From assembly GCA_016931055.1 (NCBI GenBank), contig JAFGFL010000066.1:1-52091 (forward strand): DNA of 52,091 nt, in the 5' to 3' direction. The notes below the pieces were generated by a model, which saw only the letters and a program-made list of their open reading frames with translations, was not told the origin of the DNA and ran no database searches. Positions within the stretch are counted from its first letter, which is position 1, and each line of letters starts with the position of its first letter. This DNA comes from Candidatus Omnitrophota bacterium (GTDB taxonomy: Bacteria; Omnitrophota; Gorgyraeia; Zapsychrales; Zapsychraceae). The position numbers were made by a program, and so were the translations under genes. Positions 1-52,091 of the stretch are shown piece after piece.

Positions 1-34
1 TCTCATGGAATCCCCTCCTTACGGAGGGTATTCT

Positions 35-79
35 ATTAGGACATTCCTATTTTGGCCAATTAGGACATTATCATTTTGG
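35..79. repeat. Two direct copies of ATTAGGACATTnnnATTTTGG (24-bp period), possibly the end of an insertion sequence cut by the window edge
   Basis: attaggacattcctattttgg (35-55) and attaggacattatcattttgg (59-79), 18/21 identical. Confidence 0.45.
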
Positions 80-138
80 TGTCACAGTAGGATTCATCGG
101 ATAATTTTGGAGTATTATTGCATAACAATGACGATATT

Positions 139-1827
139 TTAAGAAAGAGATCTATCCAGGCTGTGTTCAATCAAATACTGCAGGGCTTCCAACTCATCAT
201 GGTCAAACCAGATCATTCCGCATGCAAAACATTTGTCCACCTCAACATGATACGCTTCCGTAAAGAACATGCGCATCATCCGGTTGCGCACATGATTGCA
301 TTTCGGGCATTTCAAAAGCGTTTTGGGATCGCGGTTGATAACCTTAAGTTCCGGCTGCCGCCCTTCGTTCTGGATGCCTTCGGCTATCTTTATGATCCTT
401 TCGTTAAATCCAATTTCCTGACGGATGATAATGCGTTGCATCTCTTTTTCCCTAACCAACGTCCCGCCGCATGCCGGGCATTTATAAACTTCCGTTCCCT
501 CATAAACGACCGTTGTTAGCGGCAAACAACACTTGGGGCACTCGAAAGCCCCGCTTGTTTGCCCATCTTCAGCCTTTGAGACAACGTGTCGTATGTCTTG
601 ATCCTGATAGGCCATCTGCACCTTATTGTCGCCGAGGCGCTGGACCCACGTTTCCGGACGCATCCATCCTAAAGCCGTCATCTGCGCTAAGTTGAAAGGG
701 CCCTGCCAAGCGCCATCTTTATGCGCCACCCATTGGACCGAGGATGTCTCGATTTCCGGAGCAGCTGTTCTCGGCTTCTGGGCCTGCCGTTCGACATCCT
801 TAATGACGGATTCGACATCGCTGTGCGCCATATCCAGCAAAAGAGAGATCCGTCCGTCGATGGGAGGATGGGTTGAGAACATCTCTGACCATAAACCATT
901 ATTCTCATCGATGGCCGAAAAGACGGGATTGACGATAAAAATAGACTGCAATTCCTGTGCTGCCAGCCCCCCGCCACGCCAGCGGTAGGCAATCGCATAA
1001 AGGGCCTCGGCCAGGCTTAACGGATCGCGCGTCAGACGCACCGCAACGGCATCCGCACGGTATTCCCTCTGCCGGGAAAGAAACAACCGCGCCAACTGGC
1101 TTAGCAGTTTTGTTATCGCCAACAAGGCGTAAACCAAAATCAAGAAAATGATCGCAGCGCCTCCGCCCCGCGACTGGACACGCATCGAGGGATAGTTTGA
1201 GCTCCGTCCGCCGCCTTTAAAGATCGATTCAAGCCCGCGCAAGACGCCGTTAAACAATTCGAATAACGATGTCGTGACCGTTGTCGCTAAGCAGTCGCCC
1301 GAGACAACATGCGCCGCCTCATGGCCGACCACGGCTTCGATTTGGGCTCGCGAAAGCCGCGCGAGTACGCCTTCCGTCACGCCGATCACTGCTTGGCCGG
1401 AGAAGTCCGCGACAGCAAAGGCATTCATCGCCATGGTCGGGATCACGACCGCATCGATCTTCTTCCCGCCGGTCGCCACCGAAACCTCATCCACGATATT
1501 CTGCAACATCTGATGGTAGTGGTCCTTGGGATTGAGTCTCTCCGCTCTCAGGACGCGCAGGATCTTTTGAATCAGATCAGATGTCGAGTAGTTCCAGTGG
1601 ATATACCCAATGATCATGGCAAGCCCGAGAATGATCAACGTATGCGAAAATCGCAGGGCGCTTAAATGAATCGAGAATTTTTGGGGATTTGCTTCATATT
1701 GGAAATAATGGACCGTCAAAAGGGCAATCAGCCAGAAAACGAGGAAATAAACAAAAATCAAGAACGAAAAGACAAAACTAATGGTTTTTGATTTGTCTTC
1801 TTCGATTTTGGTGAAGGAATAAGGCAT
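139..1827 (-). CDS. M48 family metalloprotease (HtpX-like) with GYF_2-like and zf-TFIIB-like C-terminal modules
   Basis: N-terminal TM segments, VVGHEAAHVVSGD zinc-protease motif, WVAHKDGAWQGPFNLAQM (GYF_2-like), paired CPKC/CPAC and CPKC/CFAC knuckles. Confidence 0.9.
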   Translation of the reverse strand: MPYSFTKIEEDKSKTISFVFSFLIFVYFLVFWLIALLTVHYFQYEANPQKFSIHLSALRFSHTLIILGLAMIIGYIHWNYSTSDLIQKILRVLRAERLNPKDHYHQMLQNIVDEVSVATGGKKIDAVVIPTMAMNAFAVADFSGQAVIGVTEGVLARLSRAQIEAVVGHEAAHVVSGDCLATTVTTSLFELFNGVLRGLESIFKGGGRSSNYPSMRVQSRGGGAAIIFLILVYALLAITKLLSQLARLFLSRQREYRADAVAVRLTRDPLSLAEALYAIAYRWRGGGLAAQELQSIFIVNPVFSAIDENNGLWSEMFSTHPPIDGRISLLLDMAHSDVESVIKDVERQAQKPRTAAPEIETSSVQWVAHKDGAWQGPFNLAQMTALGWMRPETWVQRLGDNKVQMAYQDQDIRHVVSKAEDGQTSGAFECPKCCLPLTTVVYEGTEVYKCPACGGTLVREKEMQRIIIRQEIGFNERIIKIAEGIQNEGRQPELKVINRDPKTLLKCPKCNHVRNRMMRMFFTEAYHVEVDKCFACGMIWFDHDELEALQYLIEHSLDRSLS

Positions 1828-1854
1828 CTGGCTTGAATGTCAAACTGAAATTTC

Positions 1855-1984
1855 AATGCCAAATGACAAATGGCAAATGACAAATTACAAATAAATGCCA
1901 AATTCCAAATTGACTAATCGCGCATTTGGCTTTGGTCATTTGGATTTAATTTTGTCATTCGGCATTTTTCATTTGTCATTTAAT
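1855..1984. repeat. AT-rich inverted element built of degenerate heptamers (CAAATGA-like)
   Basis: Left arm TGCCAAATGACAAATGGCAAATGACAAATTACAAATAAATGCC; right arm reverse-complement AAATGACAAATGAAAAATGCCGAATGACAAAATTAAATCC. Confidence 0.7.
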
Positions 1985-2003
1985 CTGGATGGCCAACATT
2001 TCG

Positions 2004-2561
2004 TTAAAATTTCACCTGGGGTGCCGCTTTTTCGGAAGCGTCTTCAAGCTCAAAAAAGTCGCGCTTGCCGAAATTGAACATATTGGCAATGACATTGTCC
2101 GGAAAAGATTGGACCGCCGTATTCAGCCGGTTGACCTCATCATTATAGTACTGCCTGGCAAAGGTGATTTTATTTTCCGTTGAGGTCAATTCCTCATGAA
2201 GCAGGCGCATCTGCTGGTCCGCTTTAAGGTTCGGGTAATTTTCACTGACGGCAAAAAGACTGCGCAAGGTACTGCTTAAGAAATTCTCCGCGGCTTGTTT
2301 ATCTTTTAAATTCTTCGCGTCAACCGCCTGCTGACGGGCCTTGATGACATTTTCCAGCGTGCTGCGTTCGTGGGCCATATATCCTTTTGCCGTTTCCACC
2401 AAATTCGGGATCAGATCATGCCGGCGTTTCAACTGGACGTCTATCTGCGACCACCCATTCTTGGTATTTTCCCTCAACTGGACCAATTTGTTATAAATCC
2501 CAACCCCCAAAAGGATAACAACGGCTGCAACAGTAAGAACTACTAATAATATGATTGTCAT
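2004..2561 (-). CDS. lemA: LemA family protein
   Basis: N-terminal TM then NKLVQLRENTKNGWSQIDVQLKRRHDLIPNLVETAKGY, the LemA signature. Confidence 0.95.
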   Translation of the reverse strand: MTIILLVVLTVAAVVILLGVGIYNKLVQLRENTKNGWSQIDVQLKRRHDLIPNLVETAKGYMAHERSTLENVIKARQQAVDAKNLKDKQAAENFLSSTLRSLFAVSENYPNLKADQQMRLLHEELTSTENKITFARQYYNDEVNRLNTAVQSFPDNVIANMFNFGKRDFFELEDASEKAAPQVKF

Positions 2562-2625
2562 GAGGCCTCCTTTTAAATTTTTTTATACTGGATTATACCA
2601 TTAAAAAAGCTCGCCCATGCAAAAA

Positions 2626-3426
2626 TTATCGGGAAATCTTCTTAAAATCACCGTCTTTATAATCTTTCATGACCATAGACGTCCGGCCGAAACCGATGGT
2701 GCCATCGATCATGAGCGGAATTTTCTTGTTCCCGCCTTCAAACCATACCTTATATTTTTTGGGGACACTGTTCATGTGATAAGCATGATATTCCTGCCCG
2801 GCGACCTTAAGTGTTTTTTGCTCATCCAGTTGAAACGTGACATCCCGTGTAGGCAGATGCAGGGAACATTCCTCTCCCGCCTTAAATTGTCCTTGTACGC
2901 GGTAGCGGTAAATGAAACCGTAAATATTATCAAACCGCTCCCCTTGCTTAATGACCTGTGAACTATGTTTGCCGTTCGCGGCTTTGATAACCATCACTTC
3001 CCCATGTTGCTTATGGTAAATTTCAACGATTTTTTCCTTTTTGCCGAAAATATCCAGGTCCCGCTTGATCATGTACGGATGAAACGTCACAGGATCAAGG
3101 AAGATCCTTTCCTCATCAAAGAAACGGAATCCCTGGGCAGTGACCGTAATCAGCAAAACCTCCCTTCCTCTGAGATCAACGGTCCCATTGTAAACAATCG
3201 TTGCCTGCCCGACATTCATTTTAAGTTTCTTGATATCATAAGTAATTGTCTCACCGTCTGAAAACGGCAGGTTTGATATCTTATTCACAGCGCTCCCGCT
3301 TGATTGGCACAAAAAAAAGAAAACACATGCCATGACCCCCATCACCGTTCTTGAGCTCAAAAGACGTTTGTTGTCCCCTTTTTTACGGATTCCGGGCAAT
3401 AGGCAATGGATTGCGAAGTTATTCAT
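2626..3426 (-). CDS. DUF3108-like secreted/periplasmic protein
   Basis: GETITYDIKKLKMNVGQATIVYNG and C-terminal VPKKYKVWFEGGNKKIPLMIDG; start moved to the internal ATG (MNNFAIH). Confidence 0.7.
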   Translation of the reverse strand: MNNFAIHCLLPGIRKKGDNKRLLSSRTVMGVMACVFFFLCQSSGSAVNKISNLPFSDGETITYDIKKLKMNVGQATIVYNGTVDLRGREVLLITVTAQGFRFFDEERIFLDPVTFHPYMIKRDLDIFGKKEKIVEIYHKQHGEVMVIKAANGKHSSQVIKQGERFDNIYGFIYRYRVQGQFKAGEECSLHLPTRDVTFQLDEQKTLKVAGQEYHAYHMNSVPKKYKVWFEGGNKKIPLMIDGTIGFGRTSMVMKDYKDGDFKKISR

Positions 3427-3856
3427 CACGATACCCTTTCTTAAAGAAATATTCCCGTTTAAATCCAATTAAAAACCTATACGTAAAGAAATACGATAAT
3501 GGCCTTAGGGGGTTAGCCACTTCATCACATAAAACATGCGTTGTGCACCCTACCGCAATGCCGATCCAGATCACATTAAGTTTGAACAAAAAAATAGTCA
3601 CCCACAGTAATGCTAAAAATTCATAAGAATGAAGGAACAAATAAATCTTTGCTTCGCGCTCTTTTTTACAGAAATGATCCAGCTTCTTGTAGTTAAACGG
3701 GATTTTCTTTTTTGCCAGGTAATAATCCAAATGATGGTCAAGGTCGATGAAAATACCGCTTAAAAAACATGCGCCGATAGCCGTCCATGACCGAACCCAA
3801 ACGGAAAAAATCGCAGTCACCCCTGCGGAAATAAGGACATGATTGATCGGCCTCAT
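3419..3856 (-). CDS. Membrane protein, metal-dependent hydrolase-like (YdjM/DUF457 type)
   Basis: N-terminal INHVLISAG, GIFIDLDHHLDYY, multiple TM segments. Confidence 0.5.
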   Translation of the reverse strand: MRPINHVLISAGVTAIFSVWVRSWTAIGACFLSGIFIDLDHHLDYYLAKKKIPFNYKKLDHFCKKEREAKIYLFLHSYEFLALLWVTIFLFKLNVIWIGIAVGCTTHVLCDEVANPLRPLSYFFTYRFLIGFKREYFFKKGYRDE

Positions 3857-3979
3857 CGGAAATTTCTTCCTTCTATTTGAATTTGCGTTCTAATAGTGGT
3901 TAAATAAATCATATACATCAAGCCTTATTTGTTCCAGAAAAGAATTTTCCAATAGTCGGGAAAGGTTTTGCTTTTACGA

Positions 3980-5122
3980 CTATAGGCGGTCATACTCCTT
4001 AATAAATTGTTCCAGCATTTGCGTCCCCCGAAATAGCGTCCGTATATGAATATATTCGTCATTGGTATGCGCGGTCCCAGGGGCCCCGAACCCTGTCGCA
4101 AAAGCCGCAATGCCGTATTTCCTGAAAAATGTCATGACGGTCGCCCCTTCGCTGCCTCTGGGCCTGGCCTGGCATCCGCATCCGTTGGCTGTCTTTAAAT
4201 AGGTCCTCACAAAAACGTGCCGTCGGTTTATTTCATAAGGCATTTGCACGTCATCCACCTCAACTCTAAACCGCCCTGTCTCGCTTTTGATGACCGCCCG
4301 GATCTTGTTTAAAATCTTTTTCGGGTCCATCCCAGGGACAAAACGCGCGTCCAAAGCAAACTCGCAAAAATCACTCACGACATTCACTTTTTCGCCGCCA
4401 TGGATCACGCCCACATTCATCGTCGGCGGCCGCAGCAAGGGATGTCTGGCAAATCTCCAGTTATTTGTTTTAAGTTTATTGATGACCCTGGCCGCAATTT
4501 CAATCGCATTGACGCCTTGCCAAACATACGCCCCGTGCGCCTTTTTGCCGAGAATCTGAATGCGCATGTGAATCAGCCCTTTTTGAGCAATGATGGCGTT
4601 AAATTCATCGGAATCCATGACAAGCGCCAATCTCGGCCTAAGGATCCCATGTTCCAATAAGGGGATGATCCCGTAACGGCTTCCGGTCTCCTCATCCACG
4701 GTCGCGGCCATGATCACATCTTTATCTAATTTGACTCCATCTTCGACAAGGCTTCGCATCAGTTCCATGCAACTGGCCAGATTGCCCTTATCATCCGTGG
4801 CCCCGCGGCCGTATAATTTCCCATTGCGGATTTCGCCGCCCAGCGGCTTGTGCTTCCACCCTTTGCCGATCGGCACCGTGTCAACATGGGGCGTCAACAG
4901 GATCGCCTCTTTGGCGGCCTTCGGCCGCGGCCACACGCCTTTCAGCGTCGCGACAACATTCGGCCTTCCTTTGGCATACGTATAGGTCCTGACTGCAAGC
5001 CCTAGGGAACGCATATCTCTTTCGATAAATTTGGCAAGGGCGAGTTCACGGCCCGGCGGGTTTTCGGAATTGACGGAAATGAGCTTTTGGGTCAGTTTGA
5101 TGAGGCGGTGTTTGTTGATCAT
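3980..5122 (-). CDS. M20 family metallopeptidase (ArgE/DapE-like)
   Basis: LLTPHVDTVPIG, LYGRGATDDKGNLA, DEETGSRYG, C-terminal GAPGTAHTNDEYI. Confidence 0.92.
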   Translation of the reverse strand: MINKHRLIKLTQKLISVNSENPPGRELALAKFIERDMRSLGLAVRTYTYAKGRPNVVATLKGVWPRPKAAKEAILLTPHVDTVPIGKGWKHKPLGGEIRNGKLYGRGATDDKGNLASCMELMRSLVEDGVKLDKDVIMAATVDEETGSRYGIIPLLEHGILRPRLALVMDSDEFNAIIAQKGLIHMRIQILGKKAHGAYVWQGVNAIEIAARVINKLKTNNWRFARHPLLRPPTMNVGVIHGGEKVNVVSDFCEFALDARFVPGMDPKKILNKIRAVIKSETGRFRVEVDDVQMPYEINRRHVFVRTYLKTANGCGCQARPRGSEGATVMTFFRKYGIAAFATGFGAPGTAHTNDEYIHIRTLFRGTQMLEQFIKEYDRL

Positions 5123-5421
5123 TTCAAAAAATCCCGCGCCTTTAACTCGCCGATCGACCGCGAATAATCGTCAAAATCAACGAATTGAATACCGGGTTTC
5201 GTTTCATTCATTTTCTGTAACTTCGGCAGATGGTTGCGGACGTTACGGAAGGCGATGTATTTGAATTCCGCTTTGCATTTGGGGCACGCGGCCGTATCCA
5301 ATTTCAGGTCCATCGCCTGGCAGTTGGCGCACTGGGCGGACAGGTCCCCGTAGATCAAAAGGTGCTGTTTGACTTCATTGATATCGAATTTCTTATAGAC
5401 GCGGATGAATTTCTGGTTCAT
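5119..5421 (-). CDS. Small zinc-ribbon hypothetical protein
   Basis: CANCQAMDLKLDTAACPKC; 4-nt overlap with the downstream M20 gene. Confidence 0.6.
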   Translation of the reverse strand: MNQKFIRVYKKFDINEVKQHLLIYGDLSAQCANCQAMDLKLDTAACPKCKAEFKYIAFRNVRNHLPKLQKMNETKPGIQFVDFDDYSRSIGELKARDFLK

Positions 5422-5447
5422 AGGGGTTCATTATAACACACAAAAAC

Positions 5448-5501
5448 AAAAAGGGGACAGCGCCCTTTTCCCTTTTTTGGGAACGGGTGCTGCCCCCTTT
5501 T
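5448..5501. repeat. REP-like imperfect palindrome (AAAAGGGGACAGCGCCC...GGGTGCTGCCCCCTTTT)
   Basis: Two arms around a TTTTTT centre, intergenic. Confidence 0.7.
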
Positions 5502-5555
5502 CCTCTACCGTGTTACAGATTTCAGGCGCCTGGGCGGCAATACAACAAATCCTGT

Positions 5556-5583
5556 AGGGGACGCATATATGCGTCCCCTGCAT
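5556..5583. repeat. REP-like palindrome GTAGGGGACGCATATATGCGTCCCCTGC
   Basis: 14-nt arms with one mismatch. Confidence 0.8.
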
Positions 5584-5590
5584 CATCAGT

Positions 5591-8500
5591 TTATGCCTCT
5601 ATATCCTCCGCTTCCCATTCCCGGACATACGCGGCGATCCGGTTCTTGTTCATGGGATCCAGCCCGCGGTAACTCATGTCACTATCCTCTGTTTCCCCGC
5701 CTAGCATGCCCAGAAGGAGCGGTAAGTTGTTGGCCACGGGCGTAATATTGATAATTACGGGCAAAAACCCTTCAATCTTCATGTTGTAAACCGGCTGCTG
5801 ATTGAGCGGCAGCGGAATGCCGTTTCCGTCCCGCTTGATCTGCAGGTCCAATAACTCCGGATTAAGATCAATACCGCCAGGCTTAACATCCTTAACCGGT
5901 GAAGACTGGATTTCAGCATGAGCCGCTTTTATCAATTCCTGATAAATATTACCCAATCTAGCCAATCCTTCTTTAATCATATCCTCATAATCGCTTAACA
6001 GATAGCGATAGTCTTCATTAACAGACAGTTGCTCTCTTCCTTCTTCAGGGATTTCATCAATCTTTTTTCTTAAATCAGATAACATTTTAATCATGTCTTC
6101 TACATCAGTTACAGAAACTTCTTTATCTTTTCCAATTCCCGTGTCTTTTAAAAAATCATCTATTGTTTTTTCATAAATCTCATAATCATCTTTCAATGTT
6201 ACCATGTCCTCATCTGAAATCGGCGAGGATTGGAATTTAGAAACGACCGCAGCCCGGCCTTTGGCTCTTGATTCCTCCGCCAAGGCCTTCTGGGCGGCGA
6301 TGTCCATCAATCTTTCCATGCCCTCTCCGATGATAATACTCTTTTTCTCCCATGTATTCGTCATTGGCCTTTTGGAATCTATTGTCTCGCGAAGATTCGA
6401 CAAATGATCCAAGGTTTTCTGAACTTGATCCAAGGCAATCTCAGGACGGCCGGCAATTTCTATTAAACTCCCAAGATCGTATTCAAGTGGCTTTTCTGAT
6501 GCCTCTATCCCAACCCCATCCATTACCACACTTTTCAAAATGTCATTCCATTGCACTATGACCGGTGAGGAAGGAGCTGTCACAATATCCAATGCCTTTT
6601 TCGCCTCGGCTTCTGAAATCTCAATTAGGTCTTTTCGGAATGAAACACCTTTTTCCCTCTCCATATCTTCGATGGAACCCAGAGTAAACTTAAAGTTATT
6701 CCTTAATTCCGCTTCCGAAAAAGAAAAATCCTGTGCAATTTGCCGAGCAGTTGGTTCTTTGCCCTGATTCCGTTCTTCATTCAACCAATTCCGGAATAAT
6801 TGAATATCTTCCGCTTTAATTTCCGAACCAGTGGCTATTCTGTTTAATGCATAAGGCAATCCGATTATCCACCCTCTGTATCGGCCATGCGTCCTAATGT
6901 ATTCCTCAACAGAAACCGGCAAAAAGGTCACATCTTTATCCTCTTGACCCGAATAATAGTCTCGGATATTCGTTGAGGAAGTCCCAAATAGATTAATATG
7001 CCCGAGCGGACTTATAAATCCCGTTCGGATTTTTTCTTTCAATTGTTCAACTTCGTTAGGCGTCGGAAGGCTTTCAAATAACTCCCTAAAATTGAATGCC
7101 AAGACCATTTCTATATTGTTCGCCTGTAGATGTTCCGCTAACAATTTTTGTATCTCTTCCATTTTCTTAACCGTACCCGGTCGAAGATTCTGACCATCCT
7201 TTATTGAAAGCTTATACCCCTGTTCATCAACTTCTTTTGACGGGGCATAAACATGCATATGGTCTCCACCAACTGCCGTGTAAACAAATGTTGTTTTTCC
7301 TTTACGCCCACCGTTAATCTCGATAAGTTTACGATATTTCGTCTCGCCATCTGCTTCCGAACCATCTAATACTTTGGCTAGTACAAGCAATCCTTCAAAA
7401 AGATCCACCCATTCTTGAGCCATTTCGTCGCGTTCCAAAAATGTCGGGTTCAACCCTATTCCCTGTTTTCGATAATCAAACGCATGATTCGCAACACCAA
7501 CAACACTAATTTTTAGTTGTGCTATTGCTCGCAAAACCGGTTCAAACTGACCAAAATGAAGCGGATTAAGGGCAGAGGCAAAAAGACCAACCGTAATATC
7601 ACCGGTGTCCGTCTCATTTCCTGTAAATTCAGAATCTTTTTCGCTCCAACGAACACGCTGTAATTGCATCTCCCCGTTCATCATATGTACCCCAATCTCC
7701 CATAAAGACTCTTTGACCTTTCGCGCCCATTCACTGGCAAGCTGCTCGTTCCTGTTTTTGCCTTTCTGCAAACTGTGGTTCACAAGGTTATCGAAAACTT
7801 TTTCAACATCAACATGGATCTCTTTATTAACATTAGGATAAATGGACTTGGCGTAATTATACTCGGCGATCCGGTTTTGCTCGTGCGTACCCTGGTTTAA
7901 TATGTACACAAACGCGCGTTCAAGCATGCTGTAAGGATCCCCTTTTTCTTTAATCATTTGAATAAAACCGCTCTGAACAACGATCTTCTTCACTCCATTT
8001 TCTGTAATAAAGGCCAGGCCATAAGTGACTTCATTGCCGCTAGCTATTTCCTCAACATGGTTTATATCTGCTTGTTTCCCGGTTCGATTTTGAATATAAA
8101 CCTTTGCATTAATAAATTCTTTTGGCCGAACTTCTATTCTCTGCTTACCTGATTGCTCATAAGCTGCTATCTGTTTTGTGATTTCTGCATCTGTCATACG
8201 CGCATTGTAACTATTTCCTGTCATAATTCCATCACGGTAAGGAATCCCGCTTGGATTAATCCCATCTTCCAATTGCACCAAAACATCTTTCCAGTCTCGC
8301 CCTGTTTCATCACCTGCCAGCGCTTCCCTCACCTGTATCGGAGTGATGCCATACCCGGAAAATTCATGCCTTGTTGTTCCTTCACCTTTGGAATAAATGC
8401 TTTTTAATGTGAAAAGATCATCAAAATTCATTTTACGGATTTTTTCCGTTTCTGTTTCAAATATCTCGACACTCTTCACATGGAGAAAGTTTGCAAGCGA

Positions 8501-11500
8501 ATCCTTCCGCAACTTCAGTTCCACCGGCGAGGAGGCAAGTTTGTTGACAATCTGTTTCCCGACTTCGATTAAAGCATCCCCTCTTGCTGCGTCAATGTTA
8601 CTGTCAGATTTACCAACTAGACCAACATAATACTTAATAACGTCCTGTGTTCCCGATGGGCGCAATAGCAGATTATCACCCGATGCAAAAATAAACTTCA
8701 GCCCTCCTTTAACAGGAATCAAATTAGCAACCTTTTGATCTTGTAACGCCTCCAATTCCTTAACAATCGTTACCTCAGCCAGATTGCCCTTGCTTTCAAT
8801 CTCACGCTTAACTTTCTCGGCTCCAGCTTTGAGGGCGGCTTTTTCTTCACTGGTGGCTTGGATATCGGCAACAGTTTTCACAAATTTGAGACCAACGGTT
8901 TTTTCAATTTTTGTCTTATATTCCGATAAACTCATTCCTGATTTCGCTACCAACCACAATGTCATAAGGCCTATCGCGATCCCGTCATCCCACGATCTCA
9001 TAAACGGCCCAACACCCACATGGGCGCTTTCCTCCCCTGCAACGATAAACTGTTTCCCATGTTTTACAACTTGCTCGACTACCCATTTGAAGCCAACATC
9101 GACTTCAACCATCTCAATTTCTTTCTCACCGACAGCACTTCGTTTAGCATTGATATAATTAACAATGGCATTGGAGAAATCGTTGGTGGCTACCGTTTTG
9201 CCAACGGCACCGCCTTCCAGCCTCACCTCTTCAACCAAGAAATAGGTTAACAATCCAATGAGATCATCGGCGCTGACAAAGACTCCGCCGAAGTCTACTG
9301 TTCCAAAACGATCCGCATCTCCGTCTGTGGCGATACCGATAGATTTCGGGGTTTCCATAACTTTCTTAACCAATGGCTCTCGACTGTTCTTATCATCAGG
9401 TTTTGGGCTCCCTTTGACTTCTTTAAATTCCGGATCTTTGTTGTTCATATTAATCATTTCATAAAGACCCCCCTCAGGCCTGCTTTCATCCTCAAGAGCT
9501 AAATAAATAGCTTGGAGATATTTAACAGAAGTTCCTTGCATAGGATCTAGCACTAAGCGAAAATCACGATTTGCTTTGATGTAATCTACAATATCCTTCC
9601 AGGCTCCAATCTTCTTCAGTGTCGGAATAATGTACTCGCGGGTATATTGCCCAACCAACTGATCAGCATCTAACTCCATTATCATACCGGCGTCTTTGGC
9701 CTCTTGATAATCTGTTGTCTTCAATTGTGCCGCTGTGTTAGCTAAACGGCCTATGGCGTTGGTTACGCCCTCATCCGCAGCCCCTCCATGACTTGGAGAA
9801 AACTTAAAACCATTGTCATCTTTCGGATTATGGCTAGCCGTAAAATTGATAACTCCTGCGATATCATCACTGATACTGGCCCAATATGCTAAAACAGGTG
9901 TTGGCGTGGCCTCAGGAACAAGTAAGACTTTAATCCCGTTAGCCGCAAGAATCGAAGCCGTTTCTCTGGCATTTCTCGGATTGTGTTTCCTTGTATCATA
10001 TCCGACAATAACTGTTCTTTGCCTTACGTTCCCTAAGATATAATCAGCTGCGCCTTGTGTAATCCGCCGAATGACAGGCAAATCGAATATTTTTCTGGAA
10101 TCATTCGTATAATCTTCAATCTTTCCTCTGTCACCACTCGTGCCAAACTCAATTTTTCTTGTATTCACTAATTCTTTAGTCTCTATCTTCACCGGCGAGG
10201 AGGGTGTTTCGCCTGCCGGTCTTCTTACAGCTACGCCTTCAGGAACTTCTTTAGTGTTCTCAAGATTCTCAACCAGGTCAGCTGTCACCATGTGGACCTT
10301 TTCATCTTTTAGGTCTGAATAAATACGAACTTGATCAAAAATATATCCTTGATCCTCTTCTGACAATTGCTGCAACAGCGGGGCAATATGTAATTCAAAT
10401 TCAGCTTGAGTTAAATTGTTCACGTTCAATAAAAATTTGAAAAACGCTCCTCGATTCCCCTTAAGAGACTCAAGTTCATCTATCCCAACAGAAGCCAAAG
10501 CCGTGTTCATTCGTTCCCCAAAGAAACCGCCTGAAAAATACTTGCGCGGGATGATTTCCTGCGTTGCCGGGTCATAGTCTTCCCTAATATAGTTGTAGAC
10601 GCCCTTTTGGAAGGCCTCAAGATACTGGTCATAGATCTTCTGTTTGACCTCTTTGTCTTCAACATCGACCCCCTTGATCTTGTTCTTGTCCACATAGACC
10701 TGGCCCAGCAGGCTTTCTTTAAGATTCTGCTTATACCAGGTGGCCAGGATCATGGAATTGTAAATTTGCCGCAGGTTGGCGAAAGTTTTGCCTTCGTTGA
10801 CTTCTTTTTCGATTTCCGGAATCAGCACTTCGCGGACGACTTCCGAGGTAACACCGCTAATTACTTCCGCGTCTTCTTGTACGGGCGACCGGCCGGTCGC
10901 CCCTACATCTTGTTTATTATATTCCGCCATGGCCTTGTAATCTTCTTCCAGCATGACTTTCAAATGGCTGTCTATTACATAGGCACTGGCCTCATGTTCA
11001 AATACAAGAGCTTTTTCAGGGACAATCCATACTTTATTAAAGGTATTCATCGGGATTTCGGTCGTCCCGTAAAGCTCATAGGCCTTTTTATAGACCCTGT
11101 CCCAGAACTTCTTGCCTAATTCATCTTCAGGGTACATTAAGGATGCGGTGAGTTGTTTTAAGAGGTAATCCTGGGCCAGGAGGTCACGGCCCATTTCCGT
11201 CTCGCCAAAAGATTGGGGAATAATACGGTCTTTTTCGTAAGGAGAAAGGTTGACCCACAATTCTTTCTCAGGGACCGTCAGTGAGGCCAGAAAATATTTG
11301 ATCAGTTTCTGTGATTCATCTTCCAGTTGGCTGCCAACAATACCTGAGTCGCCGGTATCGATCGTAAAGTCGAATTCCAGCGGATTTTCGGGATGGATCG
11401 TTACACCCGTAATCAGTGCAGGAATATAGCCGCTTGTAACCGGAAGCATCACCCCCGGCGCCGGCAAATTAAGGATCGTTGCAGGCAAAACTTGGGCATA

Positions 11501-11611
11501 CGTCATCTGCGGCGGAATCACCGTGCCGAAAATAAACGTAAAGGCAACAAAGGCGGAAAAAATCCGATAAGTTAAATTAGTTTGTTTGTGTTTGATGAAG
11601 CTGATCATCAC
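5591..11611 (-). CDS. 2006-aa multidomain protein: signal-peptide-like N-terminus, unassigned N-terminal module, phosphoglucomutase/phosphomannomutase, NadD-like nucleotidyltransferase, SSPV linkers, C-terminal tail
   Basis: RIFSAFVAFTFIFGTVIPPQMTYAQ; FGTSGDRG, TASHNP, DGDADRFG, GEESAHVG, RPSGTQD; GLFASALNPLHFGQ with TSSTNIRDYYSG; SSPV/SSPI at 10190-10201, 8522-8533, 6560-6571, 6218-6229, 5894-5905; AGGAGG upstream of the start. Confidence 0.9.
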   Translation of the reverse strand: MMISFIKHKQTNLTYRIFSAFVAFTFIFGTVIPPQMTYAQVLPATILNLPAPGVMLPVTSGYIPALITGVTIHPENPLEFDFTIDTGDSGIVGSQLEDESQKLIKYFLASLTVPEKELWVNLSPYEKDRIIPQSFGETEMGRDLLAQDYLLKQLTASLMYPEDELGKKFWDRVYKKAYELYGTTEIPMNTFNKVWIVPEKALVFEHEASAYVIDSHLKVMLEEDYKAMAEYNKQDVGATGRSPVQEDAEVISGVTSEVVREVLIPEIEKEVNEGKTFANLRQIYNSMILATWYKQNLKESLLGQVYVDKNKIKGVDVEDKEVKQKIYDQYLEAFQKGVYNYIREDYDPATQEIIPRKYFSGGFFGERMNTALASVGIDELESLKGNRGAFFKFLLNVNNLTQAEFELHIAPLLQQLSEEDQGYIFDQVRIYSDLKDEKVHMVTADLVENLENTKEVPEGVAVRRPAGETPSSPVKIETKELVNTRKIEFGTSGDRGKIEDYTNDSRKIFDLPVIRRITQGAADYILGNVRQRTVIVGYDTRKHNPRNARETASILAANGIKVLLVPEATPTPVLAYWASISDDIAGVINFTASHNPKDDNGFKFSPSHGGAADEGVTNAIGRLANTAAQLKTTDYQEAKDAGMIMELDADQLVGQYTREYIIPTLKKIGAWKDIVDYIKANRDFRLVLDPMQGTSVKYLQAIYLALEDESRPEGGLYEMINMNNKDPEFKEVKGSPKPDDKNSREPLVKKVMETPKSIGIATDGDADRFGTVDFGGVFVSADDLIGLLTYFLVEEVRLEGGAVGKTVATNDFSNAIVNYINAKRSAVGEKEIEMVEVDVGFKWVVEQVVKHGKQFIVAGEESAHVGVGPFMRSWDDGIAIGLMTLWLVAKSGMSLSEYKTKIEKTVGLKFVKTVADIQATSEEKAALKAGAEKVKREIESKGNLAEVTIVKELEALQDQKVANLIPVKGGLKFIFASGDNLLLRPSGTQDVIKYYVGLVGKSDSNIDAARGDALIEVGKQIVNKLASSPVELKLRKDSLANFLHVKSVEIFETETEKIRKMNFDDLFTLKSIYSKGEGTTRHEFSGYGITPIQVREALAGDETGRDWKDVLVQLEDGINPSGIPYRDGIMTGNSYNARMTDAEITKQIAAYEQSGKQRIEVRPKEFINAKVYIQNRTGKQADINHVEEIASGNEVTYGLAFITENGVKKIVVQSGFIQMIKEKGDPYSMLERAFVYILNQGTHEQNRIAEYNYAKSIYPNVNKEIHVDVEKVFDNLVNHSLQKGKNRNEQLASEWARKVKESLWEIGVHMMNGEMQLQRVRWSEKDSEFTGNETDTGDITVGLFASALNPLHFGQFEPVLRAIAQLKISVVGVANHAFDYRKQGIGLNPTFLERDEMAQEWVDLFEGLLVLAKVLDGSEADGETKYRKLIEINGGRKGKTTFVYTAVGGDHMHVYAPSKEVDEQGYKLSIKDGQNLRPGTVKKMEEIQKLLAEHLQANNIEMVLAFNFRELFESLPTPNEVEQLKEKIRTGFISPLGHINLFGTSSTNIRDYYSGQEDKDVTFLPVSVEEYIRTHGRYRGWIIGLPYALNRIATGSEIKAEDIQLFRNWLNEERNQGKEPTARQIAQDFSFSEAELRNNFKFTLGSIEDMEREKGVSFRKDLIEISEAEAKKALDIVTAPSSPVIVQWNDILKSVVMDGVGIEASEKPLEYDLGSLIEIAGRPEIALDQVQKTLDHLSNLRETIDSKRPMTNTWEKKSIIIGEGMERLMDIAAQKALAEESRAKGRAAVVSKFQSSPISDEDMVTLKDDYEIYEKTIDDFLKDTGIGKDKEVSVTDVEDMIKMLSDLRKKIDEIPEEGREQLSVNEDYRYLLSDYEDMIKEGLARLGNIYQELIKAAHAEIQSSPVKDVKPGGIDLNPELLDLQIKRDGNGIPLPLNQQPVYNMKIEGFLPVIINITPVANNLPLLLGMLGGETEDSDMSYRGLDPMNKNRIAAYVREWEAEDIEA
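10879..10906. repeat. REP-like palindrome GTACGGGCGACCGGCCGGTCGCCCCTAC inside the 2006-aa CDS
   Basis: 28-nt palindrome with one mismatched pair; near-identical copy at 13069-13096; encodes VGATGRSPV in frame. Confidence 0.92.
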
Positions 11612-11806
11612 GGAGTCCTCCTGATTGGTTTTATAGGTCTAATTAAGCAATAAGAAACTTGCGAAACTACACGTATAAACCTTTCGATTCCTCCGTGGCG
11701 GGAGAAAAAACCCAAGAATGGAAATGTTTATAACTGCAGCTTGAACTTCGGTATTTGTCCAAATTATGCCATATATATATATAAAAAGCAAATATATTTT
11801 CAGGGT

Positions 11807-12079
11807 TTACTTATAACCGCAGTTCCCATCGCCTGCCCAAAACATCTGCAAGACATCACGGATAGGGACACATTTAAAAGGTTTTCCGCTTATTGTTTTG
11901 TGCATTCCGAAACGGTTCTCGTAAATATCGCAAAAGAATTTCCCTTTATGTACCTCCATAAGGTGTTCACAGGGGTCATTATCATTGATCCCGCAACACG
12001 AGCCGCAGCAATGGCATAGCACTTCCCACTCATTGAGTTGTTTTGCCTGTAACTGTTCGTATCTTTCCGTATAGGTCAT
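11807..12079 (-). CDS. Small Cys-cluster protein (YkgJ-like pattern)
   Basis: CHCCGSCCG..CEHL....CDIYENR....C....C; first ORF downstream of the riboswitch-terminator. Confidence 0.7.
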   Translation of the reverse strand: MTYTERYEQLQAKQLNEWEVLCHCCGSCCGINDNDPCEHLMEVHKGKFFCDIYENRFGMHKTISGKPFKCVPIRDVLQMFWAGDGNCGYK

Positions 12080-12149
12080 TTTTATTTTGTACTAATACCT
12101 TGATATTTAATGACTTATGCCAGTTTTAGCAGAAAAGACCCATTTCTTC

Positions 12150-12190
12150 AAAAAAAAACTCTTCCTCAAGGAACCTTCCCTAAAGAAGAG
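12150..12190 (-). terminator. Intrinsic terminator directly after the riboswitch
   Basis: Minus strand CTCTTCTTTAGGGAAGGTTCCTTGAGGAAGAG followed by T9; about 13-bp stem including G-U pairs. Confidence 0.88.
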
Positions 12191-12198
12191 AAAAAATA

Positions 12199-12375
12199 AG
12201 CCGATAAAGGAGGTTATCTCCCTCATCGCGCTTCGGCAACTCAGCCACCGTATCGCCATCAACCGTTCTTATCGTCTTTGATGCCCAGCTTAACGCTTAG
12301 GGCCTTTTAGGTATCAGACAATTTAGGTCTGTAGTTTTGCGCCCCCAGGTTTCCCTGGGTTTACCTTTATCGGCT
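12199..12375 (-). ncRNA. GEMM-I (cyclic-di-GMP-type) riboswitch
   Basis: Perfect 12-bp closing stem AGCCGATAAAGG/CCTTTATCGGCT; GGTAAACC-CAGG-GAAA-CCTG-GGGGCGCAAA; receptor-like CCTAAA...TACGG; conserved GGCTGAGTTGCCGAAG 3' segment. Confidence 0.88.
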
Positions 12376-12382
12376 TACTGTA

Positions 12383-12411
12383 AGAATAACACACTTCTTA
12401 TCAATTTTCAA
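12383..12411 (-). promoter_or_regulatory. Sigma-70-like promoter for the riboswitch transcript
   Basis: TTGAAA - 17 nt - TATTCT, with the expected start site about 7 nt downstream at the riboswitch 5' end. Confidence 0.7.
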
Positions 12412-12439
12412 GGGCCTAAAACCATTAAATTTTAAGGAC

Positions 12440-13051
12440 TTACAGAATTATGGCATCAAAAAACTCTCGGATCAAACGCGGGTCCTTTATTCCGGGAGAC
12501 TTTTCTATTCCGCTTGAAACATCTATCGCATAAGGATTTGCAGCGGCTATGGCTTCCTTGACATTTTGGGCCGTCAAACCCCCTGACAAAATGACTGGTT
12601 TTTCAATGTTCTGGCCTTTAAGCACGTTCCAGTTAAATGTTTTCCCTGTGCCTCCCGCGACGCCTTCTACATGCGTATCAAAAAGGTATGCATCCACCTT
12701 GTACTTACTTATATATTCAGCCGGATAATATTCCCTTATCCTGAAAGCCTTAATAATCTTAAAATCCCCGAACCGCTTGCAATACACGGCCTTTTCCTCT
12801 CCATGGAACTGTACTGTCTTTATGCGGGTGAATTGGCATATGTCTTTAACCGCCCTTTCGGATTGATCAACAAATACACCAACCGGCGTCACAAAAGGCG
12901 GCAATGCTTCGATAATCTTCCGTGCCCGGCTTGGCGAAACATACCTGGGGCTTTTTTTGGAAAAAACAAAGCCAATTGCCCATGCCCCATAATGGGCAGC
13001 TTTTAAGGCATCTTCGCTGTTTGTGATCCCGCAAATCTTTACTCTTATCAT
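12440..13051 (-). CDS. trpF: Phosphoribosylanthranilate isomerase
   Basis: VKICGITNSEDALKAAHYGAWAIGFVF, PVILSGGLTAQNV, IDVSSGIEKSPGIKD. Confidence 0.96.
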   Translation of the reverse strand: MIRVKICGITNSEDALKAAHYGAWAIGFVFSKKSPRYVSPSRARKIIEALPPFVTPVGVFVDQSERAVKDICQFTRIKTVQFHGEEKAVYCKRFGDFKIIKAFRIREYYPAEYISKYKVDAYLFDTHVEGVAGGTGKTFNWNVLKGQNIEKPVILSGGLTAQNVKEAIAAANPYAIDVSSGIEKSPGIKDPRLIREFFDAIIL

Positions 13052-13068
13052 AACTTCCAAGTCTTTCC

Positions 13069-13096
13069 GTACGGGCGGCCGGCCGGTCGCCCCTAC
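13069..13096. repeat. REP-like palindrome between trpC and trpF
   Basis: gtacgggcggccggccggtcgcccctac; one substitution from the 10879-10906 copy. Confidence 0.92.
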
Positions 13097-13879
13097 CTAC
13101 GTACCATAAAGCACTTCCTTCATTTTCTTGCCAATATCATCTTCCCTCATAAACGTTTCCCCGATCAAGATCGCATGGGCACCAGCATCTTTTAGCGCCT
13201 TGACTTCCGAATATTTTTTAAAGCCGCTTTCTCCGACAATAATTTTGTCTTTTGGGATTTTCGGGATGAGGCGCATACAGACCTGCATATCAATAAAAAA
13301 CGCAAACAGATCCCGGTTGTTCACACCGATAATCTCCGCCCCGGCATTACAAGCCTTCTTGAGCTCATTTTCGTTATGAATCTCTACCAGGCAATCTAGG
13401 CCTAAAAAACGCGCTGCAGCGATCAATTCCTTAAGAACGGCATCTTCCAGTATGGCGGTAATCAGCAGTACCGCATTGGCCCCGTTCGCCTGCGCCTCAT
13501 AAATCTGGCCTTCCTCAATCATGAAATCCTTGTTCAAAATCGGAAGGCTGACAACCTCACGCACCTGCTTGACATATTCAGTCTTTCCGAGAAAATATTT
13601 ATCCTCCGTCACAACAGAAATGGCCGCCGCGTTATTCTGGGCATAGATCTTCGCGATCGCCATCGGATCAAAAGGCTCACGGATAATCCCCTTGGACGGC
13701 GAGGCCTTTTTGATCTCAGCGATCAATTTGATCTGTCCCGGCCCGCTGATCGCGCTCTTGAACGAATGAGGATGCGGGGATTTTGTCGCTTTCCATTTCA
13801 GCGAACGGTAATAATCCTTTTTCTCCCTATTCAGAGTCCGCTTGTATTCCAATATGTTTGTTAGATACGCTTCTGTCAT
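13097..13879 (-). CDS. trpC: Indole-3-glycerol-phosphate synthase
   Basis: LIAEIKKASPSKGIIREPFDP, PILNKDFMIEEGQIYEA, IIGVNNRDL, VGESGF. Confidence 0.97.
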   Translation of the reverse strand: MTEAYLTNILEYKRTLNREKKDYYRSLKWKATKSPHPHSFKSAISGPGQIKLIAEIKKASPSKGIIREPFDPMAIAKIYAQNNAAAISVVTEDKYFLGKTEYVKQVREVVSLPILNKDFMIEEGQIYEAQANGANAVLLITAILEDAVLKELIAAARFLGLDCLVEIHNENELKKACNAGAEIIGVNNRDLFAFFIDMQVCMRLIPKIPKDKIIVGESGFKKYSEVKALKDAGAHAILIGETFMREDDIGKKMKEVLYGT

Positions 13880-13890
13880 TTTGAAAATTA

Positions 13891-14898
13891 TTAAGCGCGC
13901 GTAAATTGAACCAATTGATCCAGTTTCCTTAATGCCCCTCCTGAATCAATCGTCTTTCTCGCCAAATCCATTCCTTGCGATATATCCTTGACTTTCTGCG
14001 AGACATAAAGGGCATACGCCGCATTTAAAAGAACAATATCTCTTTTGGGCCCTGTTTTTCCCGCAAGAATATCTTTGCAGATACGGACGTTCTTGTTGAG
14101 ATCGCCGCCTTCAAGGTCTTTTGGCTTTGCCTTCGCTATTCCGAGTTCATCAGGCAAAATATCATAAGAAAAGATCTCTTTGCCGTCATACTCACACAGA
14201 AAAGTCTTGTCAGTTGTCGTTATCTCATCCATGCCATCGTTGCCATGAACAACGATAGCACGTTTTAGTCCCAAGTTTTTCAGCACATGGGCCATCGGCT
14301 CAACGAAATCCCGGCTATACACGCCCATAATCTGATGCGTCGCCTTGGCCGGGTTGGTCAAGGGCCCCAAGATGTTAAAAATCGTTTCCACCGCCAACTT
14401 CTTTCGGACAGGAGCCACGTTTTTCATGGCCGGATGGAGTTTTTGCGCGAATAAGAATGCGATCCCCACTTCATCCAGGCATGCACTCAAATGCTCCTGC
14501 TCGACATTCAGATTGACTCCCAAAGCCTCTAAAAGATCCGCACTGCCGCACTGACTGGAGATCGAACGGTTCCCGTGCTTGGCAACGGCAACCCCCGCGC
14601 CGGCGACCACAAGCGCCGTGACCGTCGAAATATTGAATGTATTCTTTTTATCGCCTCCGGTCCCACAAGTATCAAGAATATCTTTGTGCTTGGTCTTGAT
14701 CTCAACTACAAACTTACGCATAATCTTTGCAGCGCCAGTAATTTCATCAACGGTTGGCCCCTTTTCCCGAAGCGCCAGCAAGAACACAGATATATCCTCA
14801 TCTTGCGAATTCCCGGACATAATCTCGTGCATGACCTCTTCGATCTCGCTTTGAGTCAAATTTTCCCTGTTCCGCAATTTTTCAATATAGGCTTTCAT
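13891..14898 (-). CDS. trpD: Anthranilate phosphoribosyltransferase
   Basis: [49 protein letters not shown]; start placed at the ATGA overlap with trpG. Confidence 0.97.
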
Positions 14899-15470
14899 CT
14901 GCGACCTTTCCAATTGAGAAAATTCTTTAATATCTTCTTTCCCTCCATTGTTAATATGGATTCGGGATGGAACTGCACGCCCCACATCGGATAGTTTTTA
15001 TGCCGCACGGCCATAACTTCGCCGTCATCGGCCGTTGCCGTCACTTCCAGGCATTCTGGCATAGTTTTCTTTTCGATCACCAAAGAATGATAACGCGTCG
15101 CCTCAAACGGATTCTCAACGTCTTTAAAGATCCCTTTACCGTCATGGTGAATCATCGAGGTTTTTCCGTGCATCAGACGCTTTGCCCTTATGATCTTGCC
15201 GCCATAGGCATATCCGATACACTGATGACCTAAACAAACGCCTAATATCGGGATTTTACCGGCAAACGCACGGATAAGAGCCACCGAGATGCCTGCCCCT
15301 TCCGGACGGCCGGGCCCCGGAGAAATGACAATATGCTTCACCGGCATGCGTTTGATCTCTTGAACCGTTAATTCATCGTTACGATAAACCTTCAGATCAG
15401 CCCCCATTTCGCCAAAATACTGCACAAGGTTATAGGTGAAGGAGTCATAATTATCGATCATCAGTATCAT
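14895..15470 (-). CDS. trpG: Anthranilate synthase glutamine amidotransferase (TrpG/PabA)
   Basis: [40 protein letters not shown]. Confidence 0.96.
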
Positions 15471-16735
15471 AATGACTCTTGCTCCCGATAGACCTTTGCC
15501 CCAAGCGCCGTGAGTTTTTCATCCAAGGCCTCATAACCGCGCTCTAAATGGTACATGCGATGGATCTCCGTTCTTCCTTTGGCAGCCAAACCGGCAATGA
15601 TCAGGGCTGCCGAAGCGCGAAGGTCCGAAGCCATGACCGGAGCCCCATAAAGCTTTTTTATGCCATTGACGATGGCGTTAGGCCCATCGCGCCGGATGTC
15701 CGCCCCCATGCGGTTTAATTCCGCAATATGCATAAACCTGTCCGGGTAGATCTTGTCTGTTATGACACTGACCCCCTGAGTCAGCGCCATAAGCGCCATA
15801 AACTGCGCCTGCAAGTCCGTCGGGAAACCGGGGTAAGGATGCGTGGTAATTCCGATCGGTTTAATCGTTTTTCGCGGTCTGACTTTAATGAGCCCTTCTT
15901 CTTCTGTGACTTTGACCCCCGCTTGGTCCAGTTTGTCGATCAGTCCCATCAAATGAGCGTAGCAACCGTTTCTTACCGTGATGCAGCTTTTCGTTGCCGC
16001 GGCCATCAAGATATAGGTGCCGGCCTCGATGCGGTCAGGGATGATTTTAAACGATACCCCGCGCAGTTTTTTGACGCCGGTGACCGTTAAACAATGGCTT
16101 CCCTTTCCTTTGATCTTCGCTCCCATCGCAATCAGGAATTGCGTCAAATTCTCGATCTCCGGCTCACAGGCCGCGGACTCGATGATGGTCTGGCTTTTGG
16201 CCAGCGTTGCGGCCATTAATATATTAGCCGTCGCCAGGACCGAGGAGCCGAACATCCCTCCCAAATAAATATGTGACCCGCGAAGATGCCGGGCGTTCGC
16301 TAACACATAACCATTCTCGATCTCAATCTTCGCCCCCAGCGCCTTTAATCCTTTCAGATGCAAATCAACCGGCCGGATCCCGATCACGCATCCGCCGGGC
16401 AAGGAGACCTTCGCTTTTGCCAGTTTGGCAATAAGCGGGCCCAAAACACAAAACGACCCGCGCATCGTAGAGACCAATTTATAATCCGCGACACAATCCA
16501 TCTTGTCTGTTGACGAAATCGTCACCTTGTCCCCATCGACCTGGACGGCCTTTCCCAGAGACTCAAGAAGCGCGATCATGGTCCTTGTGTCGCGCAGCTG
16601 CGGGATGTTACGCAAAACGCACGGCTCATCCGTCAGCAAAGTCGCGGCCATGATCGGCAAAGCGGCATTTTTCGCGCCGCTGATCGTCACTTCACCCTTT
16701 AAGGGCCTTTCGCCTTCAATGATTAATTTTTCCAT
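15467..16735 (-). CDS. murA: UDP-N-acetylglucosamine 1-carboxyvinyltransferase
   Basis: [58 protein letters not shown]. Confidence 0.97.
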
Positions 16736-16744
16736 ACCTTCCAC

Positions 16745-16823
16745 GTAGGGGCGTAATGTCCGCCAACGGCGAGACCTCGCACCCATCCAGATTTCCGATT
16801 GGGTGCGGGCATTACGCCCCTAC
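16745..16823. repeat. MITE/REP-like inverted-repeat element between murA and prmC
   Basis: Perfect 14-bp ends GTAGGGGCGTAATG/CATTACGCCCCTAC with inner perfect arms CGCACCCA/TGGGTGCG. Confidence 0.85.
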
Positions 16824-17621
16824 CCTTTTCCGAGCCATAACAACCCGGTCCGTTCCCACATAATCTTTGAAAAATCTGATCTCACGGTATTGCGGATATT
16901 GGGCAAAAATGCCGGCAATATCATCTCGCTGACCATCCCCGATTTCCATGGCAAGAAAACCTTTCTCCTGCAGGATTTGCCAAGCGTATTCAATGATGGC
17001 CCGACAAAACCGCAAGCCATCGTCGCCACCATCCAAAGCAATACGCGGTTCCTGTTGCACGTCAATGGGCAACTTCCCAAGTTGTTGAGTAGGAATATAC
17101 GGGGGATTCGAGACAACCATATCAAATTTTTCACCCTTAACAACCGCCTCTTTCAAATATCTCGCCATATCATCGCATAAAAAGTTGACCCTGCTCTCAA
17201 CGCCATGGTGCTTGGCATTTTGTCTCGCTAGATCCAATGCCTCATCGCTGATATCCAAAGCCGTCATGGTCATATGGGGAAGGTTCTTAAGAAGAGCGGC
17301 CGTCATATTGCCGCTGCCTATACCGAGATCTAAAGCCTTAAGCGTCTCCTTCCTTGGATCTGATTTAACCGTGTGAATGGCCAGGTCAACTAATATTTCG
17401 GTTTCCGGCCGCGGGATAAGCGCGCGACGGTCAACAAAAAGCGTCATTCCATAAAAATCCCATTGGCCGACAATGTACTGTAAAGGTTCCCCATGATTAC
17501 GCCTTGCCTGCATCTGATCATATCGCGCCTGTTGGTCAGGAGTCAGCACTCTCGTATTCACGGCAAGATCTACGCGCCGGCAATCCAGAACAGAGGTCAG
17601 CATGATTTCATTTTCCGTCAT
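16812..17621 (-). CDS. prmC: Release factor glutamine methyltransferase
   Basis: [32 protein letters not shown]. Confidence 0.95.
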
Positions 17622-18681
17622 GGATCCCTTCCTCGGAATCCGCCTTCATCAATGCTTCGGCGATTTCATCCAGGTTCCCGTCGATCACATCCATCAACTG
17701 ATGGGTCGTAAAGCCTATGCGATGGTCCGTGACGCGCCGATCCGGATAATTATAGGTGCGGATCTTTTCGCTGCGGTCCCCGGACCCGATTTTCAGCTTA
17801 CGGTCCTGGGACTCTTTGCTCATCCGTTCGCTTTGGATCTTATCCATCAAACGCGCCCGCAAGACCCGCATGGCCTTGTTCTTGTTTTTTGATTGTGATC
17901 GTTCATCCTGGCAAACGACAACAAGTCCCGTCGGCAAGTGGGTAATGCGGACCGCCGAGTCGGTCGTGTTCACGCTTTGTCCCCCCGGGCCGGAAGACCG
18001 GAAGATATCGATTTTTAGGTCCTTGGGCTCGATCTTCACTTCGACCTCTTCAGGCTCATATAAAACCGCAACGGTCGCCGCAGACGTGTGGATACGTCCC
18101 GAAGCCTCAGTTTCGGGAATGCGCTGAACGCGATGCGCCCCGCTTTCCCATTTTAAATGCTTCTCGGCCCCTTTGCCGCTAATGCTGAAAATAACTTCCT
18201 TGAACCCGCCGGTCTCTGAAGGATTGCTGCTGATCGCTTCAACTTTCCACCCCTTTTGGTCGGCGTATTTGGTGTACATTCTGTACAAATCGGCCGCGAA
18301 AAGGCTGGCTTCCTGCCCGCCGGTCCCAGCCCGGATCTCAATGATCAGATCGCGGTCCTGCTCATGTTTCTTGGGATTTGTCAGATCATTAAGGCGGTCT
18401 AACAGCTCTTGTTTTTTGTCCGTCAGATCATTTAATTCGGCTTTTGCCAGCGATATGAATTCCTCATCGTGTTTCTCATGAAGAAGCGTTTCAGTCTCCC
18501 GGATCTGCCCGTCAATGTCCTTAAACGACCGAAAGGTCGCCACGACCGGTGAAATGACTGAATATTCTTTGGCCAATCGGGCGTACTGAGCCTGATCAGA
18601 AATAACCTTCGGATCAGCCAACAGCCGCTCCAACTCAACAAACCGTTCTTCGATCTTCTCGCACTTCTCGAATGCCATCAT
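17608..18681 (-). CDS. prfA: Peptide chain release factor 1
   Basis: [45 protein letters not shown]. Confidence 0.97.
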
Positions 18682-18884
18682 TATTTATTCTCTTTGTATC
18701 GTTTCTTGAAGCGCTCGATACGCCCTGAAATATCAACAAATTTTTTGTCGCCCGTGAAGAAAGGATGGCATTTGGAACAGATCTCCACACGGATATTTTG
18801 CTTTGTTGACCGCGTGTGGATCACTTCTCCGCACGCGCAGGTTATGGTTGCTTCTTTATACTCCGGATGAATCTTTGGTTTCAT
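18681..18884 (-). CDS. rpmE: 50S ribosomal protein L31
   Basis: [38 protein letters not shown]. Confidence 0.97.
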
Positions 18885-18974
18885 TTTGACTTACTCCCGT
18901 CATTTTTCCGTATTTCCGTTTAAAGGAAATGACAAGGCCCGCACCCCATCACGTCGTGGGGCGGATGCGGCCTT

Positions 18975-20336
18975 TTACATATTATTGAGATTAGCGAGAA
19001 ATTCGGCGTTTGTTTTATACTTACCGATCTTATCAATCAGCAATTCCATGGCTTCGGCTGAATTTAAGTCATGGACCGCTTTTCGCAAAAGCCAGATGCG
19101 CTGAAGGTCGTCCTCTGGGATCAACTTTTCTTCATGCCGCGTGTTCGATCGCTTGATGTCGATCGCCGGATAAATCCTCCTTTGGAACAGGTTGCGGTCC
19201 AATTGCAATTCCATATTCCCCGTTCCCTTGAATTCCTCAAAAATGACCTCATCCATGCGGCTTCCGGTATCAATAAGAGAGGTCGCAATAACGGTGAGGC
19301 TCCCGCCTTCTTCAACAGCGCGCGCCGCCCCAAAAAATCTCTTTGGCTTATGCAGCGCGTTGGAATCCACCCCGCCGGAAAGGATCTTTCCGCTGTGCGG
19401 GACAACGGTATTGTACGCGCGCGCCAGGCGCGTAATGCTGTCCAGGAGGATCACGACATCCCTTTTATGTTCAACAAGCCGCTTGGCCTTTTCCAGCACC
19501 ATTTCGGCAATCTGGACGTGGCGCTCGGCCGGCTCGTCAAACGTGGATGAGATCACCTCTCCCTTGACGCTCCGCTGCATGTCGGTCACTTCTTCGGGCC
19601 GCTCATCAATCAAAAGGACCATCAGGATAACATCCGGCTGGTTCTGCATGATGGAATTCGCGACCTTTTGCATAAGGACCGTCTTGCCGCTATAAGGCGG
19701 GGCCACAATCAACGCCCTTTGCCCTTTTCCTAACGGCGTCAGCAAATCCATGATCCGCATGGAAATCTCTTTCGGTTCGGTTTCCAAGATAATGCGGTCT
19801 TTAGGATAAAGAGGGGTTAAGTTATCAAAGAATATCTTTTCTTTGCAGTTTTCCGGGTTCTCAAAATTCACCGCCTCGACTTTCAGCAAGGCAAAATACT
19901 TTTCGCCTTCCTTCGGAGGCCGGATATGTCCGCCCACACTGTCGCCTGTCTTAAGGTCAAACCTGCGAATTTGCGAAGGCGAGACATAGATATCATCCGG
20001 ACACGGCAGATAATTATAATTCACGCTGCGCAAAAAGCCAAATCCTTCCGAGAGGATCTCCAGGGTCCCTTCCCCGAACATCAGCCCCTGTTTTTCGGCC
20101 TGGGCCTGGAGGATTTTGAAGATCAAATCCTGCTTGCGGATCCCGCTGATGCCGTTGATCTCCATGCCCTTAGCAAATTTCGACAGCTCGGACATTTTCA
20201 TGTCCTTAAGCTTGGTAATATCCATGTAATTTTCATCCGTGACAGGAATATCTTTTTTGGCCGTTGGTTTTTCTTTGATCGGCACGGCCTTTTCCACAGT
20301 CTTTCCGCCCGCCGTCAATTTGTTCTCTTTAGTCAT
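18975..20336 (-). CDS. rho: Transcription termination factor Rho
   Basis: [58 protein letters not shown]; start placed at the ATGA overlap with coaE. Confidence 0.97.
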
Positions 20337-20920
20337 AGTCTTTCCCATATCTGTTTCACCTGTTTTTTGGTTTGGTTTAACGTTCCGTCATTATCTATGA
20401 TAATATCCGCTAAACGGATTTTTTGCCGCAGAGGCATTTGCGCGTCAATGCGTCTTTTGGCCTCTGCCCTTGTTATGTTCAATGATTTTACCGCCCTTTC
20501 GATTCGCTTTGCATGACTTGCCTTGACAACGATCGAGACATTCACATTACGATCCATCTCCGCCTCAAACAATAGCGGCACATCAACAACAACGACCCTG
20601 TTCCGGTTTTGGCGCTTGATGCGTTTGATCCTCGCTAAGATAATCTTGCGGACTGCCGGATGAATGATCTTTTCTAGTCTGCGTAATTGCTGTTTATCCC
20701 GAAATACCAGTTGTGCGACCGCTTTTCGATCGATCTTCCTTCCCTTTAAAACACCCTTCCCAAAATCTTTAATAATCTGACGAAAACAAACAGTCCCCGG
20801 CCGCAATAATTGATGAGCCACATCATCCGCGCTCAACACCGCCGCGCCAAGGCCCCTGAACATCTTTGCGACCGTTGATTTTCCTGTCCCCAAACCTCCC
20901 GTCAATCCGATGATGCACAT
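20333..20920 (-). CDS. coaE: Dephospho-CoA kinase
   Basis: [25 protein letters not shown]-like [23 protein letters not shown]. Confidence 0.93.
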
Positions 20921-20966
20921 CCCAAAAATCTCTCCGGTTAACTATTTGCCCATTATTGAATTAAGA

Positions 20967-22376
20967 TTACTGCTTTTCGATCGTATGATATATTTCCTGA
21001 TAAATGCGCGCCGATTTCTCCCACGAAAAATCGCATTGGAACGCATTGCCCCTGATATTGTGCAAATCTTTTTCATTTTTAAAAACCTTGATGGCTTTTT
21101 TCATGGCTTTCAAGAACGAAGCGCTCGAATAATCCTTAAAAACAAAACCGTTTCCCTCTTTTCTCACCGAACTAAATTGTTTAACGGTATCCGCCAGCCC
21201 GCCGGTCTTGAAAACCACCGGTATCGTGCCATAGGCCAAACTGATCATCTGGCTTAACCCGCACGGCTCAAATTGAGACGGCATCAAAAACAAATCGCTG
21301 CCGGCATAGATCTGATGCCCCAGAGGCTCGTTAAAATCGGAACAGACCGCGATACGGCCCGGATAAAGATCGGCCGCTTGTTCCAATTTCTCCTGATAGT
21401 GCCTCTCCCCTTTCCCCAAAAACACGATTTGAACATCCATGCTCACCAATGCCTCCAGTGCGTCGATGATAAGATCAATCCCTTTTTGATGTGACAAGCG
21501 CCCGACAAAACCGCATAAAGGGACCTCTTCCCTCACGTCAAAATGAAGCTCTTTCTGCAATTGGCTCTTATTTTTCAGCTTCGCGTCAATAAAATCATCG
21601 GCGGAATACTGGGCCGCAATAAAACGATCTGTCCGCGGATTCCAGATATCATGGTCCAACCCGTTCAGGATCCCGATCACGCCGTCATAACGATCGTTAA
21701 GGACATGATCCAGACCGCAGCCTAATGGTTTTGTTTGGATCTCTTTCGCATATCGCGGGCTGACCGTGGTGACCCTGTCGCCATAGATGACACCGGCCTT
21801 CAGAAGGTTCATTCGGTCATAGAACTCGAGGCTCTGCTCGGCGAATGGGCTTTCAAGGCCGAGTTGAGGATATTGATCCTTCTGGAATACCCCTTGGAAG
21901 GCTATGTTATGAATCGTCATGATCGTTTTGGTCTGGGCATAAAATGGGTCTTGCGCATATCTTTCCTTCACATAAACGGGAATCAAGGCCGTTTGCCAAT
22001 CATGGCAATGGATGATGTCAGGCCGCACATCGATCGTTTTCAGCAATGGAAGGACCTGTTGACAGTAATAACTGAACCGCTCTAAATTATCCGGATAATC
22101 GCCTTTATCATCAACATACAATCCCTTACGGTCAAAATAGGGACCGTGCTCGATAAAATAAACTTGGATATTGTTACCGATCTGAGCCCTTGAGACCTTT
22201 TCCGAGACAGATTTTACCGGGATTCCGGCCTGACTGACGCATCCGTATCCAGGCATGACAATGGTGACCTGTATCCCGATTTTTTCCAACGCCACCGGCA
22301 GCGAACCGCACACATCGCCTAAACCGCCTGTTTTTGCAAATGGGAAGACTTCTGAAGAACAAAAAACAACATTCAT
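20967..22376 (-). CDS. glgA: Glycogen synthase (GT5)
   Basis: FCSSEVFPFAKTGGLGDVCGSLP, HCHDWQTALIPVY, FEPCGLSQMISLAYGTIPVVFKTGGLADTV. Confidence 0.96.
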   Translation of the reverse strand: MNVVFCSSEVFPFAKTGGLGDVCGSLPVALEKIGIQVTIVMPGYGCVSQAGIPVKSVSEKVSRAQIGNNIQVYFIEHGPYFDRKGLYVDDKGDYPDNLERFSYYCQQVLPLLKTIDVRPDIIHCHDWQTALIPVYVKERYAQDPFYAQTKTIMTIHNIAFQGVFQKDQYPQLGLESPFAEQSLEFYDRMNLLKAGVIYGDRVTTVSPRYAKEIQTKPLGCGLDHVLNDRYDGVIGILNGLDHDIWNPRTDRFIAAQYSADDFIDAKLKNKSQLQKELHFDVREEVPLCGFVGRLSHQKGIDLIIDALEALVSMDVQIVFLGKGERHYQEKLEQAADLYPGRIAVCSDFNEPLGHQIYAGSDLFLMPSQFEPCGLSQMISLAYGTIPVVFKTGGLADTVKQFSSVRKEGNGFVFKDYSSASFLKAMKKAIKVFKNEKDLHNIRGNAFQCDFSWEKSARIYQEIYHTIEKQ

Positions 22377-24952
22377 TTTTGCTTATATTCCTCCATATCC
22401 AGCCAATTTTTCCCAACTTTGACAATGATCTTAACCGGTACGTCCAATTTAACCGCATGTTCCATCTGATAGCGGATGAGTTCCGCCATTTCGGGCACTT
22501 CGCCTTTAGGCGATTCGAAGACCAATTCATCATGGACCGAACTGATCATCTTCGCGTTGAGCCCTCGTTTGTCAAGCTCCTTCTGGATATTGATCATCGC
22601 CAACTTGATCAAATCAGCGGCCGATCCTTGGACAGGCGTATTGATCGCCTGCCGCTGCGCAAACTGTTTCATGGCCCCGTTCTGGCTGTTTATTTCCGGG
22701 ATATACCGCCGGCGGTTCAAGATCGTCAGCACATAACCCTGTTTCTCGCATTTTTTGATCTCTTCATTCATGAATTTCTTCACATTTGGATACCTCATAA
22801 AATACCGGTCGATAAATTCCTGCGCCTCGGACTGCGGAACGTTAAGATCATTGGCCAATCCAAAAGCGCTCATTCCATATATAATCCCGAAATTCACGCG
22901 TTTGGCCGAATTGCGCATTTGTGGCGTTACGTTCTTGGCATCCACTTCGAAAATCAGCGAGGCCGTAAAATTGTGTATATCCTCATCCTTTTGAAACGCG
23001 TTGATCAGATTTTTATCGCCGGAAAGATGCGCGAGAATGCGCAGCTCAATTTGCGAATAATCCGCGGCGATCATGACCAGGTCTTTTTGGGAAGGAATGA
23101 TCGCCCTGCGTATCTGCTTGCCTAATTCCGTGCGGATAGGAATATTTTGAAGGTTGGGCTGGCTTGAACTCAACCGTCCTGTTTCCGTACCGGCCTGATT
23201 GAACTGGGCGTGTAGCCGTCCCGACTTTGGATCTATTAATTTCGGCATGGCATCGATATATGTCGATTTCAATTTTGTCAGCTGCCGGTATTCTAATATC
23301 AACGACGGAAAGGCATGATCTTTCGCAAGGATCGTGAGCACAGATTCATCCGTTGACAATCCTGTTTTTGTCTTCTTGATGACCGGCAGCTTTAATTTCT
23401 CAAACAAGATATGACTTAACTGTTTCGGCGAATTCAAATTAAACTCTTCCCCGGCCATGGCATACAAGGTCGCCGTCAGTTCATCCACCTTTGCGGCGCA
23501 GTCTTTTGAAAGTTTCTTTAAAAGCGTCAAATCCAAATTCACGCCGTTTTCTTCGACTTTATAAAGCACAAAGGCCAACGGCATCTCTATATTTTCAAAT
23601 AGCGGCAAAAGCGATTTCTCTTTGAGCTCTTTCATCAATATCGGATATAAACGCTCAATGATCTGCGCCTGGCCGGCAAGTTTCGGTCCCTCCGGAACCG
23701 AATATTTCAAATAATGCCACGCCATGTTATTCAATTCAAAAAAAGCCTGAGAGGTCCCCAGCAAATAACCGGCCAGCATCACATCAGAGGCCTTTCCCTT
23801 GATCGTAATACCCTTCTTTGAGAGCGCCTTGAGCTTATCCTTGATGTCATAGGTCACTTTTCTGATATTTGAATTCTCAAAGACCATTTTAAGGGCTTTT
23901 ATTGCATCTTTCTTGACATGGTAAACATTCTTATCGTCAGCCGCGACAAAAATAGACTGGCCCTCAAACAATCCCTCTTCTTCGCTTCTGTCAGTGGTAA
24001 ACGCGAACTCCCCCTTGCCTTCAATTGTCGCGACTAAGCCTTTTGCGTCTTTGATGCTTTCAACATCGCGGACGGAAACGCCTTGTTTCTTCTCTTGTGA
24101 GCCGAATTCTTCTGCAAATTTTCGGAATTCAAGTTCTTGGAATATCTCGAACAAACGGTTCGAATCCGGAGGTTGGACTTTAAGCTGCTCTAAATCATAT
24201 TGTATCGGCACATCTGCATCCAAAACAGCCAGATCCTTGCTCAATCGCGCCTTTTCTTGCTGTTCGACAATCAGCTTTTCCTTCACCGTCGGCCTCTCGA
24301 GTTTCGTGACATGCTTTAAGATCTTCTCCAGATCTCCAAACTCATTGATCAATTGCGCAGCGTTGACCTTCCCGATCCCTGTGACGCCTGGAATATTATC
24401 CGAAGCGTCCCCAGCTAGGCCGATAAAATCAATGATCCGCTTTGGGTCAAAGCCTAATTTGCCTCTGATGGCTTCGGCATCAAGGATATCCGCATCTTTG
24501 CTCCCAAAGAATTTCACATGGTTTGCCGCAAGCTGATACATATCCTTATCATCGCTGACGATAACAACCTCCAGGTCCTTTTTCATGCATTTCAAGGTAA
24601 TGGTCGCAATAATATCATCGGCCTCAAAACCAGCAAATTCAAAAACAGGGATCCTAAAGGCCTGAATAATATCCTTGATCACGGGGATCTGGCTTCTTAA
24701 ATCATCCGGCATCGGCGGACGATGGATCTTGTATTCCGCGAACTTTTCTTGCCGGCGGGTTTTTTCCTTCGAATCAAAACACACCGCCATATAATCAGGC
24801 CGATGTTTTTGTAAGATGTTCCGGATGATACGGACACATCCGTAAACCGCATTGGTGGGCTGGCCTTTGCTGGTCGCTAAAGCCTTGATGGCGAAAAAGC
24901 ACCGGTAGCAAAGTGCGTGCCCGTCAATTAAAAACAACTTGCGCTTGGCCAT
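22373..24952 (-). CDS. polA: DNA polymerase I
   Basis: 5'-nuclease domain (LFLIDGHALCYR, GVTGIGKVNA) and family A polymerase motifs (AADYSQIELRILAHLSGD, RNSAKRVNFGIIYGMSAFGL, SSVHDELVFE). Confidence 0.97.
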   Translation of the reverse strand: MAKRKLFLIDGHALCYRCFFAIKALATSKGQPTNAVYGCVRIIRNILQKHRPDYMAVCFDSKEKTRRQEKFAEYKIHRPPMPDDLRSQIPVIKDIIQAFRIPVFEFAGFEADDIIATITLKCMKKDLEVVIVSDDKDMYQLAANHVKFFGSKDADILDAEAIRGKLGFDPKRIIDFIGLAGDASDNIPGVTGIGKVNAAQLINEFGDLEKILKHVTKLERPTVKEKLIVEQQEKARLSKDLAVLDADVPIQYDLEQLKVQPPDSNRLFEIFQELEFRKFAEEFGSQEKKQGVSVRDVESIKDAKGLVATIEGKGEFAFTTDRSEEEGLFEGQSIFVAADDKNVYHVKKDAIKALKMVFENSNIRKVTYDIKDKLKALSKKGITIKGKASDVMLAGYLLGTSQAFFELNNMAWHYLKYSVPEGPKLAGQAQIIERLYPILMKELKEKSLLPLFENIEMPLAFVLYKVEENGVNLDLTLLKKLSKDCAAKVDELTATLYAMAGEEFNLNSPKQLSHILFEKLKLPVIKKTKTGLSTDESVLTILAKDHAFPSLILEYRQLTKLKSTYIDAMPKLIDPKSGRLHAQFNQAGTETGRLSSSQPNLQNIPIRTELGKQIRRAIIPSQKDLVMIAADYSQIELRILAHLSGDKNLINAFQKDEDIHNFTASLIFEVDAKNVTPQMRNSAKRVNFGIIYGMSAFGLANDLNVPQSEAQEFIDRYFMRYPNVKKFMNEEIKKCEKQGYVLTILNRRRYIPEINSQNGAMKQFAQRQAINTPVQGSAADLIKLAMINIQKELDKRGLNAKMISSVHDELVFESPKGEVPEMAELIRYQMEHAVKLDVPVKIIVKVGKNWLDMEEYKQK

Positions 24953-25089
24953 GTGGGATTTTTACCTATACTTCGGATGAACAGCCATTCTGTGTGCGTG
25001 GTTTGTGTATCAAATCTTCTTGGAAATGTGAGTTTCTATAGTAATCTCAACTTAAAGGTCCGGATTCGTATTATCATTTTTCGGCAAAT

Positions 25090-25971
25090 TTACTGGGCAT
25101 ATTGCGGAGAAATCAAAATGGGTTCTTCTGGAATCGTGGTGAGCATCTTCTGGATCTCGTGTCGTGCGGAGAGGGTATCACCCACCTCTAACCTCATGAT
25201 CGCTTGTTCCGACTGCTCCTTGACATTTTTCTTGGATATTTCCAATCTGGTTTTTTTGTGCGCATCGATGATCTGCGGATTCTTGGGAGACAGGCGCAAC
25301 GCCTGTTCATACTCTTTTAACGCATCTTCGTAATTCCCGTGTTTAAAGAAATCGTTCCCTCTTTGATAGTGTTCCTGCCCTTGCTTGACACGTTGATAAA
25401 ACTCTTCATGGGATTTGGCCTCCAATTGTTTATTCAAGGAATCCGCTTCCAGGGCAACAGCCCAATCCCTGTATTTCGGATCAATGTTGACGAGCTCATC
25501 TTTGGCTTTTTGCGCCCAAGGGTCTTTCGGGTCGCCGCGCTCGAAGCGCATCTTAAAATATTTCGCCGCCTCGCCTTTCTTGCCAAGCCTTTGATAGAGG
25601 TAAGCTAAATTCGTATATGGCGGCAAATAATTTTGATCGCTCTGAATCGAGCCTAGATAGCACTGTTCAGCTTTCCCATAAAAATCGATTTCCTCATAAA
25701 GAACGCCCATATCATTGAGAAGGGCCGCGTTTTCCATCCCCAAGGATATCGCTTTTGTATAATAAGATAAGGCCTCGTTCAGATTGCCTTTTTGCTGTTC
25801 CTCATAACCTAAAGAACGATATTCTTCAGCCGTTTTTTCTTTAATGTCTTCAGAAGCAAATGTTTGAAAGGTAATGCCGGAAATGAAAAAAAGAAGAGCC
25901 AAGATGCTTCGAAATGCCTTTTTTGACCTTTTACCTGGATTAAGCATAATATATAACCCGCCCTTTAGCAA
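25090..25971 (-). CDS. TPR-repeat protein with signal-peptide-like N-terminus
   Basis: Tandem TPR units (YTKAISLGMENAALLNDMGVLYEEI; NYEDALKEYEQALRLSPKNP). Confidence 0.85.
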   Translation of the reverse strand: MLKGGLYIMLNPGKRSKKAFRSILALLFFISGITFQTFASEDIKEKTAEEYRSLGYEEQQKGNLNEALSYYTKAISLGMENAALLNDMGVLYEEIDFYGKAEQCYLGSIQSDQNYLPPYTNLAYLYQRLGKKGEAAKYFKMRFERGDPKDPWAQKAKDELVNIDPKYRDWAVALEADSLNKQLEAKSHEEFYQRVKQGQEHYQRGNDFFKHGNYEDALKEYEQALRLSPKNPQIIDAHKKTRLEISKKNVKEQSEQAIMRLEVGDTLSARHEIQKMLTTIPEEPILISPQYAQ

Positions 25972-26015
25972 GAGAAATCTTCTTGATCCCCTTCCATTTT
26001 ATTATGCTACAGTAT

Positions 26016-26038
26016 AACTTATTGGTTAGCAATAAGTT
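26016..26038 (-). terminator. Hairpin immediately after the FAD-oxidoreductase stop codon, weak terminator candidate
   Basis: AACTTATT/AATAAGTT arms. Confidence 0.35.
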
Positions 26039-27271
26039 CTATTGAAACTTTTCGCCGTTCATTTCACTTACGCAACATTCTTTGCCCTCAACGGAATTCA
26101 CGCCTTGCTGTTCTGTTCCCAAATCATAGCAAGATTTCTGCCGGATGTTTTCTAAAAGAACGACCCTTTCCTCCTCTTTATTGACCAAAATAGCTCCAAT
26201 GAGACGATTTTCTTTTAAATACAATCTTTTATATGTTGCTGACGCTCTGTCAAAAATATGGTCTTCTGTAATCCCCTCTTCATCAACATTGCCTAAAACC
26301 GTTAAGACAAGCCCTTCCATCTTTTGGCTCCAAGCGCAGAGAGGCATCGAAAATGCCCTTTCTTGACCATTAATAACGGCCGCGACTATTTCGGCCTGTT
26401 CTTCCAGCACTGAAAGCGGAGTGACCGGCTCAGAACCGCTCAAAGAACATGCCTGGTCAACGGCGAAAACGCCCTCCGCATCCGCCCTAAACTCGTGGTT
26501 AACCTCGATTTTCCGGTTCATAATTCTTATGGATTCTGAAAATAACCGCAAGTCTTCATCCGTCTCCATAAAAACAATGGCTTCGGCAGAAAAAACCTTC
26601 CCGGATTGGAGCCGTACGGCCTTGGCGTCCTTGTCACCCAATATTTCGGTTATCATGTTGCCTGGTATGATCCGCAGGCCTTTTTCCACAAATTTTTCCG
26701 TCAGCCATTGGGCTGCTTCTGCTTCAAAATGCCTGGCGATAAAGTTGTTTGGTGAACAAACCAGGATGACTTCCTTGTCCCGTTTGATAAAACTAAGGGC
26801 GGCTTGAAGCCCGGAAAAACTGTCGGACTGAATGACGACGGTTTTGATGACCGGCAAGGCATTGACAATCTTGTCGATATCTTTAAGCTTCTTATACCCG
26901 TAAACATTCTCTTTATCCGTCCCTTTAATATCAGGATAACGGTTTTCGGGGGTATCCGTCACGACCAGAATGTCATAATCGATCTGCTGCTTCTCTTCCG
27001 TGAAAATCTTCTTGCGCTTAAAATTGATGCGTGCTATTTTCTGGTCGAAAACAATCTTGATATTATGCTGAATATAAAAATCCTTGGGACGGCAAAACAC
27101 GCTTTCAGGGGCAATGTCTTTGGAAATAAAAGACGCGAAGGCATCCCGGTTATAAGGATAATGGCCATCGAACGCGATAATCGTAATCCCGCTTGAAGGA
27201 TCGTGGCGTCGGATCTCTTCGGTCATCTTCACGCCGGCCGCTGACCCGCCTAAAATGACAATCTGTTTCAT
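26039..27271 (-). CDS. NAD(P)/FAD-dependent oxidoreductase (pyridine nucleotide-disulfide oxidoreductase fold)
   Basis: IVILGGSAAGVKMTEEIRRHDPSSGITII FAD-binding start, YNRDAFASFI, GVFAVDQACSL. Confidence 0.8.
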   Translation of the reverse strand: MKQIVILGGSAAGVKMTEEIRRHDPSSGITIIAFDGHYPYNRDAFASFISKDIAPESVFCRPKDFYIQHNIKIVFDQKIARINFKRKKIFTEEKQQIDYDILVVTDTPENRYPDIKGTDKENVYGYKKLKDIDKIVNALPVIKTVVIQSDSFSGLQAALSFIKRDKEVILVCSPNNFIARHFEAEAAQWLTEKFVEKGLRIIPGNMITEILGDKDAKAVRLQSGKVFSAEAIVFMETDEDLRLFSESIRIMNRKIEVNHEFRADAEGVFAVDQACSLSGSEPVTPLSVLEEQAEIVAAVINGQERAFSMPLCAWSQKMEGLVLTVLGNVDEEGITEDHIFDRASATYKRLYLKENRLIGAILVNKEEERVVLLENIRQKSCYDLGTEQQGVNSVEGKECCVSEMNGEKFQ

Positions 27272-27273
27272 TT

Positions 27274-28149
27274 TTATAATTTACCTTTCTTCCTCATTTG
27301 CGCCTTAAAGGCCTCTACGCCGTTACGCATCAACATGGTCACCGTCACCGGACCAACGCCCCCAGGCACCGGCGTAATAAAAGCCGCGTTCTTACAGGCA
27401 GCTTCAAATTCAACGTCCCCGACGATCTTGTCATTAACTTGATTGATCCCGACATCGATCACAACAGCCCCCTTCTTGATCCAATCCCCTTTGATGACCG
27501 ACGGCTTGCCGACCGCGACAACGACAATATCCGCACGGCGCACGTGTGCTTCCAGTTGCCCGGCCTCGCTGGTCGCGATATGACAAACGGTAACCGTGGC
27601 AAATTGCTCAAGCAAAAGCAGGCTTAATGGCTTGCCCACGATGACACTATGGCCGACAATCACAGCCTCTTTCCCATAAAGGTCGATTCCGGTTGACTTA
27701 ATATGCTCCATCACGGATGCCGGGGTACACGGAATAATCCTTGTCTCGCCAAGTAGCATCTTGCCGATATTCGTTACGTTGATCCCCTCTAAATCCTTAT
27801 CCGTATCGACATATTTGGCTACCGCATGATATTCGATATGCTGCGGTACCGGCTTATGGATCATGATGCCGTTAACGGACTCATCGTCATTTAGCCTCTT
27901 GATACATTGCCTGAAATGTTCCTGCGTCACATCTTCCTGCAGGGCCTCCAGCTCGTACTGAATGCTGATATGTTCCGCCGCTTTTTTCTGGGATTTGGCA
28001 TAAGCACAAGCGCCGTGATGGTCACCGACCATCACGTTCACCAGATGCGGGACACATCCCGTTTCCTTTTTAAGGCTGGCGACTTCCTTCTTTAAGGCAT
28101 TCTCAAGATTTTGAGCAAGCAACTTTCCGTTTAAGATTTTGGCGCTCAC
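27274..28149 (-). CDS. folD: Bifunctional methylenetetrahydrofolate dehydrogenase/cyclohydrolase
   Basis: GINVTNIGKMLLG, PCTPASVMEHIKSTGID, VIVGHSVIVGKPLSLLLL, TPVPGGVGPVTVTMLMRN. Confidence 0.96.
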   Translation of the reverse strand: MSAKILNGKLLAQNLENALKKEVASLKKETGCVPHLVNVMVGDHHGACAYAKSQKKAAEHISIQYELEALQEDVTQEHFRQCIKRLNDDESVNGIMIHKPVPQHIEYHAVAKYVDTDKDLEGINVTNIGKMLLGETRIIPCTPASVMEHIKSTGIDLYGKEAVIVGHSVIVGKPLSLLLLEQFATVTVCHIATSEAGQLEAHVRRADIVVVAVGKPSVIKGDWIKKGAVVIDVGINQVNDKIVGDVEFEAACKNAAFITPVPGGVGPVTVTMLMRNGVEAFKAQMRKKGKL

Positions 28150-28631
28150 TGGTTAGCTCCCACATTGACCCGCGCCGAATGAAATGCGGCTAATAAAAGT
28201 TCGGCGGCAACTTCAATGTCGCTGATTAAACGCGGATTGCCTTTTTCCACCAAGTATGGCGTCAATTGAATCGCCCGATAACACAACCGGCAAACCTCAA
28301 GCGGGACTTCCGCAGCTTTTCGCAAGGCCTTCTTCTTCGTCTTTGTCGGCGATTGGCGCGTTTTGACAACACCAAGATAGGCTTGAGCGTCCAGATCGAC
28401 AAGCTCTAATAAACGCCTTCGAATCTGTGCGCTTTGTTTGAGTATGGCACCGATCTTCTTCTGTGACCTGATATTCGAATCTCTGCTTTTTGAGTAATTT
28501 GCCACCATGGAGACCAGCGCGACTGCCATTGCCGCTGTCATTGCCGCCGCCGAACCACCGCCGGGCACCGGAGTTCTTTTTGACAAAACATCCAAATACT
28601 CATCAAGCGTACAGTTTTTGTATTTCTTCAT
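28146..28631 (-). CDS. Cyclodeaminase/cyclohydrolase family protein (FchA/FTCD_C-like)
   Basis: LDVLSKRTPVPGGGSAAAMTAAMAVALVSMVANYS; ATGA overlap with folD. Confidence 0.88.
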   Translation of the reverse strand: MKKYKNCTLDEYLDVLSKRTPVPGGGSAAAMTAAMAVALVSMVANYSKSRDSNIRSQKKIGAILKQSAQIRRRLLELVDLDAQAYLGVVKTRQSPTKTKKKALRKAAEVPLEVCRLCYRAIQLTPYLVEKGNPRLISDIEVAAELLLAAFHSARVNVGANQ

Positions 28632-28764
28632 GAATGATACTGGGATTGTTTATTAAGGAGGCTTGCATCTTCACGATCATCCGACCATGTTCATCATAAC
28701 TCAAACAATATGCCTTTTCAATAACTACCTGCGATTTTTACACGATTACCGCCCGTCGGCCCTG

Positions 28765-29133
28765 TCAGTTGACTTCAAACGCATTCTTAAGGATCGAAAC
28801 CCGCGGAGGTTCTTCATCATTGAGGAATACAGAAACCACATCAAAACGTGCGTTTGCCTCGATCCTTTCCCGCCCTTTAAGATAACTTAAAGCAACATGC
28901 ATGATCTTCCGTTGTTTTGCTTTTGTGATCGATTCGAGCGGCGATCCGAACGCATCCGTCTTGCGGGTCTTGACTTCGATAAAACAAATCGTATCGCCTT
29001 CTTTGGCAATGATGTCGATCTCGCCCAACGGATTGCGAAAGTTCCGTTGAAGAATGTGATAACCTTCGCGTTCAAGAAAAGCAACGGCGGCTTCTTCGCC
29101 CATCTGACCTAATTGGATTTTTTTGTTTGTCAT
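28765..29133 (-). CDS. YraN family (UPF0102) endonuclease-fold protein
   Basis: LGQMGEEAAVAFLEREGYHILQRNFRNPLGEIDIIAKEGDTICFIEVKTR. Confidence 0.95.
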   Translation of the reverse strand: MTNKKIQLGQMGEEAAVAFLEREGYHILQRNFRNPLGEIDIIAKEGDTICFIEVKTRKTDAFGSPLESITKAKQRKIMHVALSYLKGRERIEANARFDVVSVFLNDEEPPRVSILKNAFEVN

Positions 29134-29759
29134 CTGGAATGTTTGAAGCTTCTCCGGTGGATCAGGGAAAGCCCGTGAACGCTGATGGCTTCCTTGTGCT
29201 GCAAAGTCGGATAACCTTTGTGTCTTTTAAATCCGTATTGGGGATAAATCGAATCATAGACGGCTAATATGCGGTCCCGGGTAACTTTAGCAACAATCGA
29301 TGCGCACGCAATCGATAAAACGCGATTGTCGCCTTTGACAACGGTGCGATAGGCATACGGCAGGTCTGTCCTGAACCGATTGCCATCGATTAGCAGACAA
29401 ACCTTTCTGAAAAAATCATGGCCGCCGTCTTTTTTGACCGAGCATTGAGCAATCACATCCTCGACCGCGTTAGCCATCGCCAAAAAAGTGGCTTGCAGAA
29501 TGTTGCTTCGGTCAATAACCTGCTCGCTTATGATACCGACCCCAACATAAGCCTTTTCATAAATCTCATAAAACGCCTTCTCACGCTGCCTTGCGGAAAT
29601 GGTTTTGGAGTCACGGATCTTCGATTGGAATTGATCGGTCTTTAAGGCCACCGCTGAAGCAACAACCGGACCGGCCAAAGGCCCCCGGCCGGCTTCATCA
29701 ACACCGATGACCAGATTAAAGCCTGCGGCTTTAATCTTCTTTTCGTAATCTGCATTCAC
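29130..29759 (-). CDS. rnhB: Ribonuclease HII
   Basis: VIGVDEAGRGPLAGPVVASAV, KGDNRVLSIACASIVAKVTRD, GFKRHKGYPT. Confidence 0.97.
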   Translation of the reverse strand: MNADYEKKIKAAGFNLVIGVDEAGRGPLAGPVVASAVALKTDQFQSKIRDSKTISARQREKAFYEIYEKAYVGVGIISEQVIDRSNILQATFLAMANAVEDVIAQCSVKKDGGHDFFRKVCLLIDGNRFRTDLPYAYRTVVKGDNRVLSIACASIVAKVTRDRILAVYDSIYPQYGFKRHKGYPTLQHKEAISVHGLSLIHRRSFKHSR

Positions 29760-29770
29760 GTTAGGCGGGA

Positions 29771-30133
29771 TTAAATCGCTTGATCTTTTTTAACACGAAC
29801 CTCTTTACCGACACGGTCTCGCAAATAGTAAAGTTTGGATCTGCCCAAAGTCCCTTTACTAGTCACTTTCAGGCTTTCAATGACAGGCGAATGCAAGGGG
29901 AAAATCCTTTCGACACCTTCTCCGAAAGAAATTTTGCGCACGGTGAACGTGCTTTTGACGCCTTTCCCCGTCTTGCTGATAATCGTTCCTTCAAAAGGGT
30001 GAAGCCGTACTTTATCGGCCTCCTGGACTTTCACCCTCATTTTAACGGTATCGCCGACATTGAATTCGGGGATGTCTTTGCGGATAAACTTGTTATCAAT
30101 TTCTTTAATTCTCTCACCAATATTTGTTGCCAT
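29771..30133 (-). CDS. rplS: 50S ribosomal protein L19
   Basis: FNVGDTVKMRVKV, FEGTIISKTGKGVKSTFTVRKISFGEGVERIFPLHSP, KLYYLRDRVGKEVRVK. Confidence 0.97.
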   Translation of the reverse strand: MATNIGERIKEIDNKFIRKDIPEFNVGDTVKMRVKVQEADKVRLHPFEGTIISKTGKGVKSTFTVRKISFGEGVERIFPLHSPVIESLKVTSKGTLGRSKLYYLRDRVGKEVRVKKDQAI

Positions 30134-30209
30134 AACCCAACTCCTTTATCACCTCTTAAGAACACAAACCAAAAGGCCTTTGGGGCCTTTCCAGTCTTCG
30201 TCTTGATGA

Positions 30210-30887
30210 TTATTTGATTTGAATAAGATCCGGGCGGTTTTTCTTCGTCCGGATGCGCGATTGCTCAGCTCGCCACTTGTTTATAGCTTCATGGTTTCCA
30301 GATAATAGCACATTTGGTACCGACTTGCCACGAAAATTTGCAGGACGTGTATATTGCGGGTAATCCAGCAGATTGTTTTCAAATGACTCGTTGGAAAGAG
30401 ATTCAGCCGCCCCCAAAACCCCCGGCAGAAGGCGCGTCATACAATCAATCAAGACCATCGCAGGAAGCTCCCCTCCTGTCAGCACGTAATCCCCGATCGA
30501 CAGCCTTTCATCGATGACAAGGTCATTCAGGCGGTCATCCACCCCCTCATAATGCCCGCAGACCAAGATCAAATTTCTTTCTTTGGAATATTTTTTCGCG
30601 ATTTTTTGTTTCAGAGGCATTCCGGTCGGGCATAAAAGGAGGACCTTGGCCTTCCGGCGCACTTTGATTTTATGGACAGCATCATAAATCGGCTGTGCCA
30701 TCATAACCATGCCAGGCCCCCCCCCAAAAGGCCGGTCATCAACCTTCTTGTGTTTATCCTTCGTGTATTTTCGCAGGTCGTGGATATAAATGGACAACTT
30801 TTTTTTATCCTGGGCGCGTTTAATGATCGACTCATTTAGGATCGGGGCAAACATTTCGGGAAATATTGTAATCACATCAATCCGCAC
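30210..30887 (-). CDS. trmD: tRNA (guanine-N1)-methyltransferase
   Basis: MRIDVITIFPEMF, DDRPFGGGPGMVMM, LVCGHYEGVDDRL, SIGDYVLTGGELPAM. Confidence 0.97.
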   Translation of the reverse strand: MRIDVITIFPEMFAPILNESIIKRAQDKKKLSIYIHDLRKYTKDKHKKVDDRPFGGGPGMVMMAQPIYDAVHKIKVRRKAKVLLLCPTGMPLKQKIAKKYSKERNLILVCGHYEGVDDRLNDLVIDERLSIGDYVLTGGELPAMVLIDCMTRLLPGVLGAAESLSNESFENNLLDYPQYTRPANFRGKSVPNVLLSGNHEAINKWRAEQSRIRTKKNRPDLIQIK

Positions 30888-30899
30888 TTACCGCTCCTT

Positions 30900-32036
30900 C
30901 TAAGCGATGCTTGGTTCAAGTTCCGATTTGTATTTTTCCAAGAACTTTTTCTGAAATTCCGGGAAACAATTATCGGCTATGGCCGTTCGAATTTGTTTCA
31001 TTAAGTTAACATAAAAATAGACATTGTGATAGGCAATAAGATTGAGCCCCAAGATTTCGTTACAATTGAAGAGGTGGCGGATATAACTTCGCGTGTACTT
31101 CTTGCAAACCCTGCATCCGCATGCGGTATCTATAGGGCCGAAATCCTTGATATAGGCCGCGTTGCGGATCACGATCCGCCCTTCTGAAGTGAATGCCGAA
31201 CCATGCCGGCCATAGCGTGTTGGTATGCACGTATCAAACATGTCAACGCCTTGACCGACCGCTTTGACGATCTGATCCGGCAGGCCGATGCCCATAAAAT
31301 ATCGCGGCTTATGTTCCGGCAAAAGCAGCATGACCCAATCAAGCGTCTCAAACATAACGGGCACGGGTTCACCAACGCTTACGCCCCCAATGGCATATCC
31401 GTCAAAACCGATATCGAGAATTTCCCGCGCCGACTGCTCGCGCAAGTCTTTAAACGTCGCCCCTTGAATAATGCCGAATTGAAACTGCTGAGTTTTTTCT
31501 TCCTGGACCTTCAAGAAATGCTCCCGAGCCTGCCGCGCCCAAACCGTCGTGCGCTTTACGGCCTCTTGCGCCTGCTTTCGCTCGCACGGATAGGGGGCGC
31601 ATTCATCCAAGGCCATCATAATATCAGAGCCGAGAACGCGCTGAATATCAACGACCTTTTCCGGCGTAAAGAACTGCAGGGAACCGTCATAGTGCGATTG
31701 GAACTGGACTCCGCTATCTGTAAGCTTCCGGAGTTTTGCCAGGCTGAAGACTTGGTAACCGCCGCTGTCGGTCAGGATCGGCCCGTCCCAGCTCATGAAC
31801 CGATGCAGGCCTCCGGCCTCGCCAATCACATCCAGCCCCGGGCGAAGAAAAAGATGGTACGCGTTGGAAAGAACGATCTGCGTGTCAAACTCAAGCAGGC
31901 TCTCAAACCACAGCGTTTTGACCGTCGCATTGGTCCCGACAGGCATAAAAAACGGCGACTCAATAATCCCGTGTGCCGTCGTCAATTTCCCAATGCGAGC
32001 TTTGGTATTATTATCTTTTTTTACTAACTGGAACAT
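30900..32036 (-). CDS. tgt: tRNA-guanine transglycosylase
   Basis: FFMPVGTNATVKTL, ILTDSGGYQVFSL, GGVSVGEP, MGIGLPDQIVKAVGQGVDMFDTCIPTR. Confidence 0.97.
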   Translation of the reverse strand: MFQLVKKDNNTKARIGKLTTAHGIIESPFFMPVGTNATVKTLWFESLLEFDTQIVLSNAYHLFLRPGLDVIGEAGGLHRFMSWDGPILTDSGGYQVFSLAKLRKLTDSGVQFQSHYDGSLQFFTPEKVVDIQRVLGSDIMMALDECAPYPCERKQAQEAVKRTTVWARQAREHFLKVQEEKTQQFQFGIIQGATFKDLREQSAREILDIGFDGYAIGGVSVGEPVPVMFETLDWVMLLLPEHKPRYFMGIGLPDQIVKAVGQGVDMFDTCIPTRYGRHGSAFTSEGRIVIRNAAYIKDFGPIDTACGCRVCKKYTRSYIRHLFNCNEILGLNLIAYHNVYFYVNLMKQIRTAIADNCFPEFQKKFLEKYKSELEPSIA

Positions 32037-32075
32037 CTGCCGTTCGCTAACGCTCGTAAAACACTGTTTTCCGGA

Positions 32076-32282
32076 TTATTCCTTCTTGCATTTGCAGAAT
32101 CGGGATTCCTTTGTCCCGCATAAAACTAAAGCCGCGCCTATGACCACCGCCAATATTTGCTTCCACCCAAAAATGTCGACTTCGCCAAGGCCGATCACAT
32201 CGGCCAATAATCCCAGCGCAAGAATAACGATCCCAAGGATCAAACAACAATTGCATTTTTTCTTTTTATTCTCTTCCGTCAT
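32076..32282 (-). CDS. Small membrane protein with Cys-containing termini
   Basis: MTEENKKKKCNCCLILGIVILALGLLADVIGLG...FCKCKKE; AGGAGGG upstream. Confidence 0.6.
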   Translation of the reverse strand: MTEENKKKKCNCCLILGIVILALGLLADVIGLGEVDIFGWKQILAVVIGAALVLCGTKESRFCKCKKE

Positions 32283-32325
32283 CTTACCCTCCTTTTGATT
32301 AATAACTATCAAACGGCCATTACTC

Positions 32326-32694
32326 TTAAACAGGCTTATGACACACCGCTTCAATATTATGTCCATCCGGGTCAAAAACAAACGCCGCATAATAATTCGG
32401 ATGGTAATGTTTTCGTATGCCGGGAGCCCCATTGTCTTTGCCGCCTGCGGCCATAGCCGCTTTATAAAAGGCATCGACATCTTTTCGATTGCTGGCGGAA
32501 AAAGCAATGTGTGTCGGCTGCTGAACTCCGCGGCCAACGCCAAACCAGAATTCCGGTTTACCGTCTTTTCCAAAGCCCGACCATCCTTGCATTTCCTTAA
32601 CCTCACTGATCCCCAAAGGCGCCAGTGCCTTGATATAAAACTTTTTGCTTTTTGCTTGGTCTGAAACAGCTAATCCAATGTGGTCAATGATCAT
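32326..32694 (-). CDS. VOC (glyoxalase/bleomycin resistance) family protein
   Basis: IDHIGLAVSDQAKSKKFYIKAL, THIAFSASNRKDVDAFYKAA, AAFVFDPDGHNIEAVCH. Confidence 0.93.
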   Translation of the reverse strand: MIIDHIGLAVSDQAKSKKFYIKALAPLGISEVKEMQGWSGFGKDGKPEFWFGVGRGVQQPTHIAFSASNRKDVDAFYKAAMAAGGKDNGAPGIRKHYHPNYYAAFVFDPDGHNIEAVCHKPV

Positions 32695-32808
32695 TTCTTC
32701 CTCCTTTTTACCATTAAGAATATATGAGAACGATGTTGATAATAACGGTTGCCTTTTTGTTTTGCATGAGTATCAATAACGAATGAGTTCCCGGAAGTCC
32801 GTTCTCAT

Positions 32809-33384
32809 TTATCTGGACTTCTTATATGTGCCCATCAACACAGCTTGCCCGAGAATATGCCCTTGCATAGCTGCCTCAATTTCGGCTTTTGTGAGATTGT
32901 CATCACCCTCTAAAACCGCATCCAACGCGTACAGTTTAAAATAATAACGGTGCCTGCCAATGGGCGGGCACGGGCCCCCATAACCGGTCCTATTCCAATC
33001 ATTAAGACCTTCTTGCGTTCCGTTCGGAAGATCTTCCGATTCTGCCCCCTCCGGCAACCCAATTGCATCCGGTGGAATATTGTACAGGACCCAATGGACC
33101 CATGTCATCCTGGGGGCTGCCGGGTCCGGGGCATCGGGATCATCAACAATGAGAGCCAAACTCGCCGCATCTTCGGGCACGCCTTCCCATGCTAAATCCG
33201 GCGCAATGTCTTTACCCTGGCAGGTATACTTTGAAGGTATTTCCCCTTCGTGAACAAAAGCAGTGGATTTTATGGACAATGACATATTCCCCTCCTTTGC
33301 AGAGCCAAAACGAATGGATAAAATTGTAAAAAAGCCAAGCGTCACTATGACCGCTATCCAAAAGTCGTTTCTTCCGTCTTTCAT
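32809..33384 (-). CDS. YbhB/YbcL family (PEBP-like) protein
   Basis: IPSKYTCQGKDIAPDLAWEGVPEDAASLALIVDDPDAP, WVHWVLYNIPPDA, GYGGPCPPIGRHRYYFKLYALD. Confidence 0.93.
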   Translation of the reverse strand: MKDGRNDFWIAVIVTLGFFTILSIRFGSAKEGNMSLSIKSTAFVHEGEIPSKYTCQGKDIAPDLAWEGVPEDAASLALIVDDPDAPDPAAPRMTWVHWVLYNIPPDAIGLPEGAESEDLPNGTQEGLNDWNRTGYGGPCPPIGRHRYYFKLYALDAVLEGDDNLTKAEIEAAMQGHILGQAVLMGTYKKSR

Positions 33385-33395
33385 ATTCCCTCCTT

Positions 33396-34421
33396 TTAAA
33401 GAATGAGCATGGCATCACCGTAACTGAAAAACCGGTACTTCTCCTTCACGGCTTCCCTATAAGCGCTTGTCATAAGGTCTTTTGACCCAAAAGCGTACAC
33501 CAACATTAAAAGCGTGCTCAGTGGCAGATGAAAATTCGTTAATAGGATATCCACCATGCGGAATTGGAAACCCGGATAGATGAAAATGTCGGTGCCTCCA
33601 CGCAGTGCGGCGATGCCGACCGCCTCTTTTTTTGCAATGGTTTCAAGGACGCGGCAGCTCGTTGTCCCCACCGCAACTACCTTACGCCCCTCTTCTTTCG
33701 CTCGTTTGATATGGCCCCACGTTTTCTTGGTGAGGGCATAATCCTCAAAATACATTTTGTGCTTCGCAATGTCCCGTTCTTCCACAGGCTTGAACGTCGC
33801 ATAATTAATATGCAATGTCACCTTTTCAAGAGTATGTCCGTCTCCCTGAAGGCATTTCAGCAGCCGGTTCGTGAAATGCAATCCGGCTGTCGGTGAGGCG
33901 ACTGATCCGGGCTTTTGCGCATAAACCGTCTGATAATACTTGCGGTCAAACGAACAATCCGGCCTTTTGATATACGGCGGCAACGGAACATGCCCAATCC
34001 TCTCAAGCTGTTTTGAAATATTCCGTTTGTTGAACCGGACAATCCTGTTTCTCCAATCTTCAACCTTGGCGATGAGATCCCCCCCCTTAAAAACAAGCCG
34101 GTCATGATCCTTAAGACGCCGCAAAGGGCGCAGGAGCGTTTTATAAGAATAGCCATCCGAAAGCCTTTTTAAAAGGAATACTTCAACACGCCCGCCGCCG
34201 CGTTGACGCCGGCCTAAAAGCCGTGCGGGAATAACCTTGCTGTCATTAAGGATGATGCAGGACCGTTGCGGCAAATATTTCCGGATTCTAGAAAAGCGCT
34301 CATGGATAATGCTTCCTTTTTTTCTGTCAACAACCATCAAGCGCGCCTGGTCCCTCCGCCTTAGCGGATACTGGGCGATCAAATGCTCCGGCAAGATATA
34401 ATTGAATTCTTCCAGTTTCAT
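33396..34421 (-). CDS. queA: tRNA preQ1(34) S-adenosylmethionine ribosyltransferase-isomerase
   Basis: FNYILPEHLIAQYPLRRRDQARLMV, NDSKVIPARLLG, SVASPTAGLHFT, TNFHLPLSTLLMLVYAF. Confidence 0.96.
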   Translation of the reverse strand: MKLEEFNYILPEHLIAQYPLRRRDQARLMVVDRKKGSIIHERFSRIRKYLPQRSCIILNDSKVIPARLLGRRQRGGGRVEVFLLKRLSDGYSYKTLLRPLRRLKDHDRLVFKGGDLIAKVEDWRNRIVRFNKRNISKQLERIGHVPLPPYIKRPDCSFDRKYYQTVYAQKPGSVASPTAGLHFTNRLLKCLQGDGHTLEKVTLHINYATFKPVEERDIAKHKMYFEDYALTKKTWGHIKRAKEEGRKVVAVGTTSCRVLETIAKKEAVGIAALRGGTDIFIYPGFQFRMVDILLTNFHLPLSTLLMLVYAFGSKDLMTSAYREAVKEKYRFFSYGDAMLIL

Positions 34422-35584
34422 AGTTCCGATATCTTGACGATCTTTGCCCCGGGATAATAATGTTCCAAAATGCTCGCATACTGATAACGGTTTTTCGCCA
34501 TTTGATAAGCGCCCCATTGGCACATCCCGACCCCATGCCCCCAGCCGTGGCCGATCACATCAAAATAATATCCTTTCATTTCAACATCAAACAGGTTGCT
34601 CTTAACTGTATCAGACCCGAGGATCTGCCTGAACTTTGTACCTGTGATTGTTGCGGATTTGCCGTCACGGCCAATTATTTTCAATTTTCTGACCCGGCCG
34701 CTGTTTGTTCGATCGATCACGCTGATTTCTTTGATGGACCCAACGGAATATCCGTTTTTGTTCAACAAATCCTGAACATCCTTGGAACGGAAATTTTTCT
34801 TCCATCGGTAACTAGGCAATCCTTCACAAAAACCGCATGAAACACCTTTTAAGGGCGGCAAATCATGTTTCCATAACTCGGCGGCGTCTTCGGTATGCCC
34901 GCCGCAATTAGAATGAAAATAAGCGGGCAAGACTTTGCCGTTGTACATCAGGACTTCAAAGCGCGTTCGGTCGACCGCAAGATTCGTCCGATGGCGCTCG
35001 GCGCTGCGCCCGCCATAAACTTGAGAATAGACACTGCTCACGACATCGTACAGCTGCCCTTTCCTTTCCTTTGTTTGGTAAAGCGCATAGGTGCGGGTCG
35101 CTACGGCCTGGGCCTTAAGAGCGTTCATCGGCCAACGGTGAGGCACTTCATGATATAAAACGCCTTTAACATAAGATTCTAAATCAAGCATGTTAATGAC
35201 AAGGAGCTTGTTTTCTTTGGTCAGGAGGATATCGATCTGGTCGCGATATTGACGTTTTTTTTCACCTTGATAGATGGCCGTGTCTTTTGGGGTCGTAATC
35301 CGCAAACTGCGAACGCCATATTCATGTTCGCCAATAGCTATGCCACTTTTCTGGACAGTAACGGTACAGCGCGCCAGACGTTTCCCATGATCGATCCATC
35401 CATTGGTCATGGGATCAATAATCTCGTATTTTCCCCGGATGGATAAATCGAAGTTGTTTACATCGGATAGTATGGCCACGCGGACGACGTATTTCTGGCC
35501 AGGCGTTCTTGAAAAGGCAAAGCTGCTTGCGGCAACAATAAATAGGCCCAGCGAAATAAGGAAATATCGGATTATTTTCGGCTC
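34418..35584 (-). CDS. SpoIID/LytB domain protein
   Basis: YVKGVLYHEVPHRWPMNALKAQAVATRTYALYQ, YFHSNCGGHTEDA, GHGWGHGVGMCQWGAYQMAK. Confidence 0.93.
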   Translation of the reverse strand, partial: EPKIIRYFLISLGLFIVAASSFAFSRTPGQKYVVRVAILSDVNNFDLSIRGKYEIIDPMTNGWIDHGKRLARCTVTVQKSGIAIGEHEYGVRSLRITTPKDTAIYQGEKKRQYRDQIDILLTKENKLLVINMLDLESYVKGVLYHEVPHRWPMNALKAQAVATRTYALYQTKERKGQLYDVVSSVYSQVYGGRSAERHRTNLAVDRTRFEVLMYNGKVLPAYFHSNCGGHTEDAAELWKHDLPPLKGVSCGFCEGLPSYRWKKNFRSKDVQDLLNKNGYSVGSIKEISVIDRTNSGRVRKLKIIGRDGKSATITGTKFRQILGSDTVKSNLFDVEMKGYYFDVIGHGWGHGVGMCQWGAYQMAKNRYQYASILEHYYPGAKIVKISEL

Positions 35585-35787
35585 CATAAAAAAAACATCA
35601 GACTTAAGACGGCACTGATCAAAAAACACGTTGTAATGGGGACATACAACGTGAAATTTTCCTTCTTTATCAGGATATCACCTGGCAATCTCCCGATGCC
35701 AGGGAACTTTCCCAACATGTGCAGGCATAGACCGCTGATAATCAAAGCAACACCGACAATAATAAGGACTTTCGCTATATCCGTCAT
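35572..35787 (-). CDS. DUF2905 family small membrane protein
   Basis: FPGIGRLPGDILIKKENFTLYVPITT. Confidence 0.9.
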   Translation of the reverse strand: MTDIAKVLIIVGVALIISGLCLHMLGKFPGIGRLPGDILIKKENFTLYVPITTCFLISAVLSLMFFLWSRK

Positions 35788-35791
35788 GTTA

Positions 35792-36817
35792 TTATATTTT
35801 CTGTGGTAAGTCTTGGCAGGACGCGCTTTTGATGTGCTTGATGGAAATATCCGTGAGTTCTCGTCCGCGAGGCGTTCTTTTTAAAAATCCGATCTTCAAG
35901 AGATACGGTTCAACGACATCTACCAACGTGTCCACTTCTTCATTTAAGGTAGCCGCCAGAGTTTCGATGCCGACCGGCCCTCCGTTGTAACTGTTTTGGA
36001 TTACGTTTAACAATTTCCTGTCCACATCGTCTAACCCAGTTTGATCAATCCGAAGCGTTTGCATGGCTTCCTGGACAATTGCCTTCGTGATTTGCGCATC
36101 AGGCGTCTTGACTTGAGCATAATCCCGTACGCGGCGAAGAAGCCGGTTGGCGATCCGCGGGGTCCCACGCGCTCTCAAGGATATCTCCTGCGCCGAGGAT
36201 TGGTCAATCACAACATTGAGTTTTTTCGCCGAGCGCATCACGATCTCGCTCAATTCCTCAGGATTGTAAAAGTCCAGGTGATGGAAAATCCCGAAGCGGT
36301 CGCGCAAAGGCGAAGACAACAATCCGCTGCGCGTCGTTGCCCCGATCAACGTAAAAGGCTTTAAATTGAAATTGATGGTCTTGGCATACGGCCCCTTATC
36401 TACCGTAAAATCAATCTTAAAACTTTCCATGGCCGGATACAGGAATTCCTCAACGACTTTGGATAATCGGTGAATTTCATCGATAAAAAGGATATCTCCG
36501 GCTTCCAGATTCGTGAGAATCCCGATGAGATCCCCCGCGCGGTCGATGGCTGGTCCGGACGTGACCGTGATCCGGGCGCCCATTTCATGAGCCACGATAT
36601 TCGCCAGGGACGTTTTCCCAAGACCTGGCGGCCCGGAAAAAAGCATATGTTCAATGGGCTCTTTTCGCTGTCTTGCCGCCAAGATGGAAACCCTTAGATT
36701 TTTTACAACATCCTTCTGCCCGACAAATTCGCTCATGGAGGAAGGCCGTAAAGATAAACTGTAAACCTGGTCCTCTTCCGTCTCCTGATTAAATACGATC
36801 TTTCGTTTCTCGTCCAT
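35792..36817 (-). CDS. ruvB: Holliday junction helicase subunit RuvB
   Basis: SLRPSSMSEFVGQKDV, LFSGPPGLGKTSLANIVAHEMG, LFIDEIHRLSKVVEEFLYPAMESF, GATTRSGLLSSPLRDRFG. Confidence 0.97.
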   Translation of the reverse strand: MDEKRKIVFNQETEEDQVYSLSLRPSSMSEFVGQKDVVKNLRVSILAARQRKEPIEHMLFSGPPGLGKTSLANIVAHEMGARITVTSGPAIDRAGDLIGILTNLEAGDILFIDEIHRLSKVVEEFLYPAMESFKIDFTVDKGPYAKTINFNLKPFTLIGATTRSGLLSSPLRDRFGIFHHLDFYNPEELSEIVMRSAKKLNVVIDQSSAQEISLRARGTPRIANRLLRRVRDYAQVKTPDAQITKAIVQEAMQTLRIDQTGLDDVDRKLLNVIQNSYNGGPVGIETLAATLNEEVDTLVDVVEPYLLKIGFLKRTPRGRELTDISIKHIKSASCQDLPQKI

Positions 36818-37593
36818 TACGGCCCCTCTTGCGATGTTTTGTCATCCTCATGGGCTTCAACCGGCACCATATTGTCCGTATTGCGCATGATCTCGATATC
36901 CTCAAACATGCGCGTCTGTATGGCCTTAATTTCTTTTAACCGGATCAGCTCAAGGATCGCCATGAACATGACAACCATTTCAATCTTGCTGCGTGCGGTC
37001 CCAAACAAACGGTTCAGCGAAATTTTTGTTTCATTAAGCAAGCAATGTAAAATATCATGGATTTTTTGCTCAACCGTGAACTCTTCAGCCACAATCTCAT
37101 GAATGACCTCTTCCGGCACCTTATGAAGAGCCTCCGAAAGCGCATTGATCAAATCAAAAAGGCTTGCTTCAAAATAAACCTCCTTTGCGTCTTCCTTAAG
37201 CTGATTCTTGATTTCTTCGTCAACAGCCCGCGAAAAAAAGTCTTTCCGCCTAAGTTCTTTCTCTTTGAGAGCGTCCGCGATCTCTTTGAATTTCTTGTAT
37301 TCTTGGAGCCGGCGGACCAATTCATCGCGGGGGTCTTCCTCTTCCGCTTCCTCTTGGGTGGGATCCGGAGGAAGAAGCATCTTGGACTTGATCTGCATCA
37401 GGGTCGCCGCCATCACAAGAAAATCCCCGACGATATCCAGGTCCAGCATTTCCATCATCTTGATGTATTCCATATATTGCTCGGTGATCTTGGCAATCGG
37501 GATATCATAAATATCGATATCATTTTTCTTGATCAAGTAAAGCAGGAGGTCCAAAGGCCCTTCGAAGATATCCAATTTCAGTTTATATCCCAT
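36817..37593 (-). CDS. scpA: Segregation and condensation protein A
   Basis: KLDIFEGPLDLLLYLIKKNDIDIYDIPIAKITEQYMEYI, FLVMAATLMQIKSKMLLP. Confidence 0.96.
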   Translation of the reverse strand: MGYKLKLDIFEGPLDLLLYLIKKNDIDIYDIPIAKITEQYMEYIKMMEMLDLDIVGDFLVMAATLMQIKSKMLLPPDPTQEEAEEEDPRDELVRRLQEYKKFKEIADALKEKELRRKDFFSRAVDEEIKNQLKEDAKEVYFEASLFDLINALSEALHKVPEEVIHEIVAEEFTVEQKIHDILHCLLNETKISLNRLFGTARSKIEMVVMFMAILELIRLKEIKAIQTRMFEDIEIMRNTDNMVPVEAHEDDKTSQEGP

Positions 37594-38570
37594 TAGAAAA
37601 TGACCTCTTTGATTTCGGTAATCGTCTTGCGCGCGATTTTTTGTGCTTTCTGACGCCCCTCATCCAGGATGTCCCAGATGCGGTCTTTATCTTTCTCGAG
37701 TTCCGTCCGTTTTTCCCGGATGGGTGCCAGGTAATCAGCCAAAATATCCCCTAAAATCGATTTGCATTCTGTGCACCCTTTTTGAGCCTTTGTGCACCAC
37801 TCATCCACTTCCTTTTTTTTGGCAGGCGCGAATACCTCATAATACATATGGACATTGCATTCATCCGGATGACCGGGATCCGTGAATTTGATTCTTTTCG
37901 GGTCCGTGAACATCTTCTTCACTTTGCTCTTGATCTCTTTCTCGGAATCCCCAAGATTAACCGCATTTTGGTAACTTTTGCTCATTTTGCGGCCGTCAAG
38001 GCCCAAAAGGCGCGGCATCTTAGTTAGGATGGCTTCACAATCATTGAAGAAATTCGTTTTATAGATATGGTTGAACCGGCGGAGGATCTCACGCGCCAAT
38101 TCAATATGGGGCAGCTGATCTTCACCAATCGGGACCGCATTGGCCTTGTATAACAGAATATCCGCGGCCTGGAGGACAGGATACCCGAGAAAACCGTACG
38201 TTTGCAGATCCCTCGATTTGATTTCGCGCAATTGCTCCTTGTAGATCGGATTGCGTTCCAGCCAACCCAGAGGCGTGATGCAGGAGAAAATCATTTGAAG
38301 CTCCAGGTGCTCTGGAACGTGGGATTGGACAAAGACAATGGACTTCGAAACGTCTATCCCGCAGGCGACCCAATCGATCGCCATATCAATGATATTTTCC
38401 TTGATCTCCTTGCTCTGCTCATACTCCCCCATGAGCGCATGCCAATCGACAATCCCGAAAATGCAGTCATATTTATTTTGGAGGTCGATCCAATTATTCA
38501 ACGCCCCGACCAAATGTCCCAAGTGCAATTTCCCGGTCGGGCGCATGCCGCTAAATACTGTTTTTTTCAT
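37593..38570 (-). CDS. trpS: Tryptophanyl-tRNA synthetase
   Basis: FSGMRPTGKLHLGHLVGAL, YPVLQAADILLYKANAVPIGEDQLPHIELAREI, LLGLDGRKMSKSYQNAV. Confidence 0.97.
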   Translation of the reverse strand: MKKTVFSGMRPTGKLHLGHLVGALNNWIDLQNKYDCIFGIVDWHALMGEYEQSKEIKENIIDMAIDWVACGIDVSKSIVFVQSHVPEHLELQMIFSCITPLGWLERNPIYKEQLREIKSRDLQTYGFLGYPVLQAADILLYKANAVPIGEDQLPHIELAREILRRFNHIYKTNFFNDCEAILTKMPRLLGLDGRKMSKSYQNAVNLGDSEKEIKSKVKKMFTDPKRIKFTDPGHPDECNVHMYYEVFAPAKKKEVDEWCTKAQKGCTECKSILGDILADYLAPIREKRTELEKDKDRIWDILDEGRQKAQKIARKTITEIKEVIF

Positions 38571-41014
38571 AATGTCTGAGCGATTGATTCTGTTTCATAA
38601 ACCTCGATAATATCGCCTTGCTGATATTTGTCAAAACCGTTAATCGTGATCCCGCATTCCATGCCTTCCGAGACGTCCCGGACATCATCCTTAAACCGCT
38701 TGAGCGACCCGATGCTTCCCGAAAAGATGATCTCACCATCGCGCACCACATCCAATTTGGCCTTCCGGTTCACCTTCCCTTTCTGGACATAACACCCTGC
38801 CACGGTGCCCTGTTTTGAGAGTTTAAACACTTCCCGGATTTCAACGCGGCTTAAGAAATGCTTCTTGATTTTCGCCTCGAGCAGCCCCTCAAGCGCTTTT
38901 TTCATATCGTTAACGGCATCATAAATAATCCGGTACTCCCGGACATCCACAAATGTTTTTTCAATTTCCTCTTTTGCCCTTGGATCAACACTGACATGAA
39001 ACGCGATAATAATCGCGTTGGACGCGACCGCCAAAAGAACGTCGGAAGCATTGACATCCCCCACCGCCAAATGGATAAATTTCACCTTCACCTTGTCACT
39101 CGGGATTTTCTCCAGAGAATCCTTCAGGGCCTCCAACGACCCTTGAACGTCGGACTTTAAAATAACATTTAATTCTTTAATCGCCCCTTCCTGCAGTTGC
39201 GAATGCAAGTCTTCAAGTGTAATCCTTGGCATGGCCCGCATTTTCTTATTCTTTACCAGATCCTGGCGCCTTTGCGTTATTTCTTTCGCCTGCTTTTCAT
39301 TCTCAACTGTATAAAATAATTCGCCGGCTTCAGGCACGCTGGAAAGTCCCAATATCTCAACTGGCATGGAAGGGCCGGCGCTTTTAATCGGGCGGCCATG
39401 ATCATCAAATACCGCGCGGATCTTACCGTATAAAGGTCCCAAAACGACAATATCCCCTTCATGGAGCGTTCCGCTTTGGATGATCAATGTCGTCACAGCG
39501 CCTTTCCCGTGGCTTAAATGAGCTTCGACAACAATCCCTGATGCCTTTTTTTGGTCATTTGCCTTTAACTCAAGCATTTCCGCTTCCAGCAGAATCATTT
39601 CAAGCAATTGATCAACGCCTTCGCCGGTGACGCCGGATACACCCGCAACAACCGTTTTGCCCCCCCAATCTTCGGCCATTAAATTATGTTCTGACAGTTG
39701 TTTCTTGACACGATCAGGTTCAGCATTCTTCTTGTCAATTTTCGTCAGAGCCACAACAATCGGGACATTGGCCGCACGTGCGTGGTCAATAGCTTCCAAG
39801 GTCTGCGGCATAATTCCCTCATCGGCAGCGACAACCAATACGACAATGTCTGTAATATGCGCCCCGCGGGCACGCATTGCGGTAAACGCCTCATGCCCCG
39901 GCGTATCCAGGAAGGTAATACGCCCTTTTGGGACAAAAACCGAATAGGCCCCTATATGTTGCGTAATACCGCCGTGTTCTTGATCGGCGACTTTACTTTT
40001 GCGTATTTGATCCAGAAGCGTCGTCTTCCCATGATCAACATGCCCCATAAAGGTTACCACAGGGGCCCTTGGCTTCAGCAGGCTCTCATCCTCTTCTTCC
40101 TTCTTATGCGCTTCGATCACCTGCTCCTCTTGGGTCCGGATTTTCGTGAGGTTAAAACCAAAATCCCTGACAATATGACTGACGATATCCGAGTCAAGCG
40201 CCTGATTAATGTGGCATAGAACCCCCATTTTCATCAAGTGCTTAAGAACAATGCTCGGCTTTTCCTGAAGTTTGACACTCAGATCTTTGACCGTGATAGG
40301 CACTTGAACCTCAATATCCGGAAGGGATTCATCGCGTGACACTGCTTTCACTGTTTCAGCAACAGGCGTTATACTCGGCTGCACAAGCTCTTCCATACCT
40401 GCTAAAGGACGCGTTTCTTTCAATTCGTCCTTCTTTTCTATAACAGAAGCCCCCGTTTCACCTTTTGCAGTTGGGACAGGCTTTTTATGTTTTCGAACCA
40501 ATGGTTTAAGCGTAATGACCGGCGCTTTGCTGATTTTTGGGTGGGGTTTGGCCGTTTCTTTGACAGGCGCTTGCTGGATGATGGTTTTCTTTTTTACGGC
40601 CTTTCCCTTCTCAGATGTCCTGACAGGCTTTGAAATAACCTTTTTTGTCCTGGGCGCCACCGCTTTTTCTTTTTCCGCAACCGCTTCTTTCTTGATCTCT
40701 TTTGCTTTTTTGCTTTTTGTTTCGGGAACTACCTCAGTTTTGATGGGCTTTCGTGTTGTTACCGGTTCATTGAATTCCTTTTTCTTCACCACTTTTTGTT
40801 CTGAGCCCTCGGATTTGGCCGCCTTGCGTGCCGCCGTTCCCGATTTAGCTGCAGCCGTTTTCTTTTCTGTTTTTAGTTCGCTTTTAATCACAGAAACAAC
40901 AGCCGCACTCAGTTCCTGTTCACTGTCCTTTGCTTTCAGCTTTAATGACCGTAACGCTTTCAGGACGGCATCGCTGGTTATTTCAAGTTCTTTGGCTAAT
41001 TCTGATACTTTCAT
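38567..41014 (-). CDS. infB: Translation initiation factor IF-2
   Basis: [54 protein letters not shown], Lys/Ala-rich N-terminus. Confidence 0.98.
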
Positions 41015-41020
41015 AAATCC

Positions 41021-42208
41021 CTATCCCTTAAGCAACGCCTTGGCTTCTTTGATCATCTTTGTTGCTTTGACCTGGCCAATCCCTTTGACTTTGGTTAAAT
41101 CCTCAACACTGGCCTCGGCAATCTTCTCCAACATATCAAATCCGGCCTGAGTTAACTGCTCAATCGCTTTTGCCCCAACCCCGGGAAGATCAGCAATCGA
41201 AACCTCTTCACTTTCTTCTGTCTCGGCCTCTTTCTCCTCTTCTTCCTGTTCTTCTTGGAGCTTCTTCCACTGTTCGAACGAGAATAAATTCAATTCCCAC
41301 TCCACGAGCTGGCTGGCTAAACGCACATTTTGGCCGTGCTTGCCGATGGCCAGAGACAACTGATCATCCGCCACGATAATATTAGCTTTTTTTTCTTCAT
41401 AATCCAGCTGGATTTGGGATATTTCCGCCGGAGAAAGCGCCGCTTGGATATATTCTTTTATATCCGAAGAAAAGCGGACAATGTCAATTTTCTCGCCTTG
41501 AAGTTCCGAAACGATATTTTTGACGCGCGAACCGCGCATCCCAACGCAGGCCCCCACACAATCGACTTTTTCATCTTTTGAATAAACGGCGATCTTTGTC
41601 CTTTCCCCGACATCCCGGGAGATCGCCTTAATTTCGACAATCCCTTCAAAGATCTCCGGAACCTCCAATTGAAACAGGCGCTTAATGAAATTCGGATGCG
41701 CCCTGGATAGAACGATCTGCGGCCCTCTGTTTTCGCGGCGCACATCCAAGACATAAGCCCGGATGCGGTCCCCTTGACGGAATTCTTCCTTGGGAGATTG
41801 TTCTTTCCTTGGAATATATGCTTCTGCCTTGCCCAAATCCACGATAATATTGCCTTTCTCAAACCGATATACCGCACCGTTAACAATCTCGCCTATCCTC
41901 TGCTGATATTCATCAAAAACAACATTCTTTTCCGCTTCGCGGATCCTCTGGATAACAACCTGTTTGGCCGTTTGGGCTGCAATGCGGCCAAATTCACTGG
42001 AGCGGATTTCTTCGCTTCCGGCGTAAGCCGTCAGTTTTCCGGTCTTGACATCTAAGACGACGCGAATTTCTTCATCTTTATCGACCGTCCACAGCTTTTT
42101 AGCAGCTGATGCAACCGCCGCCTCGACAGCTTCAATAAGCACTTCTTTCTTGATGCCCTTATCGCGTTCCAGCTGCTCCAAAATCCCTAATAATTCCATA
42201 CTTTCCAT
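41021..42208 (-). CDS. nusA: Transcription termination/antitermination protein NusA
   Basis: S1 and KH segments, VGACVGMRGSRVKNIVSELQGEKIDIV, LSLAIGKHGQNVRLASQL. Confidence 0.97.
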   Translation of the reverse strand: MESMELLGILEQLERDKGIKKEVLIEAVEAAVASAAKKLWTVDKDEEIRVVLDVKTGKLTAYAGSEEIRSSEFGRIAAQTAKQVVIQRIREAEKNVVFDEYQQRIGEIVNGAVYRFEKGNIIVDLGKAEAYIPRKEQSPKEEFRQGDRIRAYVLDVRRENRGPQIVLSRAHPNFIKRLFQLEVPEIFEGIVEIKAISRDVGERTKIAVYSKDEKVDCVGACVGMRGSRVKNIVSELQGEKIDIVRFSSDIKEYIQAALSPAEISQIQLDYEEKKANIIVADDQLSLAIGKHGQNVRLASQLVEWELNLFSFEQWKKLQEEQEEEEKEAETEESEEVSIADLPGVGAKAIEQLTQAGFDMLEKIAEASVEDLTKVKGIGQVKATKMIKEAKALLKG

Positions 42209-42229
42209 AACTGCTTCCTTCCTCTGTCT

Positions 42230-42685
42230 CTATTCAATCATTTGTACCGCTGTTGAAATAATCTTTAACGGTATTGAGATGGTTTTGTCCTTCGTTTTGA
42301 TCGAAATTTTGTCCTCTTTAACTTCCATGATATCACCATGATGCTCCACTTTCCCTTCAACTGCTTCCAGAAGATGAATCCTCACCTTTCTGCCAATAAC
42401 GCGAGAGAAATCCTTGGGGGTTTCAAGCGGCCTGTCCAACCCGGGGGATGCCACCTCAACCACATAATCTTCCCCGAACCACTGCCGTTTTTCCAATGCA
42501 CGATCAACTTTTTTATTGACAAACGCACAATCGCCAATGGTAATCCCGTTCGGCCGATCCGCAATAATATCAACGACAACCGTCTTCCCTCTATGCTTGA
42601 GGCGCAGCTCAACGAGTTCCGCGGCAACCTCGTCAATATATGGCATTATAAGAGCTCTGACCTGTTCTGTCAATTTGTCACACAT
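42230..42685 (-). CDS. rimP: Ribosome maturation factor RimP
   Basis: ITIGDCAFVNKKVDRALEK, YVVEVASPGLDRPLETPKDFSRVIGRKV. Confidence 0.93.
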   Translation of the reverse strand: MCDKLTEQVRALIMPYIDEVAAELVELRLKHRGKTVVVDIIADRPNGITIGDCAFVNKKVDRALEKRQWFGEDYVVEVASPGLDRPLETPKDFSRVIGRKVRIHLLEAVEGKVEHHGDIMEVKEDKISIKTKDKTISIPLKIISTAVQMIE

Positions 42686-43962
42686 GCCGCTTTTGTCATT
42701 TCCAAAACTTTTTGGGCTAACTGATCCTTATTTACCAGCACAATCTCATTGGTGCTACGGACTTTGATCTCGACCTTCCCTTCCGCGAGATTACGCCTTC
42801 CGATCGTCACACGTAGCGGAATGCCGATCAGATCAGCATCATTAAACTTCCGTCCCGCCGTTTCTTCCCGGTCATCAACAAGCACCTCAAGCCCTGCCGC
42901 AGTCAAATCCGCGTCACACCGATCCGTAAGATTTCTTATCTCTCGATCTTCCTCGGCTCCTTGAATCGGCAAGATTTCCACATCGAAAGGCGCTACCTGA
43001 GGCGGCCAAATGATCCCCTTGTCATCATTATGTTTTTCAATGATGGCCGCGATCACGCGGCTGACACCGATCCCGTAACATCCCATAATGATCGGCTTCT
43101 GTTTCCCGTCCTCATCAATGAACAGGGCCCCTTGAGCTTGGCTGTACTTTGTCCCTAATTGAAAGATATGGCCCAATTCAATGGCGACCTGTGATGCGAG
43201 TTTCTTTTTCTTACATTTTGGACACGGCTTCTCTTTTGCCTTTTCCTCAGCCGCTCCTTCTTTATAGCCGCACGCTGAACAACTGACAATCAAATCTTCT
43301 CCGATCGAAGCCGGGACCATAAATTCATGGGACACGTCGCCGCCCATCGCACCAGAATCCGCCTCTAAAATGACTGTTTCCAGGCCGCAGCGCTGAAAAA
43401 CATTTTTGTATGCCCCATACATCAGGTCATAGTTCTTCTTAAGGCCTATCTGATCACGGTCAAAACTATAAGCATCCTTCATGATAAACTCGCAGGCCCG
43501 GACAATGCCAAAACGCGTCCTCAATTCATCGCGGAATTTCGTTTGGATCTGATAAAGGACAACCGGAAGCTGCCGATAGGACTGGACATAATCCTTGACT
43601 AAATTCGTGATAACTTCCTCATGAGTCGGGCCCAGACACATCGGCCGCTTGCGCTTATCTAAAAACGTGATCATAACATCGGCTAACACCTTGTCCCGGC
43701 CGGTCTGTTTCCAAAGATCAAGCGGATGGAGACAAGGGAGAAACAATTCATTGGCGCCAACCGCGTTCATCTCTTCGCGGATGATATTCTCGATGCGCCT
43801 TAGGACCCTTAAACCCAGCGGAAGATATGAATAAACGCCCGAAGTAAGCATGTGAACCAATCCTGCCCGCAACGAAAGCTGATGGCTAACGGCTTCTGCC
43901 CCAATCGGCGTTTCTTTTAATGTCGGAATGAAATATTTTGACCACCTCATATGTCTAGTCAC
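42670..43962 (-). CDS. proS: Prolyl-tRNA synthetase lacking the usual INS editing insertion
   Basis: TLKETPIGAEAVSHQLSLRAGLV, LGPTHEEVITNLV, MGGDVSHEFMVPA, ELGHIFQLGTKYSQA, MGCYGIGVSRVIAA. Confidence 0.96.
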   Translation of the reverse strand: MTRHMRWSKYFIPTLKETPIGAEAVSHQLSLRAGLVHMLTSGVYSYLPLGLRVLRRIENIIREEMNAVGANELFLPCLHPLDLWKQTGRDKVLADVMITFLDKRKRPMCLGPTHEEVITNLVKDYVQSYRQLPVVLYQIQTKFRDELRTRFGIVRACEFIMKDAYSFDRDQIGLKKNYDLMYGAYKNVFQRCGLETVILEADSGAMGGDVSHEFMVPASIGEDLIVSCSACGYKEGAAEEKAKEKPCPKCKKKKLASQVAIELGHIFQLGTKYSQAQGALFIDEDGKQKPIIMGCYGIGVSRVIAAIIEKHNDDKGIIWPPQVAPFDVEILPIQGAEEDREIRNLTDRCDADLTAAGLEVLVDDREETAGRKFNDADLIGIPLRVTIGRRNLAEGKVEIKVRSTNEIVLVNKDQLAQKVLEMTKAACVTN

Positions 43963-45237
43963 CTATTCGTTAAAAAAACCATCCGGCAGTTTGACCATAT
44001 GTTTATGGAACTTGGCCATGCAGGTTGGCGGCTGTTTATTAAGAACCCATTCTCCAAGCACTTCCCCCTTATCGCTCATTCCCGTTTGCTTAAATTTGAA
44101 AATATCATTCATCACCACTTTGCCCGTTTCATCATTATAATAAATATCGGAGATCGCTGTTACCCGGCGGATTCCATCCATAAATAACTCCACATGAACG
44201 ATCAGGTCAATGGCCTTTGCGATAATCTTTTGTATTTCACTGGTTTCAAGCTGAATTCCCGTCATCAGCATAATGGTCAGCATGCGGTTAAAACAATCTT
44301 CTGTTGTTTCCGAGTGAACGATCGCCAAAGAACCGCTATGCCCGCTGCTGATTGATTGAATCAAATCCAGCAATTCATCACCGCGGATTTCACCGATGAT
44401 AATGCGGTCAGGACGCATCCGCAGAGAATTGATAAAAAGATCCCGCATGGAGATCTCGCCCTTCCCTTCAATATTCGCGGGTTTGGACACCAGGCTGACA
44501 ACATGCTCTTGGACCAGCCGCAACTCAGGAGTATCTTCGATGGTGATAATACGTTCGTGGGAAGGGATATGGCGCGAGAACACATTTAACATCGTTGTTT
44601 TTCCAGCTCCCGTCGAACCGCAAAAAATGACATTGAATTTGGCCTTCATGGCCGCAATCAGGAGAGTCGCGATTTTCTTATCAATCGTTTTTAAATTCAA
44701 CAAATCGTCTACGGTCCCGATCTTATTACTGAACTTTCGGATGGTCATCACCGGCCCCATCAATGAGCACGGCGCAATAATAATATTCACCCGCGAGCCA
44801 TCGGCCAATGAAAAATCGACATACGGCGAAGATTCATCAACGCGTTTATTGGATCCGGAACCGGAAAGGATTTTTTGGACGGTATGAAAAAGCTCATGAT
44901 TGCTTTCAAATTTTATGTCCGATTTATAAATACGGCCATCGCGTTGGATATAAACTTGTTTTGCGCCATTGACCATGATCTCAGATATCGTCGGATCTTC
45001 CATCAGGGGGCGTAAGGGCCCCATACTCCTGACCGCACTGACAAGCGTTCGGATGATTTCTATGCGCGTTTCGTCATCCAAATTAAAATTATGTTGTTGG
45101 CAGACATCTGTGATGGACTGATCGACAAAACTTCTCAATTGGTCTTCAGTCATGGTGTCTTTGACTTTAAGGAATTCCGTCTCCTTAATAAGATGCCGGT
45201 TTATTCTCGCTCTAATGTCATCTTCGCTCATTTCCAT
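43963..45237 (-). CDS. CpaF/TadA-type secretion ATPase
   Basis: DPTISEIMVNG, VIFCGSTGAGKTTMLNVF, RIITIEDTPELRL, RMRPDRIIIGEIRGDE, GHSGSLAIVHSE. Confidence 0.94.
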   Translation of the reverse strand: MEMSEDDIRARINRHLIKETEFLKVKDTMTEDQLRSFVDQSITDVCQQHNFNLDDETRIEIIRTLVSAVRSMGPLRPLMEDPTISEIMVNGAKQVYIQRDGRIYKSDIKFESNHELFHTVQKILSGSGSNKRVDESSPYVDFSLADGSRVNIIIAPCSLMGPVMTIRKFSNKIGTVDDLLNLKTIDKKIATLLIAAMKAKFNVIFCGSTGAGKTTMLNVFSRHIPSHERIITIEDTPELRLVQEHVVSLVSKPANIEGKGEISMRDLFINSLRMRPDRIIIGEIRGDELLDLIQSISSGHSGSLAIVHSETTEDCFNRMLTIMLMTGIQLETSEIQKIIAKAIDLIVHVELFMDGIRRVTAISDIYYNDETGKVVMNDIFKFKQTGMSDKGEVLGEWVLNKQPPTCMAKFHKHMVKLPDGFFNE

Positions 45238-45265
45238 TTCACCTTGTTAAAGGTTTAATTAAAAT

Positions 45266-46660
45266 TTAATGAAACATCTCTTTCACGCGGCCGAACCAAA
45301 CGCTCATTTGATCAATCCAACCGAAACGGGCAAAATCACTGTAAAACACGAACAATGCTAGCAAAACAATTAAAGTGAATCCGAACCGGGCAATATAATC
45401 TTCAATTTTTAAAGGCAACGCCTTCCCCCTGATTTTCTCAATACCGAACAAAAAGATGTGCCCTCCATCTAATGGAATTAACGGCAACAAATTGAAAATG
45501 GCCAGGCTTGCGCTGATAACACCAAGAATAAAAAGTAAATGCGATATGCCTTCTTCCGCGGCACCCTTAACAATATAAAATATACCGACGGGTCCCGTCA
45601 CGGAATCCTTGGCAGACATCGCCCCTGTGACGATCCGAAACAGCGATTCACAGGTCAATTTCGTAATATAAACAAGTTCTTCGGCCGCATAGCCTAATGA
45701 ACCGACAAATCCAAATTTATATAGATCAAGGGTCTGTTGCGGACCGATACCGATTTTCCGAATTCTGAATTCCTGTCCGTTTTCGTCCGTTTGAACATCA
45801 ATTTCGGGCGTAACAGCCTTAACAAGGGTTTCCCCACTACGTTCCAATTTCAGGACAATTTGCTTGCCCGTTGAATCTATAATGGCATTTTTTAAATCGT
45901 TCCAACTGCCGACCTCCTGATTGTCAACGGCAAGGACCCTGTCGCCTCCTTTCAATCCCACGTCTTGAGCGGGATACCCATCTATAAAACCTCCTATAAT
46001 ATTAGGGAGATTGTCGATGCCAATATCCCGTACCATCCGTTGGCGACCAACTAAATCAGGTTTCACGATGATGTCAGGGATAACCGTCCTTTTCAATTCC
46101 TGCCCCTCGCGCAGGACCGTTATCTCAATCGCGCCAGGTTTATTCCCTTTGAGCCTCTCCTCAAAATTTAGCCATCCATAAATCCTTCGAGCATTAACGG
46201 CAACTATTTTATCTCCCGCTTTCAGACCCGCCGCTTCTGCAGGCCCGCCGTTTGTGATATCCATAATCGTTGTGGATTGCCCCGGATAGCCGATCGTAAA
46301 CACGAGAACGAAGCTGATATAAGCGAGCAAAAAATTAACAACGGGACCATTTAAGACAACGATGGAACGATGCCCAACCGATTTTGAATAAAACTCTCCA
46401 GGAGCGCCCTTACACTCCGCGCGCTCATCCCCTGCCATCTTGACATATCCGCCCAGAGGAATGGCATTGATCATATAGGTCGTTCGATGAAAATCCCTTG
46501 AAAAAAGTGTTGGGCCAAAACCTAACGCAAAGCGATTGACATCAATGCCAAGTCGTTTTGCCGTAATGAAATGTCCCCATTCATGGACAAGGATCAGCAC
46601 GCTTAATACAGCTATAAAGATAGCCGCGCTTTGAAGATTTGTGACAAATTGACCGATCAT
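45266..46660 (-). CDS. rseP: RIP metalloprotease RseP (site-2 protease) with PDZ domains
   Basis: VLILVHEWGHFITAKRLGIDVNRFALGFGPTLF, INAIPLGGYVKMAGD, LFNLLPLIPLDGGHI. Confidence 0.95.
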   Translation of the reverse strand: MIGQFVTNLQSAAIFIAVLSVLILVHEWGHFITAKRLGIDVNRFALGFGPTLFSRDFHRTTYMINAIPLGGYVKMAGDERAECKGAPGEFYSKSVGHRSIVVLNGPVVNFLLAYISFVLVFTIGYPGQSTTIMDITNGGPAEAAGLKAGDKIVAVNARRIYGWLNFEERLKGNKPGAIEITVLREGQELKRTVIPDIIVKPDLVGRQRMVRDIGIDNLPNIIGGFIDGYPAQDVGLKGGDRVLAVDNQEVGSWNDLKNAIIDSTGKQIVLKLERSGETLVKAVTPEIDVQTDENGQEFRIRKIGIGPQQTLDLYKFGFVGSLGYAAEELVYITKLTCESLFRIVTGAMSAKDSVTGPVGIFYIVKGAAEEGISHLLFILGVISASLAIFNLLPLIPLDGGHIFLFGIEKIRGKALPLKIEDYIARFGFTLIVLLALFVFYSDFARFGWIDQMSVWFGRVKEMFH

Positions 46661-46664
46661 CGTT

Positions 46665-47819
46665 CTATTGGAGAATTAATTGTTCTGTTTCCCGACGGGC
46701 CCATTGATCCGCCTGCCAGATCTGCCTAAGAAGAGGGTCTTTTACTGCCTTATGCCGATAGACAACCCTCTCCGCAATCCGATAGATATCCGAAAATTTG
46801 ATTCTATGGTTAAGAAAAGCCTCGACCGCTACTTCATCCGCCGCGTTTAAAACACTTGGCAATGTCCCCCCACACCTCCCAGCATAAATGGCCAAAGCTA
46901 ACGACGGAAATTTATTGACGTCCGGTTTCATAAAATGAAACTGTCCCAATTCAATAAAATTAACAGACCGTAATCCAGGTCCTAGCCGTTCAGGATACGT
47001 CAACGCGTATTGTATCGGCAAGCGCATGTCCGTTACGCTCAACTGGGCGATAATCGATCCGTCATTGAATTCCGCCATGGAGTGAATGATCGCTTCGGGA
47101 TGAATAACCACCTGGATCTGATCCATCGAAAGCCGAAACAAGACTTTCGCTTCAATAATTTCAAACCCCTTGTTCATCAATGTTGCCGAATCCACTGTGA
47201 TCTTCTTTCCCATTTTCCAACGCGGGTGATTCAAAATCTGACGAACCGTTAAACAATCGAATCTTGACTTCGACACGTTTAACAATACCCCTCCGGAAGC
47301 CGTCAATATAATCTTGCGCAGATCTATCCGTTTCCTGCCTTCCAAGCATTGGAATATGGCGCTCTGCTCGCTATCAATGGGAATGATCTTGGCCTGATAC
47401 CGTCTCGCTTCCTTAATAATAATATCCCCAGCCATAACAAGGGCTTCTTTATTTGCTGGGGCAATCGTCTTTCCAGCACGCACTGCGCTTAAGAACGGGT
47501 TTAACGCAGCGCTTCCCCTCATGGCAATAACGACAATATCAACGGATTTTAACGTAACAATCCGTTCTAGGCCTTCTTCAACATTTAAGATGCGGGTCCT
47601 AAGCGTTGAGACATGCCTCTTAAGATAGGAAACCCCTTTCGCGCTGACAGCCACATGGGACGGAGAATATTTTCTGATCTGCCGTTCGAGCAACCTAAAA
47701 TTATTATAAGCGGTTAAACCAACAACGTTGAATTTGTCGGGTAAACGCTCAATAACTTTCAAGGTATTGATCCCAATGGACCCCGTTGATCCGAGAATAA
47801 CAACGTTTTTTGGCCTCAT
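46665..47819 (-). CDS. dxr: 1-deoxy-D-xylulose-5-phosphate reductoisomerase
   Basis: VVILGSTGSIGINTLKVIERLP, ANKEALVMAGDII, PIDSEQSAIFQCL, GKKITVDSATLMNKGFEIIEA. Confidence 0.97.
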   Translation of the reverse strand: MRPKNVVILGSTGSIGINTLKVIERLPDKFNVVGLTAYNNFRLLERQIRKYSPSHVAVSAKGVSYLKRHVSTLRTRILNVEEGLERIVTLKSVDIVVIAMRGSAALNPFLSAVRAGKTIAPANKEALVMAGDIIIKEARRYQAKIIPIDSEQSAIFQCLEGRKRIDLRKIILTASGGVLLNVSKSRFDCLTVRQILNHPRWKMGKKITVDSATLMNKGFEIIEAKVLFRLSMDQIQVVIHPEAIIHSMAEFNDGSIIAQLSVTDMRLPIQYALTYPERLGPGLRSVNFIELGQFHFMKPDVNKFPSLALAIYAGRCGGTLPSVLNAADEVAVEAFLNHRIKFSDIYRIAERVVYRHKAVKDPLLRQIWQADQWARRETEQLILQ

Positions 47820-47821
47820 AT

Positions 47822-48640
47822 TTATTGCATTAACATCTGTGCCATATAAAAATAAAACGCTGGTGCCGAAAATAAAATACTGTCAATGGCATCCAAGACG
47901 CCGCCCAAAGCCGGCAACAATTTTCCGGAATCTTTTACATTGCAATCACGTTTGATGAGCGACTCGGACATATCGCCCAACTGCCCGATTCCGCCAAAAA
48001 AGAAACCTATCAAAATAATATGGATAAGGGAAAAATGGAGTTCAGCCGGAAGCAAAGATCTCGATGCCACGGCCGCGACCGAGCTGAACACAAAACTTCC
48101 AATGCTGCCTTCGATCGTCTTATTAGGGCTGACCCTGGGCAACAAAGGATGCTTCCCTATTTTACTCCCGACCAGCAATGCTCCCATGTCCCCGCACTTC
48201 GTGACTAAGAGTATAAAACCGAGAAGCTTCACGCCCCCCGCTCCAGGAAGCAAGAATCTGATTTTAATCAAAAAGCTGAAAAACCACGAGACATACAGAA
48301 CGCCGAAAAGTGTTGTCGAAATCCCGATGATCGCATTGGTATTATCTTTCCGGTTAAGCTGCAGTATAAAGATGAGAAGAAGAACAAGAACGATAAAAAG
48401 CAATTCCCACTTTTTTGTCGGTTCAAACTGGAAAAATATGGATAACGGGATTAATATCCCGAAGAGAATTCCCGTATAGCTATAAATCGGAATGCCTTTT
48501 TTCTTGATGAGATAGAAGAACTCATAAAGCCCGCCAACCGTTAAAGCTAAAAGCACAAAAATAAACACCCATTGATTTAACACAGCAAAAAGGCTCAAGA
48601 AGATCATGATGGTTGAACTTATAAAACGGTCTTTAGTCAT
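47822..48640 (-). CDS. cdsA: Phosphatidate cytidylyltransferase
   Basis: GDMGALLVGSKIGKHPLLPRVSPNKTIEGSIGS, QLGDMSESLIKRDCNVKDSGKLLPALGGVLDAIDS. Confidence 0.95.
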   Translation of the reverse strand: MTKDRFISSTIMIFLSLFAVLNQWVFIFVLLALTVGGLYEFFYLIKKKGIPIYSYTGILFGILIPLSIFFQFEPTKKWELLFIVLVLLLIFILQLNRKDNTNAIIGISTTLFGVLYVSWFFSFLIKIRFLLPGAGGVKLLGFILLVTKCGDMGALLVGSKIGKHPLLPRVSPNKTIEGSIGSFVFSSVAAVASRSLLPAELHFSLIHIILIGFFFGGIGQLGDMSESLIKRDCNVKDSGKLLPALGGVLDAIDSILFSAPAFYFYMAQMLMQ

Positions 48641-48641
48641 A

Positions 48642-49376
48642 CTATCGTACCCCTATGCCCAATTTTCCGAAACGTCTTTCCCGCCTTTGGTAATCAAGGA
48701 TCGCTTTTTTAAATTCTTCGGCATTAAAATCCGGCCACATTTTTTTCGTGAAATAAAATTCCGAATAGGACAGTTGCCACAAAAGGAAGTTACTGATCCT
48801 TTGTTCACCTGACGTTCGGATCAGGAGATCCGGATCTGGCAGTCCGCTTGTATAAAGCGATTGATTGACCGTTTCCTCGCCTATATCCTCAATGCCAAGT
48901 CGCCCGGATTGAACAAGTTTCACAATACGCTTAATCGCATCAATCATTTCATTACGCGCGCCGTAATTAAAGGCCAAATTAACAATCAATCCGGTATTAT
49001 TTTTTGTTTCATCAATAACTTTTGTAATGGCTTCAATGAGGGCGTTGGGAACCCTCTCCTTTTGGCCAATCATCCTTAACTGGATATTTTCATTCTTTAG
49101 TTTTTGGAGTTTCTTCTCCAGAACTGTCATCAGAATATTCATGATCAGGGAGACCTCATGTTCCGGGCGTTCCCAATTCTCGGAAGAAAATGTAAACAAT
49201 GTAATGACTTTAATGCCGATTTCCTGGGCCATGTCTATGATTTCTTCAACCCTTCGGACGCCTTCAATATGCCCCTTTGCCCGCGGAAGCGACTGTCCCT
49301 CTGCCCAACGGCCGTTACCATCCATAATGATGGCAACGTGCTTTGGGATTTTTGTTTTATCAATCTGTGACTTCAT
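48642..49376 (-). CDS. uppS: Isoprenyl transferase (undecaprenyl diphosphate synthase)
   Basis: PKHVAIIMDGNGRWAEGQSLPRAKGHIEGVRRV, LFTFSSENWERP, PDPDLLIRTSGEQRISNFLLWQLSYSE. Confidence 0.97.
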   Translation of the reverse strand: MKSQIDKTKIPKHVAIIMDGNGRWAEGQSLPRAKGHIEGVRRVEEIIDMAQEIGIKVITLFTFSSENWERPEHEVSLIMNILMTVLEKKLQKLKNENIQLRMIGQKERVPNALIEAITKVIDETKNNTGLIVNLAFNYGARNEMIDAIKRIVKLVQSGRLGIEDIGEETVNQSLYTSGLPDPDLLIRTSGEQRISNFLLWQLSYSEFYFTKKMWPDFNAEEFKKAILDYQRRERRFGKLGIGVR

Positions 49377-49400
49377 AAGTTTCTAATCTGCATCCATTAA

Positions 49401-49428
49401 ATAAAATGGGGGATTGCCTATCCCCCAT
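49401..49428 (-). terminator. Intrinsic terminator between the coiled-coil gene and uppS
   Basis: Perfect 9-bp stem ATGGGGGAT/ATCCCCCAT with 5-nt loop, followed on the minus strand by TTTATTT. Confidence 0.75.
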
Positions 49429-49535
49429 TCAACATCCGTTCCAAACGATAAATGCGAATCGCTCAATTCATCATTTTTATCCCCTTTTTCCTCAATATCG
49501 AGGATTAGGGCTAGGGCATATCTTGAAACGGCATA

Positions 49536-49880
49536 TTACATCGGCAGCACAAGCCGTTGCAGTTCCTCGATTCTTTTATCTAAATTTAATTTGATTTCGG
49601 CCGCTTTATCTAATCGCACCCTCAGGTCTTCGTTTATTGCCTTGGTCTTCTCAAGAACGCCCTCAACCTGGGCAACTTTTTCCTGAACTTTACTCAACTC
49701 AGCTTTCAATGAATCAACCCGCTCATTCGCTTTCTGCAAATTCTCTTCAGAAACCAACCGCTGGTAACGTTCATTATTGAGCTGTTTTTCTGCATCGCGC
49801 GCTATATAACCGTAACGTATAGCCAACCCGCAACTTAAAATCAGCAAAACAATCACAAACCCAATCAACACGGTTCTCAT
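49536..49880 (-). CDS. Membrane-anchored coiled-coil hypothetical protein
   Basis: N-terminal TM, then charged heptad-like region. Confidence 0.6.
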   Translation of the reverse strand: MRTVLIGFVIVLLILSCGLAIRYGYIARDAEKQLNNERYQRLVSEENLQKANERVDSLKAELSKVQEKVAQVEGVLEKTKAINEDLRVRLDKAAEIKLNLDKRIEELQRLVLPM

Positions 49881-49921
49881 TTTTACCCCACCTCATTCTA
49901 GCCGATTAAACATATAAATGA

Positions 49922-50545
49922 TTATTCTTCCCTGCCCTGAGCCATAGTCTTAGGCAATATCACAATTTCAACACGTCGGTTTTTTTGCTTTCCTTCGTTT
50001 GTTGCGTTTGATGCCACAGGACGAAATTCGCCGTATCCGGTTGCCGATAAACGTGTAGGGTCAATTCCTTCTTTATCCTCCAGATGATGCAAAACGCTTA
50101 ACGCCCTGGCCGTTGACAACTCCCAATTCGATTTCCAACCGGAGACTTTAATCGGCACATTATCCGTATGCCCTTCAATCCCGACATTCAGGTCAGAAAC
50201 AGTCGTTTTCAAGACTGAGGCTACTTTTTGTAATTTGCTTAGCGATTCGGGACGAAGATCAGCTTTTCCGGAAGAAAATAGGACTTCGGAAACAAATGTA
50301 ATGACCAGCCCTCTGTCCAACATATCCACTTTAACTTCTTTATCATCAATTTCAGACTTAAGTCGAGTTTCCAGTTCCGCTTTGGCCCGTTCCAAATCGG
50401 ATAATTGGCTCTTTAATTGAGAAATCTTCTCAACATCCGAACGTCTTCCTTTTTGAAATATCAGCGTGCATCCGCTCAATGCCATGATGATGGTTACAAC
50501 TAAACACATTGAAAGGAACTTTAAAAAATGTTTGTGCATATTCAC
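49922..50545 (-). CDS. OmpA-family lipoprotein
   Basis: Lipobox LSGC, EVLFSSGKADLRPESL, VGIEGHTDNVPIK, NRRVEIVI. Confidence 0.92.
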   Translation of the reverse strand: MNMHKHFLKFLSMCLVVTIIMALSGCTLIFQKGRRSDVEKISQLKSQLSDLERAKAELETRLKSEIDDKEVKVDMLDRGLVITFVSEVLFSSGKADLRPESLSKLQKVASVLKTTVSDLNVGIEGHTDNVPIKVSGWKSNWELSTARALSVLHHLEDKEGIDPTRLSATGYGEFRPVASNATNEGKQKNRRVEIVILPKTMAQGREE

Positions 50546-50635
50546 TCCTCCTTTTAGAATACCTCACAGTATCATAGCCATAATTTAAAGTCAAGATATT
50601 TATACCAACCTAATGCCCCACAATAAGATATGTTC

Positions 50636-51907
50636 CTAACGGACAATGATTTCATCCCGTTTGGTCCCAATTGAGATGTATTTAACCCCAACTTTCAGAA
50701 GCTGTTCAAGACGTTCGATATATTTTCGCGCATTTCGCGGGAGCCGGCGATATGAGCGTATCCCGCTTGTCGGCATCATCCATCCATCCATTTCCTCATA
50801 GACCGGTTCCGCATGACTCAGCACCTCAAAATCCGTTGGGAACTCTTTATAAACTTTTCCACGGTACCGATAGGCCGTGCAAATTTTGATCTTTCTAAGG
50901 TCATCGAGGACATCTAACTTCATGATCGCAAGATCAGAAACACCGTTAACAATGACAGCATACCTGACTAAAACACTGTCAAACCAACCGCATCGACGCG
51001 GCCTTCCTGTCGTTGCGCCAAACTCATTGCCTTTCGTGCGGATCTCTTCCATAAGACGTTTTGAAAATTCTGTAGGAAAAGGCCCTTCCCCAACACGCGT
51101 CGTATAGGCCTTAACACATGCAATCACCTTATCGATCTTTGTCGGCGCGACTCCACTGCCCACGCAGACACCCCCGACCGTAGAATTCGATGATGTGACA
51201 AACGGATACGTCCCGAAATCAATATCCAGAAAAGTTCCTTGAGCCCCTTCAAAAAGAACAGACTTTTTCTGACCGATCGCTTTGTTCAGATATAACATCG
51301 TATCGCAAATATATGACCCCAGTTTTTTTCCATAACCCAGATATTCGTTATAAATACCAATAAAAGAATATGCTTTATGGTGAAAAACCTTATTAAAAAC
51401 TTCGTTTTTTTCATTCAGATTATCCTGCAATTTTTCCTTAAGAACCTTGGGGTTGAGCAGGTCGACCATCCGGATACCACAGCGGGTCACTTTGTCCGCA
51501 TAACAAGGGCCGATTCCCCGTCCCGTCGTCCCGATCTTATTTTTTCGTTTCGTTTCTCGCAATCCGTCCAAAACGCGATGGTACGGCATGACCACATGGC
51601 AGCGGTCGGAGATTTTCAAGCAACGGGGCGTCACATTCAACCCCCTCTTTTTCAGGGCGGCCATTTCTTCAAGCAGAGCGCGCGGATCAACAACCACACC
51701 ATTGCCGATCACACACACCTTTCCCTTATGCAAGATCGCGGACGGAAGCAAATGGAAAATATACTCTTTATTGCTGACCACAACAGTATGGCCGGCATTG
51801 TTCCCCCCTTGATACCTAACCGTTATATCTGCATCTCTGGAAACGATATCAATAAGCTTACCTTTTCCTTCATCGCCCCATTGAGCACCTAAAACAACAA
51901 GGTTCAT
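50636..51907 (-). CDS. purA: Adenylosuccinate synthetase
   Basis: VVLGAQWGDEGKGKLIDIVS, YQGGNNAGHTVV, GTTGRGIGPCYADKVTR, FEGAQGTFLDIDFGTYPFVTSSN. Confidence 0.98.
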   Translation of the reverse strand: MNLVVLGAQWGDEGKGKLIDIVSRDADITVRYQGGNNAGHTVVVSNKEYIFHLLPSAILHKGKVCVIGNGVVVDPRALLEEMAALKKRGLNVTPRCLKISDRCHVVMPYHRVLDGLRETKRKNKIGTTGRGIGPCYADKVTRCGIRMVDLLNPKVLKEKLQDNLNEKNEVFNKVFHHKAYSFIGIYNEYLGYGKKLGSYICDTMLYLNKAIGQKKSVLFEGAQGTFLDIDFGTYPFVTSSNSTVGGVCVGSGVAPTKIDKVIACVKAYTTRVGEGPFPTEFSKRLMEEIRTKGNEFGATTGRPRRCGWFDSVLVRYAVIVNGVSDLAIMKLDVLDDLRKIKICTAYRYRGKVYKEFPTDFEVLSHAEPVYEEMDGWMMPTSGIRSYRRLPRNARKYIERLEQLLKVGVKYISIGTKRDEIIVR

Positions 51908-52091
51908 TAAATCCCTCTTTTCCGATGATTCGCCCTAATACGGTTAAGCAAAAAGCGTTTCACAAGCTCCCATAGGTTATATATTATTCGTAACGTTCCC
52001 TAAATAATTGGTTATGACACGGAAATTTGGTTGATAATTAAAAGCCATTACACTGTACTGATTGAATGATTTTAAACTGAAGCTCGATCCA

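Follow-up and report, generated by a model that had tools for sequence, protein, structure and literature searches.

The window analyzed here, a 52,091-nt stretch of an Omnitrophota genome, carries on its minus strand a c-di-GMP-I RNA of a putative stand-alone type, 177 nt from the first to the last nucleotide of its closing stem P1 (12375-12199; delimited with RF01051 and model R1), together with a promoter, two successive terminators and, beyond them, a gene for a small Cys-cluster protein. A cmscan search matched RF01051 (GEMM-I) to minus-strand positions 12375-12232 at 65.3 bits (gathering cut-off 35; E 1.3e-10), no other Rfam model passed its threshold within the window, and R1 scores 98.3 bits over 12375-12199. 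The GEMM-I aptamer claimed in an earlier note on this DNA is a genuine c-di-GMP-I aptamer.

In Vibrio Vc2, the ligand is contacted by G20, A47 and C92 (PMC4744006). The equivalents in the window RNA are the G at 12365, the ligand-stacking adenine at 12338 and, for C92, a position within the CC at 12236-12235, and all of these are invariant in 33/33 diverse orthologs; position 20 was reached by counting from A47, and the alignment to Vc2 numbering is our own. The Geobacter cGAMP riboswitch has an A at position 20, corresponding to contact A14 in 4YAZ (PMC7288161). We ruled out the cGAMP type (GEMM-Ib) since it needs that A and the window has the G at 12365; the specificity G that had been aligned by eye thus holds up, and the specificity residues support a c-di-GMP type rather than a cGAMP type. 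Also ruled out was c-di-GMP-I-GGC (RF03167), a model of the same clan, which scores 58.4 bits against a cut-off of 59 and whose consensus carries G at position 47 (GCGAA) where the window RNA has A47 (GCAAA). The source genome encodes 13 GGDEF and 2 EAL domains, so c-di-GMP is likely made.

Structure and transcription unit

With RF01051 the RNA shares the core, the GAAA tetraloop arm, the receptor arm and the three ligand-contact equivalents; it differs in its 10-bp P1 of near-fixed sequence, in which P4 is inserted ahead of the 3' strand and a U-tract directly follows that strand, in a long structured insert in P3 and in having no conserved target gene. The P1 5' strand (AGCCGAUAAAG, 12375-12365), the last G of which is the G20 equivalent, pairs with the 3' strand (CUUUAUCGGCU, 12209-12199) in the predicted folds. 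Between them lie the P2 arm (12364-12339), in which a GAAA tetraloop hairpin (12359-12344) stands on a two-pair base and the pairs covary; the P3 arm (12336-12238), which combines a receptor-like CCUAAA...UACGG with the structured insert and is likewise defined by covariation; the invariant CC, placed by the ortholog alignment; and P4 (12224-12210), a variable hairpin that separates the aptamer core from the P1 3' strand and that in a few relatives is missing or very short. Folding of 12384-12150 (z = -6.3 against shuffles) returned the closing stem that the earlier note had described, here as 15 bp, and a separate hairpin for terminator 2; family-wide, P1 is a 10-bp stem (AGCCGAUAAA/UUUAUCGGCU). 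The P2 arm carries large extra hairpins, with P1 and the core fixed, at a number of other loci (L219, L221, L223, L224, L236 and L237; also L172, L177, L179, L181, L185 and L290).

Covariation was assessed in an alignment of 20 close orthologs (A2) and in one of 33 diverse orthologs from which the P3 insert had been removed (A3). In A3, 99.1% of cells pair (91.0% in shuffles), 76 cells are double-changed (17 shuffled) and the covariation score is 0.299 (0.128), a signal that vanishes when the partners are slid; in A2 the P3 insert adds further covarying helices (UUGUC/GGCGA, ACC/GGU and GCCC/GGGC). The P1 5' strand is near-invariant in both alignments by selection, the sets having been chosen on that strand. 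Wider matches show compensatory changes in P1 (GGCCGAU/AUCGGCC, GACCGAU/AUCGGUC and GCCGAUAAGG/CCUUAUCGGC) and also a wholly different P1 (UCUCGAAAAAGG/CCUUUUUCGAGG). P1 is present in the minimum free energy fold of 64/66 orthologs. Its 3' strand has alternative local partners, either GCCGA at the 3' end of the aptamer or 12228-12218, and the isolated 3' segment forms a hairpin that takes at least 6 nt of this strand in 53/66 orthologs; the P1-closed fold is better overall than the local 3' hairpin by about 10 kcal/mol.

The promoter, recognized by motif and conservation, consists of a -35 element TTGAAA (12411-12406), a 17-nt spacer and a -10 element TATTCT (12388-12383) with an extended TG. 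With 9/12 consensus matches it is weak taken alone; across 67 orthologous loci, the promoter score reaches at least 11 in 94% (63/67) as against 1.1% of control positions, which bears out the TTGAAA-17-TATTCT promoter proposed before. The -10 element ends 6-8 nt ahead of P1 in 59/67 loci, so that transcription is expected to start at about the first P1 nucleotide (around 12375 in the window).

The strong hairpin with T9 that the earlier note had placed 8 nt past the closing stem is there, but it is the second of two terminators and not the only one. Terminator 1 is formed by the closing-stem strand, or by an 11-bp hairpin at 12228-12202, followed by UUAUUUUUU, with its U-tract (UAUUUUUU, 12198-12191) directly after P1. 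Terminator 2 (12190-12150), identified by hairpin search and conservation, is a 14-bp hairpin (12190-12159) with T9, and its arms lack complementarity to the window aptamer (z = +0.7). A U-rich tract stands straight after P1 in 57/65 loci, and column information, about 2 bits over most of P1, drops to about 0.05 bit within some 12 nt beyond it, conservation ending at the U-tract. A second hairpin terminator lies within 150 nt after P1 in 47/65 loci (5% of shuffles) and was undetected in the other 18/65. The second terminators of different lineages have unrelated sequences; in the genus of the window (three congeners) the hairpin is retained although both arms change in sequence. Several loci of family f7 (L200-L208) are without a clear U-tract after P1 and have TATAAT-like elements instead, after which comes a GC-rich terminator such as GGGGCCC...GGGCCCC.

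Distribution and gene neighborhood

The comparison covers about a hundred related genomes, and membership in the family was decided by an exact 5' 17-mer (AGCCGATAAAGGYAAAC) together with local R1 scores. R1 in whole-genome mode was dropped: strict filters and long P3 inserts made it lose P1, so that it failed to separate the stand-alone-type RNA from ordinary GEMM-I RNAs. The exact 17-mer occurs in 65/386 class genomes, a census that undercounts diverged family members, and in single copy in each except G131, whose second copy is an ordinary GEMM-I RNA; the reversed 17-mer, used as a control, had one match in the same 386 genomes. It is also found in sampled relatives outside the 386-genome draw (G001, G003, G010, G015, G026, G031, G033 and G038), with a one-base variant in G014, G017 and G025, and it is absent from all 49 genomes of another Omnitrophota class. 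A scan of a genome collection gave many 17-mer matches outside Omnitrophota, of which R1 fits only four, in Clostridia; these four were rejected as members, being ordinary GEMM-I RNAs without the P1 3' strand, and the other matches are due to chance. Judged by sequence, the window RNA represents a distinct ortholog family, with one copy per genome in one Omnitrophota class. Near the ortholog locus of G003 there are group II intron matches (L069:467-602, minus strand).

Ordinary GEMM-I RNAs are plentiful in these genomes: the source genome has nine GEMM-I matches, eight of them over the cut-off, and matches were found in all 55 neighborhood genomes searched, at 2-14 per genome. The ordinary RNAs precede pilin-like, secreted (signal-peptide) and response-regulator genes, and in some (L002, L003, L004, L024 and L037) the terminator arms show complementarity to the aptamer; anti-terminator complementarity in ordinary as against P1-closed RNAs showed a trend only (p = 0.09). 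Among those of this order (L001-L006 and L010-L038), several have terminators beginning CCTATTC or CCTATCC, with a 5' arm complementary to the P3 strand, and may share an anti-terminator design. Some GEMM-I matches come in pairs 100-900 nt apart on one strand (G004:C119, G028:C86, G039:C5, G052:C39 and G032:C143), possibly as tandem c-di-GMP riboswitches.

The neighbors of the stand-alone-type RNA are not conserved. In a context census of fetched loci made with a home-made hexamer gene caller, the first downstream gene belongs to 27 families over the 62 loci at which a next gene could be called; some weak calls (L078D and L204D, for example) resemble antisense ORFs of the Cys gene and were set aside by hand. 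Reading the products from sequence, we take them to include a 100-aa zinc-ribbon-like protein, an RsmE-like methyltransferase, DAHP synthase, a GH1 glycosidase, the Cys protein, a CobO-like enzyme, PEP carboxykinase and a dihydrolipoamide dehydrogenase-like protein. In no fewer than three loci (L076, L200 and L238) the next gene lies on the other strand, and same-strand next genes were rejected as evidence for cis control, the background in these loci being 96-98% same-strand. On the other side, TrpF lies directly upstream of the RNA in 19 loci, so that the position after the trp genes, correctly noted earlier but called unexpected, is old synteny. Further downstream in the window a 2006-aa protein (11611-5591, minus strand) combines a phosphoglucomutase-like core with SSPV-type linkers; the genome contains three further copies of its N-terminal domain, and relatives of this giant protein recur beside the RNA in several families.

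The first gene past terminator 2 in the window encodes a 90-aa YcgN/YkgJ-like protein with a CxxCGxCCG cluster (12079-11807, minus strand), 120 nt downstream of the RNA and on the same strand. Homologues occur in 115/286 phylum genomes with eight invariant Cys. The window protein has no Pfam match; PF03692 is matched by 4/18 homologues, only at E of 1.4 or above, whereas an NCBIfam YcgN model is matched weakly by 18/18 (best 3.9e-5, far below the cut-offs), and a PDB profile search returned nothing useful. The YkgJ-type cluster proposed earlier thus stands as a distant resemblance to the YkgJ/YcgN CxxCxxCC proteins (PF03692), carried by the invariant Cys and the weak YcgN matches, and not as scored membership in either database. 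One congener homologue (G002:C243:1248-1541) is split into two matches in different reading frames, through either a frameshift or an assembly error.

The suggestion that homologues of the Cys protein might also follow GEMM aptamers found little in its favor, as an R1 search placed the RNA within the flanks of 6/100 further Cys-homologue loci, all of the same RNA family, and one of these six aptamers is divergent and on the opposite strand; where the Cys gene lies elsewhere among these loci, no aptamer is nearby. Adjacency of the RNA and the Cys gene recurs in distant families (the window genus, f5, f7 and f41) and is therefore old, and from the sequences compared synteny appears to fit it better than regulation. 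The idea of a messenger-gated Cys protein has little support, given that the RNA is kept without the protein and in front of 27 next-gene families and that a second, independent terminator follows it; the protein is probably a neighbor and not a dedicated target.

Weighing the readings of the RNA

We consider it somewhat probable (about 0.6) that the locus encodes a self-contained non-coding RNA of about 185-225 nt whose body is a c-di-GMP-I aptamer, which has its own transcription unit and serves as a buffering or trans-acting receptor. What was found is what a merRNA-like RNA would show, namely a dedicated promoter and terminator and no downstream ORF that is conserved, and the conserved downstream gene or gene class to be expected of a cis riboswitch was not found over the 62 loci. 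The extended -10 promoter would drive the RNA from the first P1 nucleotide, P1 would be closed by the strand adjoining the U-tract of terminator 1, and the independent terminator 2 would serve as backup. We infer that the RNA accumulates, that it captures c-di-GMP inside the cell and that it most likely serves as a c-di-GMP receptor, buffering or acting in trans, the role suggested for the merRNA of Bdellovibrio, with ligand-dependent folding altering the stability or exposure of the RNA itself and not the next gene. The aptamer's own GCCGA offers the P1 3' strand a second partner, so the folding models allow c-di-GMP to bring about refolding at terminator 1; such refolding would act through the RNA itself or through read-through of terminator 1, with terminator 2 still behind. 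Several points may count against a stand-alone RNA: adjacency to the YkgJ-like gene in distant families may leave a cis role there, the giant-protein family recurs nearby, 18/65 loci are without a detected second terminator, and P1 adjoins or overlaps G20 and is in competition with the aptamer's canonical short P1, so that the P1-closed form may be unable to bind ligand. Dual terminators, moreover, occur in leader RNAs too.

These same folds are the starting point of the most serious rival, an ordinary cis riboswitch, which we regard as unlikely, if still deserving of real weight. Here c-di-GMP would set whether UCGGC pairs with the 5' GCCGA (P1) or with the GCCGA at the aptamer 3' end (a local terminator 1) and would thereby control read-through into the YkgJ-like gene and beyond, in a design like that of the pilM ON switch, in which terminator and aptamer are mutually exclusive. 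The strand that terminator 1 shares with the aptamer in 53/66 folds and the same-strand Cys gene 120 nt downstream in the window speak for it; yet either fold ends in a CGGC stem beside the U-tract, and behind it stands an independent terminator 2 whose hairpin is kept under sequence change in the genus and, in the window, is not complementary to the aptamer, while downstream genes are not conserved and Cys-gene homologues elsewhere lack the aptamer. The promoter and terminator evidence for a transcription unit would apply equally to a stand-alone RNA that regulates distant mRNAs by base pairing, c-di-GMP choosing the exposed strand, and the near-invariant strands GCCGAUAAAGG and UUUAUCGGC do have mutually exclusive partners; that near-invariance is also explicable by the double pairing constraint together with the aptamer consensus, P1 undergoes compensatory changes in the wider matches, and we hold this version to be improbable. 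Least credible of all, and in our judgment very improbable, is a decayed or dormant riboswitch without a remaining role, as has been argued for some conserved aptamers (PMC11218506): Bc1 binds c-di-GMP even though its second terminator masks the response (PMC11218506), but a single copy has been retained in many families, its helices covary and its promoter is intact, all of which argues otherwise here. Our preferred reading is a self-contained receptor RNA.

Known systems and significance

The merRNA of the predatory bacterium Bdellovibrio bacteriovorus is a 445-nt c-di-GMP-I RNA with no conserved downstream ORF, massively expressed in attack phase and proposed to store c-di-GMP; its authors found no conservation outside Bdellovibrio (PMC3627812). 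By description, the window RNA is similar in that a c-di-GMP-I aptamer sits in a non-coding RNA with no downstream ORF conserved; it differs in being conserved across many families of one class and in being known from sequence alone. In Bc1 of the Bacillus cereus group, c-di-GMP opens terminator 1 and an intact terminator 2 masks the effect on the downstream genes (PMC11218506); the arrangement of a c-di-GMP-I aptamer and then two terminators is the same, but Bc1 is a leader RNA within one species group, whereas the gene next to the window RNA varies between genera and families. The pilM (cGAMP) riboswitch of Geobacter likewise has aptamer and terminator folds that share strands, but it belongs to the cGAMP type: its position 20 is A (PMC7288161), that of the window RNA G. 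In the literature covered, which leaves subscription papers aside, we found no paper on an Omnitrophota riboswitch.

A predatory or parasitic way of life has been proposed for most Omnitrophota (PMC10066038). Our analysis tips slightly past an even chance toward a class-wide, vertically inherited, single-copy stand-alone c-di-GMP-binding RNA in this second proposed-predator lineage, and the parallel with merRNA between predatory lineages is suggestive.

A riboswitch aptamer is usually taken to be the leader of the gene that follows, and the present case is a warning against annotating the gene next to such an aptamer as c-di-GMP controlled. If the stand-alone reading is true, an RNA can be the receptor of a second messenger without switching its neighbor, the aptamer itself being the gene product. 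Stand-alone c-di-GMP RNA has so far been known from one Bdellovibrio RNA, and what would be new is a conserved family, by which the merRNA storage idea, put forward in 2013 for one organism, would become testable by comparison, with a hint of shared c-di-GMP handling in unrelated predatory lineages.
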